Assembly: GCA_030603745.1 (NCBI GenBank)
Contig: JAUVXE010000011.1
Span: 1-64,000, forward strand
Length of the DNA stretch: 64,000 bases
Source: Coriobacteriia bacterium
GTDB taxonomy: Bacteria > Actinomycetota > Coriobacteriia > Anaerosomatales > SLCP01
Direction: 5' to 3'
In this document: piece after piece, positions 1-64,000 of the stretch
Position numbering within the stretch: the stretch's first letter is position 1
How the letters are laid out: each line of letters begins with the position of its first letter
Notes under the pieces: generated by a model
What the model was told of the DNA's origin: nothing
The model's database searches: none
Seen by the model: the letters and a program-made list of their open reading frames with translations, nothing else
Position numbers and translations under genes: made by a program

Positions 1-46
1 CGGGGTGCGGCGGCGGGGTGCGGCGGCGGGGTGCGGCGGCGGGGCA
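1..46. repeat. 13-bp GC-rich tandem repeat
   Basis: The unit CGGGGTGCGGCGG is repeated about 3.5 times. The array is cut by the window edge, so its full length is unknown. It contains no gene. Confidence 0.8.
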
Positions 47-234
47 ACGGGGCGGCGTCGGCCGTCCCCTACGGCTTGCCAGGGGGTCGTGTCGTGGAGA
101 ACCCCTTTCACGGGCGTCAAGTCCGCTGCGTGAATGTTCGATGACAGTCAAACGCGAATTCGATACGGATGAAGGGGGCCCTGGCAAGCGAGGTGAAGTG
201 ACTCCGGGAGGCGGGTCGCCTCTTCCCGCACGCG

Positions 235-358
235 TCACCAGGCCCGCGTCGTCAGCCCGAGTCACCAGCCCCGAGTCACCAGCCCGCGTCTTTAGGCCCG
301 AGTCACCCGCCCGCGTCGTCAGGCCCGCGTCGTCAGCCCGAGTAGCCAGCCCAGCATC
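235..358. repeat. Degenerate 13-14 bp tandem array
   Basis: About nine imperfect units alternate between forms such as TCACCAGCCCGCG and TCGTCAGCCCGAG. There are no spacers, so this is not a CRISPR. The units drift by substitution and single-base indels, as expected for slippage in non-coding DNA. Confidence 0.75.
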
Positions 359-609
359 TTCCGCATTCCTCGATCGACCTGCTCGATGGTGGTCGAATCC
401 GCGTTAGACAGCGCTCGAACCCCCGTGCACAAGGCTCGACGGTCGTGAAAGGGGGCGAAATCAAGACCCCCACCCCTGAGCCGATGAGCCGACGAGCCGA
501 CGAGCCGAGCCAGACAATCGGCAAGCGGTCCGCCGTGACACTCGGCCCGGTACCGGGTGGTCCCGCCGCAACACTCGATCCTCGCAGGAGGGCTCTTCCG
601 CCTCGGCGC

Positions 610-1596
610 TCAGGCGTCTCCGGGGCTGCCGTGCCGTGCGGTGTGCCAGCGCCAGGCGTCGGCGATCATCGTCGACAATGCCCCGCGTGCGGGCTGCCAA
701 CCCAGCACCTCACGCACGCGCTCGGCAGAGGCGACCAGCACGGCGGGATCGCCCGGTCTCCTCGGCCCGAACACGATCTCGACCTCGGCGCCGGTGACCT
801 CGGCGCAGGCGCGGACCACCTCGAGATTCGAGTAGCCGCTTCCCGTGCCGAGATTGAAGACGCCTCCCGCACCGTCGGCGGCGAGGCGCTCGAGGCCGAG
901 CAGGTGGGCCTCGGCGAGATCGAGCACGTGGATGAAGTCGCGGACGCACGTGCCGTCGGGGGTGTCGTAGTCATCACCGAACACTTCGAACCGGGTCTCG
1001 CCCGTGGCCATGGCTTCGAGAACACGGGGCACCAGGTGCGTCTCGGGGTCGTGGGCCTCGCCCAGAGAGCCGTCGGGCCAGGCGCCGGCGACGTTGAAGT
1101 AGCGGTACCGGATCGCCCGCAGCCCGTGGGCGTCGCCGAACGCCTCCAGCATCCGCTCGAACATGAGCTTCGACCTGCCGTACACGTTCACCGGCCGTGT
1201 GGGATCGTCCTCGCTGATCGGCACCCGCCCCGGCTCGCCGTACACCGCTGCCGTGGAGGAGAACACGATCGCGTCCACGCCGTGGCGCACCATGGACTCG
1301 AGCATAGCCAGAGGCTCGGCTACGTTCGCGCGGAAGTAGCGTCCGGGCTCACGCTGTGACTCCCCCACCTCGATCAGCCCGGCAAGGTGCATCACCGCGT
1401 CGCAGCCCGGCATCACGCGCTCGAGGCACGCGGTGTCCCCGACGCTCCCTTCCACGAACCTGGCGCGCTCATCGACGGCATCCCGACGTCCGCGCACGAG
1501 CGAGTCCAGCACGACCACCTCGTGCCCGGCGTCGAGCAAGCGGCGCGTGGTCACGGAACCGATGTAGCCCGCTCCGCCGGTCACCAGGATACGCAT
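610..1596 (-). CDS. galE: UDP-glucose/UDP-GlcNAc 4-epimerase
   Basis: This 328-aa short-chain dehydrogenase-type epimerase interconverts C4 epimers of UDP-hexoses to feed the upstream glycan locus. The N-terminus carries the NAD-binding motif GGAGYIGS (residues 7-14). A catalytic SSTAAVYGE region and YGRSK (Y-x3-K) follow around residues 115-145, with the GalE-like VRDFIHVLDLAEAH near 220. Length fits the family. It is the last gene of the minus-strand run and starts 37 bp after wecB stops. Whether it prefers glucose or GlcNAc sugars cannot be read from the sequence. Confidence 0.93.
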   Translation of the reverse strand: MRILVTGGAGYIGSVTTRRLLDAGHEVVVLDSLVRGRRDAVDERARFVEGSVGDTACLERVMPGCDAVMHLAGLIEVGESQREPGRYFRANVAEPLAMLESMVRHGVDAIVFSSTAAVYGEPGRVPISEDDPTRPVNVYGRSKLMFERMLEAFGDAHGLRAIRYRYFNVAGAWPDGSLGEAHDPETHLVPRVLEAMATGETRFEVFGDDYDTPDGTCVRDFIHVLDLAEAHLLGLERLAADGAGGVFNLGTGSGYSNLEVVRACAEVTGAEVEIVFGPRRPGDPAVLVASAERVREVLGWQPARGALSTMIADAWRWHTARHGSPGDA

Positions 1597-1633
1597 CTAC
1601 CGAGTCCTCCCCGAGCCCGAGGCCGAGTCCTCC

Positions 1634-2737
1634 CTAGACATACCCCTTCAAAGGGATGATGCCGCCCTGGAGCGCAGCGACCACCCGTGCCGACACGTCG
1701 CGGTCCCAGCGCTCCGGGGCGGACCAGCCGCCGCCCGAGCCGAGCGCCTCGGTCAGCGCCGCGAGGACGGAGTCCGTCTCGGCCGACGCAAGCCGGTTCG
1801 CCCCGACCTCCACGGTGATCCCGCGTTCGGTGTTGCGGCGCACCGTCACGCACGGCGTCCCGACCATGCATGCCTCCTCCTGCACGCCGCCGGAGTCCGT
1901 GACGATCGCGACCGCATCTCGCTGAAGGGCGAGCATGTCAAGATAGCCCACCGGGTCGACGAGCCGGATGTCTCCGGCGCCGTTACCGGCGTCGCTGAGC
2001 CCCGCCTCGGCGAGGAGCGGACGCGTGCGCGGGTGCACCGGGAAGAGCACCTGGTGACCGCAGCCCAGGAACGCCTCGGCGATCGCGGCGAGGCGTTCGG
2101 GGTGATCGGTGTTCTCGGGTCGGTGCACCGTCGCGAGCACGTACGACCCCGGCTCGAGAGCGTAGGAGTCGCGGCACGGCGCGCGATCCTCGATCCGCGC
2201 GAGGTTGCGCAGTACGCTCTCGGCCATGATGTTGCCCACGAAGTGGATGCGCGCTCGCTCGACCCCCTCGGCGACAAGGTTCTCGTCGGCTTCGGCACAG
2301 GTGGTGAGGTGCATCGCCGAGAGCTGGTCGGCGACGAGGCGGTTGACCTCCTCGGGCATCGACATGTCGCCCGAGCGCAACCCGGCCTCCAGGTGGACCA
2401 CCGGGATGTGGAGCTTGGCAGCCGCGAGCGCGCCGGCGAGCGTGGAGTTCACGTCGCCGACCACGAGCACCGCGTCGGGACGCTCGGCGTCGAAAAGCTC
2501 CTCGAGCGCGATCATCGCCTTGCCGGTCTGGACGGCGTGGGTGCCCGAACCGATGCCAAGGAACCATGTGGGCTCGGGAAGCGAGAGGTCGCGGAAGAAC
2601 ACGTCGGACATCGAGGCGTCGTAGTGCTGGCCGGTGTGCGCGATGGCGGCATCGATGCCGGCCTCGGCGAGAGCCGGCATGAGAGGGCCGACCTTGATGA
2701 AGTTGGGACGGGCTCCTACGACGACGATCAGGCGCAT
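1634..2737 (-). CDS. wecB: UDP-N-acetylglucosamine 2-epimerase (non-hydrolysing)
   Basis: The 367-aa protein starts MRLIVVVGARPNFIKVGPL, the WecB/MnaA signature, and has HTGQHYDASMSDVFF, GDVNSTLAGALAA, HLEAGLRSGD and the C-terminal TDSGGVQEEA motif. It converts UDP-GlcNAc to UDP-ManNAc for surface polysaccharide. Its ATG overlaps the end of the PglF-like gene by 10 bp, implying translational coupling. No ManNAc dehydrogenase is seen in the window, so ManNAc may be used directly or oxidised by an enzyme encoded elsewhere. Confidence 0.95.
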   Translation of the reverse strand: MRLIVVVGARPNFIKVGPLMPALAEAGIDAAIAHTGQHYDASMSDVFFRDLSLPEPTWFLGIGSGTHAVQTGKAMIALEELFDAERPDAVLVVGDVNSTLAGALAAAKLHIPVVHLEAGLRSGDMSMPEEVNRLVADQLSAMHLTTCAEADENLVAEGVERARIHFVGNIMAESVLRNLARIEDRAPCRDSYALEPGSYVLATVHRPENTDHPERLAAIAEAFLGCGHQVLFPVHPRTRPLLAEAGLSDAGNGAGDIRLVDPVGYLDMLALQRDAVAIVTDSGGVQEEACMVGTPCVTVRRNTERGITVEVGANRLASAETDSVLAALTEALGSGGGWSAPERWDRDVSARVVAALQGGIIPLKGYV

Positions 2738-4659
2738 GTATGCTCCTCACTCTCGGGGTTCTCGGTCGGTGGCCCATCCGGCATGGACCACCACGTCTCA
2801 TGCGAGCCTCGGCCGAGCGACGCGGCCGCAAGCTCGCTCAGAAGTGGCACGAGCACGGGGCTGTCGCCGATGCGCGCCTCGCGCACGAGCGTCGCGACCC
2901 CCTCGGCGAAGCCCTCCCCCACGAGCGGGAGGCAGTTCAGGCGCATCACTGCGGGCGAGTCGGTGCGCACGAGCTCGCTACCCCCGTGGACGAGGATCTC
3001 GTGCATCTTCTCGCCCGGGCGCAGGCCGGTGAACTCGATGCCGGTCCGCACCCCGCTGAGCACGATCATGCGCTGCGCGAGGTCGACGATCTTCACCGGC
3101 TCGCCCATGTCGAGCACGAAGATGTCCCCGCCGTCGCTCATCGCCTGCGCTTGCAGGACGAGGCGCGCGGCCTCGGGGATGGTCATGAAGTAGCGGGTCA
3201 CGTCCGGGTGCGTGACGCGGACCGGGCCACCCGCGCGCAGCTGCTCCTCGAAGATCGGCACCACGCTCCCGCGCGAGCCGAGCACGTTGCCGAACCGCAC
3301 CGCGGTGACCCGCAGGCCCGCCCGGGCCTCCTCGAGCATCATGCGCTCGGCGACCGCCTTGGTCGCACCCATCACGTTGCAGGGCTCGACCGCCTTGTCG
3401 GTGGAGATGAGCACGAAGTGGTCCACCTGGTGGCGCCGGCACGCGGCGAGCACGTTCAAAGTCCCCACGATGTTCGCCCGAACGGCCTCCTCGGGCTCGC
3501 GCTCCATGAGCGGGACATGCTTGTACGCGGCCGCGTGGAACACGACGTCCGGACAGGCTCGCCCGAGCACCCGGTCCACCTTGCGGTCGTCGCGCACGTC
3601 GCAGATGTGCATCTCACACACGTCCCGAGCGTCCTGGTCGACCTCAAGAAAGAGCTCGTAGAGGCGCGACTCGTCGATCTCGAGCAGGTGCAGCTGCGCC
3701 GGACGCATCTTGAGGATCTGCCGGCACAACTCCGAGCCGATCGAGCCCGCCGCCCCCGTGACCGCGACGACCTTGCCGGTGAGCGTCGCCGAGATGAGCT
3801 CGACGTCGATGCGCACCGGTTCCCTGCCGAGGAGATCGTCGACGCTGACCTGGCGCAGATCGGCGAGGCCGGTGAAGCTCGAGCCCGCCGCGATCCCTGA
3901 GACGATGCTCGTCTTCACGCCCGCCCGGGTGCACGCGTCGAGCACCTCGCGGCGGCGCGCCGGATCGAGCGAGGGAATGGCGAGAAAGATCTCATCGACC
4001 TCGCGATCCGCCACGATGCGCTCGAGCGCCGAGATCGGCCCGAGGACCCGCGTGCCGTGCACCGCCATGCCGTGCTTCGCAGGGTCGTCATCGACGAACC
4101 CGACCACGCGCAACCCGAGCTCCGGCTGGTTCTCGATGTCGCGGAGCAGCAGCGATCCCGAGTCGCCCGCGCCAATCACGAGCACTCGCGAGACCGCGCG
4201 GCCGTCGGGGCGGTTCATCACCACCCACAGGCGTCCGATGCTCCTGAGCGCGCCGAGGCCCACGAGCGCGAGGACCGCCGTGATGAACAGGACCCCGAAC
4301 GGAACGATGCGCGACCCGCCCGTAGGCGAGAGCGCGACGTTGGCAGCGAACAGCACCACGGTGGCCGAGGCGACCGCGTACCCGAGACGGGTCATCACGT
4401 GGAACCCGACGTAGCGCAGCACGATGTGATAGAGGCCCCAGACCCTGAGCGAGACGATGAACACCACGACCGACGCAACCGCGTACGCCGCCACGTACTG
4501 CCCGAACCGCTCTGGCACGGCGCCCTCGAACCGCGCGTAGTACGCGAGGAACACCGCCGCGAGCACCGCGACGGCGTCGGCGAGCATCATGAGCAGCACC
4601 TGCACGGTACGGGAGGTGTAGACGCGCAGCTTGGCCCGGCGGGTCAGCCCGGTCGTCAT
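2728..4659 (-). CDS. Membrane-anchored nucleotide-sugar 4,6-dehydratase (PglF/CapD-type)
   Basis: The 643-aa protein has about four N-terminal membrane helices (roughly residues 15-130), a first Rossmann domain (VLVIGAGDSG, about 160) and a second SDR domain (VTGAAGSIGSEL, about 300). The active-site region reads STDKAVEPCNVMGATK, with Met in place of the usual SDR Tyr, as in FlaA1/PglF enzymes. This class removes water from UDP-GlcNAc to give the 4-keto-6-deoxy sugar. It overlaps the aminotransferase stop (ATGA), and the neighbouring aminotransferase and acetyltransferase point to a bacillosamine-type pathway. Confidence 0.9.
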   Translation of the reverse strand: MTTGLTRRAKLRVYTSRTVQVLLMMLADAVAVLAAVFLAYYARFEGAVPERFGQYVAAYAVASVVVFIVSLRVWGLYHIVLRYVGFHVMTRLGYAVASATVVLFAANVALSPTGGSRIVPFGVLFITAVLALVGLGALRSIGRLWVVMNRPDGRAVSRVLVIGAGDSGSLLLRDIENQPELGLRVVGFVDDDPAKHGMAVHGTRVLGPISALERIVADREVDEIFLAIPSLDPARRREVLDACTRAGVKTSIVSGIAAGSSFTGLADLRQVSVDDLLGREPVRIDVELISATLTGKVVAVTGAAGSIGSELCRQILKMRPAQLHLLEIDESRLYELFLEVDQDARDVCEMHICDVRDDRKVDRVLGRACPDVVFHAAAYKHVPLMEREPEEAVRANIVGTLNVLAACRRHQVDHFVLISTDKAVEPCNVMGATKAVAERMMLEEARAGLRVTAVRFGNVLGSRGSVVPIFEEQLRAGGPVRVTHPDVTRYFMTIPEAARLVLQAQAMSDGGDIFVLDMGEPVKIVDLAQRMIVLSGVRTGIEFTGLRPGEKMHEILVHGGSELVRTDSPAVMRLNCLPLVGEGFAEGVATLVREARIGDSPVLVPLLSELAAASLGRGSHETWWSMPDGPPTENPESEEHTCA

Positions 4660-5843
4660 CGCGCGGCCTCCCTGCGACCGGTCGCCTCACGCATGACCTG
4701 CCCGAGTGCCGCGGCGGCCTCGCGCATGTCGGCGCTCGTGAGCGTGTGGTCCACCGGGAGCATCATCGACGTCTCGCCGAGTTCCCGCGCGACCGCGAGT
4801 CGCTCGGCCGGCCCCCATCCACGCTCCGTGAACGCCCGCTCGAGATAGATCTCCGGACACGACCCCTGCGTGAGCGGCACGCCGAGGGCATTCACGGCGT
4901 CGAGCACGCGCCCGCGGTGCCATCCGGGCGCGAGCGCGCGGGGGTCGAGGTACGCGTAGGACTTGTAGCACGCGTGTCCGAACCGCGGCGGGACCACCGG
5001 CACGCGCACGCCAGGCACGTCCGCGAGCGCCTCGGCGAGCACCGACGCGTTCTCCCTGCGCCGCGCGACCCACTCGTCGAGCATGCGTAGCTGGATGCGG
5101 CCGACGGCGGCTTGGACCTCGGTCATCCGCCAGTTGGTGCCGAACGAGCCGATCAGCCACTTGAACTCATGTCCACCTTGCTCAGCGGCTCGGTCGAGCG
5201 CGTCGAGGTCGCGGCCGTGGTCCTTGTACTCCCAGGCCGTGCGCCAGAGGGCCTCGTCGTTCGTGACGAGCATCCCTCCCTCGCCGCAGGTCGACATGAT
5301 CTTGTCGGTACAGAACGAGTACGCCGAGGCGTGCCCGAACGTCCCAACGGCGCGGCCGCCGATCGTCGCGCCGTGGGCCTGCGCGCAGTCCTCGATCACG
5401 GCGAGCCCGTTCCCCTCGGCCCACTCCGTGATCGCATCCATGTCGCACGGCCACCCGCCGAGATGGACCACGATGACCGCCCGCGTCTCGGGCGTGAGGG
5501 CCATGGCGAGCGTGTCGATCGTGACCACGCCGGAGTCGCGGTCGACGTCCGCCACGACCGGGCGTGCACCTACCGCGACCACGGCGGTCGCTGTCGCCAC
5601 GAACGTGCGCGCGGGCACGACCACATGGTCGCCCGCGCCGATCCCGAGCGAGCGCAACGCGAGCTCGAGGGCGACGGTGCCGTTGGCCACCGCCACCGCA
5701 TGGCGCACGCCGAGGTAGTCGGCGAACTCGGTCTCGAACGCGCGGCCTTCGGTGCCGGTCCAGTAGTTGACGCGTCCCGAGCGCAACACGCGTTCGACCG
5801 CGGCGATCTCCTCGGCGGAGTACTCGGGCCACCTACTGCGCAT
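4656..5843 (-). CDS. DegT/DnrJ/EryC1/StrS aminotransferase (PglE-like)
   Basis: This PLP-dependent sugar aminotransferase is about 395 aa from the ATG at 5843. The frame is open further upstream, but that extension is a shadow of the acetyltransferase gene. Motifs include the N-terminal [31 protein letters not shown] (PLP-binding Asp), the [16 protein letters not shown] region holding the Schiff-base lysine, and [14 protein letters not shown]. It probably aminates the 4-keto sugar made by the adjacent dehydratase. It overlaps the acetyltransferase stop by 11 bp and the dehydratase start by 4 bp. Confidence 0.9.
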
Positions 5844-6450
5844 CAGGGGCTCCGTCGACCGGGCGCGCCGGCACGCCGGCCACCGTGGCGCCGTCGGGGA
5901 CGTCGCGCGTGACGACGGCGCCGGCACCCACCGTGCACCCGGCGCCGACCACGACGCCCGGCAGGAGCACCGCGCCCGCGCCGATCACGCTCGCCTCGCC
6001 CACCCGTGCGCCACCGGAGAGCAGCGCGCCGGGCGCGACGTGCGAGTGGGCGCCCACGTGGCAGTCGTGCGCTACGAAGCAGCCCACGTTGAGGATACAG
6101 TCCTCGGCGACCTCGGCATCGGCGCTGATCACGACGTTCTGCATGACCTGCGTGCCCGCGCCGACCCGCGCGTACGGGCTCACGCACGCCGAGGAGTGCG
6201 TGAGGGTGGCGAACTCGAGACGCGACGCGTGCTCGGTCCAGAGCGCGCGTCGGACCTCAGGCGCGCCGATCGCGATGCTCGCGGCGTCGAACTCCAGCGC
6301 GGCGAGGTCGGGTGCGACCGGCAGCCCCGTGGGAACGTGGGTACCGGGGGCCGAGTCCGCGACGAACGCGACCAGCTCGTGACCGCATGCAAGCACGAGG
6401 TCCGCGGCCTCCTTCGAGTGGCCACCCGCGCCGAACAGGATGAGCTTCAC
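5833..6450 (-). CDS. Sugar O/N-acetyltransferase, left-handed beta-helix (PglD/NeuD-like)
   Basis: About 205 aa from a GTG at 6450, chosen because AAGGAG lies about 8 bases upstream. An N-terminal nucleotide-sugar-binding domain begins [18 protein letters not shown] and is followed by hexapeptide repeats. The [13 protein letters not shown] segment carries the family's catalytic His. PglD enzymes acetylate the C4 amine of UDP-4-amino sugars to give UDP-diNAcBac, which fits the flanking aminotransferase and PglC-type transferase. NeuD-like sialic acid O-acetylation is the alternative, but no sialic acid genes are present. Confidence 0.88.
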
Positions 6451-6466
6451 GCAGACCCGCTCCTTG

Positions 6467-7099
6467 TCATCGGGCCGAAGGTCCCCCTCCGGCCTCGCCC
6501 TCACCCTCGGCATCCCGCCCGCGGAACTCGGGCATCGTGGCGTGCCCCTCCGCGCTCACGCCCGACCGCGAGAGCACCTGCGCGACCGTCATCCACAAGA
6601 TCCTCAGGTCGAGCAGGAACGACCGGTTGTCCACGTACCAGACATCCATCGCGAGCCGGTCCTCCCATGATAGAGCATTTCGGCCGTTGACCTGCGCCCA
6701 TCCGGTGATCCCCGGGCGAACCTCGTGCCGTCGAGCCTGCTGCGGCGTATAGCGCTCGAGGTACGCCGGCAGCAGCGGGCGCGGGCCGACCAGGCTCATG
6801 TCGCCGATGAGCACGTTCAGCAGCTCCGGGAACTCGTCGAGCGAGGTCGCCCGCAGCACCCTGCCGAGAGGCGTAAGCCGCCGCTCGTCGGGGAGCAACT
6901 CGCCGTCCGGGCCGCGCTCGTCGGTCATCGTGCGGAACTTCCGCATCCGGAAGAGGCGCCCCCCCTTGCCGGGACGCTCCTGCACGAAGAGCACCGGGGA
7001 GCCGAGACGCACCCGCACGAGCAGCGCGATCACCAGCAGCAGCGGGCTCAACACGACGAGCCCGGCCGCCGAGGCGACGATGTCGAAGAGGCGCTTCAT
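6467..7099 (-). CDS. Initiating phosphoglycosyl transferase (PglC-type bacterial sugar transferase)
   Basis: A compact 210-aa enzyme starting [14 protein letters not shown] at an ATG that overlaps the upstream stop (ATGA). It has a single re-entrant membrane segment (about residues 10-35), the FRKFRTM-like region [42 protein letters not shown] and DVWYVDNRS. The tail [15 protein letters not shown] resembles Campylobacter PglC. It would transfer a phosphosugar, probably diNAcBac-1-P, to undecaprenyl phosphate. It lacks the long membrane domain of WbaP-type enzymes. Confidence 0.9.
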
Positions 7100-8319
7100 C
7101 GGCCGGCTCCCTCCACCGCTTCGACGAGGACCCGCTCGAGCCGGGCGGTCAGCAGGTCGCGGTCGAAGCGCTCCTCGGCGAGCAAGGCGGACGCACGCGA
7201 CGCACGGGTGAGCCATTCGGTGTCGCGCAGAAGCCCCACCAGCTGGCGGGCGGCCTTCGCATGATCCGCCGGGTCGAGCATCGCCCCCGCGCCGGCCTCG
7301 ACCGCGATCTCGGTCTGGTAGCCGGGGTGGTTCGACAGGATCGGACGTCCCGCTGCGAGCGCGTCGAAGAACTTGTTCGTGACCGCGTTCTCCCACAGGT
7401 AGTCACGGTCGATGATGAGCGAGATCGCGGCGCTCGAGGCCCGCACCCAACAGGCGGTCTCGCGCTTGGGGATCTCGCCGATCAGATGCAGGTTCACGCC
7501 GAGGACACCGAGCTCGCGGGCCCGGCGCTCGACCGCCTCGTGCTCGCGTCCGCCGCCGACCACCGCGAAGCGGATGTCGGGATCGATCGCGGCCGCCTCG
7601 GCCGCGACCTCCACGAGCCACTCGACACCGTTGACCAGGCCGAGCGTCCCCGCGTAGACGACGAGCGGGCGGTCGCCGAGCCAGTCGTGCGCGGCGCGGA
7701 CCCGCGCGGCGCACTCGTCGTCGGCGAACAGCGCGCGATCACACGCGTTGGGCACGAGCGTCACGCGCGACTCGGGATAGCCGGTGGAGACGATGTGCCG
7801 CTTCATTCCCGGCGCGAGCGTCACGATGCGGACAGCGCCGCGGTACGCCCAGCGCTCGAGCGCACGCGCCGCCCACGTGGCGATCGGACCGCGCAGCGCG
7901 CCGAGCGCGATCGGCACGTCGGGCCACAGGTCGCGGACCTCGAACACGAACGGGATGCGGTGCAGCGCCGCGGCGACGCGGCCGGGGATCGCGATGGTGA
8001 GCGGGGTGCTCGTGGCGAAGACGACGTCGGCAGGGGTCCGGGTGGCCCGAACCGAGGCCCAGAGCGCGAACGCGACGAACGCCCAGATGCGGCGGAGGTG
8101 GCCCATGCGGTTCGAGTACGGGACCTGGACCCGGTGGACGAACATCCCGGCCTCCTCCGAGACGCGCCAGCGCGGCCAGAAGCGTCGGTCCTCGGTCTCG
8201 GAGGTGATCACGTGGACGGTGTGACCGGCAGCGGCGAGGCGGCGCCCCATCTCGTACGAGCGGGTACCGCCCGGGCTGTCAGGCGTCTTGAAGTACTGAT
8301 GTAAGTAGAGGATCCTCAC
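7096..8319 (-). CDS. Glycosyltransferase family 4 protein (WbuB-like)
   Basis: The 407-aa protein starts MRILYLHQYFKTPDSPGG, a typical GT4/WbuB N-terminus with the glycine-rich acceptor loop. The C-terminal GT-B domain has VVYAGTLGLVNGVEWLVEVA and the donor-binding stretch NAVTNKFFDALAAGRPIL. It probably adds the second sugar to the lipid-linked primer; the specific sugar cannot be inferred. It overlaps the PglC-type gene by 4 bp. Confidence 0.88.
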   Translation of the reverse strand: MRILYLHQYFKTPDSPGGTRSYEMGRRLAAAGHTVHVITSETEDRRFWPRWRVSEEAGMFVHRVQVPYSNRMGHLRRIWAFVAFALWASVRATRTPADVVFATSTPLTIAIPGRVAAALHRIPFVFEVRDLWPDVPIALGALRGPIATWAARALERWAYRGAVRIVTLAPGMKRHIVSTGYPESRVTLVPNACDRALFADDECAARVRAAHDWLGDRPLVVYAGTLGLVNGVEWLVEVAAEAAAIDPDIRFAVVGGGREHEAVERRARELGVLGVNLHLIGEIPKRETACWVRASSAAISLIIDRDYLWENAVTNKFFDALAAGRPILSNHPGYQTEIAVEAGAGAMLDPADHAKAARQLVGLLRDTEWLTRASRASALLAEERFDRDLLTARLERVLVEAVEGAGR

Positions 8320-8347
8320 GCTTCTCCTGAAGTGTGCTCAGCACCGG

Positions 8348-9655
8348 TCACAGGATCTGATCCGATTCATCATTCGCCGACGCTTCGGAGCGACAGCCCG
8401 GCCCTGATTGCGCGAAGGCCAATGCCGCTGCTGCAAGTGTGAACAGCACGTAGTTGTTGTTCAAGTCGCCGGAGACTAAAGAGTTCACAAGACCGAAGAC
8501 CATGCCTCCGAGCATCACGACCCCGATACCGTCCGCCTTGAGCACAAGTCGCTTCAGCGCAGCAACGAGAGCGAGAAGCAGAAACGCCGCGAGCAGCGCG
8601 GCCGCAACCAAGCCGGATTCCGCCGCGATTTCCAGGAACAGGTTATGGGGATAGCGCGCCGATCCGTACTCTGAGAACGACCCCAGACCAAAGCCGGTGA
8701 AGGGGCGCAGGGACACCAGTCGACTGGCCTCATTCGCGAGCAGCGCACGCATGCTGACGGATTCGCCCCGATCCTGCCCCGCCAGCAGAGTGAGCCGTTG
8801 GGCCATGACTGCACCGCCCCCGGCGAGGAAGACGGTCGATACTGAGAGTGCCAGCAACGCGTAGCCAGCAAGCAAGCGCGCTCCAAGCCTCCTCGCCGCG
8901 AGTTGAATGGCGACGACGACCACGACCGAAACCGTCAGCGCTACGATCGGACCCCGAGAACCGGATAGGACCAGCGCACCACCTGATACCAGGAGTGCAA
9001 GCGACGGCCACCAAGGGCTCCACCATCGAGACGCCAGAGACGCAAGTCCGCCGAGCAGCACGAACCCGGCCATCCGACCGAGCGTGATCGGGCTGCCTGC
9101 GAATGTCTCCAATCGCGCCTGTCCGAGCCATGGAGGGTTCACGACAAGAGCGCTCACCAGCAGTGCGCCTCCTCCGATCATCAACCAAGCCACAAAACGC
9201 CTGAAGGAGCGGGTGTCCCTTGCGATGAATGCTCCACCGAACACGGTCAATGGAACGGAGAAGGCGGCTCGTAGAGCCTTGTCAATGGTGTAGTCGGTCC
9301 AGGCGCCGTAGAGGAACGAGACGAGCATCAGGAACAGTGCAGCCAACATCACGAGATGGGATCCGGCAAGCCGGGCGCCCTCCGAGCGAAAGCCAACAGC
9401 GAGGACTACGGCAAGCACCGCTCCGAAGTAGAACCCGGTGTCTACCGGCACCAGCCCGGGAACCACGAATGAGCCCGCCAGCAGGAACAGCGCAAGAGCG
9501 GCCTCGGGGTACTGTCGACCCACAAGAACAGCTATCGGGAACCCCGCCACCGCAAGCAAGAGAGGAACCGACCCGACCCCGGATGCGCCAAGCGCGACGC
9601 CGACCACCACCGCACCAGCAGGGATCATCCACCGCGCGTCGCTACGGTGTGCCAT
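8348..9655 (-). CDS. O-antigen ligase/polymerase-like membrane protein
   Basis: A polytopic membrane protein of 435 aa from the ATG at 9655, which follows a GGAGGAGCC ribosome site. About ten or more hydrophobic helices flank a periplasmic loop with GFGLGSFSEYGSARYPHNLF and IAAESGL, matching the Wzy_C/WaaL H-N motif. It either polymerises repeat units or ligates glycan to an acceptor. It overlaps the flippase gene by 14 bp. Base composition looks slightly less GC-biased than the flanking sugar-synthesis genes by eye, as is common for wzy/wzx genes. Confidence 0.82.
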   Translation of the reverse strand: MAHRSDARWMIPAGAVVVGVALGASGVGSVPLLLAVAGFPIAVLVGRQYPEAALALFLLAGSFVVPGLVPVDTGFYFGAVLAVVLAVGFRSEGARLAGSHLVMLAALFLMLVSFLYGAWTDYTIDKALRAAFSVPLTVFGGAFIARDTRSFRRFVAWLMIGGGALLVSALVVNPPWLGQARLETFAGSPITLGRMAGFVLLGGLASLASRWWSPWWPSLALLVSGGALVLSGSRGPIVALTVSVVVVVAIQLAARRLGARLLAGYALLALSVSTVFLAGGGAVMAQRLTLLAGQDRGESVSMRALLANEASRLVSLRPFTGFGLGSFSEYGSARYPHNLFLEIAAESGLVAAALLAAFLLLALVAALKRLVLKADGIGVVMLGGMVFGLVNSLVSGDLNNNYVLFTLAAAALAFAQSGPGCRSEASANDESDQIL

Positions 9656-11120
9656 GGCTCCTCCTCCGCCCAAGAGGGAGCAGCCCGCGAAGACCGAGGT
9701 CTGCAGGCGAGACCGCGACAGCGGCGACAACGGCCACCGCCATCCCGGCCATCCCGCCAAGGAGCATCACGATCGGCTGACCGCCTATCGGAGTCTGCCC
9801 GAGTGCCGCCACTCCCAGCCCCGCCACGGTCCCCGTCACGAACATCTGTACACCGGCCCTCAGTCGCAGTCGCAAGTCCAGGAGGCGCAGGAGCGTCGTG
9901 ACCTGTAGGACCGCCGCAGTCCAGGCGCCCAGAACGAAGGCGGCGGCAAGCAGTACGGCGTCGCTTGCGGGAACAAGCAGCGAGACCATCACGCAGACAC
10001 TGGCACCAGCGGTAGCGGCCACCGAGTTCAGCGGAAACTTCACTGCGCCATCAGCGACACTCTTGAGCATTGCGAAGAGTAGGGTGGCAGGAACCGCGGT
10101 GAGCACCACTCGTACCGCCGCTGTCGCTGGCTCGAACTCGGAGCCGAGCCAGACAGTCACCAGTTCAGGGGCGGTCACCCACAGGCTCGGAGCAACGGAG
10201 AATGAAATGGCAAGGGATGCCACTAGGAGCTTGTCGCCCATCTTGCGGATCTGATCCCTGTTGCCCTCACTCTGCAGAGCAGCGACCCGTGGCAGGAGCA
10301 CGATACTGAACGCCCCGAGCGCTGCATTGAGAAGCACGACCACCGACATCGCCGCGAGCAGATGGCTCGCCACAACCAACTCGCCAGCCCGCGTAGCGAT
10401 GAAGGAGCCGGCGGCCATCATGATAGCCAGAGCTCCGATGGCCGGCATCCTCGGAAGTGAGTACCCAAGCAATAGGCCAAGCGTATGACGACCAGCTCCC
10501 CGAGCACCGGGTGAGCCTGCGATGGCCTCCTGGGCAAGAAGCAGACCGTTCCACATGATGATCGGGACCGAGGTCAGCAACACGAGTTGGGCCCCGTCCA
10601 TCGTGCGCGGAGCCACGAGCACTACCGCAAGAGGGAGCAGCGTCATGGAGATCAGTCGATTCCGGTTTGCCCGACTCTGTTCGAAACGTGCGCGATACAG
10701 GCTGAAGACCAACTCGATGGAGACCAACGCAACGGTGTACGTCCAGATCGCCCACAGAAGTCGCTCATCCTCGGCACCCAGAACAGCCTGCGCCACCTGC
10801 CCCGGCCAGACGATCAGTACGCCCGTTAGAGCGGTGAGGACCGCTCCAACCGCGGCGATCCCCCATGTGGCGAACGATCGACGCATTCGGTCCTCGGTCG
10901 TCGCCGCGATGTGATTGACCAGTCCCAGGGTCATTCCAAGCGTGAGTACGGGAACCGCGCTGGCTCCCACCCGTTTGGCGAGGTTGTACGGACCAAACAC
11001 CTCGACGGCGCCACGACGAGCCAGGAGATACGTCAGAAGAGCGTTGCCCAGGATGAGCGCAAGACTGGCGAAAGTGGTCCAGATCAGATCGTGGCGCATG
11101 CCTCGATCTCGTGACTTCAC
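9642..11120 (-). CDS. Polysaccharide flippase (Wzx-like)
   Basis: A multi-pass protein of about 492 aa from a GTG at 11120 with GGGGAG six bases upstream. An ATG at 11099 is the alternative start. The N-terminus LALILGNALLTYLLARRG, then VEVFGPYNLAKRVGA, is typical of the polysaccharide transport/MOP superfamily, with about 12-14 helices. It would move the undecaprenyl-linked oligosaccharide across the membrane for the neighbouring polymerase/ligase and Wzc-like regulator. Confidence 0.85.
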   Translation of the reverse strand: MKSRDRGMRHDLIWTTFASLALILGNALLTYLLARRGAVEVFGPYNLAKRVGASAVPVLTLGMTLGLVNHIAATTEDRMRRSFATWGIAAVGAVLTALTGVLIVWPGQVAQAVLGAEDERLLWAIWTYTVALVSIELVFSLYRARFEQSRANRNRLISMTLLPLAVVLVAPRTMDGAQLVLLTSVPIIMWNGLLLAQEAIAGSPGARGAGRHTLGLLLGYSLPRMPAIGALAIMMAAGSFIATRAGELVVASHLLAAMSVVVLLNAALGAFSIVLLPRVAALQSEGNRDQIRKMGDKLLVASLAISFSVAPSLWVTAPELVTVWLGSEFEPATAAVRVVLTAVPATLLFAMLKSVADGAVKFPLNSVAATAGASVCVMVSLLVPASDAVLLAAAFVLGAWTAAVLQVTTLLRLLDLRLRLRAGVQMFVTGTVAGLGVAALGQTPIGGQPIVMLLGGMAGMAVAVVAAVAVSPADLGLRGLLPLGRRRSHGTP

Positions 11121-11134
11121 GGAATGCTCCCCGC

Positions 11135-12970
11135 TCACAGCAGGTCGAGCAGTGAGCCCAGGATCCCCCACCCGAAGTACTGGTCGAGGAAGTAGGTCAC
11201 CAGCCCGGCGATGACCAGCACCACGAGGAAGCTCAGCAGCGCGGCCATGATCCGGCCCACCACGGTGAGGAAGCGCCTCATCGGCGAGATCTCGGGGACG
11301 TACACCTGCGCGGGCGGGAGCGCGGTGTCCTCCGCGCGCACCTTGACCGGGGCCTTCGCGCCAGAGTCGTGGACCCGCTGCTTCTTGCCGGCGGCCCTGC
11401 CCGTCTCGGGCGCCTTGTAGTAGTCGGCGTAGTAGTAGTCACCGTAGTAGCCGGTGTAGTAGCCGGACGCGGCGGTCGCGGCGTCGAGTCCCCAGACCAC
11501 CGACCCGACCACTCGGGCGCCCACCTTCTCGAGCATCTCGAAGCCCTTGACGGCGGCGTCCCGCGTCGACGTGCCCGCGCGGGTGACCACGAGCACCCCG
11601 TCGGCCCAGCGCGCGACGGCAGCCGGATCGGCCACCGCGAGCAGAGGCGGCGTGTCGAGGATGACCCAGTCCGCCCAGTCCTCGAGCTCGGTGATGAGTT
11701 CCTTCATCTTCTGCGAACCGAGGAGCTCACTGGGGTTGGGAGGCATCTTCCCGCTCGTCATCACGAGCAGCGACTCGTCGCCCGGGCGCTGCAGCGCGGC
11801 CTTGAGCGAGTGCGAACCGAGTAGGACGTCAGAGAGCCCGATCATGTTCTGCACGCCGAAGAAGACCTCGGTGGTGGGTCTGCGGAAGTCGCACGAGACG
11901 AGCGCGACCTTCTTGCCGGCCTGGGCGAGCGAGGCGGCGAGGTTGGCCGCGACCGTGGACTTGCCCTCGGCGGGCGCGGCGCTGGTGACGAGCAGCGTCT
12001 TGATGTCGTGCTCGAAGTTGATGAAGTCGAGCGAGTTGCGGAGCACGCGGTACGCCTCGGCGGCGGGCGAGCCGGGGTGCTGCACGATCGTGAGCCGACG
12101 CTTCTCGTCCTTGTCGAACTTCTCCAGGGGGATCATCCCGAGCACCGGCGCGCCGAACACCCGCTCCGCTTCCTCGGAGGACTTGATCGTGTTGTCGAGG
12201 TACTCGTAGAGCACTGCCATACCGAGGCCGAACACGAGTCCCACAGCGAGCCCGAGGACCCCGTTTCGCAGCGGGTTGGGCGCCACCGGACGCTCGGCCT
12301 CGACCGCCGGGCTCACGAGCCGTCCCGACCCCGTCTCGAGTTGCTCTTGGATCCGCAGCGACTCGAGGCGGTCGGCGAGCGTGGTATAGAGACCGGTGAC
12401 GATACGCAGCTCCGCGTCGAGCTCGTCGGAGCGGCCTTCCTGCTGGATGCGGCGGCCGAGCTCGAGTACCTGGTCCTGTGCCTCGTTCAGGCGCGCCTCG
12501 ACCTCGGCTACGGCAGTGGCGATGCTCTCGCGCTTGGCCTCCTGGGACCACGCGACGTACTCCTCGGCGAGTCGATTGGCGATCGCCGCGGCCATCGCGG
12601 GGTCGCGGTCGGTGGCCACGATGCGCACGATGTTGGTCTGACCGACAGCCGAGACACTCACCCGGGCGAGCAGGTCGTCAGGCGTGGTCTGGAGGCCGAG
12701 TGCGCGGATGGTGTTCTCGGCGAGGGGCCGGAGCTGCATCAGCTGGACCTGCGTCTGCAGGCCGCGCTCGGCGTTGGAGAACTCGGTCAGCGTGCTGCCG
12801 AGGAACGCCGCGCTCGCGTCACGCTCGGCGATGAGCACCTTGGCCTCGCCCTCGTAGGTGGCGGGCTGCAGGAGGCTGACCACGAGCGCGGTCACGGTGA
12901 CGATGAGCACCGCCTGGATGATGGTCCAGCGGCGGGCGCGGACGACGCTCAGATAGTCGCGAAGCTCCAC
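11135..12970 (-). CDS. Fused chain-length determinant and BY-type tyrosine kinase (Wzc-like)
   Basis: The 611-aa protein has a Wzz domain with a first TM helix (about residues 15-35), a periplasmic coiled-coil region, a second TM (about 230-250), then a P-loop ATPase: Walker A SAAPAEGKST, Walker A' VALVSCDFRRP and Walker B VILDTPPLL. A tyrosine cluster YYTGYYGDYYYADYY follows near residue 515, the usual autophosphorylation tail. Unusually, about 80 more residues follow with one or two hydrophobic helices at the very C-terminus. It probably sets glycan chain length. Confidence 0.92.
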   Translation of the reverse strand: MELRDYLSVVRARRWTIIQAVLIVTVTALVVSLLQPATYEGEAKVLIAERDASAAFLGSTLTEFSNAERGLQTQVQLMQLRPLAENTIRALGLQTTPDDLLARVSVSAVGQTNIVRIVATDRDPAMAAAIANRLAEEYVAWSQEAKRESIATAVAEVEARLNEAQDQVLELGRRIQQEGRSDELDAELRIVTGLYTTLADRLESLRIQEQLETGSGRLVSPAVEAERPVAPNPLRNGVLGLAVGLVFGLGMAVLYEYLDNTIKSSEEAERVFGAPVLGMIPLEKFDKDEKRRLTIVQHPGSPAAEAYRVLRNSLDFINFEHDIKTLLVTSAAPAEGKSTVAANLAASLAQAGKKVALVSCDFRRPTTEVFFGVQNMIGLSDVLLGSHSLKAALQRPGDESLLVMTSGKMPPNPSELLGSQKMKELITELEDWADWVILDTPPLLAVADPAAVARWADGVLVVTRAGTSTRDAAVKGFEMLEKVGARVVGSVVWGLDAATAASGYYTGYYGDYYYADYYKAPETGRAAGKKQRVHDSGAKAPVKVRAEDTALPPAQVYVPEISPMRRFLTVVGRIMAALLSFLVVLVIAGLVTYFLDQYFGWGILGSLLDLL

Positions 12971-13729
12971 TTACGACTCTTTGAACCGTGCGAGGAACCA
13001 GTGCGTGGTCCCGCGGATGTCCTTCGAGATCGCGACGATGCTGCCCTCGCGGGCCGGCTTGGTCCCGCCGCCGAGGCGGACGGTGATCGTCGCCGTCCCT
13101 GGGCCGTTCTGCACCTCCACGACGTCGATCGTGGTGTAGCCGCCGTCGACGAACGCTCCGATGACGTCCTGGCTCTCGGCCTGCTCCTTGACGATGGTCT
13201 CGACGACGCTCGTGTCGCCCTCGCGACCCTCAGGCCCGCGCGAGCGGGCGGTCCCGGCGCTGATGCGCTCGAAGAACCACGCGCCGTCGTGGTTGCGGAG
13301 CACGACCTCGCCGGTCACGCCTTCGGAGGTCTGTACGCGAAGCGTCGCGTCATCGGAGCCCACGCGCGGGTTCGAGAGCGTCAGGCGCTCGATGTCACCG
13401 CTCACGAGCCGGCCGATCTGCTCCTGGCTGTCGACCTGCTCCCAGTACATCCACTGCTGTGCCTCAGCAGGGATGGACGGCGGGTCCTCCGCAACGGGCG
13501 CCGTGGTGGTCGCGACGTCGGAGGGCTCAGGCTGCGGCTTGGGGGGCACCTCGACGACCGGATCACCCGCGCCGAAGAAGTCGTCGATCAGGTCCATCCC
13601 GCCAAGCAGGAAGAACGCCCCGGCGAAGACGGCCGCGGCGAGGATCACCAGAAGCACCGGGAGCATGAGGGAGCGCTTCTGTGGCGCCTCCTCGGCATGC
13701 TCGATGGTGATCTCTTGGTGTTCGGCCAT
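12971..13729 (-). CDS. Single-pass membrane protein of unknown function
   Basis: About 252 aa from the ATG at 13729, which follows AGGGGG. A basic/acidic cytoplasmic N-terminus, one TM helix (about residues 22-43), a Pro/Thr-rich linker (about 55-85) and an extracytoplasmic domain with no motif I recognise. The end of the domain is rich in beta-like alternation (TATITVRLGGGTKP). It stops one base before wzc starts, so it is probably co-transcribed and may belong to the export apparatus. Function unknown. Confidence 0.75.
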   Translation of the reverse strand: MAEHQEITIEHAEEAPQKRSLMLPVLLVILAAAVFAGAFFLLGGMDLIDDFFGAGDPVVEVPPKPQPEPSDVATTTAPVAEDPPSIPAEAQQWMYWEQVDSQEQIGRLVSGDIERLTLSNPRVGSDDATLRVQTSEGVTGEVVLRNHDGAWFFERISAGTARSRGPEGREGDTSVVETIVKEQAESQDVIGAFVDGGYTTIDVVEVQNGPGTATITVRLGGGTKPAREGSIVAISKDIRGTTHWFLARFKES

Positions 13730-13855
13730 GCGTGCGTCCCCCTGACGAGTGTCCGAGGTGCGCCCCTTGGAGGGCACACCAGCGGTAATCTTATCATCCT
13801 GCCTGCTCAGACGCGACCACGACGGTCGCGGCCGGGCGGGCGTCGTGCATGGCCG

Positions 13856-14620
13856 TCACGGCCGGGTCGATGCCGTGATCCCGAGCGTTCCCCGGATGCC
13901 GGCAAGCGTGTCCGGTGCGAGGTCGGTACTGATCCCGCTTGCGGGGGTCAGCGCCGGATCGGCGAGCACGGCCGCCAGGGCGTCGGCGAATGCGACGCTC
14001 ACCACATCACGTTGAGTATCGGTCAGATACGGCAACGTCTTGAGGTACTCGCACGACCGGCGGCCGTCGAGGACGATCACGCCGGCCGGGAAGGTGAGCA
14101 GCTCGGTGCCGGTGAAGACGCTCAGCTCGCGCGGTGAGTCGACCTCGATCCCGCCGCGCGCGTCGACGGCCGCCTCCCAGGTGTCGCGGGGAACCACGAT
14201 GTGGGCGACCTTCGAGCCGCTCATCCGCTGCCGCCATGGGGCGGACCTGCCGAGGGCATCCGCCGTCGCCGCTCCCCCGCCGAACGCGTAGGCGTCCCAC
14301 ACCTGGTCGTAGGTGGTGCCGGGGATCGTGGTCGTCGTGAGCGGGTCGACGGGCGTGAGCGACGCGCGCGCTGTCGCGGTGTCGAGGAGCGCGACCACTG
14401 GCGTCACCAGCACGCCGCTCTCCCCTTCACAGGCCAGCGCGATCACGACGAGGTCGGCGGGTGCCGAGCGGCCGATCACCGACGGCGCGACGTCGCGCCA
14501 CACGAGCGCTCCGACCACGGCCAGCAGCGCGAGCGCCGCGAGGACCCCCGCGAGCACGCTTCCGCCTGGCGTGCCTCGGCCACGGCCCTGGTGGCTACCG
14601 CTGTACGGCCTCCTGCTCAT
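13856..14620 (-). CDS. Divergent LytR-CpsA-Psr (LCP)-like protein
   Basis: The 254-aa protein has one N-terminal TM (about residues 22-44) and an extracytoplasmic domain with LCP landmarks: VWDAYAFGGGAATADALG (compare AYAYGG...), VDARGGIEVDSPREL and VILDGRRSCEYLKT (compare LDGxxALxYxRxR). LCP enzymes transfer undecaprenyl-linked glycans to peptidoglycan. The usual conserved PRD segment before AYAYGG is replaced by TPVDPLTTTTIPGTTY, and the late arginines are partly lost, so catalysis is uncertain. Its position at the head of a glycan locus supports a role in glycan attachment. Confidence 0.65.
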   Translation of the reverse strand: MSRRPYSGSHQGRGRGTPGGSVLAGVLAALALLAVVGALVWRDVAPSVIGRSAPADLVVIALACEGESGVLVTPVVALLDTATARASLTPVDPLTTTTIPGTTYDQVWDAYAFGGGAATADALGRSAPWRQRMSGSKVAHIVVPRDTWEAAVDARGGIEVDSPRELSVFTGTELLTFPAGVIVLDGRRSCEYLKTLPYLTDTQRDVVSVAFADALAAVLADPALTPASGISTDLAPDTLAGIRGTLGITASTRP

Positions 14621-14624
14621 CGTC

Positions 14625-15827
14625 TCACTCCCCCAGATAGCCGAGGATGCCCACGGCCATCCCCTCGGCGAGCTTGTCCTGGTAGTGCGGGCTGGAGAGG
14701 AGCCGATCCTCGACGGGGTTCGACATGAAGCCGCACTCGACGAGGATCGACGGCACGGTGGCCCAGTTGAAGCCGGAGAGGTCGGTTCGCGCGATGGTGC
14801 CGCGCGGGGTCGCGCCGGTCGACGCGATCAGCGCGTCGTGGACGCGGGTAGCGGCCTGCTTGCTCGTGGCTGCGAACGGCGCCGTCCAGCGGTTCTCGCC
14901 GGGATAGAGCACCGAGATGCCCGCGACCGAGGAGTCGGTGGAGCCGTCGGCGTGGATGCGCACGAAGAGCGCGGCGTTCGCCTCATCGGCCACGGCGGCT
15001 CGTTCGGCGTTCGAGATGTTGACGTCGTTGGTCGTGCGGGTCATCACCACGGTGACGCCGGCTGCCTCGAGGCGGCGCTTGAGGTTCATCGAGATCTGGA
15101 GGGCGACCTCGTACTCCGGGATGCGTGTGACCACGCCGGAGGTCCCGCCGGTCACCCGCGGCTTCGACTGGGTGGATCCCGGCCCGATCGGCTCGTGACG
15201 CGAGTCCCCGCGGGACTGGTGGCCCGGGTCGATGACGACGACCACTCCCCCTCCCCTCCCCGCCGAGGAGCCCGTCGCGGCCGCGCCGACCGCGGCGGTG
15301 GCCTTTGCGGGAGGCGCGGCGGGACCGCCTTCGAGCTGGAGGGTGACCTCGGTGCCCTGGGCCACCACGACGCTCGGAGCCGGATCCTGGGCCGTGACCA
15401 GGGATCCCGCGAGATCGGGGTCCGCGGCGGCGGCAGCCGAGGCGACGGCAGCGGTGGTGACGCCCTCGACACGCACGGCAAGTCCGAGCGCCTCGAGAAC
15501 GAGTGACGCCTCCGAGAACGAGCGGCCGACGACGGACGGGATCTCGACGGAGGCAGCGACCGTGGGCTCGACGCTCGACTCGGCTCCCTCGGTAGGGGCG
15601 GCGTCGGCGAGGGCCGCAAGGTCGGCGGCTCGGGGAGCGGTCGCCGAGGGAGCCTCACGCCCTACCCCGAAGCCGGCGAGCGAGGTGCCGCCGTTGAGTG
15701 CGATGAGGGCGAGTGCGCCGAGCGCCGTGACGCCGAGCGCCGCGGACACGAGGCCGGTCACGCGCCGTCTGTCCGCGCGTGTCCGCTCCGACCGCTCTCG
15801 TCTCGTGAGTCGTATTCGTCGTGACAT
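14625..15827 (-). CDS. N-acetylmuramoyl-L-alanine amidase with PASTA domain
   Basis: Start chosen at the ATG at 15827 (MSRRIRLTRRERSERTR), because further upstream the frame runs through the tRNA gene. The 400-aa protein has a basic N-terminus and one TM (about residues 30-55), a PASTA domain (IPSVVGRSFSEASLVLEALG, about 115-185) and a C-terminal Amidase_3 domain. VVVIDPGH and FVRIHADG give zinc-binding histidines and IPEYEVAL the glutamate; the domain ends with ILVECGFMSN. It would cleave the amide bond in peptidoglycan at the cell surface. Confidence 0.9.
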   Translation of the reverse strand: MSRRIRLTRRERSERTRADRRRVTGLVSAALGVTALGALALIALNGGTSLAGFGVGREAPSATAPRAADLAALADAAPTEGAESSVEPTVAASVEIPSVVGRSFSEASLVLEALGLAVRVEGVTTAAVASAAAAADPDLAGSLVTAQDPAPSVVVAQGTEVTLQLEGGPAAPPAKATAAVGAAATGSSAGRGGGVVVVIDPGHQSRGDSRHEPIGPGSTQSKPRVTGGTSGVVTRIPEYEVALQISMNLKRRLEAAGVTVVMTRTTNDVNISNAERAAVADEANAALFVRIHADGSTDSSVAGISVLYPGENRWTAPFAATSKQAATRVHDALIASTGATPRGTIARTDLSGFNWATVPSILVECGFMSNPVEDRLLSSPHYQDKLAEGMAVGILGYLGE

Positions 15828-15877
15828 GCCGCTCCGCAGTCGATCCGGGTGACGCCTCGTGGCGATGGGCGTGCGTG

Positions 15878-15952
15878 TGGTGGGCCCGGCAGGATTCGAA
15901 CCTGCAACCAAGGGATTATGAGTCCCCTGCTCCACCATTGAGCTACGGGCCC
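15878..15952 (-). tRNA. tRNA with CAT anticodon, probably tRNA-Ile2 (lysidine type)
   Basis: Read on the minus strand, a full cloverleaf of 75 nt can be drawn: acceptor GGGCCCG/CGGGCCC, D-arm, anticodon loop CTCATAA, T-arm with GGTTCGAAT and encoded ACCA. The GACTCATAATC stem-loop and TTGGT variable loop look more like Ile2 than elongator Met, but the choice is not certain. The 5' 48 nt are duplicated at 27319-27366 by integration of the adjacent element. Confidence 0.93.
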
Positions 15953-15953
15953 C
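15905..15953. repeat. Left attachment site (49-bp core direct repeat)
   Basis: This 49-bp stretch is identical to 27319-27367 and in the same orientation; the flanking bases differ on both sides. It overlaps the 5' part of the CAT tRNA: acceptor 5' strand, D-arm, anticodon arm and start of the variable loop. The two copies bound the integrated element. Confidence 0.96.
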
Positions 15954-15969
15954 GCCCGGAGGATACAAG

Positions 15970-16012
15970 AACCCCCTCCCACCTGCAAGTTTGCGGGCGG
16001 GAGGGGGTTTCT
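15970..16012. terminator. Hairpin terminator at the left end of the element
   Basis: An 11-bp perfect stem, AACCCCCTCCC (15970-15980) and GGGAGGGGGTT (15999-16009), with a GC-rich inner loop and short T-rich ends on both strands. It lies 17 bp upstream of the tRNA 5' end and after the last minus-strand gene of the left arm. It would stop transcripts of that arm before the tRNA. Confidence 0.75.
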
Positions 16013-16045
16013 CTGTCTCTCTCATGCTCAGTCGCGCGGGGCCTC

Positions 16046-16066
16046 TGCTCTCACCGTGCTCTCATT
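16046..16066. repeat. Putative integrase arm-type site, left
   Basis: Two direct copies of TGCTCTCA, 11 bp apart start to start. The 21-bp block matches 27205-27225 in the same orientation with one mismatch. It lies 92 bp from the core repeat; the right copy lies 93 bp from its core. The near-symmetry suggests P/P' arm sites of the circular form. Confidence 0.65.
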
Positions 16067-16479
16067 CCTAGCCCGCACGGCCCTGAGGGATGCGTCGCAC
16101 GGGCTTTCCAGGCGTCACGTTCGGCGGTTGCTCGGTCAAACTGCGAGCGTTCCCACCCTGCTATCTCCGCATCCTCCGTCAGCCGCTCCATCTCCTCGGC
16201 TTGGGCGGTGATGTGGGCGCGGAGGGTGGCTGCGTGTGCGCTCGTGCGCTCGTATCCGAATGCCTCGAAGTAGTCCAACGCCTCCTCCACCTCTGGCGGT
16301 AGTGAGGATGTGGGGGTGTCGGTGTGGAAGGGGTCGGGGCAATACCGCTGACCATACCTTGTCGCCTTCTCCCGCTCGGGTGGAAAGTCAACGGGGGACC
16401 ACCATTTGCCGTACGCAAGCTGCTTCCAGTACCGCACCTTCGGGTCGTCACTCCCACACGTCGGGCATCGGTCACTCAT
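16051..16479 (-). CDS. Small zinc-ribbon and coiled-coil phage protein
   Basis: About 142 aa from ATG at 16479 (or the adjacent ATG at 16482). The N-terminus MSDRCPTCGSDDPKV has a CxxC knuckle and a second cysteine follows in RYCPDPFHTD. A helical, charged second half (about residues 65-120) looks like a short coiled coil. The start overlaps the stop of the upstream gene (ATGATGAGTGA), so translation is coupled. Function unknown. Its stop codon lies inside the putative arm-site repeat. Confidence 0.65.
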   Translation of the reverse strand: MSDRCPTCGSDDPKVRYWKQLAYGKWWSPVDFPPEREKATRYGQRYCPDPFHTDTPTSSLPPEVEEALDYFEAFGYERTSAHAATLRAHITAQAEEMERLTEDAEIAGWERSQFDRATAERDAWKARATHPSGPCGLGMRAR

Positions 16480-16717
16480 CATGCATCCTCCACTCGACCT
16501 CCCACTCCACCTCCGGGCAGCGGTCGTCGTGAAACGCGCTCCACTTGTGGCACACGACCTCGCAACCCTCGCACGCCTCGGCGGGGACGCCGTGCTCCTC
16601 CCACTCGCGGTAGACCTCCTCGCGGATGTCGTCTGCGAGACCGTTGCCGGGCAGGTCGCACGAGCGCACGCCGGGAGGCAGGTTGTACTCGCTTCGCGGC
16701 AGGTAGATGTCACTCAT
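16472..16717 (-). CDS. Small cysteine-containing phage protein, unknown
   Basis: 81 aa, starting MSDIYLPRSEYNLPPGVRS after a strong AAGGAGG. It has a CEGCEVVCHKW cluster and a very acidic Trp-rich end (EVEWEVEWRMHDE). The cysteines suggest a small metal-binding fold. The start module AGGTATCCCGATGAGTGAC is identical to that of the next gene upstream. Function unknown. Confidence 0.65.
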   Translation of the reverse strand: MSDIYLPRSEYNLPPGVRSCDLPGNGLADDIREEVYREWEEHGVPAEACEGCEVVCHKWSAFHDDRCPEVEWEVEWRMHDE

Positions 16718-17202
16718 CGGGATACCTCCTTGAGTGCGGCGTCGAACCCTGGTAGTTCGCGGAAGCGAGGAGAGACGTACTTGTAGCCGCCGCGCTCGAT
16801 GATGCTTCCACCGTGCACATCGCCGAAGTCATTCCAGCAGTCATCGCAGATGACCTTGCCGTCAGGGGCGACCCGAAGGAACTTGATGCGGAAGATGGCT
16901 CCTTCCTCGGAGTGACACTGACACTCGCCCCACACAGCCGGATGCGAGACCGCCGCCTCCACGAGTGCCTGTACCTTCTCGGCTTCTACGAGGGAGCCGT
17001 CTGCGAGCTCATAGTTATCCTCGAAGAACCTCTTGGCGACGTACCATTGGTCTGCGGGATTGTCGGGGTTCCACGCGATCATGCCGCCTTCTTCCGGTGA
17101 GTCCTCGGCGTTCACGCTCACACCGGACAGATCTTCGCCAACGATGTAGGGGCGCATCGGCTGTAGCAGCTTCTTGCGGTAGAGTCGCTGTAGGTCACTC
17201 AT
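16714..17202 (-). CDS. Hypothetical phage protein with CxC/CxxC motifs
   Basis: About 162 aa from ATG at 17202 (MSDLQRLYRKKLLQPMRPY). The middle has HPAVWGECQCHSEEGAI followed by VICDDCWNDFGDVHGG, so four cysteines could bind zinc. The C-terminus ends EVSR, sharing its last codons with the upstream gene because both contain the same junction sequence. ATGA overlap with the HAD-like gene implies coupled translation. Function unknown. Confidence 0.65.
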   Translation of the reverse strand: MSDLQRLYRKKLLQPMRPYIVGEDLSGVSVNAEDSPEEGGMIAWNPDNPADQWYVAKRFFEDNYELADGSLVEAEKVQALVEAAVSHPAVWGECQCHSEEGAIFRIKFLRVAPDGKVICDDCWNDFGDVHGGSIIERGGYKYVSPRFRELPGFDAALKEVSR

Positions 17203-17753
17203 CGGGATACCTTCTTCACAGCTTCGAGGGATGCGTCGAGCCAGCCGTCCGACGAGTCCCATGTCGGCTGCTTTACCAAGCTCCCGCTCCTCGGGTCAGG
17301 GCCCTCGATCGGGATGTCCCCGGGTTGACCCACACGACCCACACGGAGCATCCTGGCTTCCCTCTCGCTGGCGAACAACACCGCAGGCTTGTGCGAGGGG
17401 GTCACCCCGTCAGCGCGGAGCCCGGTGTTGAAGATCACGCCGACCGCGCGATCGTCCCAGAGCTCCCGCATGTGCATGTCCTTCTTGTAGGTGACCCGGA
17501 GGGCCTGGCCGAGGTGCTCGAGGCACCACTTCTGGATCGCCAGGACACACTCCTCGAGCTCCTCGATGCTCGCCCTGTTGTCGGGACAGACGCGGGCCGT
17601 GAAGATCCGAACATCCTCCCCGGCCTCGAGCCAGCCCTTCACCCGGTCGAGCATGAGCGGGATCGGGTCACCGATCCTGGTGAGCCCGTCCCACCCGTGG
17701 TACTCGGCAAGGGTGCCGTCGAGATCTACGCCGATCCACCCCCCCGCGCTCAC
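17199..17753 (-). CDS. HAD-superfamily phosphatase-like protein
   Basis: The 184-aa protein begins with a GTG that overlaps the previous stop (GTGA). HAD motif I is WIGVDLDGTLAEY (nucleophile Asp and acid Asp+2), motif II is RIFTAR and motif IV is WDDRAVGVI. A cap insert is short, as in polynucleotide-kinase phosphatase domains and small phage HADs. It could remove phosphates from nucleotides or nucleic-acid ends. Co-location with RNA ligase RtcB is suggestive, but the substrate is unknown. Confidence 0.75.
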   Translation of the reverse strand: MSAGGWIGVDLDGTLAEYHGWDGLTRIGDPIPLMLDRVKGWLEAGEDVRIFTARVCPDNRASIEELEECVLAIQKWCLEHLGQALRVTYKKDMHMRELWDDRAVGVIFNTGLRADGVTPSHKPAVLFASEREARMLRVGRVGQPGDIPIEGPDPRSGSLVKQPTWDSSDGWLDASLEAVKKVSR

Positions 17754-17971
17754 GAGGACCTCGCGCTATTGCCGCCGATCCCCGCAAGGAGGAACGCGAG
17801 CACGCCAAGGACCTCTGCCCAGGGCGAGGGGACGGACAGAACGTTCAGGGCGAACCAGTACACGAGGTAGCCCCAGGCCACCCCGAGGCCCAAGAAGAAC
17901 AGGCCGGCCGCCACAATGAGCAGGAAGGCGACTACGACCACCAGCCCCCCGCTCGTTGCACTCTTGCTCAT
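17750..17971 (-). CDS. Small two-helix membrane protein
   Basis: 73 aa from the ATG at 17971, which overlaps the integrase stop (ATGA). Two hydrophobic helices (about residues 9-33 and 40-65) are separated by a short turn. There is no signal cleavage motif. Function unknown; holin-like, superinfection-exclusion and host-membrane roles are all possible. Confidence 0.6.
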   Translation of the reverse strand: MSKSATSGGLVVVVAFLLIVAAGLFFLGLGVAWGYLVYWFALNVLSVPSPWAEVLGVLAFLLAGIGGNSARSS

Positions 17972-19056
17972 ACTGCCTCTCTTTCCTGGCTCTCGTGCCA
18001 CGCATCCAGACGGCGGAGGATCGTGTCCTCGTCGTTCGGGATCAGGTGGCCGTAGATGTCCAGCGTCGTTGATGCGTTCTTGTGGCCCATCTGGGCCTGG
18101 ACGTACTTGACCGGGGCGCCCGCCGAGAGCGCCCACGTCGCGAACGTGTGCCGGAAGTCGTGGGCCGAGAAGCCCTCGATCCCGGCCGCCTCAAGCGCCG
18201 GGGCCAGCACACGGCGGAGGAAGTTGCGGCCGAGGAACCGGCCCCGCGGCGACGGGAACACGATCCCCTCACTCGAGGCGGGGCAGGCGAGCTTCCATCG
18301 CCGGAGCTCCCGGACTGCCACCTCGCTCAGGAGCACCGTCCGGCTCGACCCCTCCGTCTTGGGCCGGCAGAGGCCCGAGCCCTCGATGTGCTGGCGGTCC
18401 ACCGTGATCGTCCTGGCCTTGAGATCGACCCGATCCCAGGTGAGCCCGAAGATCTCTCCCCGCCTAAGCCCGATGTGGGGCCACACGAGGATGAGGGATC
18501 GGTATGCCTCGGGCACCGCGGCCACGAGCGCTCGGTGCTCCCTCGGCGTGAGGACCCGTACCCCTGTCCGGGGTATCCTGGGGGCCCTCACGCGATCTGA
18601 CGGGTCCACTTTCAGCCGCCCATCGTCCACCGCGCGCCTCAGGATGGCCTTGAGGGTGGTGAGGGTTCCCTTCACTGTGGAGGGCGCCTTGGTCCTCGAG
18701 AGCTCGGCCACGAAGGCCCGAACGTCCGCCTTGGTGAGGGACTGGACCGGCCGATGGGCACCGAAGTGCTCCTTGATGCGTCGAACGTGTGTTCGATATA
18801 TCTCGAGCGACCGCTCTCCGACGAGTGCGCTCTTGAGGTACTCGTCCGCGAGGGAGCCGAGCGAGGTGCTCTGCACCTTCTTCACTGGCTCCCCCGCGGA
18901 CAGGGCCAGCAGGGCCTCGGCCTCGGCCCGCTGTGCCTCCTTCTTCCGATCGAAGGTCCCGACCCACACCTCGCGAGACACGCCGTCGATTACGTGGCGG
19001 ACCTTCACCCGGTAGCGGGTCTTGCCGGCCTTCGTTGTGTACGACGAGATGGACAT
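17968..19056 (-). CDS. int: Tyrosine recombinase (phage integrase)
   Basis: The 362-aa integrase has an N-terminal AP2-like arm-binding domain (YRVKVRHVIDGVSREVWVG), a SAM-like core-binding domain (about residues 65-160) and a catalytic domain with GLRRGEI (Arg I), the beta-hairpin Lys region, HDFRHTFATW (His-x-x-Arg), MGHKN and the nucleophile in LDIYGHL. The start follows AAGGAGG. The arm-binding domain fits the paired boxes at both ends of the element. It would catalyse integration at the CAT tRNA. Confidence 0.96.
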   Translation of the reverse strand: MSISSYTTKAGKTRYRVKVRHVIDGVSREVWVGTFDRKKEAQRAEAEALLALSAGEPVKKVQSTSLGSLADEYLKSALVGERSLEIYRTHVRRIKEHFGAHRPVQSLTKADVRAFVAELSRTKAPSTVKGTLTTLKAILRRAVDDGRLKVDPSDRVRAPRIPRTGVRVLTPREHRALVAAVPEAYRSLILVWPHIGLRRGEIFGLTWDRVDLKARTITVDRQHIEGSGLCRPKTEGSSRTVLLSEVAVRELRRWKLACPASSEGIVFPSPRGRFLGRNFLRRVLAPALEAAGIEGFSAHDFRHTFATWALSAGAPVKYVQAQMGHKNASTTLDIYGHLIPNDEDTILRRLDAWHESQEREAV

Positions 19057-19106
19057 CTGGACCTCCTTCTTCTCCTGCGGCCCGAGCTACCCTGGCAGCG
19101 GCCTCC

Positions 19107-19286
19107 TCACGCGAGCGGCCTTGCTCTCAGCCACTCGCGCAAGTCCTCGACGTGTATGAGGAGCCGCTTCCTGCCAACCCGCCTGAACGGGATTCCGAGC
19201 TCGCGCCATGTCTCGCTGACCGTCTTGGAGTGCATCTTGAGGTAGTCTGCGACCTCATCAACACCCATGACCTCGGAGTGGGTCAC
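19107..19286 (-). CDS. Excisionase-like helix-turn-helix protein
   Basis: 59 aa from a GTG at 19286 that overlaps the preceding stop (GTGA). An HTH_17/AlpA-like domain reads MGVDEVADYLKMHSKTVSE then FRRVGRKRLLIHVEDLREWL, typical of small Xis or helper proteins. It lies 50 bp upstream of int on the same strand, the common xis-int arrangement. It may direct excision or regulate int. Confidence 0.85.
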   Translation of the reverse strand: MTHSEVMGVDEVADYLKMHSKTVSETWRELGIPFRRVGRKRLLIHVEDLREWLRARPLA

Positions 19287-19423
19287 GACACCCCCTCCCC
19301 CTGGTCGTACCGCTCGATTGCCTGGCCGAGCCGGAACACCTCGAGCGCGATAGAGAGGTCGCCAAGCGTGCACTCCCCGCAACACACGCCATGCCCGCAG
19401 CGCTCCGTCTCGATGTGCTCCAC
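19283..19423 (-). CDS. Small cysteine-rich protein between rtcB fragment and excisionase
   Basis: The C-terminal part of this frame looks real: ERCGHGVCCGECTLGDL carries four cysteines and it ends with a GTGA overlap with the excisionase gene. A GTG at 19423 preceded by GAGG is the best start (46 aa). The open frame extends to 19525 inside the RtcB fragment, so a longer form is possible. Function unknown. Confidence 0.45.
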   Translation of the reverse strand: MEHIETERCGHGVCCGECTLGDLSIALEVFRLGQAIERYDQGEGVS

Positions 19424-19461
19424 GATTGCCTCGACAAGCTGGGCGACGTGTGACGGCTCGG

Positions 19462-20144
19462 CTACCCCTTGAGTACCGCCATCGGGATAAGCCAGTCCTC
19501 CAGCTCGACCAGATCCTCCTGCCACGCCATCACCTCCTGGATGTCCTTGTACGCGAAGGGCAGCTCGTCAGCGACGGAGCCCGCCGAGATCACGGAGATC
19601 CCGCACTCCTTCATCCGCCGCATCCACTCAAGGACCTGATCGTCGCTACGCTTGGCCTGCCCGCGGCTCATCACCCTGCCGGCTCCGTGTGAGCAGGAGC
19701 CCCACGAGTCGGGGTTGTCGAGCCCGACGCCGACAGCCGTCGCCGTCCCCATCGAGCCGGGGATCGTGACGCGCCCACGCGCCCGCACCGCGCCCTTGCG
19801 GTGAACGATGCCGACGCTCCCGCCCCCGAGGCGCTCCTGGGCCGCGAAGTTGTGGCGGGTGTCGAACTCGTCGAGCTCGATCACGGAGGACCCGACGACC
19901 TTCTCGAGGGCCGAAACCGCTGAGGAGACGATGCGCTCCCGGTTGATCCGGGCCCACTTGACGCAGTAGTCCATCGCCGACCAGTAGTCGGCGAAGTCCT
20001 GGGTGCCGCGCATCAAGTACGTGATCCCCTCCCACTCATCGCCAGAACACTGATCGTAGAAGTCGCACACCCGCTTGCCGAGGTTGCGGCTCCCGGTGTG
20101 GACCGTGATCGCAACGTTGCCGCTCGAGAGCTCGCGCTGGATCT
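19462..20144 (-). pseudogene. rtcB: RNA ligase RtcB, C-terminal fragment
   Basis: About 226 codons encode the C-terminal two thirds of RtcB: VHTGSRNLGKRV, HNFAAQE, VHRKGAVRA (the GMP-accepting His region), IPGSMGTATAV and SCSHGAGRVMSR. The frame is open upstream only to a TAA near 20166, with no good start. The N-terminal half lies at 25451-25907 on the opposite strand. Both halves share AGATCC at their broken ends, and joining there restores FVEI-QRELSSGNVAITVHTG in frame. Confidence 0.9.
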
Positions 20145-20317
20145 GATCGAGCGAGGGAGGTGATTACTGCTACTACCACGGAAAGGTCCTGACCGGCCTC
20201 ATGGCCGTCACCGGACCAGACGGGCTTGCGAGCCCCGTCGCGAACCTGATCCACAGGAGGACCAAGCAGGTCCTCCACACCCCGGCGCCTGAGCCCACCC
20301 CGGACTCGGACGAGTAA
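20145..20317 (+). pseudogene. 5'-truncated small phage gene (CYYHGK protein)
   Basis: The frame reads SSEGGDYCYYHGKVLTGL and continues to a TAA at 20315-20317, ending in an acidic tail PEPTPDSDE. A Cys/Tyr/His motif of this kind occurs in small phage zinc proteins. No start codon with a ribosome site precedes it, and it begins at the same place where the rtcB C-terminal half is broken, so its 5' end was probably lost. A short form from ATG 20201 is possible but has no ribosome site. Confidence 0.55.
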
Positions 20318-20333
20318 CCACCACAGAAGGCCA
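20316..20333 (+). repeat. Leader repeat AACCACCACAGAAGGCCA, copy 1
   Basis: This 18-bp sequence is identical at 21147-21164, and its first 10 bases recur at 25427-25436. Each copy lies 14-29 bp upstream of a start codon. It may be an operator, an mRNA leader element or a recombination remnant. Confidence 0.7.
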
Positions 20334-20358
20334 GCTCGAACAAACAGGAGGATCACAC

Positions 20359-20880
20359 TTGGCGCACTACGGAGCACCGCCCAAGACGGAGTACAAGGTT
20401 CTGCCCCCGGACGTGTATGAGGCCGCCATTACCGGGATCGAGGAGATCGAGAACGTATTCTACAACCCGGTCAACGACGACCCCAAGAAGGCCACGCAGC
20501 TCAAGTGGACCGCGAAGGTCCGTGAGCCGGGCTCGGAGGGCGTCACCCTCACGATGTTCTCCGGGGCCTACTTCTCCCGGCACAAGCGCAACAAGCTCGC
20601 CAACTGGTGTCGGGTCCTGGACCCCGCCTTCGACATCGACGTGTGCTACTCCTCGGAGGAGGAGTTCCGCTCGAAGATGATCGGCGCCCCCTTCCGGGTC
20701 GCGGTCAAGAACAAGGAGGTCGAGAAGGACGGGGAGACGAGGGTGTACAACGAGGCGGCCGGCGACCTCCTCCCCTCCAAGCTCTCGCCGCTGACGAAGG
20801 AGGAGCTCGACGCGATCCTGCTCGAGAGTCTCGGGGCCACCCCCGTCGCGCAGGGTGGCGGGGGCGAGATCCCCTTCTAG
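20359..20880 (+). CDS. Phage single-stranded DNA-binding-like protein
   Basis: About 173 aa from a TTG at 20359 with GGAGGA 8 bases upstream. The body reads like an OB-fold type phage protein (VYEAAITGIEEIENVF, LKWTAKVREPGSEGVTLTMF, APFRVAVKNKEVEKDG). It ends with GGGGEIPF, very like the acidic DDIPF tip of SSB that recruits partners. It is the first gene of the rightward replication module, upstream of a nuclease and a DnaB-like helicase. The SSB assignment is inferred from the tail and context. Confidence 0.65.
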   Translation: MAHYGAPPKTEYKVLPPDVYEAAITGIEEIENVFYNPVNDDPKKATQLKWTAKVREPGSEGVTLTMFSGAYFSRHKRNKLANWCRVLDPAFDIDVCYSSEEEFRSKMIGAPFRVAVKNKEVEKDGETRVYNEAAGDLLPSKLSPLTKEELDAILLESLGATPVAQGGGGEIPF

Positions 20881-20921
20881 GCGACCCACGCCGGGCCCGG
20901 CTGTCGAGAAGGAGGACATGA

Positions 20922-21077
20922 ATGGCAGGCCAGAGAGCCAAGGAGGATTGCATCCAGGGGCTATTGTGCCGCTACTGGATGCGCTGCCCGGCCGGACGGA
21001 ATGTCGCGAAGTGCCTGCGGCTCCTCTCGCGGGCCGACTTCCAGGGGATCGATTTCGATCCCGAGGAAGTGGGCTGA
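20922..21077 (+). CDS. 51-aa cysteine-containing phage microprotein
   Basis: ATG at 20922 follows AAGGAGG. The peptide starts MAGQRAKEDCIQGLLCRYW and continues with CPAGRNVAKCLRLLSRADF to an acidic end. Four cysteines (positions 10, 16, 22 and 31) could bind a metal. The spacing and ribosome site make it a better candidate than the overlapping longer frame. Function unknown. Confidence 0.6.
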   Translation: MAGQRAKEDCIQGLLCRYWMRCPAGRNVAKCLRLLSRADFQGIDFDPEEVG

Positions 21078-21146
21078 CCGCGCCGGAAAGTGGTGGGGCT
21101 CCTCGGGTTGCACCCCGGGGAGCCCCTGCACCCAGGTCCTATCGCC

Positions 21147-21164
21147 AACCACCACAGAAGGCCA
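21147..21164 (+). repeat. Leader repeat AACCACCACAGAAGGCCA, copy 2
   Basis: Identical to 20316-20333, 29 bp upstream of the TTG-started gene at 21194. The surrounding 21078-21193 stretch otherwise holds no gene. Confidence 0.7.
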
Positions 21165-21193
21165 CCCTGAACGGGTGAGTGTAGGGAGGATGC

Positions 21194-21499
21194 TTGAACA
21201 TTGTCGCATATCAGGCGGATGAGTTCATCCGCTTGGCAGAAGAAACGTTTGTGCGCCGTTACGGGCCCGTGCCGGAACGGTTGATCGTGGACCTCCCGCC
21301 GGGCAAGGAGGAGCGGCCCTCGTATCCGCTGGGCACGAAGGTATGCTCCTGTTGCGGGGCGCCGTCTGGCCGGAAGGTGCGGCTGGACGGGCTCAACTAC
21401 TACTGCAAGAAGCCGGAGTGCCGGAGGGCCGAGTACCATCATCGGTACTCCGACTCGCAGGCGCGGACGGGTGGCCTGCCCGTCGTGGTGCTCCAGTGA
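21194..21499 (+). CDS. Zinc-ribbon phage protein, unknown
   Basis: 101 aa from a TTG at 21194 preceded by GGGAGGA. The second half has VCSCCGAPSGRKVRLDGLN followed by YYCKKPECRRAEYHHRY, a CxC/C..CxxxxC zinc-ribbon pattern. The stop overlaps the next start (GTGA). It may be a small DNA-binding or recombination accessory factor; function not recognised. Confidence 0.7.
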   Translation: MNIVAYQADEFIRLAEETFVRRYGPVPERLIVDLPPGKEERPSYPLGTKVCSCCGAPSGRKVRLDGLNYYCKKPECRRAEYHHRYSDSQARTGGLPVVVLQ

Positions 21500-22320
21500 C
21501 GACGCCCGCACAGGCCCGCCAGACGAGCATCGGCCGGGTCTACGAGCAAGAGGGCAGGGACGTTCAGTTCTTGTCGGTCACCACGGCGCTCCAGGCACTC
21601 CCGAAGGATGCGCTCATGTATTGGGCCGCCCGCGAGGTCGCGGGAGTCGCGGTCGAGATCATCGAGGGGCGGGCGCCCCTGCCGGTCGGGGCGGATGGCG
21701 AGCCGTTGGCAGGCGACGATCTCCACAAGTGGCTCAAGACGGAGCCGCTTCGGCAGCGAGACAGCGCCGGCAACATTGGCGACCTGGTTCACGGGTACGC
21801 CGAGGACTTCATGCGTGCCGGCCTGACGGTCGAGGAGATGCACGAGAAGCTCGAGGCGATCGAGGACAAGAAGGTCAGGGCTCGCGTCAAGCAGTTCGTC
21901 CAGTGGGTCGAGGACTTCCGGGTGGAGCCGATCGCCGTCGAGGTCACGATCTACAACGACGAGCACGGGTACGCCGGGTCATGCGACCTGATCGCCCACG
22001 TCCCCGGATACGGGGTGGTGCTCGTGGACCTCAAGACGAGCAAGGGCATCTACGGCTCGGTGGCGCTCCAGGCGATCGCCTACGCCCGTGGGGAGTACAT
22101 CCTGACCGACGAAGGGGAGCGACTCAAGCTCCCTGAGATCAACATGAGTGCAGTCCTGCACATCAAGGCCCGTTCCTACGTGTTCCGCAAGCTGGACGCA
22201 AGTGACGAGTGCTTCGAGCACTTCGTTCATCTCCTGCACACCAAGCGAGAGATCCTGCCAGCGCTTGATGGCCGGCTCCTCCATCGGATTGAGCCGGGGG
22301 TGAGGGCGTTTGGCGGTTGA
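21496..22320 (+). CDS. PD-(D/E)XK nuclease family protein (RecB/Cas4/phage exonuclease fold)
   Basis: 274 aa from a GTG at 21496 coupled to the preceding gene. The nuclease core is seen in AVEVTIYNDEHGYAGSCDLI (E...GxxD) and VVLVDLKTSKG (D-x-K), followed by ALQAIAYARGEY, the Q-x-x-x-Y motif of RecB-type nucleases. Similar phage proteins act as 5' exonucleases in recombination. Its place between an SSB-like protein and a helicase fits replication or recombination of the element's DNA. Confidence 0.85.
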   Translation: MTTPAQARQTSIGRVYEQEGRDVQFLSVTTALQALPKDALMYWAAREVAGVAVEIIEGRAPLPVGADGEPLAGDDLHKWLKTEPLRQRDSAGNIGDLVHGYAEDFMRAGLTVEEMHEKLEAIEDKKVRARVKQFVQWVEDFRVEPIAVEVTIYNDEHGYAGSCDLIAHVPGYGVVLVDLKTSKGIYGSVALQAIAYARGEYILTDEGERLKLPEINMSAVLHIKARSYVFRKLDASDECFEHFVHLLHTKREILPALDGRLLHRIEPGVRAFGG

Positions 22321-23743
22321 GCAGGTCAGGGTGCCGCCTCATAGCATCGAGGCGGAGCAGAGCGTCCTTGGCTCAGTGATTCTTAACCCATTCCTGCTTG
22401 ACGAGGTTGGCCAGATCATCCGAGCCGAGGACTTCTACCGCCCCGGGCACGGACAGATCTTCGAGGCGGTCACCGAGCTCCGCGAGATGGGGCATGAGAT
22501 CGACCTGATCTCGGTCGCAAGCAAGCTCGAGGACCGGAAGGCGCTCGAGGCGGTCGGGGGGCGCGGGTACCTGCTCGAGCTCTCGGGCGTGGTCCCAAGT
22601 TCCACGAACGCGACGCGCTACGCGAAGATCGTAAGGGAGCGTGCGCTGTACCGTCGCCTGGTCCAGATCGGGAGCGAGATCTCCACCCTTGGGTACGAGT
22701 CGTCCGGGAACATCGAGGACGACCTTGGTCAGGCAACGTCGCTCGTGATGGGTGTCTCGATCGCTGGGCAGAAGCAGGCCCTCCCGGTCGCTACCGTGTG
22801 GGATCAGCTCCTCAAGGAGCTCAGGAGCGGTCCGGCTAACTACATCAGCCCGCCACACCTCCCGAAGGTGCACGCGCGGCCTGGCGCCCTCGTGGTCCTG
22901 GCGGCCGGCACGTCGGTCGGCAAGACGGCGGTCGCGCTCGACTGGACTGACGCCTGGGCTGGGACCATGCAGACCTGGACGGCGTTCCTCGAGTACGAGA
23001 TGAGCGAAGTGAGTCTCGTCTCCCGCCTGGCCTCGAAGCACTCCGGGATCTCGATGGTCCGCATGGAGGAGGGGCTGTCTGAGGCCGAGCTTGCGCTGGT
23101 GGAGTCGGCCGGCGAGCGCGTCCGGCGCCACCGGCTCCTGGTCGAGGCGGTCACCTCGGACGTGGGGGCGCTCTTTGCCAAGATTCGCCACGCCGCCTCG
23201 AAGGGGTGCTCAGTGGTCGTGGTGGATCACTTGGGACTGATCCCGTTTCGGGTCCCCCGCGGCATGAATCATGCCAAGGCGGTCGGGACGGAAGTCACCA
23301 ACAAGCTCAAGCGGCTTGCGAACGACCTCGGGATTGTGATCGTCCTGCTGTGCCAGGTGAACCGGGAGGGGCAGAAGCGCATCGGCCCCAACCCGTGGGT
23401 CACGAAGAATGACCTGCGAGACAGCGGCGAGATCGAGCAGGATGCCGACATTATCATCGGCCTGAACCGGATCTCTCGGGAGGACGATGAGGCCCTGTTC
23501 CTTCGCGTGTGCGACGACATCGGGATCGACCCCTACGAGGTGGATACCGACATCATGCGCTACGGGGTTCTCAAGAACCGCAACGGCCCTCTGTTCCACA
23601 AGTACCTCGGCTTTGCCGGGGAGTCCATGTCCTTCTACGACCTGTTTGCGCCAAGATCGCTGGCCCCAAGGGCTGAGCCTGAGCCAGAGGTGCAGCCCCC
23701 TCCGGCAGAGCAGATCTCGATGATGGCGCCAGGAGAGGAGTGA
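22310..23743 (+). CDS. DnaB-like replicative helicase
   Basis: 477 aa from a TTG at 22310 overlapping the nuclease gene by 11 bp. The N-terminal DnaB domain begins VPPHSIEAEQSVLGSVILN. The RecA-like motor has Walker A AAGTSVGKTA, Walker B SVVVVDHLGLI, then LKRLANDLGIVIVLLCQVNR and the SGEIEQDADIIIGLNR motif before the C-terminal end. It would unwind DNA at the element's replication fork. Presence of its own helicase implies autonomous replication when excised. Confidence 0.93.
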   Translation: MAVEQVRVPPHSIEAEQSVLGSVILNPFLLDEVGQIIRAEDFYRPGHGQIFEAVTELREMGHEIDLISVASKLEDRKALEAVGGRGYLLELSGVVPSSTNATRYAKIVRERALYRRLVQIGSEISTLGYESSGNIEDDLGQATSLVMGVSIAGQKQALPVATVWDQLLKELRSGPANYISPPHLPKVHARPGALVVLAAGTSVGKTAVALDWTDAWAGTMQTWTAFLEYEMSEVSLVSRLASKHSGISMVRMEEGLSEAELALVESAGERVRRHRLLVEAVTSDVGALFAKIRHAASKGCSVVVVDHLGLIPFRVPRGMNHAKAVGTEVTNKLKRLANDLGIVIVLLCQVNREGQKRIGPNPWVTKNDLRDSGEIEQDADIIIGLNRISREDDEALFLRVCDDIGIDPYEVDTDIMRYGVLKNRNGPLFHKYLGFAGESMSFYDLFAPRSLAPRAEPEPEVQPPPAEQISMMAPGEE

Positions 23744-23746
23744 GAA

Positions 23747-24118
23747 GTGCATCATCATACGCCGTTTCCCACGCTTTCACATGCCGACTTCCCGGTCGCG
23801 ACGGGCCGTGACGAGCCCAAGATGGTGCGGATGTTCCGCGAGGCGACCGGGAAGATGGCCGGCACCTTCGCGGCCAAGAACGCCGACTACGGCAACTCGT
23901 TCGTGGACCTGTTCGAGCTCTACGAACGGGAGCTCGGGAAGGGTAAGGGCGACCTTGCGATCCTCCCGCGCATCCTGGACAAGGCCGGGCGGATCGAGAA
24001 CCTGACCCTTCGGGCTAACGCTCAGGTCAAGGATGAGAGTGTCGCCGACACCTATCTCGACCTGGCCTGCTACGCCCTCATGGGCTACCTGGCGATCACC
24101 AAGCTCCGCGATGGGTAA
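23747..24118 (+). CDS. Nucleotide modification-associated domain 1-like protein
   Basis: 123 aa from a GTG at 23747 after GAGGAG. The core FAAKNADYGNSFVDLFELY, then ILPRILDKAGRIENLT and SVADTYLDLACYALMGY, matches the small all-helical Nmad1/DUF1599 group related to MazG-type enzymes. Family members occur in phage replication modules and are thought to act in nucleotide metabolism. It overlaps the following nuclease gene by 8 bp. Confidence 0.78.
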   Translation: MHHHTPFPTLSHADFPVATGRDEPKMVRMFREATGKMAGTFAAKNADYGNSFVDLFELYERELGKGKGDLAILPRILDKAGRIENLTLRANAQVKDESVADTYLDLACYALMGYLAITKLRDG

Positions 24119-24524
24119 CTCGAAGGGCAACGCGGGCGAGCGGGGGGCCAAGGAGCTACTCGAGTCCCTCGGGTGGCTCGTCGCGGACAAGGAAACCTCC
24201 GGCCTGGCCGGGGACGACCTGTTCGCCAGGAGCCCCGAGGGCGTCTGGTACTCGATCGAAGTGAAGCATGTGCAGAGTCTCCAGCCAGCGCACGAGAAGC
24301 AGGCCCGCAGGCAGGCGGCGGAGCGCGAGGCCGCAATCCTTGAGGCCCGCAGGGCCCCGCGCCAGTCGATCGTCAAGAGTCTCGACATTGCATACGACAA
24401 GAGGCATTGGCTCCTGATGTGGAGGCCCTCGGGGTTCCGGGTGGGATCTCAGTGGGTCGTGCTCAGGGGCAACGGACGCAACAACAGGATCGAGGTGTGG
24501 GATTGCGAGGCAAGTCAGGACTGA
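24111..24524 (+). CDS. Holliday-junction resolvase-like endonuclease
   Basis: 137 aa from the ATG at 24111. The pattern NAGERGAKELLESLGWLV followed by SGLAGDDLFARSPEGVWYSIEVKHVQ gives the E...D...E-x-K core of an Hjc/VRR-NUC-type PD-(D/E)XK nuclease. A basic helix (EKQARRQAAEREAAILEARR) follows. It would resolve branched DNA made during replication or recombination of the element. Confidence 0.75.
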   Translation: MGNSKGNAGERGAKELLESLGWLVADKETSGLAGDDLFARSPEGVWYSIEVKHVQSLQPAHEKQARRQAAEREAAILEARRAPRQSIVKSLDIAYDKRHWLLMWRPSGFRVGSQWVVLRGNGRNNRIEVWDCEASQD

Positions 24525-24739
24525 GGCGGCCCCGGACCGAGAGGCGGGGCGACCGGGTGGTCAGGGTGTGGGACCCGTCCACGTTCTTCCAGGTCAGCGA
24601 GTACCGCCGGGCGCGTAAGAGCCCTGCATCACTCGAGCTCGAGGGGCTGAGGTACCGCCCCCTGAGCCGCGAGGAGGCGCGGATCGAGCTCTCGAAGGGG
24701 CGCTCGCTACTCCGCGGTTTCGCCGGGGCTACTGCATGA
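24503..24739 (+). CDS. Small basic phage protein, unknown
   Basis: About 78 aa from a TTG at 24503 (GAGG 7 bases upstream); GTG 24497 is an alternative. It starts with a strongly basic stretch (RGKSGLRRPRTERRGDRVVR) and continues WDPSTFFQVSEYRRARKSPA. It overlaps the resolvase-like gene by 22 bp and the next microgene by 4 bp (ATGA). The charge suggests nucleic-acid contact. Function unknown. Confidence 0.5.
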   Translation: MRGKSGLRRPRTERRGDRVVRVWDPSTFFQVSEYRRARKSPASLELEGLRYRPLSREEARIELSKGRSLLRGFAGATA

Positions 24740-24810
24740 GGGAGTGCGCTGCGTGCGGAGAGGCGTACCCGGCCTCGGAGAAGTGTTGCCCCTGGTGCGG
24801 GGGGACTTGA
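24736..24810 (+). CDS. 24-aa zinc-ribbon microprotein
   Basis: The peptide MRECAACGEAYPASEKCCPW is followed by CGGT and a TGA stop. The CxxC...CCxxC arrangement is a complete zinc knuckle. Its ATG overlaps the upstream stop (ATGA), consistent with coupled translation. Similar tiny zinc ribbons can be adaptor or DNA-binding peptides. No family assignment is possible by eye. Confidence 0.5.
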   Translation: MRECAACGEAYPASEKCCPWCGGT

Positions 24811-24857
24811 GGATAGTCGGAGAGGGGCGCGTGCCGCCCCGGAAGTCAGGAGAGTGA

Positions 24858-25274
24858 ATGAGCGAGAAGATGAAGATCACCACCGAGCGGGTGCGCCTGC
24901 TCTCGCAGAAGGGCGGAGAGCCGCTCCTCGCCACGAGGTTCTGGATCATGGAGAGCGGGAAGGGCTGGCTCATCACGGACGGCGGACGATTTATGCCAGA
25001 CACTCGGGGCTACATCGCGCAGCCGATCCGCCCCGAGGGGTTCGCCCTGAACCTCCAGACCGCAAAGCGGATGATCCTTCGCGGGGTTGTGCGGGAGGTC
25101 AAGGCGCAGTTCGGCCTCCTCGTGGCTGGGATCGCCGCCCACTTCCGCCGCGCCGCGGAGAGCGTGCTTGCGGAGTACCACTTCTGGCGTGACCGAATCG
25201 AGCATTGGGGCGCCCTCTTGGAGCAGGAGCTCGTCGAGGCACAGGCCGTCGAGATCGTCCTGGAGCAGCGGTAA
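24858..25274 (+). CDS. Hypothetical phage protein
   Basis: 138 aa from an ATG at 24858 with AGGAGAG upstream. N-terminal half is beta-like (RFWIMESGKGWLITDGGRF), the C-terminal half is helical (VKAQFGLLVAGIAAHFRRAA then LLEQELVEAQAVEIVLEQR). No motif recognised. It ends with a TAATG overlap with the next small gene. Confidence 0.65.
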   Translation: MSEKMKITTERVRLLSQKGGEPLLATRFWIMESGKGWLITDGGRFMPDTRGYIAQPIRPEGFALNLQTAKRMILRGVVREVKAQFGLLVAGIAAHFRRAAESVLAEYHFWRDRIEHWGALLEQELVEAQAVEIVLEQR

Positions 25275-25405
25275 TGCGGGCCTGCCGGCGCCACTCGATC
25301 GGCGCGTGCCAGCGATGCCCCATGACGGGGCGCGACCGCAAGCTGTCCACCCGGACCAAGGTCGTGTGGACCAACTGCCGGGGCGAGGTCATTCGTCGTC
25401 CGTGA
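25274..25405 (+). CDS. 43-aa Cys/His phage microprotein
   Basis: ATG at 25274 overlaps the preceding stop (TAATG). The peptide begins MRACRRHSIGACQRCPMTGR and has a fourth cysteine in WTNCRGEV, giving a possible C-x(8)-C-x2-C zinc site, and is strongly basic. Function unknown. Confidence 0.5.
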   Translation: MRACRRHSIGACQRCPMTGRDRKLSTRTKVVWTNCRGEVIRRP

Positions 25406-25450
25406 GCGGCCCGAGAGTGCAAGTCCAACCACCACAAGGAGGGACTGAGT

Positions 25451-25945
25451 ATGCTTGAGTTTGTGAAGTCATGGAGTCCGAGGCTCGACGTGGCGGCGGC
25501 CGACCAGGTGGGGCACTTCATACGGTTCCCCCACCTCGTTGACCTGTGCCTCATGGCGGACGCCCATCCCGGATATGGGGTGCCGGTCGGAAGCGTCCTG
25601 GTCACCGAGGAGTGCGTCGTCCCCAGCGCGATCGGCGTAGACATCGGGTGTGGGGTGAGGACCGTGGTTCTCGACCTCTCAGCCGACGACATCGGACACG
25701 AGGTCGCGGCAAACTGTCTCCGCGAGCTTTCGGAGCGCCTGCCGGTGGGCTTCAATGTCCACGGGGACGACTTCCCCCCCTACGACATGCGACTGATCGA
25801 GGCCCCCGAGGGCGTCGAGCGCGTGATCGACGGCCTGTGTCTCGACGAGGGGAGGATCGCTCGCCAGCTCGGCACCCTCGGCGGGGGCAACCACTTCGTC
25901 GAGATCCCGAGTACGCGGAGTCACCAAACTGGCAGCACGGCATGA
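25451..25945 (+). pseudogene. rtcB: RNA ligase RtcB, N-terminal fragment
   Basis: The start follows AAGGAGGG and a partial copy of the leader repeat. About 152 codons match the RtcB N-terminus: LMADAHPGYGVPVGSVL, SAIGVDIGCGVRT (metal-binding Cys) and LGTLGGGNHFVEI. After AGATCC at 25902-25907 the frame loses similarity and stops at 25945. The missing part is at 20144-19462 on the minus strand. Intact RtcB joins 2',3'-cyclic phosphate and 5'-OH RNA ends; this half alone lacks the GMP-accepting His. Confidence 0.92.
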
Positions 25946-26046
25946 CCATCATCACGAAGCGGATCGATTCCGATCGCTTCCACCTCGAGCAGGTCCCCAT
26001 CGTCGGGTACGAGGCCCTGTTCAACGACACGCTGTACAGCGGTTAG
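25908..26046 (+). pseudogene. 5'-truncated gene fragment downstream of the rtcB breakpoint
   Basis: A frame different from rtcB reads EYAESPNWQHGMTIITKR and ends VGYEALFNDTLYSG at a TAG. It looks like the end of a phage protein, but a 34-aa protein from the ATG at 25942 cannot be excluded; that ATG has no ribosome site. Its 5' end is lost exactly where RtcB is broken. Confidence 0.45.
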
Positions 26047-26053
26047 GAGGACC

Positions 26054-26770
26054 ATGAAGATCACGCCCGTAAGCCACGAGTGGAGCGGCTCGCTCGCCCG
26101 TCGCTCCGGCGCCCCCACGGGGGTTGTCGTCCACCACGCAGCTCACCCTAGATGTGGGGCGGCCACGATCCACGGGTGGCACATCGCGCGGAAGTGGAAG
26201 GGCATCGGCTACCACTTCGTCGTCCGCAAGGATGGCACGATCGAGACGGGCCGGCCCGAGTGGGCAATCGGCTCGCACACCATGAGCGTCAACAGCCGGA
26301 TCGGCGTATGCCTCGAGGGCAACTTCGAGACGGAGGTACCCCTGGCAGCACAGCTCGCAGCCCTCGCGTGGCTCATCCATGTGTACCTTGCAGGCAAGTA
26401 CGGCAAGCTCGTCGTGACCCGCCACAGGGACCATGCGGCGACCTCGTGCCCCGGCAAGAACCTCCCGTGGCCCATCCAGGCCGCTCCTGCGGCCCCTGCG
26501 GCGCCCAGCCGGCCTCAGCCCGCTCCGGCCACCAAGCCCGCCCCTGCGCGCCCCACGCGGCGCGAGGGAGCCAGGAAAGACGCGCATGTCCGGGAGATCC
26601 AGCGGCGCCTGAACGTGAAGCGCGCTCGGGACGGCCGGGGCAGGGCCCTGGTTGTGGACGGCGACTTCGGCCCGCGCACCAAGGAGGCCGTGATGAGCTT
26701 CCAGAGGGCCCAGAAGATCGGCATTGACGGCGTGGTCGGCCCCGAGACGTGGGCCCGACTCTTGCGGTAG
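26054..26770 (+). CDS. N-acetylmuramoyl-L-alanine amidase endolysin with peptidoglycan-binding domain
   Basis: 238 aa, start after AGGAGG. The N-terminal Amidase_2/PGRP domain has zinc ligands in GVVVHHAAHP and the RHRDHAATSCPGK segment, plus GYHFVVRKDGTIETGR. A Pro/Ala linker (about residues 140-170) leads to a PG_binding_1 domain (VREIQRRLN, VVDGDFGPRTKEAVMSFQ, GIDGVVGPETW). It would degrade host peptidoglycan at lysis. Its holin partner follows 11 bp later. Confidence 0.94.
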   Translation: MKITPVSHEWSGSLARRSGAPTGVVVHHAAHPRCGAATIHGWHIARKWKGIGYHFVVRKDGTIETGRPEWAIGSHTMSVNSRIGVCLEGNFETEVPLAAQLAALAWLIHVYLAGKYGKLVVTRHRDHAATSCPGKNLPWPIQAAPAAPAAPSRPQPAPATKPAPARPTRREGARKDAHVREIQRRLNVKRARDGRGRALVVDGDFGPRTKEAVMSFQRAQKIGIDGVVGPETWARLLR

Positions 26771-26780
26771 GGAGGACCCC

Positions 26781-27053
26781 TTGTATCAGTACGCCTTCAC
26801 CATCGCTCTGCGCGCTGCCGTGCGTACCCTGTTCCAGGGTGCGGCCGGCGCCTTCACGGCGGTGACGGTCACCATCCTGTCCGTTGAGGACCTTCGCGTC
26901 CAGTCGCTCGTGATCGGGGCCGGGCTCCTTCACGCCGGCCTCACGGCCGTGGCGGCCTTCTGCCAGAACTTCTCCGAGGCCCTCAAGGACGAGAGGGACC
27001 GCGAGCGCGAGGCCCCCGACGAGCTCCCGTTCGAGCCCTACGATTACCTCTAG
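26781..27053 (+). CDS. Putative phage holin
   Basis: 90 aa from a TTG at 26781 with GGGAGGA upstream. It has a basic/aromatic N-terminus, two hydrophobic stretches (about residues 14-32 and 38-62) and a charged C-terminal tail (EALKDERDREREAPDELPF), the layout of r1t-type holins. Placement directly after an endolysin supports the call. No signal peptide is present on the endolysin, so a holin would be needed for its release. Confidence 0.75.
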   Translation: MYQYAFTIALRAAVRTLFQGAAGAFTAVTVTILSVEDLRVQSLVIGAGLLHAGLTAVAAFCQNFSEALKDERDREREAPDELPFEPYDYL

Positions 27054-27071
27054 CCTGCCTAGAGACGCAAG

Positions 27072-27115
27072 AAGCCCCGACCCCAAGGGAATCCCAAGGG
27101 GTCGGGGCTTTGCTT
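27072..27115. terminator. Rho-independent terminator after the lysis genes
   Basis: A 13-bp perfect stem AAGCCCCGACCCC (27072-27084) and GGGGTCGGGGCTT (27098-27110), followed by TTGCTTTG on the plus strand. It ends the rightward module and would also stop the small minus-strand gene that faces it. Confidence 0.9.
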
Positions 27116-27124
27116 TGTGCTCCA

Positions 27125-27205
27125 TCAGGGCCAGAACACGATCGAGAGAATGATCCAGAGGACGAAGATCCCGATCTCCCAGCGATCCCACTTCCTGTTG
27201 TCCAT
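27125..27205 (-). CDS. 26-aa single-pass membrane microprotein
   Basis: The minus strand reads ATG with AAGGTGAG about 4 bases upstream, encoding MDNRKWDRWEIGIFVLWIIL then SIVFWP and a stop. A charged/aromatic N-terminus precedes a hydrophobic helix of about 16 residues. Its ribosome site lies inside the right arm-type repeat. It is the only minus-strand gene in the right half of the element. Possible roles include lysis control or exclusion; none can be shown. Confidence 0.5.
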   Translation of the reverse strand: MDNRKWDRWEIGIFVLWIILSIVFWP

Positions 27206-27225
27206 GCTCTCACCTTGCTCTCATT
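27205..27225. repeat. Putative integrase arm-type site, right
   Basis: Two TGCTCTCA boxes 11 bp apart, matching 16046-16066 in the same orientation except one base. The distance to the right core repeat is 93 bp. Confidence 0.65.
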
Positions 27226-27318
27226 TCTGGAGGAACATGCCTACATCATCACTACCCCACGATTCCAGAATCCGCAGGTAGGGGGTGGTTCGTCGGCCCC
27301 CGACCTGCGGTCCGCCGA

Positions 27319-27366
27319 CAACCAAGGGATTATGAGTCCCCTGCTCCACCATTGAGCTACGGGCCC
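27319..27366 (-). pseudogene. Truncated CAT tRNA (5' part) at the right junction
   Basis: The minus-strand sequence keeps the acceptor 5' strand, D-arm and anticodon arm but lacks the T-arm and CCA end. Upstream on the minus strand, TATCAT at 27398-27393 could be the -10 box of the original tRNA promoter; it matches the -10 of the tRNA-Asn gene. If so, the native promoter now drives this dead fragment. Confidence 0.75.
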
Positions 27367-27367
27367 C
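27319..27367. repeat. Right attachment site (49-bp core direct repeat)
   Basis: Identical to 15905-15953. This copy holds only the 5' 48 nt of the CAT tRNA; the T-arm and 3' acceptor are missing, so it is not a functional tRNA. Confidence 0.96.
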
Positions 27368-27872
27368 CGAGACCGAACGATCGCACCGACCGATGATAGC
27401 GTACCTGGGGCGGATGCGTCGCCCGGGTGGGGGCGGCGCGCGAGTCGCGGGTGTGGGCGGCGCGCGGGCGGTGTCCTCGAAACAACCCTATTTCGTGACG
27501 ATCGAATTGCGTGCGGGGCAATTCGATGACCGTGAAGGCAAGATTAGACAGCCATCAAGTCGAGTATGCCGTGCCCGAGCGCCATGTCAGCCGAGCGAGC
27601 CGCCGCGCCACCGGCGACGCTGCAGTCAAGCTGCGATCGGAGCACCCGGTCATGCGCCCCCCGACCCTCAGCCACGTACGTCCGCACACGCCGTCGCCCT
27701 TCACCGCCATCAAGTTTGCGTTTGATGTCGGTGAACTTCCCCCGAAGGGGATTCGACCACGGTGAAAGGGGTTCTCAGCAAAGACCAACCCCCCCCCTGT
27801 GCCATCGCGAGTTCGCGGCAACTGCCTACGCTCATCCCCGGCAAGGATCACGAATGGCCTGTCCGGCTACGG

Positions 27873-27949
27873 CCACCCTCGTGCGCTCCGGTGACGCGAC
27901 CACCCTCGTGCGCTCCGGTGACGCGACCACCCTCGTGCGATCCGGTGTG
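27873..27949. repeat. 27-bp tandem repeat (about 2.9 copies)
   Basis: Units start at 27873, 27900 and 27927 with CCACCCTCGTGCGCTCCGGT; the third has one substitution. No spacers. Lies in non-coding DNA upstream of the tRNA-Asn promoter. Confidence 0.85.
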
Positions 27950-28001
27950 CTGGCGCCCGCAGGCAACCCCCGCAGCCGTACTGACACCCTCTCACGACCC
28001 G

Positions 28002-28030
28002 TTGCGCCCCCACGCAACCCGTTGTATCAT
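28002..28030 (+). promoter_or_regulatory. Promoter of tRNA-Asn
   Basis: TTGCGC at 28002-28007, a 17-bp spacer and TATCAT at 28025-28030 form a good sigma-70-type promoter. Transcription would start about 50 bp before the tRNA. Confidence 0.7.
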
Positions 28031-28086
28031 CGCGTGGTGCCGCGCACCCCGCCCGCTCGGGAACCGCGCGCGGACATCACCGATAC

Positions 28087-28161
28087 TCCTCGGTAGCTCA
28101 ATGGTAGAGCATCCGGCTGTTAACCGGAGGGTTGTAGGTTCGAGTCCTACCCGAGGAGCCA
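28087..28161 (+). tRNA. tRNA-Asn (GTT anticodon)
   Basis: A 75-nt cloverleaf: acceptor TCCTCGG/CCGAGGA, D-arm GCTCAATGGTAGAGC, anticodon loop CTGTTAA, T-arm GTAGG/CCTAC with TTCGAGT and encoded GCCA. All stems pair. It is immediately upstream of the HD-GYP regulator gene. Confidence 0.97.
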
Positions 28162-28260
28162 TCCGATACCTCACACGAGCCGCCACGCGCGGCTCGTCGT
28201 CGTTCTCGGCCCTCAAGACGCGCGTCCTCACGCCCGATGGGGTATCTAGAGCCCAGGGAC

Positions 28261-28278
28261 CGCAGGCTTACGCCTGCG
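28261..28278 (+). promoter_or_regulatory. Small hairpin in the leader before the HD-GYP gene
   Basis: CGCAGGC and GCCTGCG form a 7-bp stem with a 4-base loop, 26 bp upstream of the chosen start. It could end the tRNA transcript or act in the mRNA leader; no U tract follows. Confidence 0.4.
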
Positions 28279-28303
28279 CATGACACGGGGAAGGCGCCGC
28301 GAT

Positions 28304-29452
28304 ATGAGTGACCCGGCCGTTGACGAAGCCGCATCGAAGACCGCCCCGGCACGCATCATCGTCGCCGACGACGACCCTTCGAGCCGCTATCTGCTCCAGT
28401 CCATGCTCTCGTCGGCCGGCTTCACGGTGACTCCCGTCGAGGACGGCGCCGAGGCGCTCGACGCGGCACGTCGCGAGCCGCCGGACCTCGTGATCAGCGA
28501 CATCCTCATGCCGCAGATGGACGGCTACCAGCTGTGCCGCGAGTGGCGCGCGGATCCGATGCTCGCGCCCATCCCCTTCATCTACTACACCGCGAACTAC
28601 ACCGAGCCCGACGACGAGCGTTTCGCCCTCAGCCTCGGCGCTGACCGCTTCCTGCTCAAGCCGATGGACCCGGCGGACCTCCTCGGCGTGGTCCAGGAGC
28701 TCCTGCGCCAGGAGCGGGAGGGCACGCATGTCACGCGCGCGCCCCAGATCGAGGACGAGGCGCGCGTGCTCAAGGAGTACAACGCGCGGCTGGTGAGCAA
28801 GCTCGAACACCAGCTCATCGAGGTCCAGGACGCCAACGAGTCCTTGATGGCGATGGTCAACGGCACCGTCCGGGCGATCGCCAAGCTCGCCGAGGCGCGC
28901 GACCCGTACACGTCCGGCCACCAGGAGCGCGTCGCCGCGCTCGCCGCCGCCATCGCGGAACAGCTCGGCGAGACCGAAGACGCGTGTGAGGGCATCCGAA
29001 TCGCGGGGCTCGTGCACGACATCGGCAAGATCTACGTGCCGGCGGAGATCCTCACGAAGCCCCGTCGGCTCACCGCCGTGGAGTTCGCGATCATCAAGAT
29101 GCACCCCGAGGTCGCCCACGACGTGCTCTCGGGCATCGAGTTCCCGTGGCCCGTGGCCGACTACGTGGTTCAGCACCACGAGCGCATGGACGGGTCAGGC
29201 TATCCGGGCGGCCTCAGCGGCGACGACATCCTGCCGGGCGCCCGCATCCTGGCGGTCGCCGACGTGGTCGAGGCGATGTCGTCGCACCGCCCCTACAAGG
29301 TGGCGGCCGGCCTCGACGCGGCGCTCGACGAGGTCGCCGCCAACTCAGGCGTGCTCTACGACGCCGAGGTCTCGGCGGCGTGCCTGTCGCTCTTCCGCGA
29401 GCAGGGCTACGAGATCCCCGCGGCCACGGAGAGCGCGCTCATCACGGTCTGA
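28304..29452 (+). CDS. Response regulator with HD-GYP output domain
   Basis: About 382 aa from ATG 28304 (GGGGAAGG 9 bases upstream); the ATG at 28280 lacks a ribosome site. An N-terminal receiver domain (RIIVADDDPSSRYLLQSM, phospho-acceptor in LVISDILMPQMDG, Lys in FLLKPMD) is joined by a coiled-coil (about residues 140-175) to an HD-GYP domain: SGHQERVAALA, GLVHDIGKIYVP, HPEVAHDVL, QHHERMDGSGYP. It probably degrades cyclic di-GMP in response to an unlinked histidine kinase. Confidence 0.93.
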   Translation: MSDPAVDEAASKTAPARIIVADDDPSSRYLLQSMLSSAGFTVTPVEDGAEALDAARREPPDLVISDILMPQMDGYQLCREWRADPMLAPIPFIYYTANYTEPDDERFALSLGADRFLLKPMDPADLLGVVQELLRQEREGTHVTRAPQIEDEARVLKEYNARLVSKLEHQLIEVQDANESLMAMVNGTVRAIAKLAEARDPYTSGHQERVAALAAAIAEQLGETEDACEGIRIAGLVHDIGKIYVPAEILTKPRRLTAVEFAIIKMHPEVAHDVLSGIEFPWPVADYVVQHHERMDGSGYPGGLSGDDILPGARILAVADVVEAMSSHRPYKVAAGLDAALDEVAANSGVLYDAEVSAACLSLFREQGYEIPAATESALITV

Positions 29453-29518
29453 CCGGGATGACGAGCCGACACGCGGCGACACTCCCGCCGGCGCCGCCCC
29501 GTGCGACACGCGGCCGCT

Positions 29519-30900
<1,382 letters not shown>

Positions 30901-30913
<13 letters not shown>

Positions 30914-32805
30914 ACTTCCGCTTCTTTGGGGGCGACTCCGCGGCGAAGCTGGTCGCGCTCCGCCTGCACTTGTGCGACCTGTCTGAACAGTTCATCGGCA
31001 GCGGCGCGCTCACCTGAAGCCTCAAGCCGCTTCAAGCGCGCCTTACTTTCGTTCATTTGACGTTCGAGCGCCAGTTCCTTGACTTTGGCGAGGACCTGGC
31101 GGACAACCGAGTGTACCTCTTCGCCGTCGATCACGTCCATGAGCAGGCCACTCAGTACCGCGGCAGCTCGTTCGTCGGCCGAGGCGGCGACCGCCCGGAA
31201 CAGCGCGTCGCCGGTCGCGGCGCCCGCGCCGCATATGGCTGCAAGCAACGTTCGCGCCATCGGGTCGCTGAACAGCGGCGGGTCGGTGGCGTCGAGCAGC
31301 CGCGCCGCGCCGGCCCGCAGGTGTGGATAGGCCGCCACGATCGAGACCAGCTCGCGCTCGGCGCGTGCGGCGGTGTCGAGCACCTCGGGCGCCGGGGCCG
31401 CGCCGCCCGTCCCCGCCTCGCCCGGGCCGGCCGAGGGGTCCTCGGCCCCGGGATCGGCGACCCTCGGACGCGGGCGGGCACGCTCGACGGCGGTCTTGGC
31501 GACCACGAGGTCCACGTGCAGGCGGTCGGCGAGATAGTTCGCGTAGTCGGAGGCGATGATCGAGCCCTTGACCGGCGCGAGTATCGCGGCCGCCTCGGCG
31601 AGCGCCGCAGCGCGGCCTCCGGGAGTCGAGAGATCGCCGGCCTGGAGCCTGCGTTCGATCGCGAACTCGAGGAGCGGCCTGGCGTCGGCCACGAGCGTGG
31701 TGAGCGCCTCCCCTCCCTCGGCGGCGACGAAGTCCGCGGGGTCCTTGCCCGCCGGGAGCACGGCGACGAACAGCTCGACCCGTGCGGAGCCGGCCTCGGG
31801 CGTGATGCTCTCGTCGATGAACTCGACGGCACGGTCGGCCGCCCGCAGACCGGCCTCGTCTCCGTCGAACAGGTAGACGACGCGACTGGCGAAACGCGAG
31901 AGCAGCTTCACGTGACGCGGAGTGAGCGCGGTGCCGAGCGTGGCGACGGCGTTGGTCACGCCGGCCTCGTGCAGCGCGATCACGTCGGTGTAGCCCTCGA
32001 CCACCATGACGGTGCCGGTCGCCACGATCCCGCCCTTGGCCTTCTCGATCCCGTAGAGGTTCGCCGACTTGTGGAAGATCGGCGTCTCCTGGGTGTTGAG
32101 GTACTTGGGCTCGCCGTCGCCGAGCACGCGCCCGCCGAACGCGATGACCCTGCCGTGCAGGTCACGGATGGGAAACATCACCCGGTCGTAGAACCGGTCG
32201 CGCAGCTGGCCAGCGCCGGGGCGCTGCGGCTCATCGCCGCGCGGGCCGTAGGCGAGGTTGGCGGCGACGATCTCCTCGGCGGAGAAGCCGGCGGCGAGCA
32301 GGTGCCTCGAGAGCGCGCCACGGCCGGGGGCGTAGCCGAGGGTGAAGCGCCGGGCGACCTCGCTGCCGAAACCCCGTCGCCCGAGGTACTCGCGGGCGGT
32401 GTTCGCCTCGGCGGTCCGGGCGTGGGTGAGTGTGTGGTGGTAGAACTCGGCGGCGGACTCGCACGCGGCGATCAGCCGTTCGCGGCGCCCGCGCGGCAGG
32501 CCGCCGGACTCCTCGGTGATCTCGATGCGCGAGCGGTCGGCGAGCAGACGGACCGCCTCGGGGAAGTCGAGGTGCTCGCGCTTCATCGCGAAGCCGAACA
32601 CGTCTCCCCCCTCGCCGCAGCCGAAGCAGTGCCACAGCTGGGTGGCCGGATCCACCTTGAACGAGGGGGTCTTCTCGCCGTGGAACGGACAGAGGCCCCA
32701 GAGCAGCCGGCCCTTCTTCTTGAGGACGACGCTCTCGGCTATGTAGGCGGCTACGTCGGTCGCATCGCGGACACGCGCGACGTCCTCTTCGGGGATGCGA
32801 CCCAC
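30901..32805 (-). CDS. dnaG: DNA primase
   Basis: 634 aa from a GTG after GAGAGGAGG. The N-terminal CHC2 zinc finger is [16 protein letters not shown] plus [14 protein letters not shown]. The TOPRIM core has [15 protein letters not shown] and [12 protein letters not shown]. The C-terminal part (about residues 440-630) is the helicase-interacting domain with a helical end. It makes RNA primers at the replication fork. The dnaG-rpoD pair is the classic macromolecular-synthesis arrangement. Confidence 0.97.
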
Positions 32806-32938
32806 ACTGCCTCCTCTCGGCCTACGAACGAACGTACCCCACGCGACGGCGATCGACGCACACCGCGACCGGAATCGACGCCGAGGCGCCCGGCGGTTCG
32901 CAACGACGCCCTGACGCGGCGGCGGCCGGAACGACGAG

Positions 32939-32967
32939 GCTCCCGGGCACGCGGCGCACCCGGGAGC
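32939..32967 (-). terminator. Hairpin after hppA
   Basis: GCTCCCGGG (32939-32947) pairs with CCCGGGAGC (32959-32967) around an 11-base loop, 31 bp beyond the hppA stop on the minus strand. No U tract, as is common in GC-rich genomes. The rest of 32806-32997 holds no gene. Confidence 0.55.
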
Positions 32968-32997
32968 TCTCGGCGTCAGACGTCTCTCGGAGCAGGA

Positions 32998-35109
32998 CTA
33001 CCTGCCGAGGAACCCGCCGCCCATCGCGACGAACAGCGGGACGAACACGAGCGACACGACGGTCATGAGCTTGATGAGGATGTTCATCGACGGACCGGAG
33101 GTGTCCTTGAACGGGTCACCCACGGTGTCGCCGACGACCGCGGCCTTGTGGGCCTCGGAACCCTTGCCGCCATGCTTGCCGCCCTCGATGTACTTCTTGG
33201 CGTTGTCCCACGCGCCACCGGCGTTGGCCATGAAGATGGCGAGCAGGAATCCGGTCACGAGCGCGCCGGCGAGCAGGCCGGTCAGCATGTCGACGCTCAG
33301 GATGCCCACCACGAGCGGAGCGGCCACGGCGATGACGCCGGGAACGACCATCTCTCGCAGCGAGGCCTTGGTGGAGATGTCGACACAGGCGGCGTAGTCC
33401 GGCTTGCCGGTTCCCTCCATGATGCCGGGGATCTCCTTGAACTGTCGGCGCACCTCTCCGATCATCGAGAAGGCCGCGCGACCCACGGCGTTCATGGTCA
33501 GCGCGCCGAAGAGGAACGGCAGCATGCCACCGATGAACAGGCCGACGATGACGTACGGGTTGTCGAGGCCCATGTTGAGGAGCGCGGCGCCCTCGGCCTC
33601 GAGACCGGCGTTGACCTGCGTGCGGAACGCCACGAAGAGCGCGAGCGCGGTGAGACCGGCCGAGCCGATCGCGAAGCCCTTGGCGATCGCGGCGGTGGTG
33701 TTGCCCACGCTGTCCAGGCCGTCGGTGATCTTGCGGATGTCGGCGCCCATCTCGGCCATCTCGGCGATGCCGCCGGCGTTGTCGGCCACCGGGCCGTACG
33801 CGTCGACGCCGACCGTGATGGCGATGATCGAGAGCATGCCGAGCGCGCCAAGGCCGATGCCGTAGATGCCGCCACCGGGGTAGGCGGCCTGGCCGGCCGT
33901 GTAGGCGATGAGGATACCGGCGCACACCACGAAGATCGGGGCGGCGGTCGACATCATGCCGGTGCCCAGGCCCGCGATGATGTTGGTCGCGGTGCCGGTC
34001 TCGGAAGCCTCGGCGATCTTCTGGGTCGGGCGGAAGTGGTCCGAGCAGAAGTACTCGGTGATCTTGCCGATAGCGATACCGGCGGCGAGACCCGCGAGCA
34101 CGGCGGCGAAAAACCACATGCGCTCGGGAGCTGCGCCGTCACGGGTGGACCAGTGATAGAACAGGAAGCCCATCGCGCCGACCTGCAGGATCGCGGCGAC
34201 GTAGGTGCCCATGTTCAGCGCGGAGTGCAGGTTCGCACCCTCCTTCGCGCGGACGGCGAACAGGCCGATGATCGACATCACGATGCCGACGGCGGCGATG
34301 AGGAGCGGCGCGGTGGCGCCGTAGAGGAAGTCGATGGAGTCGAACCCGACCGACATGCCCCACAGCGACACGGCGAGCACGACCGGCGCGAGGATCGAAC
34401 CGACGAACGACTCGAAGAGGTCGGCGCCCATGCCGGCGACGTCGCCGACGTTGTCGCCCACGTTGTCGGCGATGACGGCGGGGTTGCGGGGATCGTCCTC
34501 GGGGATGCCGGCCTCGACCTTGCCGACGAGGTCGGCGCCCACGTCGGCGGCCTTGGTGTAGATGCCGCCGCCGACACGCGCGAAGAGCGCGATGGAGCTC
34601 GCGCCCATGGCGAAGCCGTTCACGACCTCAGGCTGCGGGTTGGCGCCACCGTTGAGGATCAGGAAGATGATCCAGAGGCTCACGCCGCCGAGGCCGAAGC
34701 TCGCGACCGTGAGGCCCATGGTGAGACCGGAGCGGAAGGCGACGTTGAGGGCCTTGTGCACGCCCTCCGTGGCCGCCTGGGCGGTACGGGCGTTGGCACG
34801 GGTCGCGACGAACATGCCGAAGTACCCGGCCGCTGCCGAGAGGATCGCGCCGCTCAGGAACGCGACCGCGGTCAGCGGCGGCATCGCCGGCACCACCACG
34901 ATCGCGATCGCGACGACGATCGCGAACACGATCAGGACTCGATACTCGCGCAGAAGGAATGCGAGCGCGCCCTCCTGGGTCGCCTTGGAGATCTCCTGCA
35001 TCTTCTCGGTACCCGGGTCCTGCTTGAGGACCCACGATGCGAGGTAGACGGCGACCACGATTCCCAGCAGCGCTGCTGCCGGTGCGGTCCACGCTATCCA
35101 TTCAGCCAT
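32998..35109 (-). CDS. hppA: Membrane-bound proton/sodium-pumping pyrophosphatase, K+-dependent type
   Basis: 703 aa with about 16 membrane helices. The PPi-binding motif [20 protein letters not shown] followed by [20 protein letters not shown] is canonical. The helix motif [18 protein letters not shown] has Ala where K+-independent enzymes have Lys (GNTTKA), which points to the K+-stimulated subfamily. It couples PPi hydrolysis to ion export. Proton versus sodium specificity is not settled by the residues checked. PPi from biosynthesis could thus be recycled into an ion gradient. Confidence 0.96.
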
Positions 35110-35241
35110 GTACGCGCCTCTCCTTCCACGTTCTGTGCTGTGCGGGGACGATTCGGTCCGGCATCACGGCCCACTGGGTGTCGCGCGCATGTCTGAGCGT
35201 GCTGACGACGACCCGGGCCCCTCCGCCGGAATGCTCCGGTG

Positions 35242-35270
35242 ATTCTATGCGAACGGAGCAGGAGCAGCAA
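35242..35270 (-). promoter_or_regulatory. Predicted promoter of hppA
   Basis: On the minus strand TTGCTG (35270-35265), a 17-bp spacer and TAGAAT (35247-35242) match sigma-70 boxes. The start of transcription would be near 35235, leaving a leader of about 125 nt before the hppA ATG. Confidence 0.65.
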
Positions 35271-35319
35271 CAGAACGGAAACGCCGCAGGTAGGACTGAT
35301 GGGCACTCAAGGCCGCAAC

Positions 35320-35380
35320 ACCGTCCTCAGGTCAGCCGATGGTTCAAGGCCCCGCATCACCGTCCTCAGGTCAGCCGATG
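35320..35380. repeat. 22-bp direct repeat at the 3' end of the ArsR-like gene
   Basis: The 22-bp sequence beginning ACCGTCCTCAGG occurs at 35320-35341 and 35359-35380. The second copy covers the last codons and stop of the ArsR-like gene, so the gene's end appears to have been duplicated downstream. Adjacent AAGGCC sequences are also repeated. Confidence 0.8.
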
Positions 35381-35652
35381 CCTCTCAGATAGTGGATGAG
35401 AGCCTCGAGGGCGGCCCGGTCCACAGCGGGAGTCTCGTCGCAGAAGTTCGGCTCGACGAGTCCGGCCTCTCTGAGGACACGGATGTGATGGATGACGGTG
35501 GGTGGACTGACGCCGACGGTAGCGGCGATCTCGGTCGGACTCTCGATGTCGTGCGCGAGTTCCTTGAGAACGCGGCGGCGCGCGGGGCACGCGAGGGCTT
35601 TGAACATCGCGTTGAGCTTGGGTCGGTACTCCCGGTAGTCGATGGGCAGCAT
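35371..35652 (-). CDS. Small winged-helix transcriptional regulator (ArsR-like)
   Basis: 93 aa from the ATG at 35652 (GGGGGG about 8 bases upstream). The fold is seen in MFKALACPARRRVLKELAHD, then ESPTEIAATVGVSPPTVIHH and IRVLREAGLVEP, the HTH and wing of ArsR-type repressors. No metal-binding CxC is present. The last residues (AALEALIHYLRGIG) may form a dimerisation helix. It stands alone between repeat-rich non-coding DNA and hppA; its target is unknown. Confidence 0.82.
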   Translation of the reverse strand: MLPIDYREYRPKLNAMFKALACPARRRVLKELAHDIESPTEIAATVGVSPPTVIHHIRVLREAGLVEPNFCDETPAVDRAALEALIHYLRGIG

Positions 35653-36501
35653 CGCTGCACCCCCCGTTGTCTCCCCGCGCATGCTGGACCGTCCGTTGCT
35701 GCCGCGCGCGGGCTCGCGTGTCCCTGCGGTTGGACGCGCCTGCTCACGACCGGCCTGGCCTCGCCGCGTTCCCTGCAACCTGTGCTCACTAGAACACCCT
35801 TTCACCGACGTGAAACCGTACGCACGGAGACTCGATGCTCGTCGAACCAAGATTCGACGCCCGTGAAGTCGGCGGTGGACATCCGCGGAGCTCGGTGCTG
35901 CGTGTGGGGTGTGTGCGTGTGGTCGGTGCGGTCAGTCAGTCGTGCGTGCGGTCGGTTCGCGTGTGCGGTCGGTGCTGTCCGTCGGTTCGTGTGTGCGGTC
36001 GGTTCGGGTGTGTGGTCGGTGCGGTCAGTCAGTCGTGTGCGCGGTCGCTTCGCGTGTGCGGTCGGTGCCATGTGTGCAGTCGGTGTTGTGCGTGACGTGC
36101 GGGCGTGCGGTCGTGCGGTGTGCGGTCGGCAAGGTCGGTGCGATCAGTCGGTGCGGCCAGCCCCCAGGTCCTGCTCCCGGACCGACCCTAGCTCGACCAC
36201 CATCGAATCAGGGCTTCACGACCGTCGAATCTCGCCGCATGAGGTTCGACGGCCGTGAAAGGAGCGTTTTCGAACAACACCCATACCGGGCGCACTCGAA
36301 CCTGAACACCCGAACCTGAACACCCGAACTGAACACTCGAACCCAAGGCTAGCAGTCACATGTGAACAGGATCCGACCAGGCTCCAACCGGGCGCCGTAC
36401 CTGTGGGGCTGCGACACCTGACGCCGCGCGAGGGCGCCGTACCTGCGGGGGCGCCGCCGCGCCGAGGACTGCGGTGGCGGGCAGCCGTGTGTGCCGGCCG
36501 G
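35653..36501. other. Repeat-rich non-coding zone
   Basis: No credible gene. It includes copies of the interspersed motif at 35851-35868 (plus), 36213-36233 (minus) and 36243-36262 (plus), a GTGTGCGGTCGGT-type low-complexity block, and a short GAACACCCGAACCT tandem at about 36298-36345. Two copies of GGGCGCCGTACCTG lie near 36390 and 36433. Open frames here translate to Thr/His/Arg or Val/Cys/Gly repeats and are not believable proteins. Confidence 0.7.
35895..36140. repeat. GTGTGCGGTCGGT low-complexity block
   Basis: Many imperfect copies of TGTGCGGTCGGT and CGGTCAGTCAGTCGTG alternate over about 245 bp with strong G/T strand bias. No spacer pattern and no coding signal. Confidence 0.85.
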
Positions 36502-37542
36502 CTACACGCGCCAGGCGGTGGGAACGAACACCCGCTCGAACATCCGGATCGCGAACCGGTCGGTCATCCCGGCGATGTAGTCGGTGACCGCCTCGGGCAG
36601 GTCGGCCTCGGCAACGGACGCGTACTCCGGCGGGAGCGCGTCGGGGTTCTCGAGATAGTGGAAGAACAGCGCCCGCACCACGCGGTACGCCTTGGGCTCC
36701 TCGGCCTTCGCGCCGTCCGAGAGGTAGACGTGCTCGAAGAGGAAGTCGCGCAGTTCCATCATCGCGTCCCACACCTCGGGGTGCATGCGGATCGAGTCCT
36801 GCTCGTGCGACGCTTCGACCATCGACGTCACCATCGTGGTGATGCGGGCCCCGTGGTTGTGCCCGAGGACGTCGGTGGGTCCGCTCGGCAGCTCCTCCTC
36901 GCGGAGCACGCCTCCCCGGATCGCGTCGTCGACGTCATGGTTGATATAGGCGATGCGATCGGCGGTGGCGACGATCTGCCCTTCGAGCGTGGCGGCGCGC
37001 AGCGACCCCGTGTGGTGCGAGATCCCGTCGCGGACCTCCCAGGTGAGATTGAGCCCCTTGCCGCCGTACTCGAGGCGCTCGACGATCCGCAGCGACTGCA
37101 GGTTGTGCTCGAACCGCTCGGGGACCGCTGCCGCCCAGCGAGGGTCGCCCGCGATCTCCTCGAAACACGCGGTCAGCGCGTCCTCGCCGATATGCCCGAA
37201 CGGCGTGTGGCCGAGATCGTGCGCCAACGCGATCGCCTCGGTGAGGTCCTCGTTGAGCCTCAGCGCCCGCGCGATCGAGCGCGCGATCTGCGCGACCTCG
37301 AGCGTGTGCGTGAGCCGCGTACGGTAGTGGTCGCCCTCGGGCGCGAGGAACACCTGCGTCTTGTGAGAAAGCCGACGGAACGCCTTACAGTGGATGATCC
37401 GGTCGCGGTCGCGCTGGAACTCCGTTCGGTACGGGTCGAGCGCGATCTCCCGCTCACGCCCGCGCGTGGAGTCCGCGAAGGCGGCACGCGGCTGCAGCCT
37501 CCGGCGCTCCTCGGCCTCGTACTCTTCTCGCGTGATGATCAT
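36502..37542 (-). CDS. dgt: Deoxyguanosinetriphosphate triphosphohydrolase-like protein
   Basis: 346 aa. HD-domain motifs: KAFRRLSHKTQVF, YRTRLTHTLEVAQIARSIAR, AIALAHDLGHTPFGHIGED and the downstream HD-associated DRIAYINHDVDDAI. Enzymes of this family cleave dNTPs to nucleoside and triphosphate and so trim dNTP pools. Length fits the dGTPase type 2 group. The last 20 residues are ordinary, and the gene ends where repetitive DNA begins. Confidence 0.92.
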   Translation of the reverse strand: MIITREEYEAEERRRLQPRAAFADSTRGREREIALDPYRTEFQRDRDRIIHCKAFRRLSHKTQVFLAPEGDHYRTRLTHTLEVAQIARSIARALRLNEDLTEAIALAHDLGHTPFGHIGEDALTACFEEIAGDPRWAAAVPERFEHNLQSLRIVERLEYGGKGLNLTWEVRDGISHHTGSLRAATLEGQIVATADRIAYINHDVDDAIRGGVLREEELPSGPTDVLGHNHGARITTMVTSMVEASHEQDSIRMHPEVWDAMMELRDFLFEHVYLSDGAKAEEPKAYRVVRALFFHYLENPDALPPEYASVAEADLPEAVTDYIAGMTDRFAIRMFERVFVPTAWRV

Positions 37543-37560
37543 CCTCGACGTCCCCCGTGC

Positions 37561-37992
37561 CTATCCGAGCAGTCCGATGATCACCAGTGCCGCGTACCAC
37601 GTGCCGATCGCTCCCACCGCGCCCGGGAACCAACGGAAGCGCGCGCCCCACATGCCCCCCACCCACACGCCGAGCGCCGCGCCGAGCGCGACCGAGGGTG
37701 CGAGCACCGGCAGGCCGCTCAGGTAGGCGTCGGCGGAGCGCGAGAGGGCCTGCGCGAGCCCATCGCGGCCGGCGGCCGAGATCTCGTGGGGCAGCGAGGA
37801 GGCGACCGGCCAGACGAGCCCGATCCCGAGCGCCACGAGGTAGGGCTGCCATGTGGGTCGCGCACGGCGCGATCGCCCCTGGATCAGGGGCGATCGCGGT
37901 GCCTGGAACAGCCTCGTTCCTCTCGCCACGCCTGACTCCTCCCGGAGTACGTCGGCACGGGCCACACGCGCCTGGCTCACGCTTGCGGGCAT
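37561..37992 (-). CDS. Small membrane protein, unknown
   Basis: The credible part is YLVALGIGLVWPVASSLPHE, then ADAYLSGLPVLAPSVALGAA, GVWVGGMWGARFRWF and IGTWYAALVIIGLLG: three to four hydrophobic helices. The start is uncertain. ATG 37992 gives 143 aa, but this runs through a strong palindrome; GTG 37836 gives a 91-aa form that begins after it. Lies 18 bp downstream of nothing obvious and upstream of dgt. Function unknown. Confidence 0.55.
   Translation of the reverse strand: MPASVSQARVARADVLREESGVARGTRLFQAPRSPLIQGRSRRARPTWQPYLVALGIGLVWPVASSLPHEISAAGRDGLAQALSRSADAYLSGLPVLAPSVALGAALGVWVGGMWGARFRWFPGAVGAIGTWYAALVIIGLLG
37869..37897. promoter_or_regulatory. 12-bp inverted repeat (palindrome)
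   Basis: GCGATCGCCCCT (37869-37880) and AGGGGCGATCGC (37886-37897) form a perfect 12-bp stem with a 5-base loop. It includes two GCGATCGC octamers. It may be an operator, hairpin or terminator upstream of the small membrane protein. Confidence 0.6.
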
Positions 37993-38047
37993 CACCCGCC
38001 CGCGGGCGCTGCACGCCTCCGCCCGCCTCACGCCTGCGGGCGTGTCA

Positions 38048-38078
38048 CGGGCGGGATCGCCTCAAGCGACCCCGCCCG
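38048..38078 (-). terminator. Hairpin after ppdK
   Basis: CGGGCGGGATCGC (38048-38060) pairs with GCGACCCCGCCCG (38066-38078), 13 bp with one G-T type pair, 21 bp beyond the ppdK stop. A likely intrinsic terminator without a strong U tract. Confidence 0.65.
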
Positions 38079-38099
38079 CTGTGCGCATCTACACGACAC

Positions 38100-40808
38100 T
38101 CATCGGTTGTCCGAACCAGTTGCCTCCTCGGCGAGCTGCGCCTGGGCAGCCGCGAGGCGCGCGAGCGGGACACGGTACGGCGAGCACGACACGTAGTCGA
38201 GCCCGATCGCATGGAACACCTTCACCGAGTCGGGGTCGCCGCCGTGCTCACCGCACACGCCGAGCTTGATGCCCGGGTTCGCCTGGCGCCCGAGCGTACA
38301 GCCCATCTCCACCAGCTTCGCCACGCCGTCGTCGACCGTCTCGAACGGGTTGCGTGCGAGGATCTTGCGGTCGAGGTAGCGCGGCAGGAACTTCGACTCG
38401 ATGTCGTCACGCGAGAACCCGAAGGTCGTCTGCGTGAGGTCGTTGGTGCCGAACGAGAAGAAGTCGGCCACCTCGGCGATACGGTCGGCCATCACGGCCG
38501 CGCGCGGGAGCTCGATCATCGTCCCGATCATGATCTCGAGGTCCGAGCCGCACTCCTCGATCACCTCGGCCACGACCTTGGCGCTCTCGTCCCGCAGAGT
38601 CTCGAGCTCGGCGCGCAGCGAGACGAGCGGGATCATGATCTCGGGACGCGGGTCGCCGCCCTCGGCGCGCAGCTGGCACGCGGCGCGCGCGATCGCGCGG
38701 ACCTGCATCGCGTAGATCTCCGGGTGCATGAGGCCGAGTCGGCAGCCGCGCAGCCCGAGCATCGGGTTGGCCTCGGCCATGTGGTCGATCTGCGAGAGCA
38801 GCTTGCGCTTGGGCGCCAGCTCCTCGTCGCTCGCTCCCCCGCACTCCGCGCGCGCGATCTCGATGGCGAGCTCACGCGGGTTCTCGAGGAACTCGTGGAG
38901 CGGCGGATCGAGCAGGCGCACGGTGACGGGCAGCCCGTCCATCGCCTTGAAGATGCCGAGGTAGTCCTCGGTCTGCACCTTGAGCAGCTCGTCGAGGGCA
39001 GCGGCGCGGGTGGCGTCGTCCTCGGCGAGGATCATGTCCTGGACGATCGACTTCCGGTCGCCGAGGAACATGTGCTCGGTGCGGCAGAGCCCGATGCCGG
39101 CGGCACCGAACTTCCGGCCGAGCGCGGCGTCCTCGGGCGTGTCGGCGTTGGCGCGCACGCCGAGGCGGCGGTACTCGTCGGCCCACGCGAGGATCGTGTC
39201 GAAGTCGCCGGAGACCTCGGGAGCGACCAGGTCGACCGCGCCGAGCACGACCACGCCGGTGGTGCCGTCGATCGAGATGACGTCGCCCTCGCGGAGCACC
39301 GTGTCGGTGCCGGAGACGACCGCCTGCTTCTTGGCGGCGTCGATCTTGAGCGCCTCGGCGCCGCACACGCACGGCTTGCCCATCCCGCGTGCGACCACGG
39401 CCGCGTGCGAGGTCTTGCCGCCGTGGGAGGTGAGGATGCCCTCGGCGGCGATCATGCCGTGGAGGTCGTCGGGCGTGGTCTCCCAGCGCACGAGGATGAC
39501 CTTGCGGCCCTCGGCCACGGCGGACTCTGCGTCGTCGGCGGTGAAGACGACCTCGCCAACAGCGGCGCCGGGCGAGGCGTTGAGGCCCTTGGCGAGCGCG
39601 TCGTAGCTCGCGCCCGCGTCGAACTGCGGGTGAAGCAGCTGGTCGAGCTGGTCGGGGTCGACACGGAGCACGGCCTCGTCCCTGCCGATGAGCCCCTCCT
39701 CGACCATGTCGACCGCGATCTTGAGCGCGGCGCGCGCGGTGCGCTTGCCCACGCGGGTCTGCAGCATCCACAGCTTGCCCTGCTCGATGGTGAACTCGAT
39801 GTCGCACATGTCGCGGTAGTGGTTCTCGAGCGTGCGGAACACGCCCTCGAGCTCCACGGCGACCTCGGGCATCACGTCGTGCAGCTCCGAGATCGGGTCC
39901 GTGTGGCGGATACCCGCGACCACGTCCTCGCCCTGGGCGTTCACGAGGAAGTCGCCGTAGAACTCGTTGGTGCCGTCGGCCGGGTTGCGCGTGAAAGCCA
40001 CGCCCGTGGCGCTCGTCTCGCCCTTGTTGCCGAAGACCATCGTCTGCACGTTGACCGCGGTCCCGAGATCGTCCTGGATGCGGTAGAGGCGGCGGTAGTC
40101 GATCGCGCGGCGGTTCATCCACGATTTGAACACGGCCTCGATCGAGAGCTTGAGCTGCGCGGTGACGTCCTGCGGGAACTCGACGCGGCCGCCCTCGGCG
40201 GTGGCGAGGTCCGGGAACTCCTCGGCGGAGACGTGGGTGGCGACGATCTCCTTGAACTGTCCCACGAGCTTCTCGAGGTCGGCGGCGGAGAGCTCGTTGT
40301 CGCTCTTGACGCCGCGCGCCTGACGCATCGAGGTCAGCGCGTTCTCGAAGAGGTCACCCTCGACGTCGAGTACGACCTTGGAGAACATCTGCACGAAGCG
40401 GCGGTAGGAGTCCCACGCGAAGCGCTCGTTGCCGGTCTGGGCGATGAGCCCCTTGACCGAGGTATCGTTCATGCCGAGGTTCAGGATCGTGTCCATCATG
40501 CCCGGCATGGAGAACGGCGCGCCGGAGCGGACCGAGACGAGCAGCGGGTCGTCCGGATCGCCCAGCCGCTTGCCCATCTCCTTCTCGAGGTCCGCGACGT
40601 AGGTCGCGATCTCGTCCTCGAGCCCGGCCGGGAAGACGTTCCCTCCCTGGTAGTACTCGACACAGGTCTGGCAGGTGATCGTGAAGCCCGGCGGCACCGG
40701 CAGTCCGAGCTTCGTCATCTCGGCGAGGTTGGCGCCCTTCCCCCCGAGAACGTACTTCATCGAAGCATCGCCCTCGCGGAACGCATACACACGCTTGACG
40801 TCAGACAA
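38100..40808 (-). CDS. ppdK: Pyruvate, phosphate dikinase
   Basis: 902 aa, the usual length. The N-terminal ATP-grasp domain starts VYAFREGDASMKYVLGGKGA. The phosphohistidine domain has LTSHGGKTSHAAVVARGMGK with the swivelling His. The PEP/pyruvate barrel has ARADEP-like GIGLCRTEHMF, LRGCRLGLMHPEIYAMQ and FSFGTNDLTQTTFGFSRDD, and ends near the Cys in GVCGEHGGDP. It interconverts pyruvate, ATP and Pi with PEP, AMP and PPi. The product PPi could feed HppA. Its regulator follows upstream. Confidence 0.97.
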   Translation of the reverse strand: MSDVKRVYAFREGDASMKYVLGGKGANLAEMTKLGLPVPPGFTITCQTCVEYYQGGNVFPAGLEDEIATYVADLEKEMGKRLGDPDDPLLVSVRSGAPFSMPGMMDTILNLGMNDTSVKGLIAQTGNERFAWDSYRRFVQMFSKVVLDVEGDLFENALTSMRQARGVKSDNELSAADLEKLVGQFKEIVATHVSAEEFPDLATAEGGRVEFPQDVTAQLKLSIEAVFKSWMNRRAIDYRRLYRIQDDLGTAVNVQTMVFGNKGETSATGVAFTRNPADGTNEFYGDFLVNAQGEDVVAGIRHTDPISELHDVMPEVAVELEGVFRTLENHYRDMCDIEFTIEQGKLWMLQTRVGKRTARAALKIAVDMVEEGLIGRDEAVLRVDPDQLDQLLHPQFDAGASYDALAKGLNASPGAAVGEVVFTADDAESAVAEGRKVILVRWETTPDDLHGMIAAEGILTSHGGKTSHAAVVARGMGKPCVCGAEALKIDAAKKQAVVSGTDTVLREGDVISIDGTTGVVVLGAVDLVAPEVSGDFDTILAWADEYRRLGVRANADTPEDAALGRKFGAAGIGLCRTEHMFLGDRKSIVQDMILAEDDATRAAALDELLKVQTEDYLGIFKAMDGLPVTVRLLDPPLHEFLENPRELAIEIARAECGGASDEELAPKRKLLSQIDHMAEANPMLGLRGCRLGLMHPEIYAMQVRAIARAACQLRAEGGDPRPEIMIPLVSLRAELETLRDESAKVVAEVIEECGSDLEIMIGTMIELPRAAVMADRIAEVADFFSFGTNDLTQTTFGFSRDDIESKFLPRYLDRKILARNPFETVDDGVAKLVEMGCTLGRQANPGIKLGVCGEHGGDPDSVKVFHAIGLDYVSCSPYRVPLARLAAAQAQLAEEATGSDNR

Positions 40809-40888
40809 CTCTCTCTCCCTTGTTCACTGACCTGACAGAACCCGCCGAAGAAGCGCGCGACGCACCACACCGCGCCGTGGCGAGGGGT

Positions 40889-41677
40889 TCACTGCTCAAG
40901 ATAGCGGATTATCTCCTGCGCTGTCTCCTCGATGGCGCGGTTGTCCGTGCGCACCACGATGCAGCCGATCCGGCGCATCACCGCGCGCGCATGCTCGAGC
41001 TCGCGCTCGACCGCCTCACGCTCCGCGTAGGTGCGCGCGTAGCGCCCGAGCTCGACGAGGCGCTGGCTGCGGATCTGCGCGAGCAGGTCGGGGTCGCTCA
41101 CCAGTCCGAACACCCGTCGGGGCTCCACGTCGAAGAGCTCCGGCGGCGGCTCGACCTCGCTCATGAGCGGGATGTTCGCGGCCTTGTAGCCTTTGAAGGC
41201 GAGGTACATCGAGAGCGGCGTCTTGCTCGTCCGCGACACGCCGATGAGCACCACCTCGGCCTCCGAGAGGCCCTCGGGATGGCGGCCGTCGTCGTGCTGG
41301 ACCGCGAACTCCATCGCCTCGATGCGCTGGAAGTAGCCGCGGTCGGTCTTGCGGATCGCGCCGGCCTCCCCCGTGGGCACGACGCACGCGGCGGTCTCGA
41401 GCACCTCGACCGCCGGGCCCAGGATGTCGACCGCGGCCAGGCCGAGGTCGGCCACGAGCGCGTTCATCCGCTCCCGCATGAGCGGGTCGGCGAGCGTGTA
41501 GAAGAAGACGCACCCCTCGGCGGAGGCGGCACGCACCGCCTCCTCGAGCGATCCCGCCGAGGCGACCTTGGACAGCCGCACCACCTCGAACCGCTCGTGC
41601 GGGAACTGGCTCGCCGCGGCGCGGGCCACGAGATCGGCCGTCTCGCCGAGCGAGTCGGAGAGGATGTGGATCCGCAC
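40889..41677 (-). CDS. ppsR: PPDK regulatory protein (bifunctional kinase/phosphorylase, DUF299)
   Basis: About 262 aa from a GTG at 41677 (VRIHILSDSLGETADLVARA); no strong ribosome site. The P-loop-like EVVLIGVSRTSKTPLSMYLA and the following FKGYKAANIPLMSE are diagnostic. The enzyme inactivates PPDK by ADP-dependent phosphorylation of a Thr next to the catalytic His and reactivates it by phosphorolysis. PPDK's TSHAAV site contains the expected Thr-Ser-His. Placed between glyS and ppdK on the same strand. Confidence 0.93.
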   Translation of the reverse strand: MRIHILSDSLGETADLVARAAASQFPHERFEVVRLSKVASAGSLEEAVRAASAEGCVFFYTLADPLMRERMNALVADLGLAAVDILGPAVEVLETAACVVPTGEAGAIRKTDRGYFQRIEAMEFAVQHDDGRHPEGLSEAEVVLIGVSRTSKTPLSMYLAFKGYKAANIPLMSEVEPPPELFDVEPRRVFGLVSDPDLLAQIRSQRLVELGRYARTYAEREAVERELEHARAVMRRIGCIVVRTDNRAIEETAQEIIRYLEQ

Positions 41678-41709
41678 GGTGTCGGGGCCCCCACGATTCG
41701 CTCGCCCGC

Positions 41710-43787
41710 CTATCCCGCGAGGCGGCTGAAGTCGGCGAACCGCTCGAAGAGCGAGACGAACCGGTTCAACAGCCGTAGGCGGTTGTCGCGAAGCCGCTCG
41801 TCGGGGTCCATGACGAGGACCGAGTCGAAGAACGCGTCGATCGGCGCGCGCAGCGAGGCGAGCGTGGCGAGCAGCGCGGGGTAGTCCGCGTCCGCGAGCG
41901 CGCCCGCGGCGGTCTCCCCTGCGGTGGCGAGGGCGGCCGCGAGCGCGGTCTCCTCGGCGGTCATGAGCGCGGGATCGGCGTCGATGCCGAGCTCGGGGCG
42001 CGCGAGGTTCTTCGCGCGGGTGAAGGCGACCGAGAGGTCCTCCATCACGTCGCTCTCGGCACGCATGGCGGTGAGCGCCTCGCACCGGGCGAGCGCGTCG
42101 GCCGGGTCGTCGGCGGCCACGGCGAGCACGGCGGCGACGGTGTCGTAGGCGTGGCCGCGGTCGCGCAGCACGCCCTCGAAGCGGCCGGTCACGAACGCCG
42201 AGACCGCGGCCGCGGTCTCGGCGCGGTCGAACGCGACGGCGTCGGAGTCCGCGTACCCGTCGAGCGCGGCGTCGATCGCGTCGGCGAGCGTGAGGTCGAG
42301 CCCGTCGAGCACGATGCCGAGGATACCGAGCGCGCCGCGCCTGAGCGCGTACGGGTCGGCCGAGCCGGTGGGCGCCATGCCCGCAGCGAAGATCCCGCAC
42401 ATGGTGTCGAGCTTGTCGGCGACCGACACGAGGCGGCCGGGAACGGTCGCGGGGAGCGCGTCGCCCGCGAAGCGGGGCTGGTAGTGGGCGGGGATCGCCT
42501 CGGCGACGCCCGCCGGCTCGCCGGCCGCGGCCGCGTAGTAGCGGCCCATGACGCCCTGCAGCGACGGGAACTCGATGACCACATGCGTCACGAGATCGGC
42601 CTTGCACAGATGTGCCGCACGGACCGCCTCGGCGGTGCGGGCCTCATCGACGCCCGCCAGGGACGCGAGCCGGGCGGTGAGCGCCTCGATGCGCGCGACC
42701 TTGGCGCCGAGCGTGCCGAGCTTCTCCTGGAAGACGATACGCTCGAGGTCGTCGACGTAGGACGCGAACGGTCGGGCGAGGTCCTCGGCGTAGAAGAAGG
42801 CGGCGTCGGCGAGGCGCGCGCGGATCACGCGCTCGTGGCCGGCGACGATCGCCTCGGTGCGCCCCGGGTCGCCGTTGTGCACGACCACGAACGCGGGCAG
42901 GAGCCGTCCGTCCGCGTCCTCGAGCGGGAAGTAGCGCTGGTGGGACTGCATCGCGGTCTCGAGCACCTCGCGCGGGACCTCAAGGAACTCCTCGTCGAAA
43001 CGGCCTACGCCCACGGTCGGGTGCTCGACGAGGTTCACGACCTCGGCGAAGACCTTCTCCGGGACCACCGCGCGGGCGCCGTGGGCGGCCGCCGCCGCGT
43101 CGATACCCTCGCGCGCGACCGCGGCGCGCTCAGCGTGGTCGAACGTCACGAGAGCGCCCGCCACGGCCGCAGCGTACTCGGCCGCCGAGGCGACCTCGAC
43201 CGGGCCGGGCGCGAGGAAGCGGTGGCCGAAGGTGGTGCGGCCCGCGGCGAGCCCCGCGAACCCGACCGGCACGACCTCGTCGCCGAAGAGGGCGAGCAGC
43301 CAGCGGACCGGGCGCGAGAAGCGGGTCTCGCCGCTCCCCCACCGCATCGACTTGGGCCAGTCGATCCCGGCCACCAGCCCGCCGAGGAGCGCGGGCAGCA
43401 CGTCGGCGGCGGGCCGTCCGGGCTCGTCGATCACGGCGTAGACGTAGGCGCCCGCCTCGTCCTCGACGCGCTCGAGCGCCGCGACGTCCACGCCCTTGCT
43501 GCGCGCGAAACCCTCCGCGGCCCTGGTGGGGTCGCCCTCGGCGTCGAACGCGGCCTTGATCGCCGGGCCCTTCACGCGCTCGGTGTGGTCTGCCTGCTGC
43601 TCGGCGAGGTCGGTCACGCGCACCACGAGGCGGCGCGGCGAGCCGAACACGTCCACGACCCCGAACCCGAGCCGGGCCGCGGCGAGCGCGGCCTCCGTGT
43701 CGGCCTTGAGCTGGCCGATCGCGGCGTAGAGGGGCGAGGAGGGGATCTCCTCGGCGCCGATCTCGAAGATGAGCTCACGGGCGGCGG

Positions 43788-43791
<4 letters not shown>
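41710..43791 (-). CDS. glyS: Glycyl-tRNA synthetase, beta subunit
   Basis: 693 aa from a GTG that overlaps the glyQ stop (GTGA). N-terminal [72 protein letters not shown] and the HD-like [20 protein letters not shown] are typical GlyS motifs. The C-terminus has the DALR-type anticodon-binding region ([20 protein letters not shown]). Works with GlyQ as an alpha2beta2 enzyme. Confidence 0.97.
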
Positions 43792-44738
<947 letters not shown>

Positions 44739-44775
44739 GGGTGGCCTGGCTCCTCTCGAAGGCGTGGTGCGTATC

Positions 44776-45282
44776 TTACCGCAACGAGGTCCGCTTTCCG
44801 TGGTGCGGACCGACCTTCCGGCCGAGGAGATCCTCCACCGCGCGACGGTCGGTCTCGGCGAGCTGCTCGACCGGGATGACCACATACCGCGAGCTGCCCG
44901 GATAGAGCAACAGGTGCCCGTTCGCCTCGCGCCAGCGGACGATCTCCTCCCAGGCGATGCTCCCGTCACCGTCCTCCGACTCGTAACCGATCCCCGCCTC
45001 GCCGAACGTGTAGCGCACCGGGCGGTAGAGCGGCGCCGAGGAGGGCGCGCCGGTCAGCCACGACAGGTAGCCCCAGAGCACGACCGGGATCGCGATGAGC
45101 GCGGCGAACATGCCGAGGGCCTCGGTGCGCAGGCCCGAGCCGTAGGCGAGCATCCCCGCGATGGCCACCGCCATCGGCGCGAACCGCAGGCGGCGCGCCG
45201 CCAGGTGGAGGAGCACGTCGCGGTACCCCCTCGGCGCGAGCGTGGTCTCGAACGCGACAGAGGGCGAACCGGGCGCGCTCAC
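44776..45282 (-). CDS. YcxB-like membrane protein
   Basis: 168 aa from a GTG overlapping the recO stop (GTGA). Two TM helices (about residues 36-54 and 60-78) are followed by a small PH-like domain: [39 protein letters not shown] and [11 protein letters not shown]. This layout matches YcxB-like C-terminal domain proteins of unknown role. It is inserted between recO and glyQ in a normally conserved string. Confidence 0.7.
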
Positions 45283-46034
45283 GAGCCGCTGCCGTTCGCG
45301 TAGAACTCGAGCGCCTTGAGGCGCGCGGGGAGATGGTAGGCGACGAACGCGCGCAGGAGCGCGAAGCATTCGGCGAGGGAGCGCGCGGGTATCTGGGCCG
45401 AGGCGACCTCGGCCATCGTGGCGCCGAGGAGCCACCCGAGCAGGTCTCGCGCGCCCGCCGAGAGCCGCGGGGCGGGACCGGACGCGGTCCCACAGGCCGG
45501 ACAGACGAGCCCCCCGGCCTCGAGCGAGAAGCCCGACCCGCCGTCCGCCGCGCACGCGCACGAGACGCAGGAGTCGAGGTGCGGCCGGTAGCCGTGCATC
45601 GCCATCGCCTTCACGAGGAACGCGGTCACGACCGCGCGCATGTTCTCCTCGGCGGGTGCGTGCTCGAGCGCGGTGAGCGTCGCGTCGGCGAGCCCGAAGA
45701 GGCGCTCCTCGGCCTGGCCTTCGACGGCGACCTTGTCGAGGACGTCGAGCACCACGGACGCGGCGGTCGAACGGTCGTAGTCGTCACGCAGCGCCGGGTG
45801 GAGGTCCACGGAGCGCGCGTCGCTGATCACCTCGAGCGAGCGGCCGGGGTTGAGCATGAGGTCGGCCACCGAGCCGGGCTCGAGGCGGCCGGCGAACCGC
45901 GACGTCGGCTTGCGCATCCCCTTGGCGACAGCGCGCACGCTGCGGCCGTCGGCGGCGAGCAGGTGCAGGATCTGGTCCGCCTCTCCGAGCTTGGTCTTGC
46001 GCAGGACGAGCGCTCGCAGCGCGTACGCGGGCAC
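45279..46034 (-). CDS. recO: DNA repair protein RecO
   Basis: 251 aa from GTG 46034. The OB domain starts YALRALVLRKTKLGEADQIL with KGMRKPTSRFAGRLEP. The C-terminal helical region has a zinc site CVSCACA and CPACG. RecO loads RecA onto SSB-coated DNA with RecR. It overlaps the YcxB-like gene and is followed upstream by deoC. Confidence 0.93.
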   Translation of the reverse strand: MPAYALRALVLRKTKLGEADQILHLLAADGRSVRAVAKGMRKPTSRFAGRLEPGSVADLMLNPGRSLEVISDARSVDLHPALRDDYDRSTAASVVLDVLDKVAVEGQAEERLFGLADATLTALEHAPAEENMRAVVTAFLVKAMAMHGYRPHLDSCVSCACAADGGSGFSLEAGGLVCPACGTASGPAPRLSAGARDLLGWLLGATMAEVASAQIPARSLAECFALLRAFVAYHLPARLKALEFYANGSGS

Positions 46035-46040
46035 GTCGCG

Positions 46041-46730
46041 CTACCCGCGACGCTCGAGCGCGTCGAGGATCTCGAGTCCCGCCGACGCGCCGAGGCGGCT
46101 CGCCCCGGCCTCGAGCATGGCGAGCGCCGTCTCGAGGTCGCGGATGCCGCCGGCGGCCTTCACGCCGATGTCGGGACCCACGGCGGCGCGCATGATCTCG
46201 ACGTCGCGCACGCTCGCGCCCCTCGGCCCGAAGCCGGTGGACGTCTTGACGTAGTGCGCTCCGGCGCGGACGGCGATCCGGCTCGAGCGGTCGACCTGCT
46301 CCTCGGTCAGGTGCCCCGTCTCGAGGATCACCTTGACGAGACCACGGCCCTCCGAGGCGTGCGCCACCGAGTCCACCACCGCGCGGATGTCGTCACAGAC
46401 GAACGAGTCCTCGCCCTCGAGGAGCGCGGCCACGTTGAGCACCATGTCGACCTCGGCGCAGCCGAGCGTGACGAGCAGCGCGGCCTCCTCGGCCTTGGTC
46501 TCGGTGTTGGAGTAGCCGAGGGGGAACCCAGCGACCGAGCAGACGAGCGTGTCGGTCCCCGCGAGCTTCTGCGCGGCGAGCGGGACGAGAAACGGCGAGA
46601 CGCAGAGCGTGGCGAAACCCGCGTCACGGACCGAGTCCATCCAGGCGGAGGCCTCGGCGTACCCGGCGGTGGGCGCGAGCAGCGTCTGGTCGATCGCGCG
46701 GGCGAGCGTGGCGGTGTCCATGGCCGTCAC
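46041..46730 (-). CDS. deoC: Deoxyribose-phosphate aldolase
   Basis: 229 aa from GTG 46730 (GGAGAG five bases upstream; ATG 46721 also possible). Motifs: IDQTLLAPTAGYAEA, TLCVSPFLVPLA, VAGFPLGYSNTETKAEEA, DMVLNVAALLEG, LVKVILETGHLTEEQ (Lys), and the Schiff-base Lys in YVKTSTGFGPRGAS. It cleaves deoxyribose 5-phosphate to acetaldehyde and glyceraldehyde 3-phosphate. With cdd nearby it suggests a deoxynucleoside salvage function within the era cluster. Confidence 0.96.
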   Translation of the reverse strand: MTAMDTATLARAIDQTLLAPTAGYAEASAWMDSVRDAGFATLCVSPFLVPLAAQKLAGTDTLVCSVAGFPLGYSNTETKAEEAALLVTLGCAEVDMVLNVAALLEGEDSFVCDDIRAVVDSVAHASEGRGLVKVILETGHLTEEQVDRSSRIAVRAGAHYVKTSTGFGPRGASVRDVEIMRAAVGPDIGVKAAGGIRDLETALAMLEAGASRLGASAGLEILDALERRG

Positions 46731-47656
46731 AACCCCTCTCCGTAGCCGAAACGCCGGATCTGCGTGGAGTCGCGGCGCCAGTCACGCTTCACCTTCACGA
46801 GCAGGTCGAGGTAGACGCGCCCGCCGAGGAGCCGCTCGAGGTCGGTACGGGCCTCGGTGCCGATGCGCTTGATCATCGCGCCGGCCTTGCCCACGATGAT
46901 GCCCTTCTGCGAGTCGCGCTCCACGAAGATCGTCGCCGTGATGCGCGTGAGGTCGCTCTTGCGGTCGAACTCGAGCTCCTCGATCGCCACGCCCACCGCG
47001 TGAGGGACCTCGTCGCGGGTGGCGAGGAGCACCTTCTCGCGGATGAACTCGGCGACCATCACCTCGAGGGGCTGGTCGGTGTCCATGTCGCGCGGGAAGT
47101 AGCGGGGGCCGTCGGGGAGCTGGCGGGTGACCGTGGCGAGGAACCCGTCGACGTTGAAGCCGTCGAGCGCCGAGACCACCACCACGTCGTCGAAGTCCGC
47201 GAGCCCGCCCGCGATGGCGAGCTGCCGCTCGACCCGTGCCTGGTCGGCGAGGTCGGCCTTGGTGAGCACGAGGACCTTGACCGGCGCCGAGGACGCGGCG
47301 ACGTGCTGGGCGACCCAGCGGTCCCCCGCTCCCACGGGCGCGGCGGCGTCGATGACGAGACAGGCGACGTCGACGTCGGAGAGCGCCATGAGGCTCGAGC
47401 GGTTCAGCTCCTCGCCGAGGGCGTCGTGGGGCTTGTGCAGGCCCGGCGTGTCGACCAGCACGACCTGCGCCTCGTCGGTGTCGACGATCGCGCGAAGGCG
47501 GTGGCGGGTGGTCTGCGGGGTGTCGGAGGTGATGGCGACCTTGCTGCCCACCACCGCGTTCACCAGCGTGGACTTGCCGGCGTTGGGACGCCCGACCAGC
47601 GCGACGAACCCGCTCTTGACCGTCTCGAACCCGCCGGGTGTGGCGGTGGCGTTCAC
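46727..47656 (-). CDS. era: GTPase Era
   Basis: 309 aa from GTG 47656, overlapping the cdd stop (GTGA). GTPase motifs GRPNAGKST (G1), TTRHRLR (G2), VDTPGLHKP (G3) and LTKADLA (G4), then the C-terminal KH domain with VERDSQKGIIVGKAGAMIK. Era assists 16S rRNA maturation and 30S assembly. It lies between cdd and deoC, in a chain that continues with ybeY. Confidence 0.97.
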   Translation of the reverse strand: MNATATPGGFETVKSGFVALVGRPNAGKSTLVNAVVGSKVAITSDTPQTTRHRLRAIVDTDEAQVVLVDTPGLHKPHDALGEELNRSSLMALSDVDVACLVIDAAAPVGAGDRWVAQHVAASSAPVKVLVLTKADLADQARVERQLAIAGGLADFDDVVVVSALDGFNVDGFLATVTRQLPDGPRYFPRDMDTDQPLEVMVAEFIREKVLLATRDEVPHAVGVAIEELEFDRKSDLTRITATIFVERDSQKGIIVGKAGAMIKRIGTEARTDLERLLGGRVYLDLLVKVKRDWRRDSTQIRRFGYGEGL

Positions 47657-48081
47657 TCCGGCGCCCCGGGCTCGTCCTGGTCGAGATAGCCGCGGACGAA
47701 CGCCTCGGGCAGCAGCTCCTCGAGCGACATGACGAGGACCTCGTCGGTGCGGCCGCCCATGATGACGCGCATGGCCGGGTTGAACTCGGCGAGGACCTGG
47801 CGACACGAGCCGCACGGCACGGTGGGTGACTCGGAGTCGCCGGCGACGGCGATCGCGTCGATCTCGCGACACCCGGCGGCGACCGCGGCCATGACCGCGC
47901 CCCGCTCGGCACAGAGCGTCGCGCCGTACGCCGCGTTCTCGACGTTCACGCCCTGGAAGATCTCGCCCCCCGCGTAGACCGCCGCGCCCACCCGGAACAC
48001 CGAGTACGGGGCGTAAGCGTGCGGCTTGACCTCGCGGGCGAAGGCCAGAAGGGCGAGATCGGGCTGGGTCAGATTACGCAT
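47653..48081 (-). CDS. cdd: Cytidine deaminase
   Basis: 142 aa. Substrate and zinc motifs are complete: FRVGAAVYAGGEIFQGVNVE, GATLCAERGAVMAA (Cys and catalytic Glu) and TVPCGSCRQVLAEF (two Cys). It deaminates cytidine and deoxycytidine. It overlaps the CNNM gene by 8 bp and era by 4 bp. The C-terminal tail (GYLDQDEPGAPE) is slightly longer than in small homotetrameric enzymes. Confidence 0.96.
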   Translation of the reverse strand: MRNLTQPDLALLAFAREVKPHAYAPYSVFRVGAAVYAGGEIFQGVNVENAAYGATLCAERGAVMAAVAAGCREIDAIAVAGDSESPTVPCGSCRQVLAEFNPAMRVIMGGRTDEVLVMSLEELLPEAFVRGYLDQDEPGAPE

Positions 48082-49360
48082 CGACGCCCTCCTTGCGTTC
48101 AGCGGCCGAGGCCGCGCTCACGGTCATCCTCATGATACGGGTTCCCTGCAGCTCTTCCACCGTCAGGCGCAGGCCCTCGATCTCCACGCTCTCGCCGACC
48201 TCCGGGATGTGGCCGGCCACCTCGGTGAACACGCCGCCCACCGTGTCGGCGTCCATCTCGATCGCGGTGTCGAACCGCTCGTTGAGCTCGTCGACGGGCA
48301 GGCGGGCGTCCACGTGGACGACCCCGTCGGCCCCCTCGGTGACGAGGGAGACCTGGGCGTCGTACTCGTCGAAGATCTCGCCCACGATCTCCTCGAGCAG
48401 GTCTTCGATCGTCACGAGGCCCGCGGTCCCGCCGTACTCGTCGGCGACGATGGCGATGTGGGTCCGCGAGCGCATCTCGACGAGCAGCTCCTCGACCGGC
48501 TTGGTCTCCGGCACGAAGTACGCCGGGCGCGCGATCGCCGCGGGACGGACCTCGGGGTCGCGCACGAGGGCGGCGAGCAGGTCCTTCGCGTAGAGCACGC
48601 CGCGGATGTCGTCGACGGTCTCGTGGTAGACGGGGAGTCGCGAGTAGCCATGCTCCTCGATGAGCGCGATGGCGTCGGAGGCCGAGGCGGTGTCGGGCAG
48701 CCCCGTCATGTCGGTGCGCGGGACCATGACCTCGCGGACCACCTTCTCGCCGAACTCGGTGACCGCCTCGAGGAGCGCCTCGGCGGCCTCCTCCTCGCGT
48801 GTGGACTCGTCCTCGTCGGCCCACCCGTTGCCTCCCCGCTCGGCCTCCCCGCTCCACGCCGAGGGGGCCGCGTCCTCGCCCACCGCGAGCCGCATCGCCC
48901 ACTTCCACGGCGCCGTCATGAGCCGCGCGAGCGGATGCAGGGCCGGGACGATGCGGGCGACGGTCGGCGCGAACGCGAGCGCGACGCCCTCGGGGTTCTG
49001 GGCCGCCAGCGTGCGCGGGAGCGCCTCGCCGAACGCGAAGAAGACGATCACGCCGATACCGGCGCCGATGACCGCCGCGAGCCAGTCCGGCAGCGCGTCG
49101 TAGGCGAGAAGCACCGCGATGGCGGAGAGCGCCGCCCCTGTCGTGTAGGCGATCGCCGAGGCCATCGCCGCCGCCCCGTGCAGGCGTCCGGGATGCTCGA
49201 AGAGGCGCATGAGCGCGGTCGCGCCCTTGCGCTCGGACTCCACGAGGCGCGCGACCCGGCCCCTCGTGATGTGCGAGGCCGCAGCCTCACCCGCGGCGAC
49301 GACCGCTTTGACGGCCAGCAACACCACGATCGCGACTATGACTAACGGTACGGCCAACAC
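48074..49360 (-). CDS. CNNM/CorC-family transporter (DUF21-CBS-CorC_HlyC)
   Basis: 428 aa from a GTG with AGGAGG upstream. Three to four membrane segments in the first 190 residues form the DUF21 domain. A CBS pair follows (VMVPRTDMTGLPDTASASDA, HGYSRLPVYHETVDDIRGVL, HIAIVADEYGGTAGLVTIED). The C-terminal CorC_HlyC domain starts VDARLPVDELNERFDT. Family members are linked to magnesium or cobalt efflux. The linker near residues 165-190 is unusually Ser/Gly/Glu-rich. Confidence 0.9.
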   Translation of the reverse strand: MLAVPLVIVAIVVLLAVKAVVAAGEAAASHITRGRVARLVESERKGATALMRLFEHPGRLHGAAAMASAIAYTTGAALSAIAVLLAYDALPDWLAAVIGAGIGVIVFFAFGEALPRTLAAQNPEGVALAFAPTVARIVPALHPLARLMTAPWKWAMRLAVGEDAAPSAWSGEAERGGNGWADEDESTREEEAAEALLEAVTEFGEKVVREVMVPRTDMTGLPDTASASDAIALIEEHGYSRLPVYHETVDDIRGVLYAKDLLAALVRDPEVRPAAIARPAYFVPETKPVEELLVEMRSRTHIAIVADEYGGTAGLVTIEDLLEEIVGEIFDEYDAQVSLVTEGADGVVHVDARLPVDELNERFDTAIEMDADTVGGVFTEVAGHIPEVGESVEIEGLRLTVEELQGTRIMRMTVSAASAAERKEGVDA

Positions 49361-49381
49361 GTCCTCCTGTTTGGGTCACGG

Positions 49382-50083
49382 TCAGACAAAGAATACCTGA
49401 AAGAGCAGGGTGGCGATGAGCAGGCCGAGGAGCGCGCCGAACGCCACCTCGGCGATGGTGTGCGTCTCGTTCTCAAGACGGCTCTGGGCCACCAGCGCCG
49501 CGATGAAGAGCGCCAGGACCGCCGCCGAGGAGCTCCTCGTCCCGAACCCCACCGCCGCGGCGGCGGCGGTGGCGAGCCCCACGTGGCCGGAGGGCCAGCC
49601 GCCGCGCAGGAACGTCCCGCTGCGCGTGACCGCCTTCAGGGCGATGACCGCGAGCCCGGTGAGTCCGAGACCGATCACCGTGAGGTGCACCGGCGCCCGC
49701 TGCACGAGCTGGAAGCCGCCCTCGGCCGCGTCCCGCGCCCGGTCGAAGAAGACCACGTAGCCAACCGCGACCGCGATGAGCGCGGAGATGAGCACGCCCC
49801 CGGCCGCGACGTCCTTCGCGACCTTCGCGAGCGGGTCGGGCCGGTCCACCACGAGGTCGACGACCGCCTCGACGGCGGTGTTGACGAGCTCGGCGGTGAG
49901 CACCAGCCCGATCGCGAAGAGGAGCGCCACCATCTCGAGGCGGGAGACGTCGAGCAGCACCGCCCCGACGAGCACGGCGGCGGCCGCGATGAAGTGGACG
50001 CGCATGTTGCGCTGCGTGCGCAGGGCGTAGACGATCCCCGCGATCGCGTAGTTGAAGCTCCAGAGCAGCGACCGGCTTCTCAC
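49382..50083 (-). CDS. Undecaprenol/diacylglycerol kinase fused to a PAP2 phosphatase domain
   Basis: 233 aa from GTG 50083 (GAGGGG six bases upstream). The first half is a DagK-type kinase: SFNYAIAGIVYALRTQRNMR, then LTAELVNTAVEAVVDLVVDR with the catalytic Glu/Asn region and DVAAGGVLISAL. The second half is a PAP2-like domain with WPSGHVGLAT and a late ETHTIAEVAFG histidine. A kinase and a phosphatase for lipid carriers in one chain could recycle undecaprenol, undecaprenyl-P and undecaprenyl-PP. Confidence 0.85.
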   Translation of the reverse strand: MRSRSLLWSFNYAIAGIVYALRTQRNMRVHFIAAAAVLVGAVLLDVSRLEMVALLFAIGLVLTAELVNTAVEAVVDLVVDRPDPLAKVAKDVAAGGVLISALIAVAVGYVVFFDRARDAAEGGFQLVQRAPVHLTVIGLGLTGLAVIALKAVTRSGTFLRGGWPSGHVGLATAAAAAVGFGTRSSSAAVLALFIAALVAQSRLENETHTIAEVAFGALLGLLIATLLFQVFFV

Positions 50084-50093
50084 CGGCGTCCCC

Positions 50094-50540
50094 TCACCGT
50101 CCCTCGGCGAACGCGTCGAGCAGCGCGCGCTCGCGCGCCTGCATCGCCTCGGCCCCCTCGTCGGTGTCGTGTTCGTAGCCGAGGATGTGCAGGATGCCGT
50201 GGACCAGCAGCAGGTTGAGCTCCTCTTCGATGGTGTGCCCGAGCTCGGCCGCCTGGGCCTCGGCGACCTCCGGCGCGATGACCACGTCGCCGAGGGTGAG
50301 CGGCTCCTCCTCGCCCGCCGGGCACGGGTCGTCGCACCCGAACGCGAGGACGTCGGTGGGGCCTTCCTTGTCGCGGTACGCGAGGTTGAGCTCGGCCATC
50401 TCATCGATGCCGATGACGGCGACCGAGAGCTCGGCCTCGGCCGGGACGTCCTCCCGGTCGAGCACGAACTCGGCGATCTCCACGAACGCGCCGAGGTCGA
50501 GCGGCTCGGGATCTCTATGACTGGTGACCTGGATGGGCAT
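50094..50540 (-). CDS. ybeY: Endoribonuclease YbeY
   Basis: 148 aa from ATG 50540 (AAGGAG five bases upstream; the GTG two codons earlier is less likely). The zinc site is VHGILHILGYEHDTDE (H-x3-H-x5-H type), preceded by DKEGPTDVLAFGC and GDVVIAPEVA. YbeY processes 16S rRNA ends. It overlaps the pgpH-like gene by 26 bp. Confidence 0.95.
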   Translation of the reverse strand: MPIQVTSHRDPEPLDLGAFVEIAEFVLDREDVPAEAELSVAVIGIDEMAELNLAYRDKEGPTDVLAFGCDDPCPAGEEEPLTLGDVVIAPEVAEAQAAELGHTIEEELNLLLVHGILHILGYEHDTDEGAEAMQARERALLDAFAEGR

Positions 50541-52620
50541 GCTCACTCCTTCTCTGGGTCGCCTCGGGATACTCGATACGCGGGTGATAGATGCTCGCGA
50601 GCATCGCGGCGTACACCCGGATGATCTCGTCGAGGTCGGCGAGCGTGAGGTGGGAGTCGTGGAGCTGGCCGTCGGCGACCTTGCCCTCGACCACGGAGCG
50701 CACCGCGCTCTCGACCCGCGGCAACGAGGGCTTCTTGACGGTCCGCACCGCCGCCTCGGCCGAGTCCGCGAGCATCACGAGCGCGGCCTCGCGCGACTGC
50801 GGGCGGGCGAAGGTGTAGCGGAAGTCCGCCTCGGCGACGGGCCCCTCCCCCTCGGCGGCCTTGTTGTAGAAGTAGCTCACCAGCGAGTCGCCGTGGTGCT
50901 GCTCGATGATGTCGACGATCTCCGGAGGCAGGCGGTACTTGCGGGCGAGCTCGATGCCCTCGCGGACGTGTGCGGTGATGATGATCGCCGAGAGGCTCGG
51001 CGTGGTGGCGTCGTGCGGGTTCTCGGTGCCGGCCTGGTTCTCCACGAAGAAGCCGGGGCGGCTCAGCTTGCCGATGTCGTGGTAGTAGGCGCCCACGCGC
51101 GCGAGCAGCGGATTCGCGCCGATCGCCTCGGCGGCGGCCTCGGTGAGGTTGCCGGTCAGCACCGAGTGGCTGTAGGTGCCCGGCGCCTCCACCATCAGCC
51201 GGCGCATGAGGGGGTGTCCCGGGCTCGCGAGCTCGAGGAGGCGGACGTCGGTGGTCACGCCGAACGCGTACTCGAAGAAGGGCAGCAGCCCGTAGCCGAG
51301 CACCGCGGCGAACAGGCCGCCGAGGGCCCCGTTGGCGGCGGCGAGCGCGGCCTCTCCGGGCTGGGCGCCCCCGGCGACCGTCGCGAGCCACGCGAGGAGC
51401 GAACCCGACCCCACGAGGAACAGGCCCACGTAGAACAGGCGCGCCCGCTCGGTCATGAACGACATCGCCACGACCGAGAGCGCGCTCCACACGAGCATCG
51501 CGACCACGGCCGCACCGCCCGAGAAGCCGAGGAGCACCCCGCCGATCACGGTGAGGACCGCGGTGAGCAGGCCCACGCGCGAGTTCACGAGCACGGTCGC
51601 GAGCATGGCGGCGAGCGGGACCGGGAGCAGGTAGAGGGAGACCTCGGGGAAGAACCACAGGATCGCCCGGGTCACCCACACCGCCCCGAGCACGAGCGTC
51701 GCGATGATGGCGAGGTCGCGGGAGCGCTCGAAGATGCGGTTGTCGAACCGCCACAGGTAGGTCGCGCCGCCCACCACGGCGATGATGGCGAGCGCGACGA
51801 GCGCGGCGAGCGACGGGAGCGAGCCGCCCTGGTCGAGCAGGCCGAGGCGGCGGATGATCTCGATGTGCTCGGCGGTCACGACCTCGCCGCGCTGGACGAT
51901 GTTCTCGCCCGACTGCTTGATGATGACCACCGGGTCGACACCGTCGGCAGCGGTGGCTCGGGCGGCCTCGGTCGCCGCCTCGTCGACCGAGAGCGTGGGC
52001 TCGATGGTCAGGCCGACGATCCCCTCGATGGCGTCGCGCAGCGCGGGATCGAACGGCAGGCTGCTCGCCCCCTCCCGCATCTGCTGCATCACGGCCGGGA
52101 GCTCGTCGGCCACGAACCGGCGCGAGAGCACGGTGGTGGCGAGCTGTTCAGCGGCCCGTGACGCGCGGCCGAACTCGGTCTCGTCGGCGGTCACGAGGGC
52201 CGCGACCCACTCGGGCTGGAGGTCGGGCAGCGCGGCCTGGGCGGCGGCGACCGTGGTCTCGGGCTCCTCGGCGAAGAGGGTCCGGTAGGGCCGCACCGCG
52301 TCGAAGGTGCGGGAGACGTCGCCGCGCGCCGAGGCGAGCACCTCGCTGTCGAACACGGTGACCGGCTCGACCGCCGAGGCGGCCTCCGCCCGGGCGCGCT
52401 CGGTCGCCGCCTCGTCCACGAACTGCACGGTACGGTTGGCCCGGAAGGTACGGGGCGCGGGCTCTCCCTCGTTCACGCCCACCGGCGGGGTCTGGAGCAC
52501 GAGCGGGAGCCCGAGCGCCACGGCGGTGACGACCGCGAGCACGCCGCGAGCCACCCAGCGATGCCTGAGCGGGCCACGCGAGCGCGAGACGCGCGTGGAG
52601 AGGTCGGAGAGGCTAGCCAT
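50515..52620 (-). CDS. 7TM-HD family phosphohydrolase (PgpH-like c-di-AMP phosphodiesterase)
   Basis: 701 aa: one TM (about residues 22-42), a large extracytoplasmic domain (about 50-290), a 7TM block (about 295-470) and a C-terminal HD domain. HD motifs include APGTYSHSVLTGNLTEAAAE, VGAYYHDIGKLSRPGFFVEN, ITAHVREGIELARKY and QHHGDSLVSYFY. PgpH hydrolyses cyclic di-AMP to pApA and its outer domain may sense a ligand. Located between phoH and ybeY, as in Bacillota. Confidence 0.93.
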   Translation of the reverse strand: MASLSDLSTRVSRSRGPLRHRWVARGVLAVVTAVALGLPLVLQTPPVGVNEGEPAPRTFRANRTVQFVDEAATERARAEAASAVEPVTVFDSEVLASARGDVSRTFDAVRPYRTLFAEEPETTVAAAQAALPDLQPEWVAALVTADETEFGRASRAAEQLATTVLSRRFVADELPAVMQQMREGASSLPFDPALRDAIEGIVGLTIEPTLSVDEAATEAARATAADGVDPVVIIKQSGENIVQRGEVVTAEHIEIIRRLGLLDQGGSLPSLAALVALAIIAVVGGATYLWRFDNRIFERSRDLAIIATLVLGAVWVTRAILWFFPEVSLYLLPVPLAAMLATVLVNSRVGLLTAVLTVIGGVLLGFSGGAAVVAMLVWSALSVVAMSFMTERARLFYVGLFLVGSGSLLAWLATVAGGAQPGEAALAAANGALGGLFAAVLGYGLLPFFEYAFGVTTDVRLLELASPGHPLMRRLMVEAPGTYSHSVLTGNLTEAAAEAIGANPLLARVGAYYHDIGKLSRPGFFVENQAGTENPHDATTPSLSAIIITAHVREGIELARKYRLPPEIVDIIEQHHGDSLVSYFYNKAAEGEGPVAEADFRYTFARPQSREAALVMLADSAEAAVRTVKKPSLPRVESAVRSVVEGKVADGQLHDSHLTLADLDEIIRVYAAMLASIYHPRIEYPEATQRRSEHAHPGHQS

Positions 52621-53596
52621 GGCGGGCGTCCGCCTTCGCCTCCTCGTAGAGGTGGTAGGCGTTGACGATGCGCTGCACGAGCTTGTGCCGGACCACGTCG
52701 CGCGAGCCGAGCTCGCAGAAGGCCACGCCGGGCACGTCGGTCAGGATCTCGCGGACCTGCTTCAGGCCGGACACTCCCTTGGGCAGGTCCACCTGGGTGA
52801 CGTCGCCCGTGATCACGACCTTGCTGCCGAAGCCGAGGCGCGTGAGGAACATCTTCATCTGCTCGGGGCTCGTGTTCTGCGCCTCGTCGAGGATGATGAA
52901 GCTGTCGTTCAAGGTCCGGCCACGCATGAACGCGAGCGGAGCGACCTCGATCACGCCGCGGTCCATGAGCTGCTGGGACTTCTCGATGTCCATCATGTCG
53001 AAGAGCGCGTCGTAGAGCGGGCGCAGGTACGGGTCGACCTTCTCGAAGAGCGTGCCCGGCAGATAGCCGAGCGACTCCCCCGCCTCGACCGCGGGACGCG
53101 TGAGGATGATCCTGCCGATCTCGCGCCGCTTGAGCGCGTCGACCGCCATCGCCATCGCGAGGTAGGTCTTACCGGTGCCCGCGGGACCGATCCCGAACGT
53201 CACCGTGTGTTCGCGGATGGCGTCGACGTAGCGCTTCTGGCCGGCCGTCTTGGGCCGCAGCGCCTTGCCCTTGTGGGTGAGGAGCACGTCGGAGAAGAGC
53301 GCGCTCGGCGAGCACTCGCCGCTGCGCAGCATGTCGATGGAGCGCTCGAGGTTCTCCTCGGTGAGCCGTTCTCCCTTCTCCACGAGCGAGATCATCTCGG
53401 TGAACAGCGAAGAGACGGCTTGGCCCTCGGCGGGCTGGCCCTCGATGGTGATCTGGTTCCCGCGAACACTGATCGCCGACTCGAACTGGTCCTCGATCAG
53501 CCGCAACAGCCCATCTCCCTGCCCGAGCAGGTCGGTCATGTTCAACTCGGGGGGTACGACGAGCCGGATCTGGGTCGGTTCCACCTGGTCATGCAC
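52613..53596 (-). CDS. PhoH-like ATPase
   Basis: About 327 aa from GTG 53596; GTG 53656 and GTG 53584 are alternatives. Family landmarks: RLVVPPELNMTDLLGQGDGL, KTAGQKRYVDAIREH, Walker A GIGPAGTGKTYLAMAMAV, Walker B SFIILDEAQNTSPEQMKMFL and VITGDVTQVDLPKG. A TAGAAT box just upstream of 53656 could be a promoter -10, which favours one of the later starts. RNA helicase/ribonuclease-like role is known for relatives. Confidence 0.9.
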   Translation of the reverse strand: MHDQVEPTQIRLVVPPELNMTDLLGQGDGLLRLIEDQFESAISVRGNQITIEGQPAEGQAVSSLFTEMISLVEKGERLTEENLERSIDMLRSGECSPSALFSDVLLTHKGKALRPKTAGQKRYVDAIREHTVTFGIGPAGTGKTYLAMAMAVDALKRREIGRIILTRPAVEAGESLGYLPGTLFEKVDPYLRPLYDALFDMMDIEKSQQLMDRGVIEVAPLAFMRGRTLNDSFIILDEAQNTSPEQMKMFLTRLGFGSKVVITGDVTQVDLPKGVSGLKQVREILTDVPGVAFCELGSRDVVRHKLVQRIVNAYHLYEEAKADARHG

Positions 53597-53683
53597 CTTC
53601 TGTCCGACGGGCGGCGGCAGGTGCCGACGCCGGGGGCGCGAGCGTGCGCCCTTCACGGTATTCTACCACGTCAGGCACCTTTC

Positions 53684-55003
53684 TCACGTCGCGCGGAGCG
53701 CCTCGCCGAGGAGCCCCTCCCCCTCGCGTCCGGTCAGCCTGACCCGCACGACCTCGCCCACGCGCCACGCGCGGCCCTCATCCGCCGCCACGCGCACGGT
53801 GAGGTAGTCCTCGCTCGTCCCCCGCGCCCCGCGCTCGTCCACGTGTTCCACGAGCACCTCGGCCTCCTCGCCGAGGCGCCCGGCCGCGTGCCGCTCGCGC
53901 AGGACGGCGTCGAGCTCGCGCAGCGCCGCCGCACGACTCGCGCCCGCCCCGGGGTCCACCCGGCCCGCCATCCCCGCGGCCCGCGTCCCGCTCCTCGGCG
54001 AATACCGAAAGACGTGCAGCCGCGCGAAGCCGAGCTCCTCCACGGCGGCGAGCGTGGCCGCGGCGTCGGCGTCGGTCTCGCCCGGGAAGGCGGTCATCAC
54101 GTCGGTGGTCACCGCCAGGCCGGGAAGGGCCGCCCGCGCCGCTTCGACCCGCGCGGCGAACCCCGCACGCGTGTAGCCGCGCCCCATCGCCGCGAGCACC
54201 GCGTCGGAGCCCGACTGCAGCGGCACGTGCAGGTGCGGACAGGCCGCCGGCGTCTCGGCGAGCGCCTCGAGGAGGGCCGGCGTCACGTCGAGCGGCTCGA
54301 TGCTCGAGATGCGGATCCGCGCGATCCCGGTCGCGGCGACCGCGCGCACGAGCGCGGCGAGATCTCCCGCGCCCGCAACGGCCCCCGCGTCGCCCGCGTC
54401 GCCCGCGGACGCGCCCGGATCGGCGTAGCGGCCGATGTTGATGCCGGTGAGCACCACCTCGGCCACCCCCGCTGCCTCGAGGCGCTCCACCTCGGCGACG
54501 ACCTCGGCGAGCGGGACGGAGCGCGGCACTCCGCGGGCGTAGGGCACGATGCAGTAGGCGCAGAACGCGTCGCACCCGTCGGCGACCTTGACCGCGGCGC
54601 GCGTCCGGAAGCCCTCTCCCGCCCGGACCCGTTCAGCGGGCGGCGGGGCCTCCACGCCGAGGAGGTCCGCCACGCGCCCCGCCACGCGCTCGCGGTCCGG
54701 TTCGACGACCACCCGCTCGCCGAGCGCGGCGAGCTCTCCGGTGTCGAGCGCGGCGAGGCACCCGCTCACCACCACGACCGGCGCCTGCGCAAGGCCGAGC
54801 GCGTGGCGCACGGCCTTGCGGGCCTTGCGGTCCGCCTCGGCGGTGACGGTGCAGGTGTTGACCACGACCACCGCGGCCTCTTCCTCGGCGACCACGCGTA
54901 CCCCCCTGCCGAGGAGATCGGCCGCCGCGTCCTCGCTCTCGACGCGGTTGACCTTGCAGCCGAAGGTCCGGAACGCGACGGCGAGCCGCCGAGGGTCAGT
55001 CAC
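53684..55003 (-). CDS. tRNA t6A37 methylthiotransferase MtaB-like
   Basis: 439 aa. The N-terminal UPF0004 domain has FRTFGCKVNRVESE, VVVNTCTVTAEAD and VVVSGCLAA (three Fe-S Cys). The radical SAM motif is KVADGCDAFCAYCIVPYARG (C-x3-C-x2-C). A C-terminal TRAM region (EAEVLVEHVDERGARG) ends the protein. It converts t6A to ms2t6A in tRNAs. It overlaps rsmE by 8 bp. Confidence 0.92.
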   Translation of the reverse strand: MTDPRRLAVAFRTFGCKVNRVESEDAAADLLGRGVRVVAEEEAAVVVVNTCTVTAEADRKARKAVRHALGLAQAPVVVVSGCLAALDTGELAALGERVVVEPDRERVAGRVADLLGVEAPPPAERVRAGEGFRTRAAVKVADGCDAFCAYCIVPYARGVPRSVPLAEVVAEVERLEAAGVAEVVLTGINIGRYADPGASAGDAGDAGAVAGAGDLAALVRAVAATGIARIRISSIEPLDVTPALLEALAETPAACPHLHVPLQSGSDAVLAAMGRGYTRAGFAARVEAARAALPGLAVTTDVMTAFPGETDADAAATLAAVEELGFARLHVFRYSPRSGTRAAGMAGRVDPGAGASRAAALRELDAVLRERHAAGRLGEEAEVLVEHVDERGARGTSEDYLTVRVAADEGRAWRVGEVVRVRLTGREGEGLLGEALRAT

Positions 55004-55775
55004 GGGGACGTCCTCCGAGCGCGCCGAGCTCGTAGAGCACGAGGGCGGCGGCGGCGATGCCCGCGGTCTCGGCGCGCAGGACCGTGGCGCCGAGGGTGAC
55101 CGCGCGCGCCCCGGCCCGCTCGAGCGAGTAGACCTCCTCGGCGGTCAGCCCGCCCTCGGGGCCCACGACGACAGCGACGCGCGACGAGGCCGTGGCGCCG
55201 GCCTCGTCGAGGGCCTCGCCGATGCCCGGGCCGGTGTGGACGGCACCCTCCCACGCCACGAGCACCACGTCGTGACCGGCGACGAGCGCGTCCGCCGCGC
55301 CGGCGATCGGGGCGGGGTCGCTCACCTCCGGCACCGTGACCCGCTGGGACTGCTTGGCGGCGGCCATCGCGACGCGCCGCCACCGCTCGCCGCGCGCTGC
55401 CGCCTTCTCGGAGGTGAGGCGCACGACCGAGCGCTCGGTGAGCACCGGCGCCACCGCGGCGACGCCGAGCTCGGTCGCCTTCTCGATCACGAGGTCGACC
55501 TTGTCGCCCTTGGCGACCCCTTGCACGAGCGTGACCGCCGGGGTCCCCACGTCGGGCAGGCGCGAGAACCCGTCGGCGATGAGGCCGTGCTGGTCCGCGC
55601 TCACCACCCGCGCCGACCAGGCCGCACCGGCCGGCTCGACCACCACGATGGGCGCCCCGGCCCGCATCCTGAGCACCGTCGCCGCGTGGTGCAGGTCGGC
55701 GGTCGAGAGCGGCAGCGGCGCGCGGGCGGCGTCAGCGCCGAGCGGGGCGGTCAGGAAGAAGCGGTGAGCGGACAC
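54996..55775 (-). CDS. rsmE: 16S rRNA m3U1498 methyltransferase
   Basis: 259 aa. An N-terminal PUA-like domain (HRFFLTAPL, LSTADLHHAATVLRMRAGAP) precedes the SPOUT knot: VTLVQGVAKGDKVDLVIEKA, TELGVAAVAPVLTERSVV, RWRRVAMAAAKQSQRVTVPE, VVVGPEGGLTAEEV and VTLGATVLRAETAGIAAAAL. It methylates U1498 of 16S rRNA. Between dnaJ and mtaB, as in many Gram-positives; prmA is absent here. Confidence 0.94.
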   Translation of the reverse strand: MSAHRFFLTAPLGADAARAPLPLSTADLHHAATVLRMRAGAPIVVVEPAGAAWSARVVSADQHGLIADGFSRLPDVGTPAVTLVQGVAKGDKVDLVIEKATELGVAAVAPVLTERSVVRLTSEKAAARGERWRRVAMAAAKQSQRVTVPEVSDPAPIAGAADALVAGHDVVLVAWEGAVHTGPGIGEALDEAGATASSRVAVVVGPEGGLTAEEVYSLERAGARAVTLGATVLRAETAGIAAAALVLYELGALGGRPRD

Positions 55776-55800
55776 GGCGGCCCTCCTCGGCGTGGGGGCG

Positions 55801-56928
55801 TCAGCCCGACAACCAGTCCTTGAGACGATCGAGCGGGGTCGGCCGCGCGGTGTCGCCGAAGGTCTCCGCGAGCTCGCCGAGGAGCTCCCGCTGGCGCTTG
55901 GTGAGCTTGGCCGGGATGTCGATCGACGCGTGCACGATGAGGTCGCCGCGACCCGAGCCGCGCAGCCGCGGCATGCCGGCGCCGCGCACCCGCAGCGTGT
56001 CGCCGTACTGCGTGCCGGGCGGCACGTCGAGCGTGACGTCGCTTTCGAGCCCCGGCGCCTCGACCGACGCGCCGAGAGCGGCCTCGGTGATCGTGAGCGA
56101 CATGCGCGCGTGCAGGTCGGCGCCCTCGCGGTGGAGGAACTCGTGCGGCGCGATGCGCACCGTGACGAGCAGGTCGCCCGCCGCGGCGCCCCGCACGCCG
56201 GCCTCGCCGCGTCCGGGGACGCGGATCTGCATGCCGTCCTCGATACCCGCGGGGATCTCGATCTCGACGTGATCGCGGTCGGGCACGCGCCCCTGGCCGG
56301 CGCACTCCGGGCACGGGGTGGCGACCACCGATCCGGTCGCGCCGCAGCCGTCGCACGGGGAGAGCGTCTGCATCGTGCCGAGGATGGTGCGGCGCTCGGA
56401 ACGCCTCTGCCCGGAGCCGTTGCAGATCGGGCACGTGGAGGTGCCGGTGCCGTCCGCCGAACCGGTCGCGTCGCACTCCTCGCACTCGACGAGCCGGTTG
56501 ACCGCCACCTCCTTGGTGACGCCCATCGCGGCGTCCTCGAGGGTGATCACCATCTGGACCGCCATGTCGCGGCCCTCGGTCCGCGCCCGGCGCGCTCCGG
56601 CGCCCCCCGCCATCCCGCCGAAGAAGGCGCTGAACAGGTCGTCCATCCCGAACCCGCCGCCGAACAGGTCGCCGAGGTCCGGGCCGGCACCCGCGCCCAT
56701 CCGCGGGTCGACGGTGCCGTAGCGGTCGTACATCTCGCGCTTGGCGGGGTCCGAGAGCACGTCGTAGGCCTCGTTGACCGCCTTGAACCGCTCCTCGGCG
56801 TCCCCGTCCTTGCAGACGTCCGGGTGGCACTCGCGCGCCTTGCGGCGGAACGCCTTCTTGATCTCGGACTCGGTCGCGCCCCGCTCGACGCCGAGCAGCG
56901 CGTAGTAGTCGGTGGTACCAGTGGACAC
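55801..56928 (-). CDS. dnaJ: Chaperone protein DnaJ
   Basis: 375 aa from a GTG that shares the G of the hrcA stop (TAGTG) after GGAGGAG. J-domain with HPD in ARECHPDVCKDG, a G/F region (FGGGFGMDDLFSAFFGGMAG), four zinc repeats (CEECDATG, CPICNGSG, CDGCGATG, CPECAGQG) and a C-terminal substrate domain. It partners DnaK, which is not encoded in this window. Controlled by the CIRCE promoter upstream of hrcA. Confidence 0.96.
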   Translation of the reverse strand: MSTGTTDYYALLGVERGATESEIKKAFRRKARECHPDVCKDGDAEERFKAVNEAYDVLSDPAKREMYDRYGTVDPRMGAGAGPDLGDLFGGGFGMDDLFSAFFGGMAGGAGARRARTEGRDMAVQMVITLEDAAMGVTKEVAVNRLVECEECDATGSADGTGTSTCPICNGSGQRRSERRTILGTMQTLSPCDGCGATGSVVATPCPECAGQGRVPDRDHVEIEIPAGIEDGMQIRVPGRGEAGVRGAAAGDLLVTVRIAPHEFLHREGADLHARMSLTITEAALGASVEAPGLESDVTLDVPPGTQYGDTLRVRGAGMPRLRGSGRGDLIVHASIDIPAKLTKRQRELLGELAETFGDTARPTPLDRLKDWLSG

Positions 56929-57962
56929 TAGGTCTCCTCCGTGGTCGGTGCGGTCAACATCTCCGAGAGCCCCTCGGCGACTGAGTGTACGGCGGCGATC
57001 GATCGCGAGTAGTCCATGCGCGTGGGCCCGATCACGCCCACCACGCCGTCGGCGTCACCGGGGCCGTACCGCGCGGCCACCACGCTCATCTGGCCGAGCT
57101 CGCTCACGTGGTTCTCGCTGCCGATGCGGACCGTGAGCCCGCCGGTGCGCATGAGGTCGGAGAGCGTCTCGAGGAGCGCGAGGCCGTCCTCGAGCATGGC
57201 GAGCAGCGGACGCGCGAGCGAGGCGTCGGCGAACTCCGGCAGGCCGAGGAGCTCGGGCGTCCCCACGTGATAGAGCCGGTCGCGGTCGGCCTCCTCGAGG
57301 CACGAGAGGACCGAGCCCATCACCTCGGCGAGCAGCCTGCCCTGCGGCGACCCGTCGTCGGCGGCCGCGCGCAGCGTGCGGACCTCGGCGGCCCGCTTGT
57401 CCACGAGCGCCGCGCCGAGCGCGCGTTCCACCTCCGCGAGGCGCTCCGGCGAGACCTCGGCGGCAAGGTCGACGTGACGGTTGACCACCTGGCCGCTCTC
57501 GGTGATCACCACCACGAGCACCCGCCGGGGACCCATCGAGAGCAGGTCGACGCGGCGGATCCGCGCCACGCCGAGCGTGGGAGCGGTCACGACCGCCACG
57601 TAGTGGGTGAGGTTGGAGAGCAACGCCGAGGTCTGGCGCATGAGCTGGTCGACCTCGCTCGCGAGCACGAGGGGTGCCGGCCGCGCCCCGGGCGTGCCGG
57701 AACGCGCGGCGAGCGACTCGCGATCGAGCAGGTCGTCGACGAACGCGCGGTAACCGAGGTCGGTGGGCACCCGGCCCGACGACACGTGGGGCTGGTGGAC
57801 GTAGCCCGTCTCCTCGAGCGCGGAAAGCTCGTTTCGGACCGTGGCCGGAGAGCACCCAAGGCGGTGCCGCTCCACCAGGTGCTTCGATGCGACCGGCTGG
57901 CCGCTCGCGATGTACTCCTCCACCAGCGCCTGGAGTACCAGGCGCCTGCGGTCGCTCAACAC
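56928..57962 (-). CDS. hrcA: Heat-inducible transcription repressor HrcA
   Basis: 344 aa from GTG 57962 (GAGGTGAG upstream). The N-terminal winged helix reads LSDRRRLVLQALVEEYIASG, QPVASKHLVERHRLGCSPAT and VRNELSALEETGYVHQPHVS. A GAF-like dimer domain follows, with LTVRIGSENHVSELGQMSVV near the end. It represses by binding CIRCE, which lies just upstream at 58013-58039, so the hrcA-dnaJ pair is self-regulated. Confidence 0.96.
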   Translation of the reverse strand: MLSDRRRLVLQALVEEYIASGQPVASKHLVERHRLGCSPATVRNELSALEETGYVHQPHVSSGRVPTDLGYRAFVDDLLDRESLAARSGTPGARPAPLVLASEVDQLMRQTSALLSNLTHYVAVVTAPTLGVARIRRVDLLSMGPRRVLVVVITESGQVVNRHVDLAAEVSPERLAEVERALGAALVDKRAAEVRTLRAAADDGSPQGRLLAEVMGSVLSCLEEADRDRLYHVGTPELLGLPEFADASLARPLLAMLEDGLALLETLSDLMRTGGLTVRIGSENHVSELGQMSVVAARYGPGDADGVVGVIGPTRMDYSRSIAAVHSVAEGLSEMLTAPTTEET

Positions 57963-58012
57963 AGCTCTCACCTCGGGATCCGGGGCCGCGACAGGGCAGC
58001 CGTGGGTGCCGG

Positions 58013-58039
58013 CTGGCACTCGATTATAGCGAGTGCTAG
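58013..58039 (-). promoter_or_regulatory. CIRCE operator with promoter -10 box
   Basis: Read on the minus strand: CTAGCACTC, nine bases, GAGTGCCAG, matching the CIRCE consensus TTAGCACTC-N9-GAGTGCTAA with end mismatches. The nine-base spacer GCTATAATC contains a perfect TATAAT, so HrcA binding would cover the -10 box directly. It overlaps the hemW stop codon and lies about 50 bp upstream of the hrcA start. Confidence 0.93.
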
Positions 58040-59296
58040 GCCAGTCCGCGACGGGCGCCGGCGTTCCAGACCGCGGCGAACACCTCGTTGCCGAGGAGCC
58101 ATCCCGCGGGCGTGACCCGCCACCGGCCCCCAGCGTGCTCGACGAGTCCCTGCGCGGCGAGTCCGGCGAGCGCCTCGCACGCCCCGGCCTCCTCGGCGAG
58201 CCTGTCGGTGATCCCCTCGGCGAGGCGCAGACCGAGCATCGCGTCCTCGGCAGCGGCCTCGGGAGCGGTGAGGAACTCGACGTCCTCGGGCGGGCCCACC
58301 GGCTTGCGCAGGAACGCGACCGTGTCGGCGGAGCGGGTGAAGCGCACGCGCGCCGCGCCGTCGGGCAGCTCGGTGACGGTCCGGCCGATCCCCGCCACGC
58401 CCGGGTCGCCCCACGCCTCACACCGCACGGCGGCGGCGAACGTCTCGGCGGACACCATGCTCGCCGCCGAGGGACCGATGCCCAGGTAGGGCCGCCCCGT
58501 CCAGTAGCCGCTGTTGTGCACGGCCCGCTCCCCCGCCCGGGCGTAGCTCGCCACCTCATAGCGCGCGAGGCCCGCCTCGCCGAGGAGCGCCTCCGCGAGC
58601 GCCATCATCTCCGCGGCGAGGTCCGGATCAGGCTCGCCGATCGCACCGGACGCGAGCCGGTCGGCGAGCACGGTGCCGTGCTCGACGGCGAGCGGGTAGA
58701 CGCTCACGTGCCCGGCGCCGGTGGCGATCGCGCGTTCGAGGGTGTCGCGCCACGACGCGAGCGTCTGGCCCGGCACCCCGCACATGAGGTCGAGCGACAG
58801 GTGCGCCCCGGTCGAGGCGAGCTCGGTCGCCGCCCGCGCGGCGCGCGCCGCGTCGTGGCACCGGCCGAGGGTGCGCAACACCTCGTCGTCGAAGGACTGC
58901 ACGCCGAGGGAGAAGCGCGTGACACCGCTCGCCACGAGACGCGCGGCGGTGGCAGGGTCGGTGGTGTCGGGGTTGCTCTCGACCGTGACCTCGGCGCCCG
59001 CGCGCACGCGGGCGCAGTCGCGGATGCCGTCGAGCAGCGTCACGAGGGACTCGCCGAGGGTCGTCGGGGTCCCGCCGCCCACGTAGATGCTCACGACGTC
59101 GTCGAGCGCACCGAGCGCCGCCCAGTGCGCCGCGCCCTCGGCCACCGCCCACGCGAAGTGGTCGGCGATGCCGGGCTCGGCGGGCAGCGGCGCCGAGTGG
59201 AAGTCGCAGTACGCGCACTTGAGCACGCAGAACGGGACGTGGACGTAGAGTGAGACGGGCCCGGGGCCCGGCATCAGGTCGCGCGTGTCCGCCGGC

Positions 59297-59304
<8 letters not shown>
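58036..59304 (-). CDS. hemW: Radical SAM heme chaperone HemW
   Basis: 422 aa. The Fe-S motif is [20 protein letters not shown] (C-x3-C-x2-C followed by D-F, the HemW rather than HemN form). Further motifs: [43 protein letters not shown] and [13 protein letters not shown]. The C-terminal HemN_C domain is present. It probably traffics heme rather than acting as coproporphyrinogen oxidase. Overlaps lepA by 8 bp. Confidence 0.94.
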
Positions 59305-61099
<1,795 letters not shown>

Positions 61100-61211
61100 G
61101 TCTGCGAAAGTGTAGCAGGGCGCGCGGTGTGCGGGAACGGCGGGTGCGTGACGGCCCGGTGACGGCGTGGCGCGTGGACTGTCCCGCCCGCCTCGCCTGA
61201 AGGATAGTGAG

Positions 61212-62081
61212 ATGATGTGCTCCCGAAGGGTCATAGCGAGCGTCTTCGCCCTGGTCGTGGTCGCGTGCGCGCTCATCGCATGGCGCGACACCCGCATGCC
61301 CGTGTTGCACGAGGTGGTCGTGCCGGTCGAGGGTCTCGGCCGCGAGGTGCGCGTCCTGCACGCGAGCGACCTGCACTCGTCGCGGTTCGGCGAGGGCCAG
61401 CACCGGCTCGCCGCCCTCCTGGCGGGAGCGGGACCCTTCGACGCCGCCGTCCTCACCGGCGACCTCGTGGTGCGCGACGCCCCTGACGACGTCGCCCGGG
61501 CGCTCGAGCTCGCCTCGCTCGCACTCGAACACGCCGAGGAGGTCTTCTTCTACCCCGGGAACCACGACGGCCCCGCGCTCGCCTCGGCCCTCGCCGGGAT
61601 CGGGATCCGCGACCTCGCCGACCACGACGCCGGGTCGCGGGTCGGCGAGGTCGCGACGGACGCCGGCACGGTGCTGGTGGCACCGGTGTGGGAGGCCGCC
61701 GGGGACGGCTCCGCGGACCTCGTGCTCCTCGCCACGCACCACCCGCTCGCCCCCGGCGCGCTCGACTCGTTCGCAGGAGGTCGCGGACGCACCACGGTCG
61801 TGCTCGCGGGACACACGCACGGCGGACAGGTGCACCTTCCGCTCGTGGGGGCGCTCGTGGCGCCACGACCCGCGGACCCCACCGACACGTCGGAGCGCAG
61901 GCCCGGCGCCACCGACTGGTTCTTCCCCGACCTTCGCGGGCTGCACGTGACCGGCCTCTACGGGTCGGAGGGCACCTATCAACACGTCTCCGCGGGACTC
62001 GGGACCCACGCCGTCCCGGTGCGGTTCGGCCCGCGAAGCTCGATGACGGTGCTGCGTTTCGTGCCGGCCCCCGCTCGGTGA
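61212..62081 (+). CDS. Membrane-anchored metallophosphoesterase
   Basis: 289 aa from ATG 61212 (AAGGA upstream). One N-terminal TM (about residues 7-25) anchors an extracytoplasmic calcineurin-like domain with [54 protein letters not shown] and [18 protein letters not shown]: all metal-binding signatures are complete. It resembles YkuE-type UDP-2,3-diacylglucosamine pyrophosphatase relatives, but the substrate is unknown. Divergent from lepA. Confidence 0.88.
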
Positions 62082-62171
62082 CCCCCCGGCGCCCCGTCTG
62101 GGCGCTGTCCGCGGACGTCCGCGGCCTGCCGACGCCCGCGCACGCCCCTTCCCGCGGGGATCCCGCTTGTG

Positions 62172-62177
62172 CTAGAC
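62172..62177 (+). promoter_or_regulatory. Possible rpsT promoter -10 box
   Basis: TAGACT at 62172-62177 with a weak TTCCCG 18 bp upstream. It lies about 70 bp before the rpsT start in an otherwise gene-free gap. Confidence 0.4.
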
Positions 62178-62244
62178 TCTCACGGTTCGTCGACACCCCA
62201 CTGCGACGACGGGCACCATCACGGATTCGAGAGGAACTGCACCT

Positions 62245-62511
62245 GTGGCCAACATCAAGAGCCAGAAGAAGCGCGTGCTGACCAACGCCAAGGCGCACGA
62301 GCGCAACAAGGCGGTCAAGTCCGAGATCAAGACCGCGATCAAGAAGGTGGACGCCGCCGTCGCCGAGGGTGACGCCGCCGCGGCCAAGTCCGCCGCCGAG
62401 AGCGCCGCCCGCCTGCTGGACAAGGCCGCCTCCAAGGGCGTCATCCACAAGAACCAGGCGGCCAACCGCAAGTCGGGCGTCGTCAAGCGCGCCGCCGACC
62501 TCGAGGGCTAG
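62245..62511 (+). CDS. rpsT: Ribosomal protein S20
   Basis: 88 aa from a GTG with GAGAGGA upstream. The N-terminus [20 protein letters not shown] is the S20 signature, and the rest ([40 protein letters not shown]) is a basic three-helix bundle. It binds 16S rRNA early in 30S assembly. It converges with holA. Confidence 0.98.
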
Positions 62512-62519
62512 CGCAGGGC

Positions 62520-63497
62520 CTACGCCGCGCGGCACACCTCGACAACCCAGCGTTCGAAGACGAGTCGGGCATCCCGGCTCGTTTTCATGTGCGCCTCGAC
62601 CTCGGCGGCGGCGCGCAGGGCGTCCACGAGTTCTTCGGCGGTGAACCGCCCGGCCTGCCGGACGAGGTTGCGGGCCTGCCACTCGAGGATCCCGACCTCG
62701 CGCGCGACCGCCGTGAGGGAGCCTGCTCCCGGACGCTCCTGGACCGCGGTGAGCGAGAGCAGGGTGCGCACGTGGCGCACGCTCATCGCATGGATCCCAT
62801 GGATCGACTCCCCGTCGGCCAGCAGCGCGGCGAGCAGCCTCAGCGCGGCGCGTGCGTCACGGGAGCCGAGCGCGTCGAGGAAGGCGAAGATCGAGGTGGG
62901 CGCGGTGGCCGAGACCACCTGCTCGACCTCCTCGCGCGAGAGCGTCTCCTCGGAGCCGGAGAAGGCGATGATCTTGTCGATCTCGATGGCGATCCGCCGC
63001 AGGTCGTGGCCGACCGCGCGCACGAGCACCTCGGCGGCGTCGAGCCCGATCCTCCGTCCGCGCTCCGCGAACATCCCAACGACCGTCTTGGGGTACTCGT
63101 GTTTGCCCGGCGCCTTGTACTCGGCGATCCCTCCGAGCTTGTCGATCGCCTTGTAGACGCGGAGGTTCTTGGCCATCTTGGCCGCGACGAGCACCAGCGT
63201 GGTCTCGGGGTTCGGGTCCGCGGCGTAGTCCGCGAGCGTGCCGAGGTGGTCCGTGCTCAGCTTGTCCGCGCGGTTGACGATCACGAGGCGGCGCTCGGAC
63301 ATGAACGGGAGCGTGTTGGCGGCCGCGACGATGTCGTCGGCCGCCGCCGTCTCCCCGTCGAAGGTGTCGAGGTTGAAGTCGAGGTCGGCCACGGCCGCCA
63401 GCCGCTTCTTGAGACGGGTGACCGCCTGCTCGAGGAGGAGGTCCTCCGATCCGTGGATCAGATAGACGGGCTTGAGGTCTGCGAGTTCGTTCGCCAT
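62520..63497 (-). CDS. holA: DNA polymerase III subunit delta
   Basis: About 325 aa from ATG 63497. Motifs typical of HolA: LKPVYLIHGSEDLLLEQAVT, LDFNLDTFDGETAAADDIV, LPFMSERRLVIVNRADKLS, HDLRRIAIEIDKIIAFSG and SIFAFLDALGSRDARAALRL. It is the clamp-loader delta subunit. The frame of comEC runs into this gene from the right (see comEC). Confidence 0.93.
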   Translation of the reverse strand: MANELADLKPVYLIHGSEDLLLEQAVTRLKKRLAAVADLDFNLDTFDGETAAADDIVAAANTLPFMSERRLVIVNRADKLSTDHLGTLADYAADPNPETTLVLVAAKMAKNLRVYKAIDKLGGIAEYKAPGKHEYPKTVVGMFAERGRRIGLDAAEVLVRAVGHDLRRIAIEIDKIIAFSGSEETLSREEVEQVVSATAPTSIFAFLDALGSRDARAALRLLAALLADGESIHGIHAMSVRHVRTLLSLTAVQERPGAGSLTAVAREVGILEWQARNLVRQAGRFTAEELVDALRAAAEVEAHMKTSRDARLVFERWVVEVCRAA

Positions 63498-64000
63498 CGG
63501 GTGTCGGGCTGCTTCCGGTCGAGGGGGCGGCACCCGCGATTGTCCCACATCCCGCCGCCGCGAGACCACGTCTTCGAGGCCTGACCGAGAACGACCCGTC
63601 CCCCGCGAGCGTGACCTCGAGCGTGCCGTTCACGTCGGTCCGCGTGACCGCGATGCCCCGCTCGCCGAGGAGGGCGAGCAACGACGCCGACGGATGGCCG
63701 AAGTCGTTGCCGGCCCCCACGCTCACGAGCGCGACCCGGGGAGTGAGCACATCGAGCGCCTCGGGCGTGACCCCGTTCGCGCTCCCGTGATGGGGCACGA
63801 GCATGAGGTCGACGTCGGGCACCTCCCCGCTTCTCAGCAGCGCGTCCCAGACGGGCGCCTCGGCATCCCCGGCGAGCAGCGCCGAGAAGCCGCCTCTCGT
63901 GAGGTGGAGCACGACGCTCGTATCGTTCGTGGACAGCCCCCGGTCCGGCCCCCTCGGCCAGAGGACGCGCAGGCGCGCCTCCCCCACGGCGAGCCCGTCG
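63498..64000 (-). CDS. comEC: ComEC/Rec2-like competence protein, C-terminal part (partial)
   Basis: Only the 3' end is in the window; the 5' part lies beyond 64000. The metallo-beta-lactamase-like domain is seen: TSVVLHLTRGGFSALLAGDA, VDLMLVPHHGSANGVTPEAL and VALVSVGAGNDFGHPSASLL, followed by GIAVTRTDVNGTLEVTL. ComEC imports single-stranded DNA. No stop is found at the expected place; the frame stays open to 62857, far into holA. The true end is probably near 63560-63500, and a frameshift or sequence error may hide it. Confidence 0.8.

Follow-up and report, generated by a model that had tools for sequence, protein, structure and literature searches.

A small prophage in the analysed window, a 64,000-nucleotide stretch of Coriobacteriia bacterium DNA, carries its gene for the RNA ligase RtcB as two halves on opposite strands, as seen in the ORF list and the Pfam matches (Table 1). 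The original prediction had placed an N-terminal half on the plus strand ending at 25907 and a C-terminal half on the minus strand starting at 20144, and both the ORFs and their PF01139 matches agree. Absent from that prediction is a further broken gene across each junction, here called ORF B (junction 1) and ORF D (junction 2). We consider it most probable, at roughly 60%, that this is a defective prophage in which the replication block was inverted and all DNA between B and D was lost. The findings thus point to a one-off inversion with deletion, or to a chimeric assembly, rather than to a genetic switch.

Table 1. Features of the prophage element and its two junctions (positions are those of the window).
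Feature	Positions	Strand	Basis
att copy in the 5' half of tRNA-Met (gene 15878-15952, -)	15905..15953	.	49-bp perfect direct repeat; tRNA by ARAGORN
Three small ORFs, leftward arm	16475..17753	-	ORF list
Third leftward-arm ORF	17202-17753	-	Weak PHROG matches: phage sugar-phosphate/polynucleotide kinase families
Tyrosine integrase	17968..19056	-	PF00589, E=2.9e-27
Small HTH_17 protein, excisionase-like	19107..19385	-	PF12728, E=7.1e-9; role assigned from position
Small ORF, overlaps the rtcB C half at its 3' end	19283..19525	-	ORF coordinates; no Pfam match
rtcB, C-terminal half	19462..20144	-	PF01139 model 175-426, E=1.7e-51 (match spans 20142-19465)
Junction 1 hexamer AGATCC (GGATCT on +)	20139..20144	-	
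ORF B, 5'-truncated at junction 1	20145..20318	+	Translation; best codon-usage frame
173-aa protein	20359..20880	+	No Pfam or PHROG match
Exonuclease, Cas4-like	21499..22320	+	PHROG 298, E=9.1e-32
DnaB-type replicative helicase	22310..23743	+	PF03796/PF00772
DUF1599 nucleotide-modification-associated protein	23747..24118	+	PF07659, E=3.9e-8
Possible nuclease/resolvase-like ORF	24111..24524	+	Look of sequence only; no Pfam or PHROG match
rtcB, N-terminal half	25451..25907	+	PF01139 model 3-160, E=1.9e-24 (match spans 25451-25942)
Junction 2 hexamer AGATCC	25902..25907	+	
ORF D, 5'-truncated at junction 2, directly 5' of lysis genes	25908..26046	+	Translation; best codon-usage frame
N-acetylmuramoyl-L-alanine amidase with peptidoglycan-binding domain (endolysin)	26054..26770	+	PF01510, PF01471
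Small holin-like protein	26784..27053	+	PHROG 4316, E=0.0012 (function-unknown family); holin role assigned from position
Second att copy, identical	27319..27367	.	49 bp; repeat search

The element is 11.4 kb long and is integrated in a tRNA-Met gene between perfect 49-bp direct att repeats. This placement, together with a PF00589 integrase, identifies it as an integrated prophage or phage-derived element. Among the ORFs tested against Pfam and PHROGs, no terminase, portal, capsid, or tail genes were recognised; the element is not a complete prophage, and is probably a defective one. It resembles defective (cryptic) prophages with internal deletions, in that the att repeats and integrase are intact and replication and lysis genes are kept while virion genes are missing. 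Unlike in ordinary cryptic prophages, the scar includes an inverted block that begins inside rtcB. Apart from rtcB, B, and D, every ORF in the element is undamaged. The overlap of the small ORF at 19283 with the rtcB C half suggests an operon running from rtcB through this ORF to xis and int. For the 173-aa protein, its position prompts the guess that it binds single-stranded DNA.

The att duplication extends over the 5' half of the tRNA-Met gene to past the anticodon, so that after integration the 5' end of this gene is contributed by the element; most elements that target tRNA genes restore the 3' end instead. Just beyond the element, at 27880-27945, short tandem repeats of approximately CCACCCTCGTGCGCTCCGGTGACGCGA were seen by eye.

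The two halves of rtcB fit together with essentially nothing missing. Their PF01139 matches adjoin in model coordinates, and when 25451-25901 is followed by the reverse-complemented 19465-20144, a single open frame of 377 aa results, close to the uninterrupted protein of about 380 aa that had been predicted. By tblastn, the joined protein matched many phage RtcBs as one piece, with 99% query coverage and 33-36% identity, and it could be aligned over its whole length with RtcBs from phages and hosts. In an alignment with 3 phage RtcBs and those of 4 relatives, the gap near the split (GGGNHFVEI|QRELSSGN...HTGSRNLG) was at most one residue, which indicates that essentially no rtcB sequence was lost. 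The joined protein resembles the RtcBs of Cronobacter phage GAP52, Rhodococcus phage Grayson, and Corynebacterium phage Dina (approximately 33-36% identical) in its full length and in the motifs DIGCG, GGGNHF, HxGSR, and HGAGR. Unlike in those phages, the gene here lies in two opposed halves that would be unable to make the enzyme: the N half carries DIGCG and GGGNHF, the C half HTGSR and HGAGR, and a single-chain, full-length RtcB is obtained only from the joined sequence. Measured by half, the RtcBs of the 4 relatives compared are 31-44% identical to that of the prophage.

As they stand, neither half is predicted from its sequence to be functional by itself. Stops lie just upstream of the C half, whose earliest in-frame start is a GTG at 20070, past the HTGSR motif, so the C half alone could not work. 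The frame of the N half runs on to 25945, adding 12 unrelated residues. That two separate genes here supply the halves of a functional, two-piece RtcB is thus hardly conceivable, even though both halves are otherwise undamaged.

The hexamer AGATCC is present at both broken ends, as had been predicted; its equal reading phase, also cited then, is no independent finding, because both hexamers occupy the identical place in the gene. The homology between the two rtcB breakpoints amounts to these 6 bp only and does not extend past AGATCC in either direction.

On the other side of junction 1, ORF B (...GGDYCYYHGKVLTGLM...) reaches a stop by 20318 and has no credible start, and junction 1 itself creates a TGA at 20144-20146 in frame with it. 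Beyond junction 2, ORF D (...EYAESPNWQHGMTIITKRI...) reaches a stop by 26046 and has no start bearing a clear ribosome-binding site, as judged by eye. Codon usage was scored in all six frames after training on the other genes of the element; on this scale, true genes scored 0.26 ± 0.12 and wrong frames -0.34 ± 0.27. The frame of ORF B was the best at 0.137 (the others ranged from -0.06 to -0.49), approximately 1 s.d. below true genes, and that of ORF D was the best of its six at 0.352. Since no homologues of either ORF were detected in the collections searched, their truncation is read from frame, start codons, and codon usage.

It had been predicted that flipping 20144-25902 would restore the gene. 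After a simple inversion, both sites would be expected to make sense once the segment is turned back. This holds for rtcB, but not for the other side of both junctions: the flip places B and D back to back, diverging, and both remain without 5' ends. Such a headless, back-to-back pair looks like the signature of a deletion between B and D. Of the rearrangement reading, the inverted segment is therefore well supported, while the B/D side of the breakpoints calls for an added deletion.

From these features, we infer the ancestral layout, the deletion and its size, and the occurrence of the event in the cell. In the putative ancestor, a leftward early operon would have run from B through the 173-aa protein, the exonuclease, dnaB, and further genes to rtcB, the small ORF, xis, and int, towards one att site, while rightward late genes would have closed with D, the amidase, and the holin at the opposite att site. 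A single rearrangement may then have broken rtcB at AGATCC, with loss of the DNA from mid-B to mid-D, which presumably held the packaging and virion genes, and reinsertion of the 5.76-kb block from rtcB to B in reverse. This would leave rtcB, B, and D all broken. The presence of AGATCC on both sides could stem from rtcB and D having matched over 6 bp at junction 2, or from a 6-nt fill-in duplication; as the T of GGATCT at 20144 makes the TGA in B, that base should derive from rtcB rather than from B. The junctions would be the product of end joining or template switching, and not of site-specific recombination. Because the deletion scar coincides with the inversion breakpoint, one event is likelier than two, and the undamaged state of the remaining ORFs means that, if real, it must have been recent.

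In favour of an inversion with deletion, the rtcB halves fit without loss, the C half overlaps the next leftward ORF, B and D are both the best codon-usage frames from the junction onward, and an att-bounded element carries no recognised packaging or virion gene. Against it, searches of phage, viral, and class, phylum, and order genome sequences yielded no intact relative with the ancestral layout; with no relatives of B, D, or the whole element found, this layout is reconstructed from a single sequence.

The strongest rival, which we regard as possible although distinctly less probable, is that amplification of the whole genome, library preparation, or assembly created both junctions, and that the real prophage is longer and has an intact rtcB. 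Over 85% of published MDA chimeras are inverted and have lost the sequence in between; as a rule their joints lie at short complementary stretches of 2-21 bp, especially between segments less than 10 kb apart (PMC1855051). The junctions described here, with their inverted form, intervening loss, 6-bp match, and distance of 5.8 kb, resemble these closely, and since the other ORFs of the element are open, a genuine break would have to be very recent. Unlike MDA chimeras, however, the element shows two consistent joints in one assembled contig, so that two separate inverted junctions in one molecule would be required to regain the same locus. In addition, at 98.5% completeness and with 28 contigs, the genome does not resemble what single-cell MDA typically yields, and amplification is not known to have been used here.

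A fixed, simple two-breakpoint inversion from AGATCC to GGATCT with no deletion is unlikely. It would account for the exact restoration of rtcB and for the 6-bp inverted repeat at both breakpoints. On flipping, however, B keeps its in-frame TGA and has no start, D runs into the antisense of B, and the absence of virion genes is left unaccounted for. In the flipped arrangement the frame of D is open across the antisense of B (codon score -0.07), with a possible GTG start, which leaves slight room for an intact D and hence gives simple inversion its small probability.

Of the three options in the original prediction, a fixed rearrangement and an assembly error are both still plausible; the third, an invertible switch, is not supported by the present evidence. 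Such a switch would toggle a phage RNA-repair ligase by flipping the replication block back and forth at a site of only 6 bp, with the integrase of the element or a different recombinase as the possible driver, and we judge this very improbable. Gin/Cin-type invertible phage segments are inverted blocks inside a prophage that end within a gene. The block described here does likewise, and its reading frame rejoins exactly at a short inverted repeat. Unlike in those segments, however, no invertase or recombination sites were found, and a flip restores one junction only. No serine invertase or second recombinase was recognised in the element with Pfam and PHROGs, the sole recognised recombinase being the tyrosine integrase, whose att sites lie elsewhere. 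The breakpoints share 6 bp and no extended inverted repeat, against the approximately 20 bp or more expected of the inverted recombination sites of a serine invertase. A split RtcB was seen in none of the 8 family relatives examined, and the searches brought up no relative with the block the other way round. Insertion of a transposon that duplicated a 6-bp target was also considered; this reading was dropped because the element yielded no identifiable transposase and the two ends are, by eye, unlike terminal repeats.

The relatives with an intact rtcB in a matching replication module, with which a comparison had been proposed, did not turn up, as no usable close relative of the element was found. 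Megablast of the element against phages returned a tRNA-Asn match only. Viral contigs queried with RtcB, DnaB, the 173-aa protein, the amidase, B (D was too short to be included), and a CYYHGKV motif again gave no usable close relative; two matches to the motif proved to be unrelated DNA. No relative of the element came from genome contigs queried with RtcB and DnaB, nor from whole genomes at the level of class, phylum, and order, and the latter had none of B or D. The only yield of the whole genomes was one distant relative of the 173-aa protein (37-39% identity), whose gene lies immediately 3' of a primase-like one within a different prophage-like region (L017).

Apart from the two halves of the broken prophage copy, the genome holds no piece of an RtcB, while in 7 of the 8 family relatives all parts of RtcB lie on a single strand. 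Should the junctions be real, this genome would be without a working rtcB where 7 of 8 family relatives have one. The split of a gene in a probably defective prophage is in itself fairly ordinary. It does call for caution, as a gene made whole by flipping mimics a switch, and it is the far sides of the breakpoints that reveal the apparent deletion scar.

Within the inverted block, AACCACCAC recurs at 20316, 21147, and 25427, in each case upstream of a gene, possibly as a phage-specific intergenic signal; as it is confined to the plus strand of this block, it is uninformative on the original orientation. Neither a second copy of the element nor its missing virion genes were found elsewhere in the genome, whose portal and TerL matches lie only on contig C7. 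As the region that holds them has its own integrase, they were assigned to a separate prophage-like region. This larger region (C7:123664-153844; L015, L016) encodes an integrase-like protein, TerL, a portal protein, a ClpP-like protease, and a long tape-measure-like protein.

Follow-up and report, generated by a model that had tools for sequence, protein, structure and literature searches.

How does a single rtcB gene come to lie in two halves on opposite strands, near 20.15 and 25.91 kb of a Coriobacteriia contig, and what else was cut when it broke? The gene belongs to an integrated element of 11.4 kb in the window (the whole stretch of 64,000 nucleotides that was analyzed). The element is flanked by 49-bp direct repeats of tRNA-Met: attL (15905–15953), which lies over the 5′ portion of an intact tRNA-Met(CAT) gene that ARAGORN places on the minus strand (15878–15952), and attR (27319–27367). 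When 47 of the 49 bp were used as a query, two matches were found in the window, against an expectation of 0 (100 shuffles). The minus strand encodes a tyrosine-type integrase, which lies some 2 kb inside attL (17968–19056; PHROG integrase families, best E 6e-81), and an excisionase-like helix-turn-helix protein (19107–19286; phrog_66, E 8e-7). The plus strand encodes a single-strand DNA-binding-like protein (ssb, 20359–20880; phrog_378, weak at E 0.09), a phage exonuclease of the PD-(D/E)XK/Cas4-like type (21496–22320; phrog_298, E 9e-32), a phage DnaB-type replicative helicase (22310–23743; phrog_19, E 1.5e-72; PF03796), an amidase endolysin with a peptidoglycan-binding domain (26054–26770; PF01510, PF01471, phrog_1493), and a small membrane protein (26781–27053; phrog_4316, function unknown, E 0.001), which by its position may be holin-like. 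A tape-measure match of this last protein (E 0.14) was read as chance. No virion gene was indicated among the 24 element frames searched in PHROGs, which divergent ones may escape. Packaging genes were likewise missing, within the sensitivity that divergence leaves to PHROGs, bar a match of the amidase to phrog_1224 (E 1e-9), a family of endolysins that carries the category 'head and packaging'; we read this match as its lysin domain. As direct att repeats at a tRNA gene enclose an integrase together with other genes of phage families (exonuclease, DnaB, RtcB, amidase, and excisionase-like), and at least one gene is demonstrably broken, we judge the region to be most probably an ordinary decayed and inactivated prophage remnant.

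The 3′ half of rtcB (19462–20158, minus strand) matches positions 175–426 of the 426 in PF01139 and 215–441 of the 459 in phrog_1075, and the 5′ half (25451–25907, plus strand) matches positions 3–160 and 67–215 of the same two families, so that in phrog_1075 the halves abut without a gap and with no detectable loss. In a search for RtcB relatives in the order, matches were found in 26 other genomes, and at all 14 loci fetched the two halves aligned to a single locus on the same strand, with an overlap or a gap of no more than 33 bases. The coding signal changes frame sharply at both junctions. At J1 (approximately 20146–20160), the minus-strand signal of rtcB ends and a plus-strand frame starts; at J2 (approximately 25900–25912), the signal shifts from the rtcB frame to that of a second fragment.

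A sequence-only reading of this DNA had placed a gene fragment lacking its 5′ end directly beyond each broken rtcB end, and reading frames, start codons, and Shine-Dalgarno matches bear this out: at both places there is a frame with a normal stop and without a usable start. Fragment 1 (20147–20317, plus strand), which contains the peptide CYYHGK and comes first in the block between the junctions, is probably the 3′ end of a gene without known family. It ends at a TAA (20315–20317) and opens at 20147, slightly later than the 20145 given in that reading, because an in-frame TGA occupies 20144–20146. Its sole in-frame ATG, GTG, or TTG is the ATG at 20201, whose Shine-Dalgarno match comprises 4 bases and, at a distance of 14 bases, is too far away. 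Fragment 2 (25909–26046, start approximate, plus strand), probably also the 3′ end of a gene without known family, ends at a TAG (26044–26046) seven bases ahead of the amidase gene. The open frame extends back to 25543, but before about 25900 it is the wrong frame of rtcB and scores negatively. Beyond the junction, its only ATG, GTG, or TTG is the ATG at 25942, which has no Shine-Dalgarno match. A match of at least 5 bases is present at 11 of 12 element gene starts tested, a set that leaves out a kinase-like gene, and the exonuclease start has one of 4.

The coding signal was trained on 18 other element frames, two of which (g16054 and g25277) themselves score near zero. Fragment 2 scored 0.59 bits/codon, and of the 8093 overlapping open windows that lie outside annotated frames 0 reached this value; fragment 1 scored 0.25 bits/codon, which 88 of 6805 reached. 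Under a less strict null that includes the fragments' own windows, these counts became 9/8650 and 187/7361, respectively. The short stretches 5′ of the two fragment ATGs are not significant when taken alone (799/14138 and 1182/15774).

Comparing the fragment peptides with phage proteins, as the sequence-only reading had proposed, brought no full-length version to light. Fragment 1 had no match in PHROGs, Pfam, PDB sequences, or NCBIfam, and tblastn against phages gave nothing up to E 1. A match in one other of 296 class genomes (its own included; E 0.005) overlaps transketolase-like frames on the opposite strand and was taken as chance. Fragment 2 had no match in PHROGs, Pfam, or PDB sequences. 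Its NCBIfam match was to a family of aminopeptidases (E 0.089; a score of 11.3 bits where the cut-off is 529), and tblastn on phages gave nothing to E 1 and, at E 10, one match (E 6) to the corresponding stretch of an aminopeptidase-like frame in an unverified record. These two agree because both see the same motif, and we regard both as chance. The same holds for matches in one other of the 296 class genomes (E 0.04) and in four others of 296 phylum genomes (E 0.03–0.07); of the three phylum matches that were read, two lie opposite carbamoyl-phosphate-synthase-like frames and one inside a nitrogenase-like frame (our naming). The idea that fragment 2 might be the end of a phage metallophosphoesterase found no support, one short phage phosphoesterase having been considered. 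Altogether, phage records, PHROGs, Pfam, and the 296 class genomes yielded no full-length homologue of either fragment, nor did a pattern scan of IMG/VR yield one of fragment 1.

Relatives of the phage were sought, among other ways, through an alignment of the exonuclease, which found 79 IMG/VR loci and 53 genome loci. The 149 loci compared locally, most of them fetched by the exonuclease, contained relatives of the helicase (5), the integrase (29), the amidase (39, many over a low-complexity linker), and rtcB (2). Unlike the window, all of them lacked fragment 1 at E 0.05, and no credible fragment 2 was among them, for which only the chance matches above were recovered. Among 69 order genomes and 336 class genomes, ssb had one relative besides the window, at 39% identity, in a different integrated element. 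In the 296 phylum genomes, the exonuclease had three others, and the one contig read shared the exonuclease alone. Scans of IMG/VR with exact peptide patterns (fragment 1, helicase, rtcB 3′ half, and ssb) and one 18-base DNA motif, of a kind that detects close relatives only, returned none. As far as these searches reach, the phage has no close relative in the collections they covered. The exonuclease family is common to the element and to actinobacteriophages with a Cas4-like exonuclease (phrog_298), such as Streptomyces phage Samy and Arthrobacter phage BaileyBlu, with 30% to 35% identity for these two. Subcluster K1 mycobacteriophages also carry an RNA ligase relative, for which protection against host tRNA cleavage is suggested (PMC3203893), whereas the rtcB of the window is in two pieces on opposite strands.

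The arrangement is probably best explained by three breaks, with one block inverted and its neighbour lost, which accounts for all four fragments. From left to right, the ancestor would have had a minus-strand series of int, xis, rtcB, the replication genes, ssb, and the fragment-1 gene, and then the late genes, the fragment-2 gene, the endolysin, the gene for the small membrane protein, and attR. Two neighbouring blocks would have been freed by breaks in rtcB, the fragment-1 gene, and the fragment-2 gene. The block from rtcB to fragment 1 (approximately 5.76 kb, 20.15–25.91 kb) would have rejoined in reverse orientation. The other block, from the fragment-1 gene to the fragment-2 gene, would have been lost, and with it the 5′ ends that both fragments lack and, probably, the virion genes. 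What remains is a pair of junctions with three 3′ ends and a single 5′ end. This is the count given by the sequence-only reading, and it is right if both frames are truncated genes, as we infer. The same reading had proposed an inversion with an extra deletion, probably of late genes. This is the simplest account, it agrees with the length of 11.4 kb, and the finding of no virion gene in PHROGs is as expected if late genes were lost; the proposal is partly supported. Phage DNA is densely packed and breaks in it almost always fall inside a gene, so two extra cut genes are expected and unremarkable. Against the three-break history stand the moderate coding signal of fragment 1 (88/6805) and the result that the collections searched contained neither a relative with intact order nor a full-length fragment homologue.

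A plain inversion with two breaks, in rtcB and in a second gene, explains rtcB taken alone. It should leave one 5′ and one 3′ half of each cut gene, one at each junction, which is not what the locus contains, and it predicts the 5′ half of the second gene immediately to the right of 25.91 kb, on the minus strand. There, the sole candidate with a start, at GTG 26030, reaches 0.14 bits/codon as a whole and up to 0.44 in single 15-codon windows. It lacks a Shine-Dalgarno match and lies antisense to the plus-strand frame of 0.59 bits/codon that runs into the amidase. We consider this explanation highly improbable. A programmed switch, in which inversion of the segment would turn rtcB on and off, has next to no probability in our estimate: flipping 20.15–25.91 kb would reunite the rtcB halves in order, but the other junction would keep two 3′ ends back to back, and inverted repeats were not found at the segment ends. 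The two junction windows have no repeat longer than 6 bases in common (a 6-mer is shared by 39% of random window pairs), and a J1–J2 pairing is absent among the best 25 of 40 inverted repeats (the longest). The motif GGTGA, noted at both ends in the sequence-only reading, is at chance level and has no support as a breakpoint signal. It lies on the plus strand at J1 and on the minus strand at J2, and occurs 14 times on the plus and 21 times on the minus strand of the 11.4 kb; approximately 61% of random window pairs of the same size in the element share an inverted 5-mer, and 83% share a 5-mer in any orientation.

Chimeras formed in multiple displacement amplification are mostly inverted, and the genome is a 28-contig draft. 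That the junctions stem from assembly or from whole-genome amplification, the phage being intact in the cells, would fit the chimeric rearrangements that multiple displacement amplification is known to yield (PMC1855051). Such an artefact, which we hold unlikely, would require two false junctions in one contig, both within an element properly bounded by matching att repeats. Moreover, the missing block was not found elsewhere in the genome, as judged by the PF05065 capsid, which had no match, and the PF03354 terminase, whose single match is in a region that has an integrase of its own. A further family, phrog_2, chosen as a terminase, matched in 11 of 14 control genomes, which makes that assignment doubtful, and its two matches in the genome were set aside. 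The same end state could also be reached through at least two events, a deletion or an inversion followed by a second break at the same junction. Prophage decay runs over many steps, and a survey of Helicobacter pylori prophages lists rearrangements including inversions, as well as deletion, as inactivation routes (PMC11321410). Those defective prophages resemble the element in being incomplete integrated remnants for which an inversion within the prophage is proposed as a route of inactivation; they differ in host and phage, and in the window the junctions, cut genes, and att sites all lie in one 11.4-kb piece. In a stepwise route, the later break would have to fall no more than a few bases from the first junction, since no remnant of either missing 5′ piece and no detectable loss of rtcB is seen. 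Because two-step routes carry this requirement, we infer a single event, and we rate the stepwise history as rather unlikely.

The element retains attachment sites, an integrase, excisionase-like and single-strand-binding-like proteins, an exonuclease, a helicase, and lysis genes. That the rearranged 11.4 kb is alive and may persist as a satellite, packaged by another, separate prophage that the genome has on contig C7, strikes us as very unlikely. If it were true, one inversion-deletion would have made a phage into a satellite. Families for packaging hijack or capsid remodelling had no match in the element frames, several of which match nothing at all. In the three-break history, the locus would be a clean case of prophage decay in which the count of fragments alone separates an inversion plus deletion from a plain inversion. 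Otherwise it would change little, and such decay is an ordinary fate of prophage leftovers.

The host draft genome comprises 2.14 Mb in 28 contigs (98.5% complete), and the window covers bases 1 to 64,000 of contig C26, which is 81.7 kb long. Here, a 49-bp stretch (15905-15953) over the 5' portion of a tRNA-Met(CAT) gene has an exact second copy in the same orientation (27319-27367), and we read the 2 copies as attL and attR of an 11.4-kb integrated element. Between them are encoded a tyrosine-type integrase (approximately 2 kb inside the left repeat), an excisionase-like protein, a phage exonuclease, a DnaB-type helicase, a single-strand-binding-like protein (weak similarity), a nucleotide-modification-associated protein, and an amidase endolysin.

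Within this element, rtcB is split between the 2 strands, with its 5' half on the plus strand from 25451 to approximately 25907 (phrog_1075 positions 67-215, PF01139 3-160), and the 3' half on the minus strand from approximately 20158 down to 19462 (phrog_1075 positions 215-441, PF01139 175-426). RtcB matches at E 1e-20 or better were found in 26 other genomes (336 genomes of the class searched). In all 14 loci fetched, which come from the same order as the host, the two halves align at a single locus and on a single strand, where they overlap or are separated by no more than 33 bases. Because the halves adjoin in phrog_1075 and align together in these relatives, rtcB was cut once without measurable loss, in the loop that precedes the HxGSRN stretch. 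Phages are already known to carry rtcB genes (PMC3203893). In the host genome, the cut rtcB is the sole RtcB match at E 1e-20 (query, the 3' half), and such a match is present in 7 of 8 other genomes of the host family; the host may have no working RtcB, or the draft assembly may have missed it. A minus-strand gene (17202-17750) is weakly similar to phage phosphoheptose isomerase and polynucleotide kinase families (phrog_1238, E 1e-5; phrog_415, E 2e-4), with no NCBIfam match, and could possibly form an RNA-repair pair with rtcB.

At junction J1 (approximately 20.15 kb), the rtcB 3' half adjoins a plus-strand frame (fragment 1) that extends from 20147, immediately downstream of an in-frame TGA, to its stop codon at 20317. 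At J2 (approximately 25.91 kb), the reading frame of rtcB gives way near 25905 to that of fragment 2, whose stop codon ends at 26046, leaving seven bases to the start of the amidase gene. Codon scores came from training on 18 further frames of this element, 2 of which themselves score near zero. None of 8093 open windows taken from outside the annotated frames scored as well as fragment 2, which places it clearly among coding frames, and 88 of 6805 scored as well as fragment 1, a moderate signal; these windows overlap and are not independent trials. No start codon in either fragment is accompanied by a usable Shine-Dalgarno match; a match of at least 5 bases precedes 11 of 12 other starts tested in the element. 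Most simply, each fragment would be the 3' end of a longer gene. The sequence-only reading had likewise proposed 2 genes lacking their 5' ends at the breakpoints; the missing starts and the coding signal agree with this, while truncation is deduced from the frames and not from a homologue. Searching the peptides for full-length versions, as had been suggested, gave none that refutes and none that confirms it: no homologue was found in phage records, PHROGs, Pfam, or 296 genomes of the class (IMG/VR, fragment 1 only).

A plain two-break inversion predicts that the remaining half of the fragment 1 gene should sit to the right of 25.91 kb, on the minus strand. In that region, only one open minus-strand frame has a start (GTG 26030); its overall score is 0.14 bits per codon (up to 0.44 in individual windows), it has no Shine-Dalgarno match, and it is antisense to fragment 2, which scores 0.59. 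With no credible 5' half there, the earlier count of three 3' ends and one 5' end holds. Three breaks, with the block at 20.15-25.91 kb inverted and a neighbouring block lost, would leave these ends and 2 junctions, in keeping with the deletion previously proposed to accompany the inversion. In the ancestor, rtcB and the replication genes would have shared the strand of int and xis. A single event is somewhat favoured because in two-step routes the second break would have to land almost exactly on the first junction, a few bases away at most.

GGTGA, earlier noted at both ends, lies on opposite strands at J1 and J2; approximately 61% of equally sized windows paired at random share an inverted 5-mer, so we discount it as chance sharing that says nothing about mechanism. 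The junction windows have no common repeat longer than 6 bases, which speaks against programmed inversion of the segment. A 23-base inverted repeat, its arms differing by one mismatch (25230-25252 and 25827-25849, 574 bases apart), links the gene preceding rtcB with the rtcB 5' half and comes within 58 bases of J2; a partial third copy lies at 25535-25552. Triplet shuffling of the element, repeated 200 times, produced no such pair, although a comparable pair occurs at one other place in the window (43460/46047). The motif AACCACCACAGAAGGCC, perhaps a phage regulatory site, lies directly upstream of the single-strand-binding-like gene (20316-20341) and of a small gene (21147-21172), these copies being 88% identical over 26 bases, and in a shorter version upstream of rtcB (approximately 25430); its 18-base core has no exact copy in IMG/VR.

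The PHROGs search of 24 frames of the element indicated no virion gene, the nearest leads being the amidase (phrog_1224, E 1e-9, a family of endolysins that PHROGs classes under head and packaging) and a small membrane protein (tape-measure family, E 0.14). PF05065 capsid has no match in the whole genome, and PF03354 terminase has one, above cut-off, on contig C7. This match falls in what looks like a second, apparently unrelated prophage (approximately 123664-152000), which has its own integrase-like gene and, in our reading, portal, protease, and tape-measure genes. Because the 24 frames show no virion gene, PF05065 is absent, and PF03354 occurs only in this separate region, the lost block probably carried late genes. 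The loss of late genes suggested earlier thus fits the element as it stands, the content of the block being deduced from what is missing.

Altogether, we regard the element as an ordinary decayed prophage whose rearrangement is legible from its fragments, provided that J1 and J2, as assembled in the draft genome, exist in the cells. Rearrangement and deletion are described as routes of inactivation in other prophages (PMC11321410).
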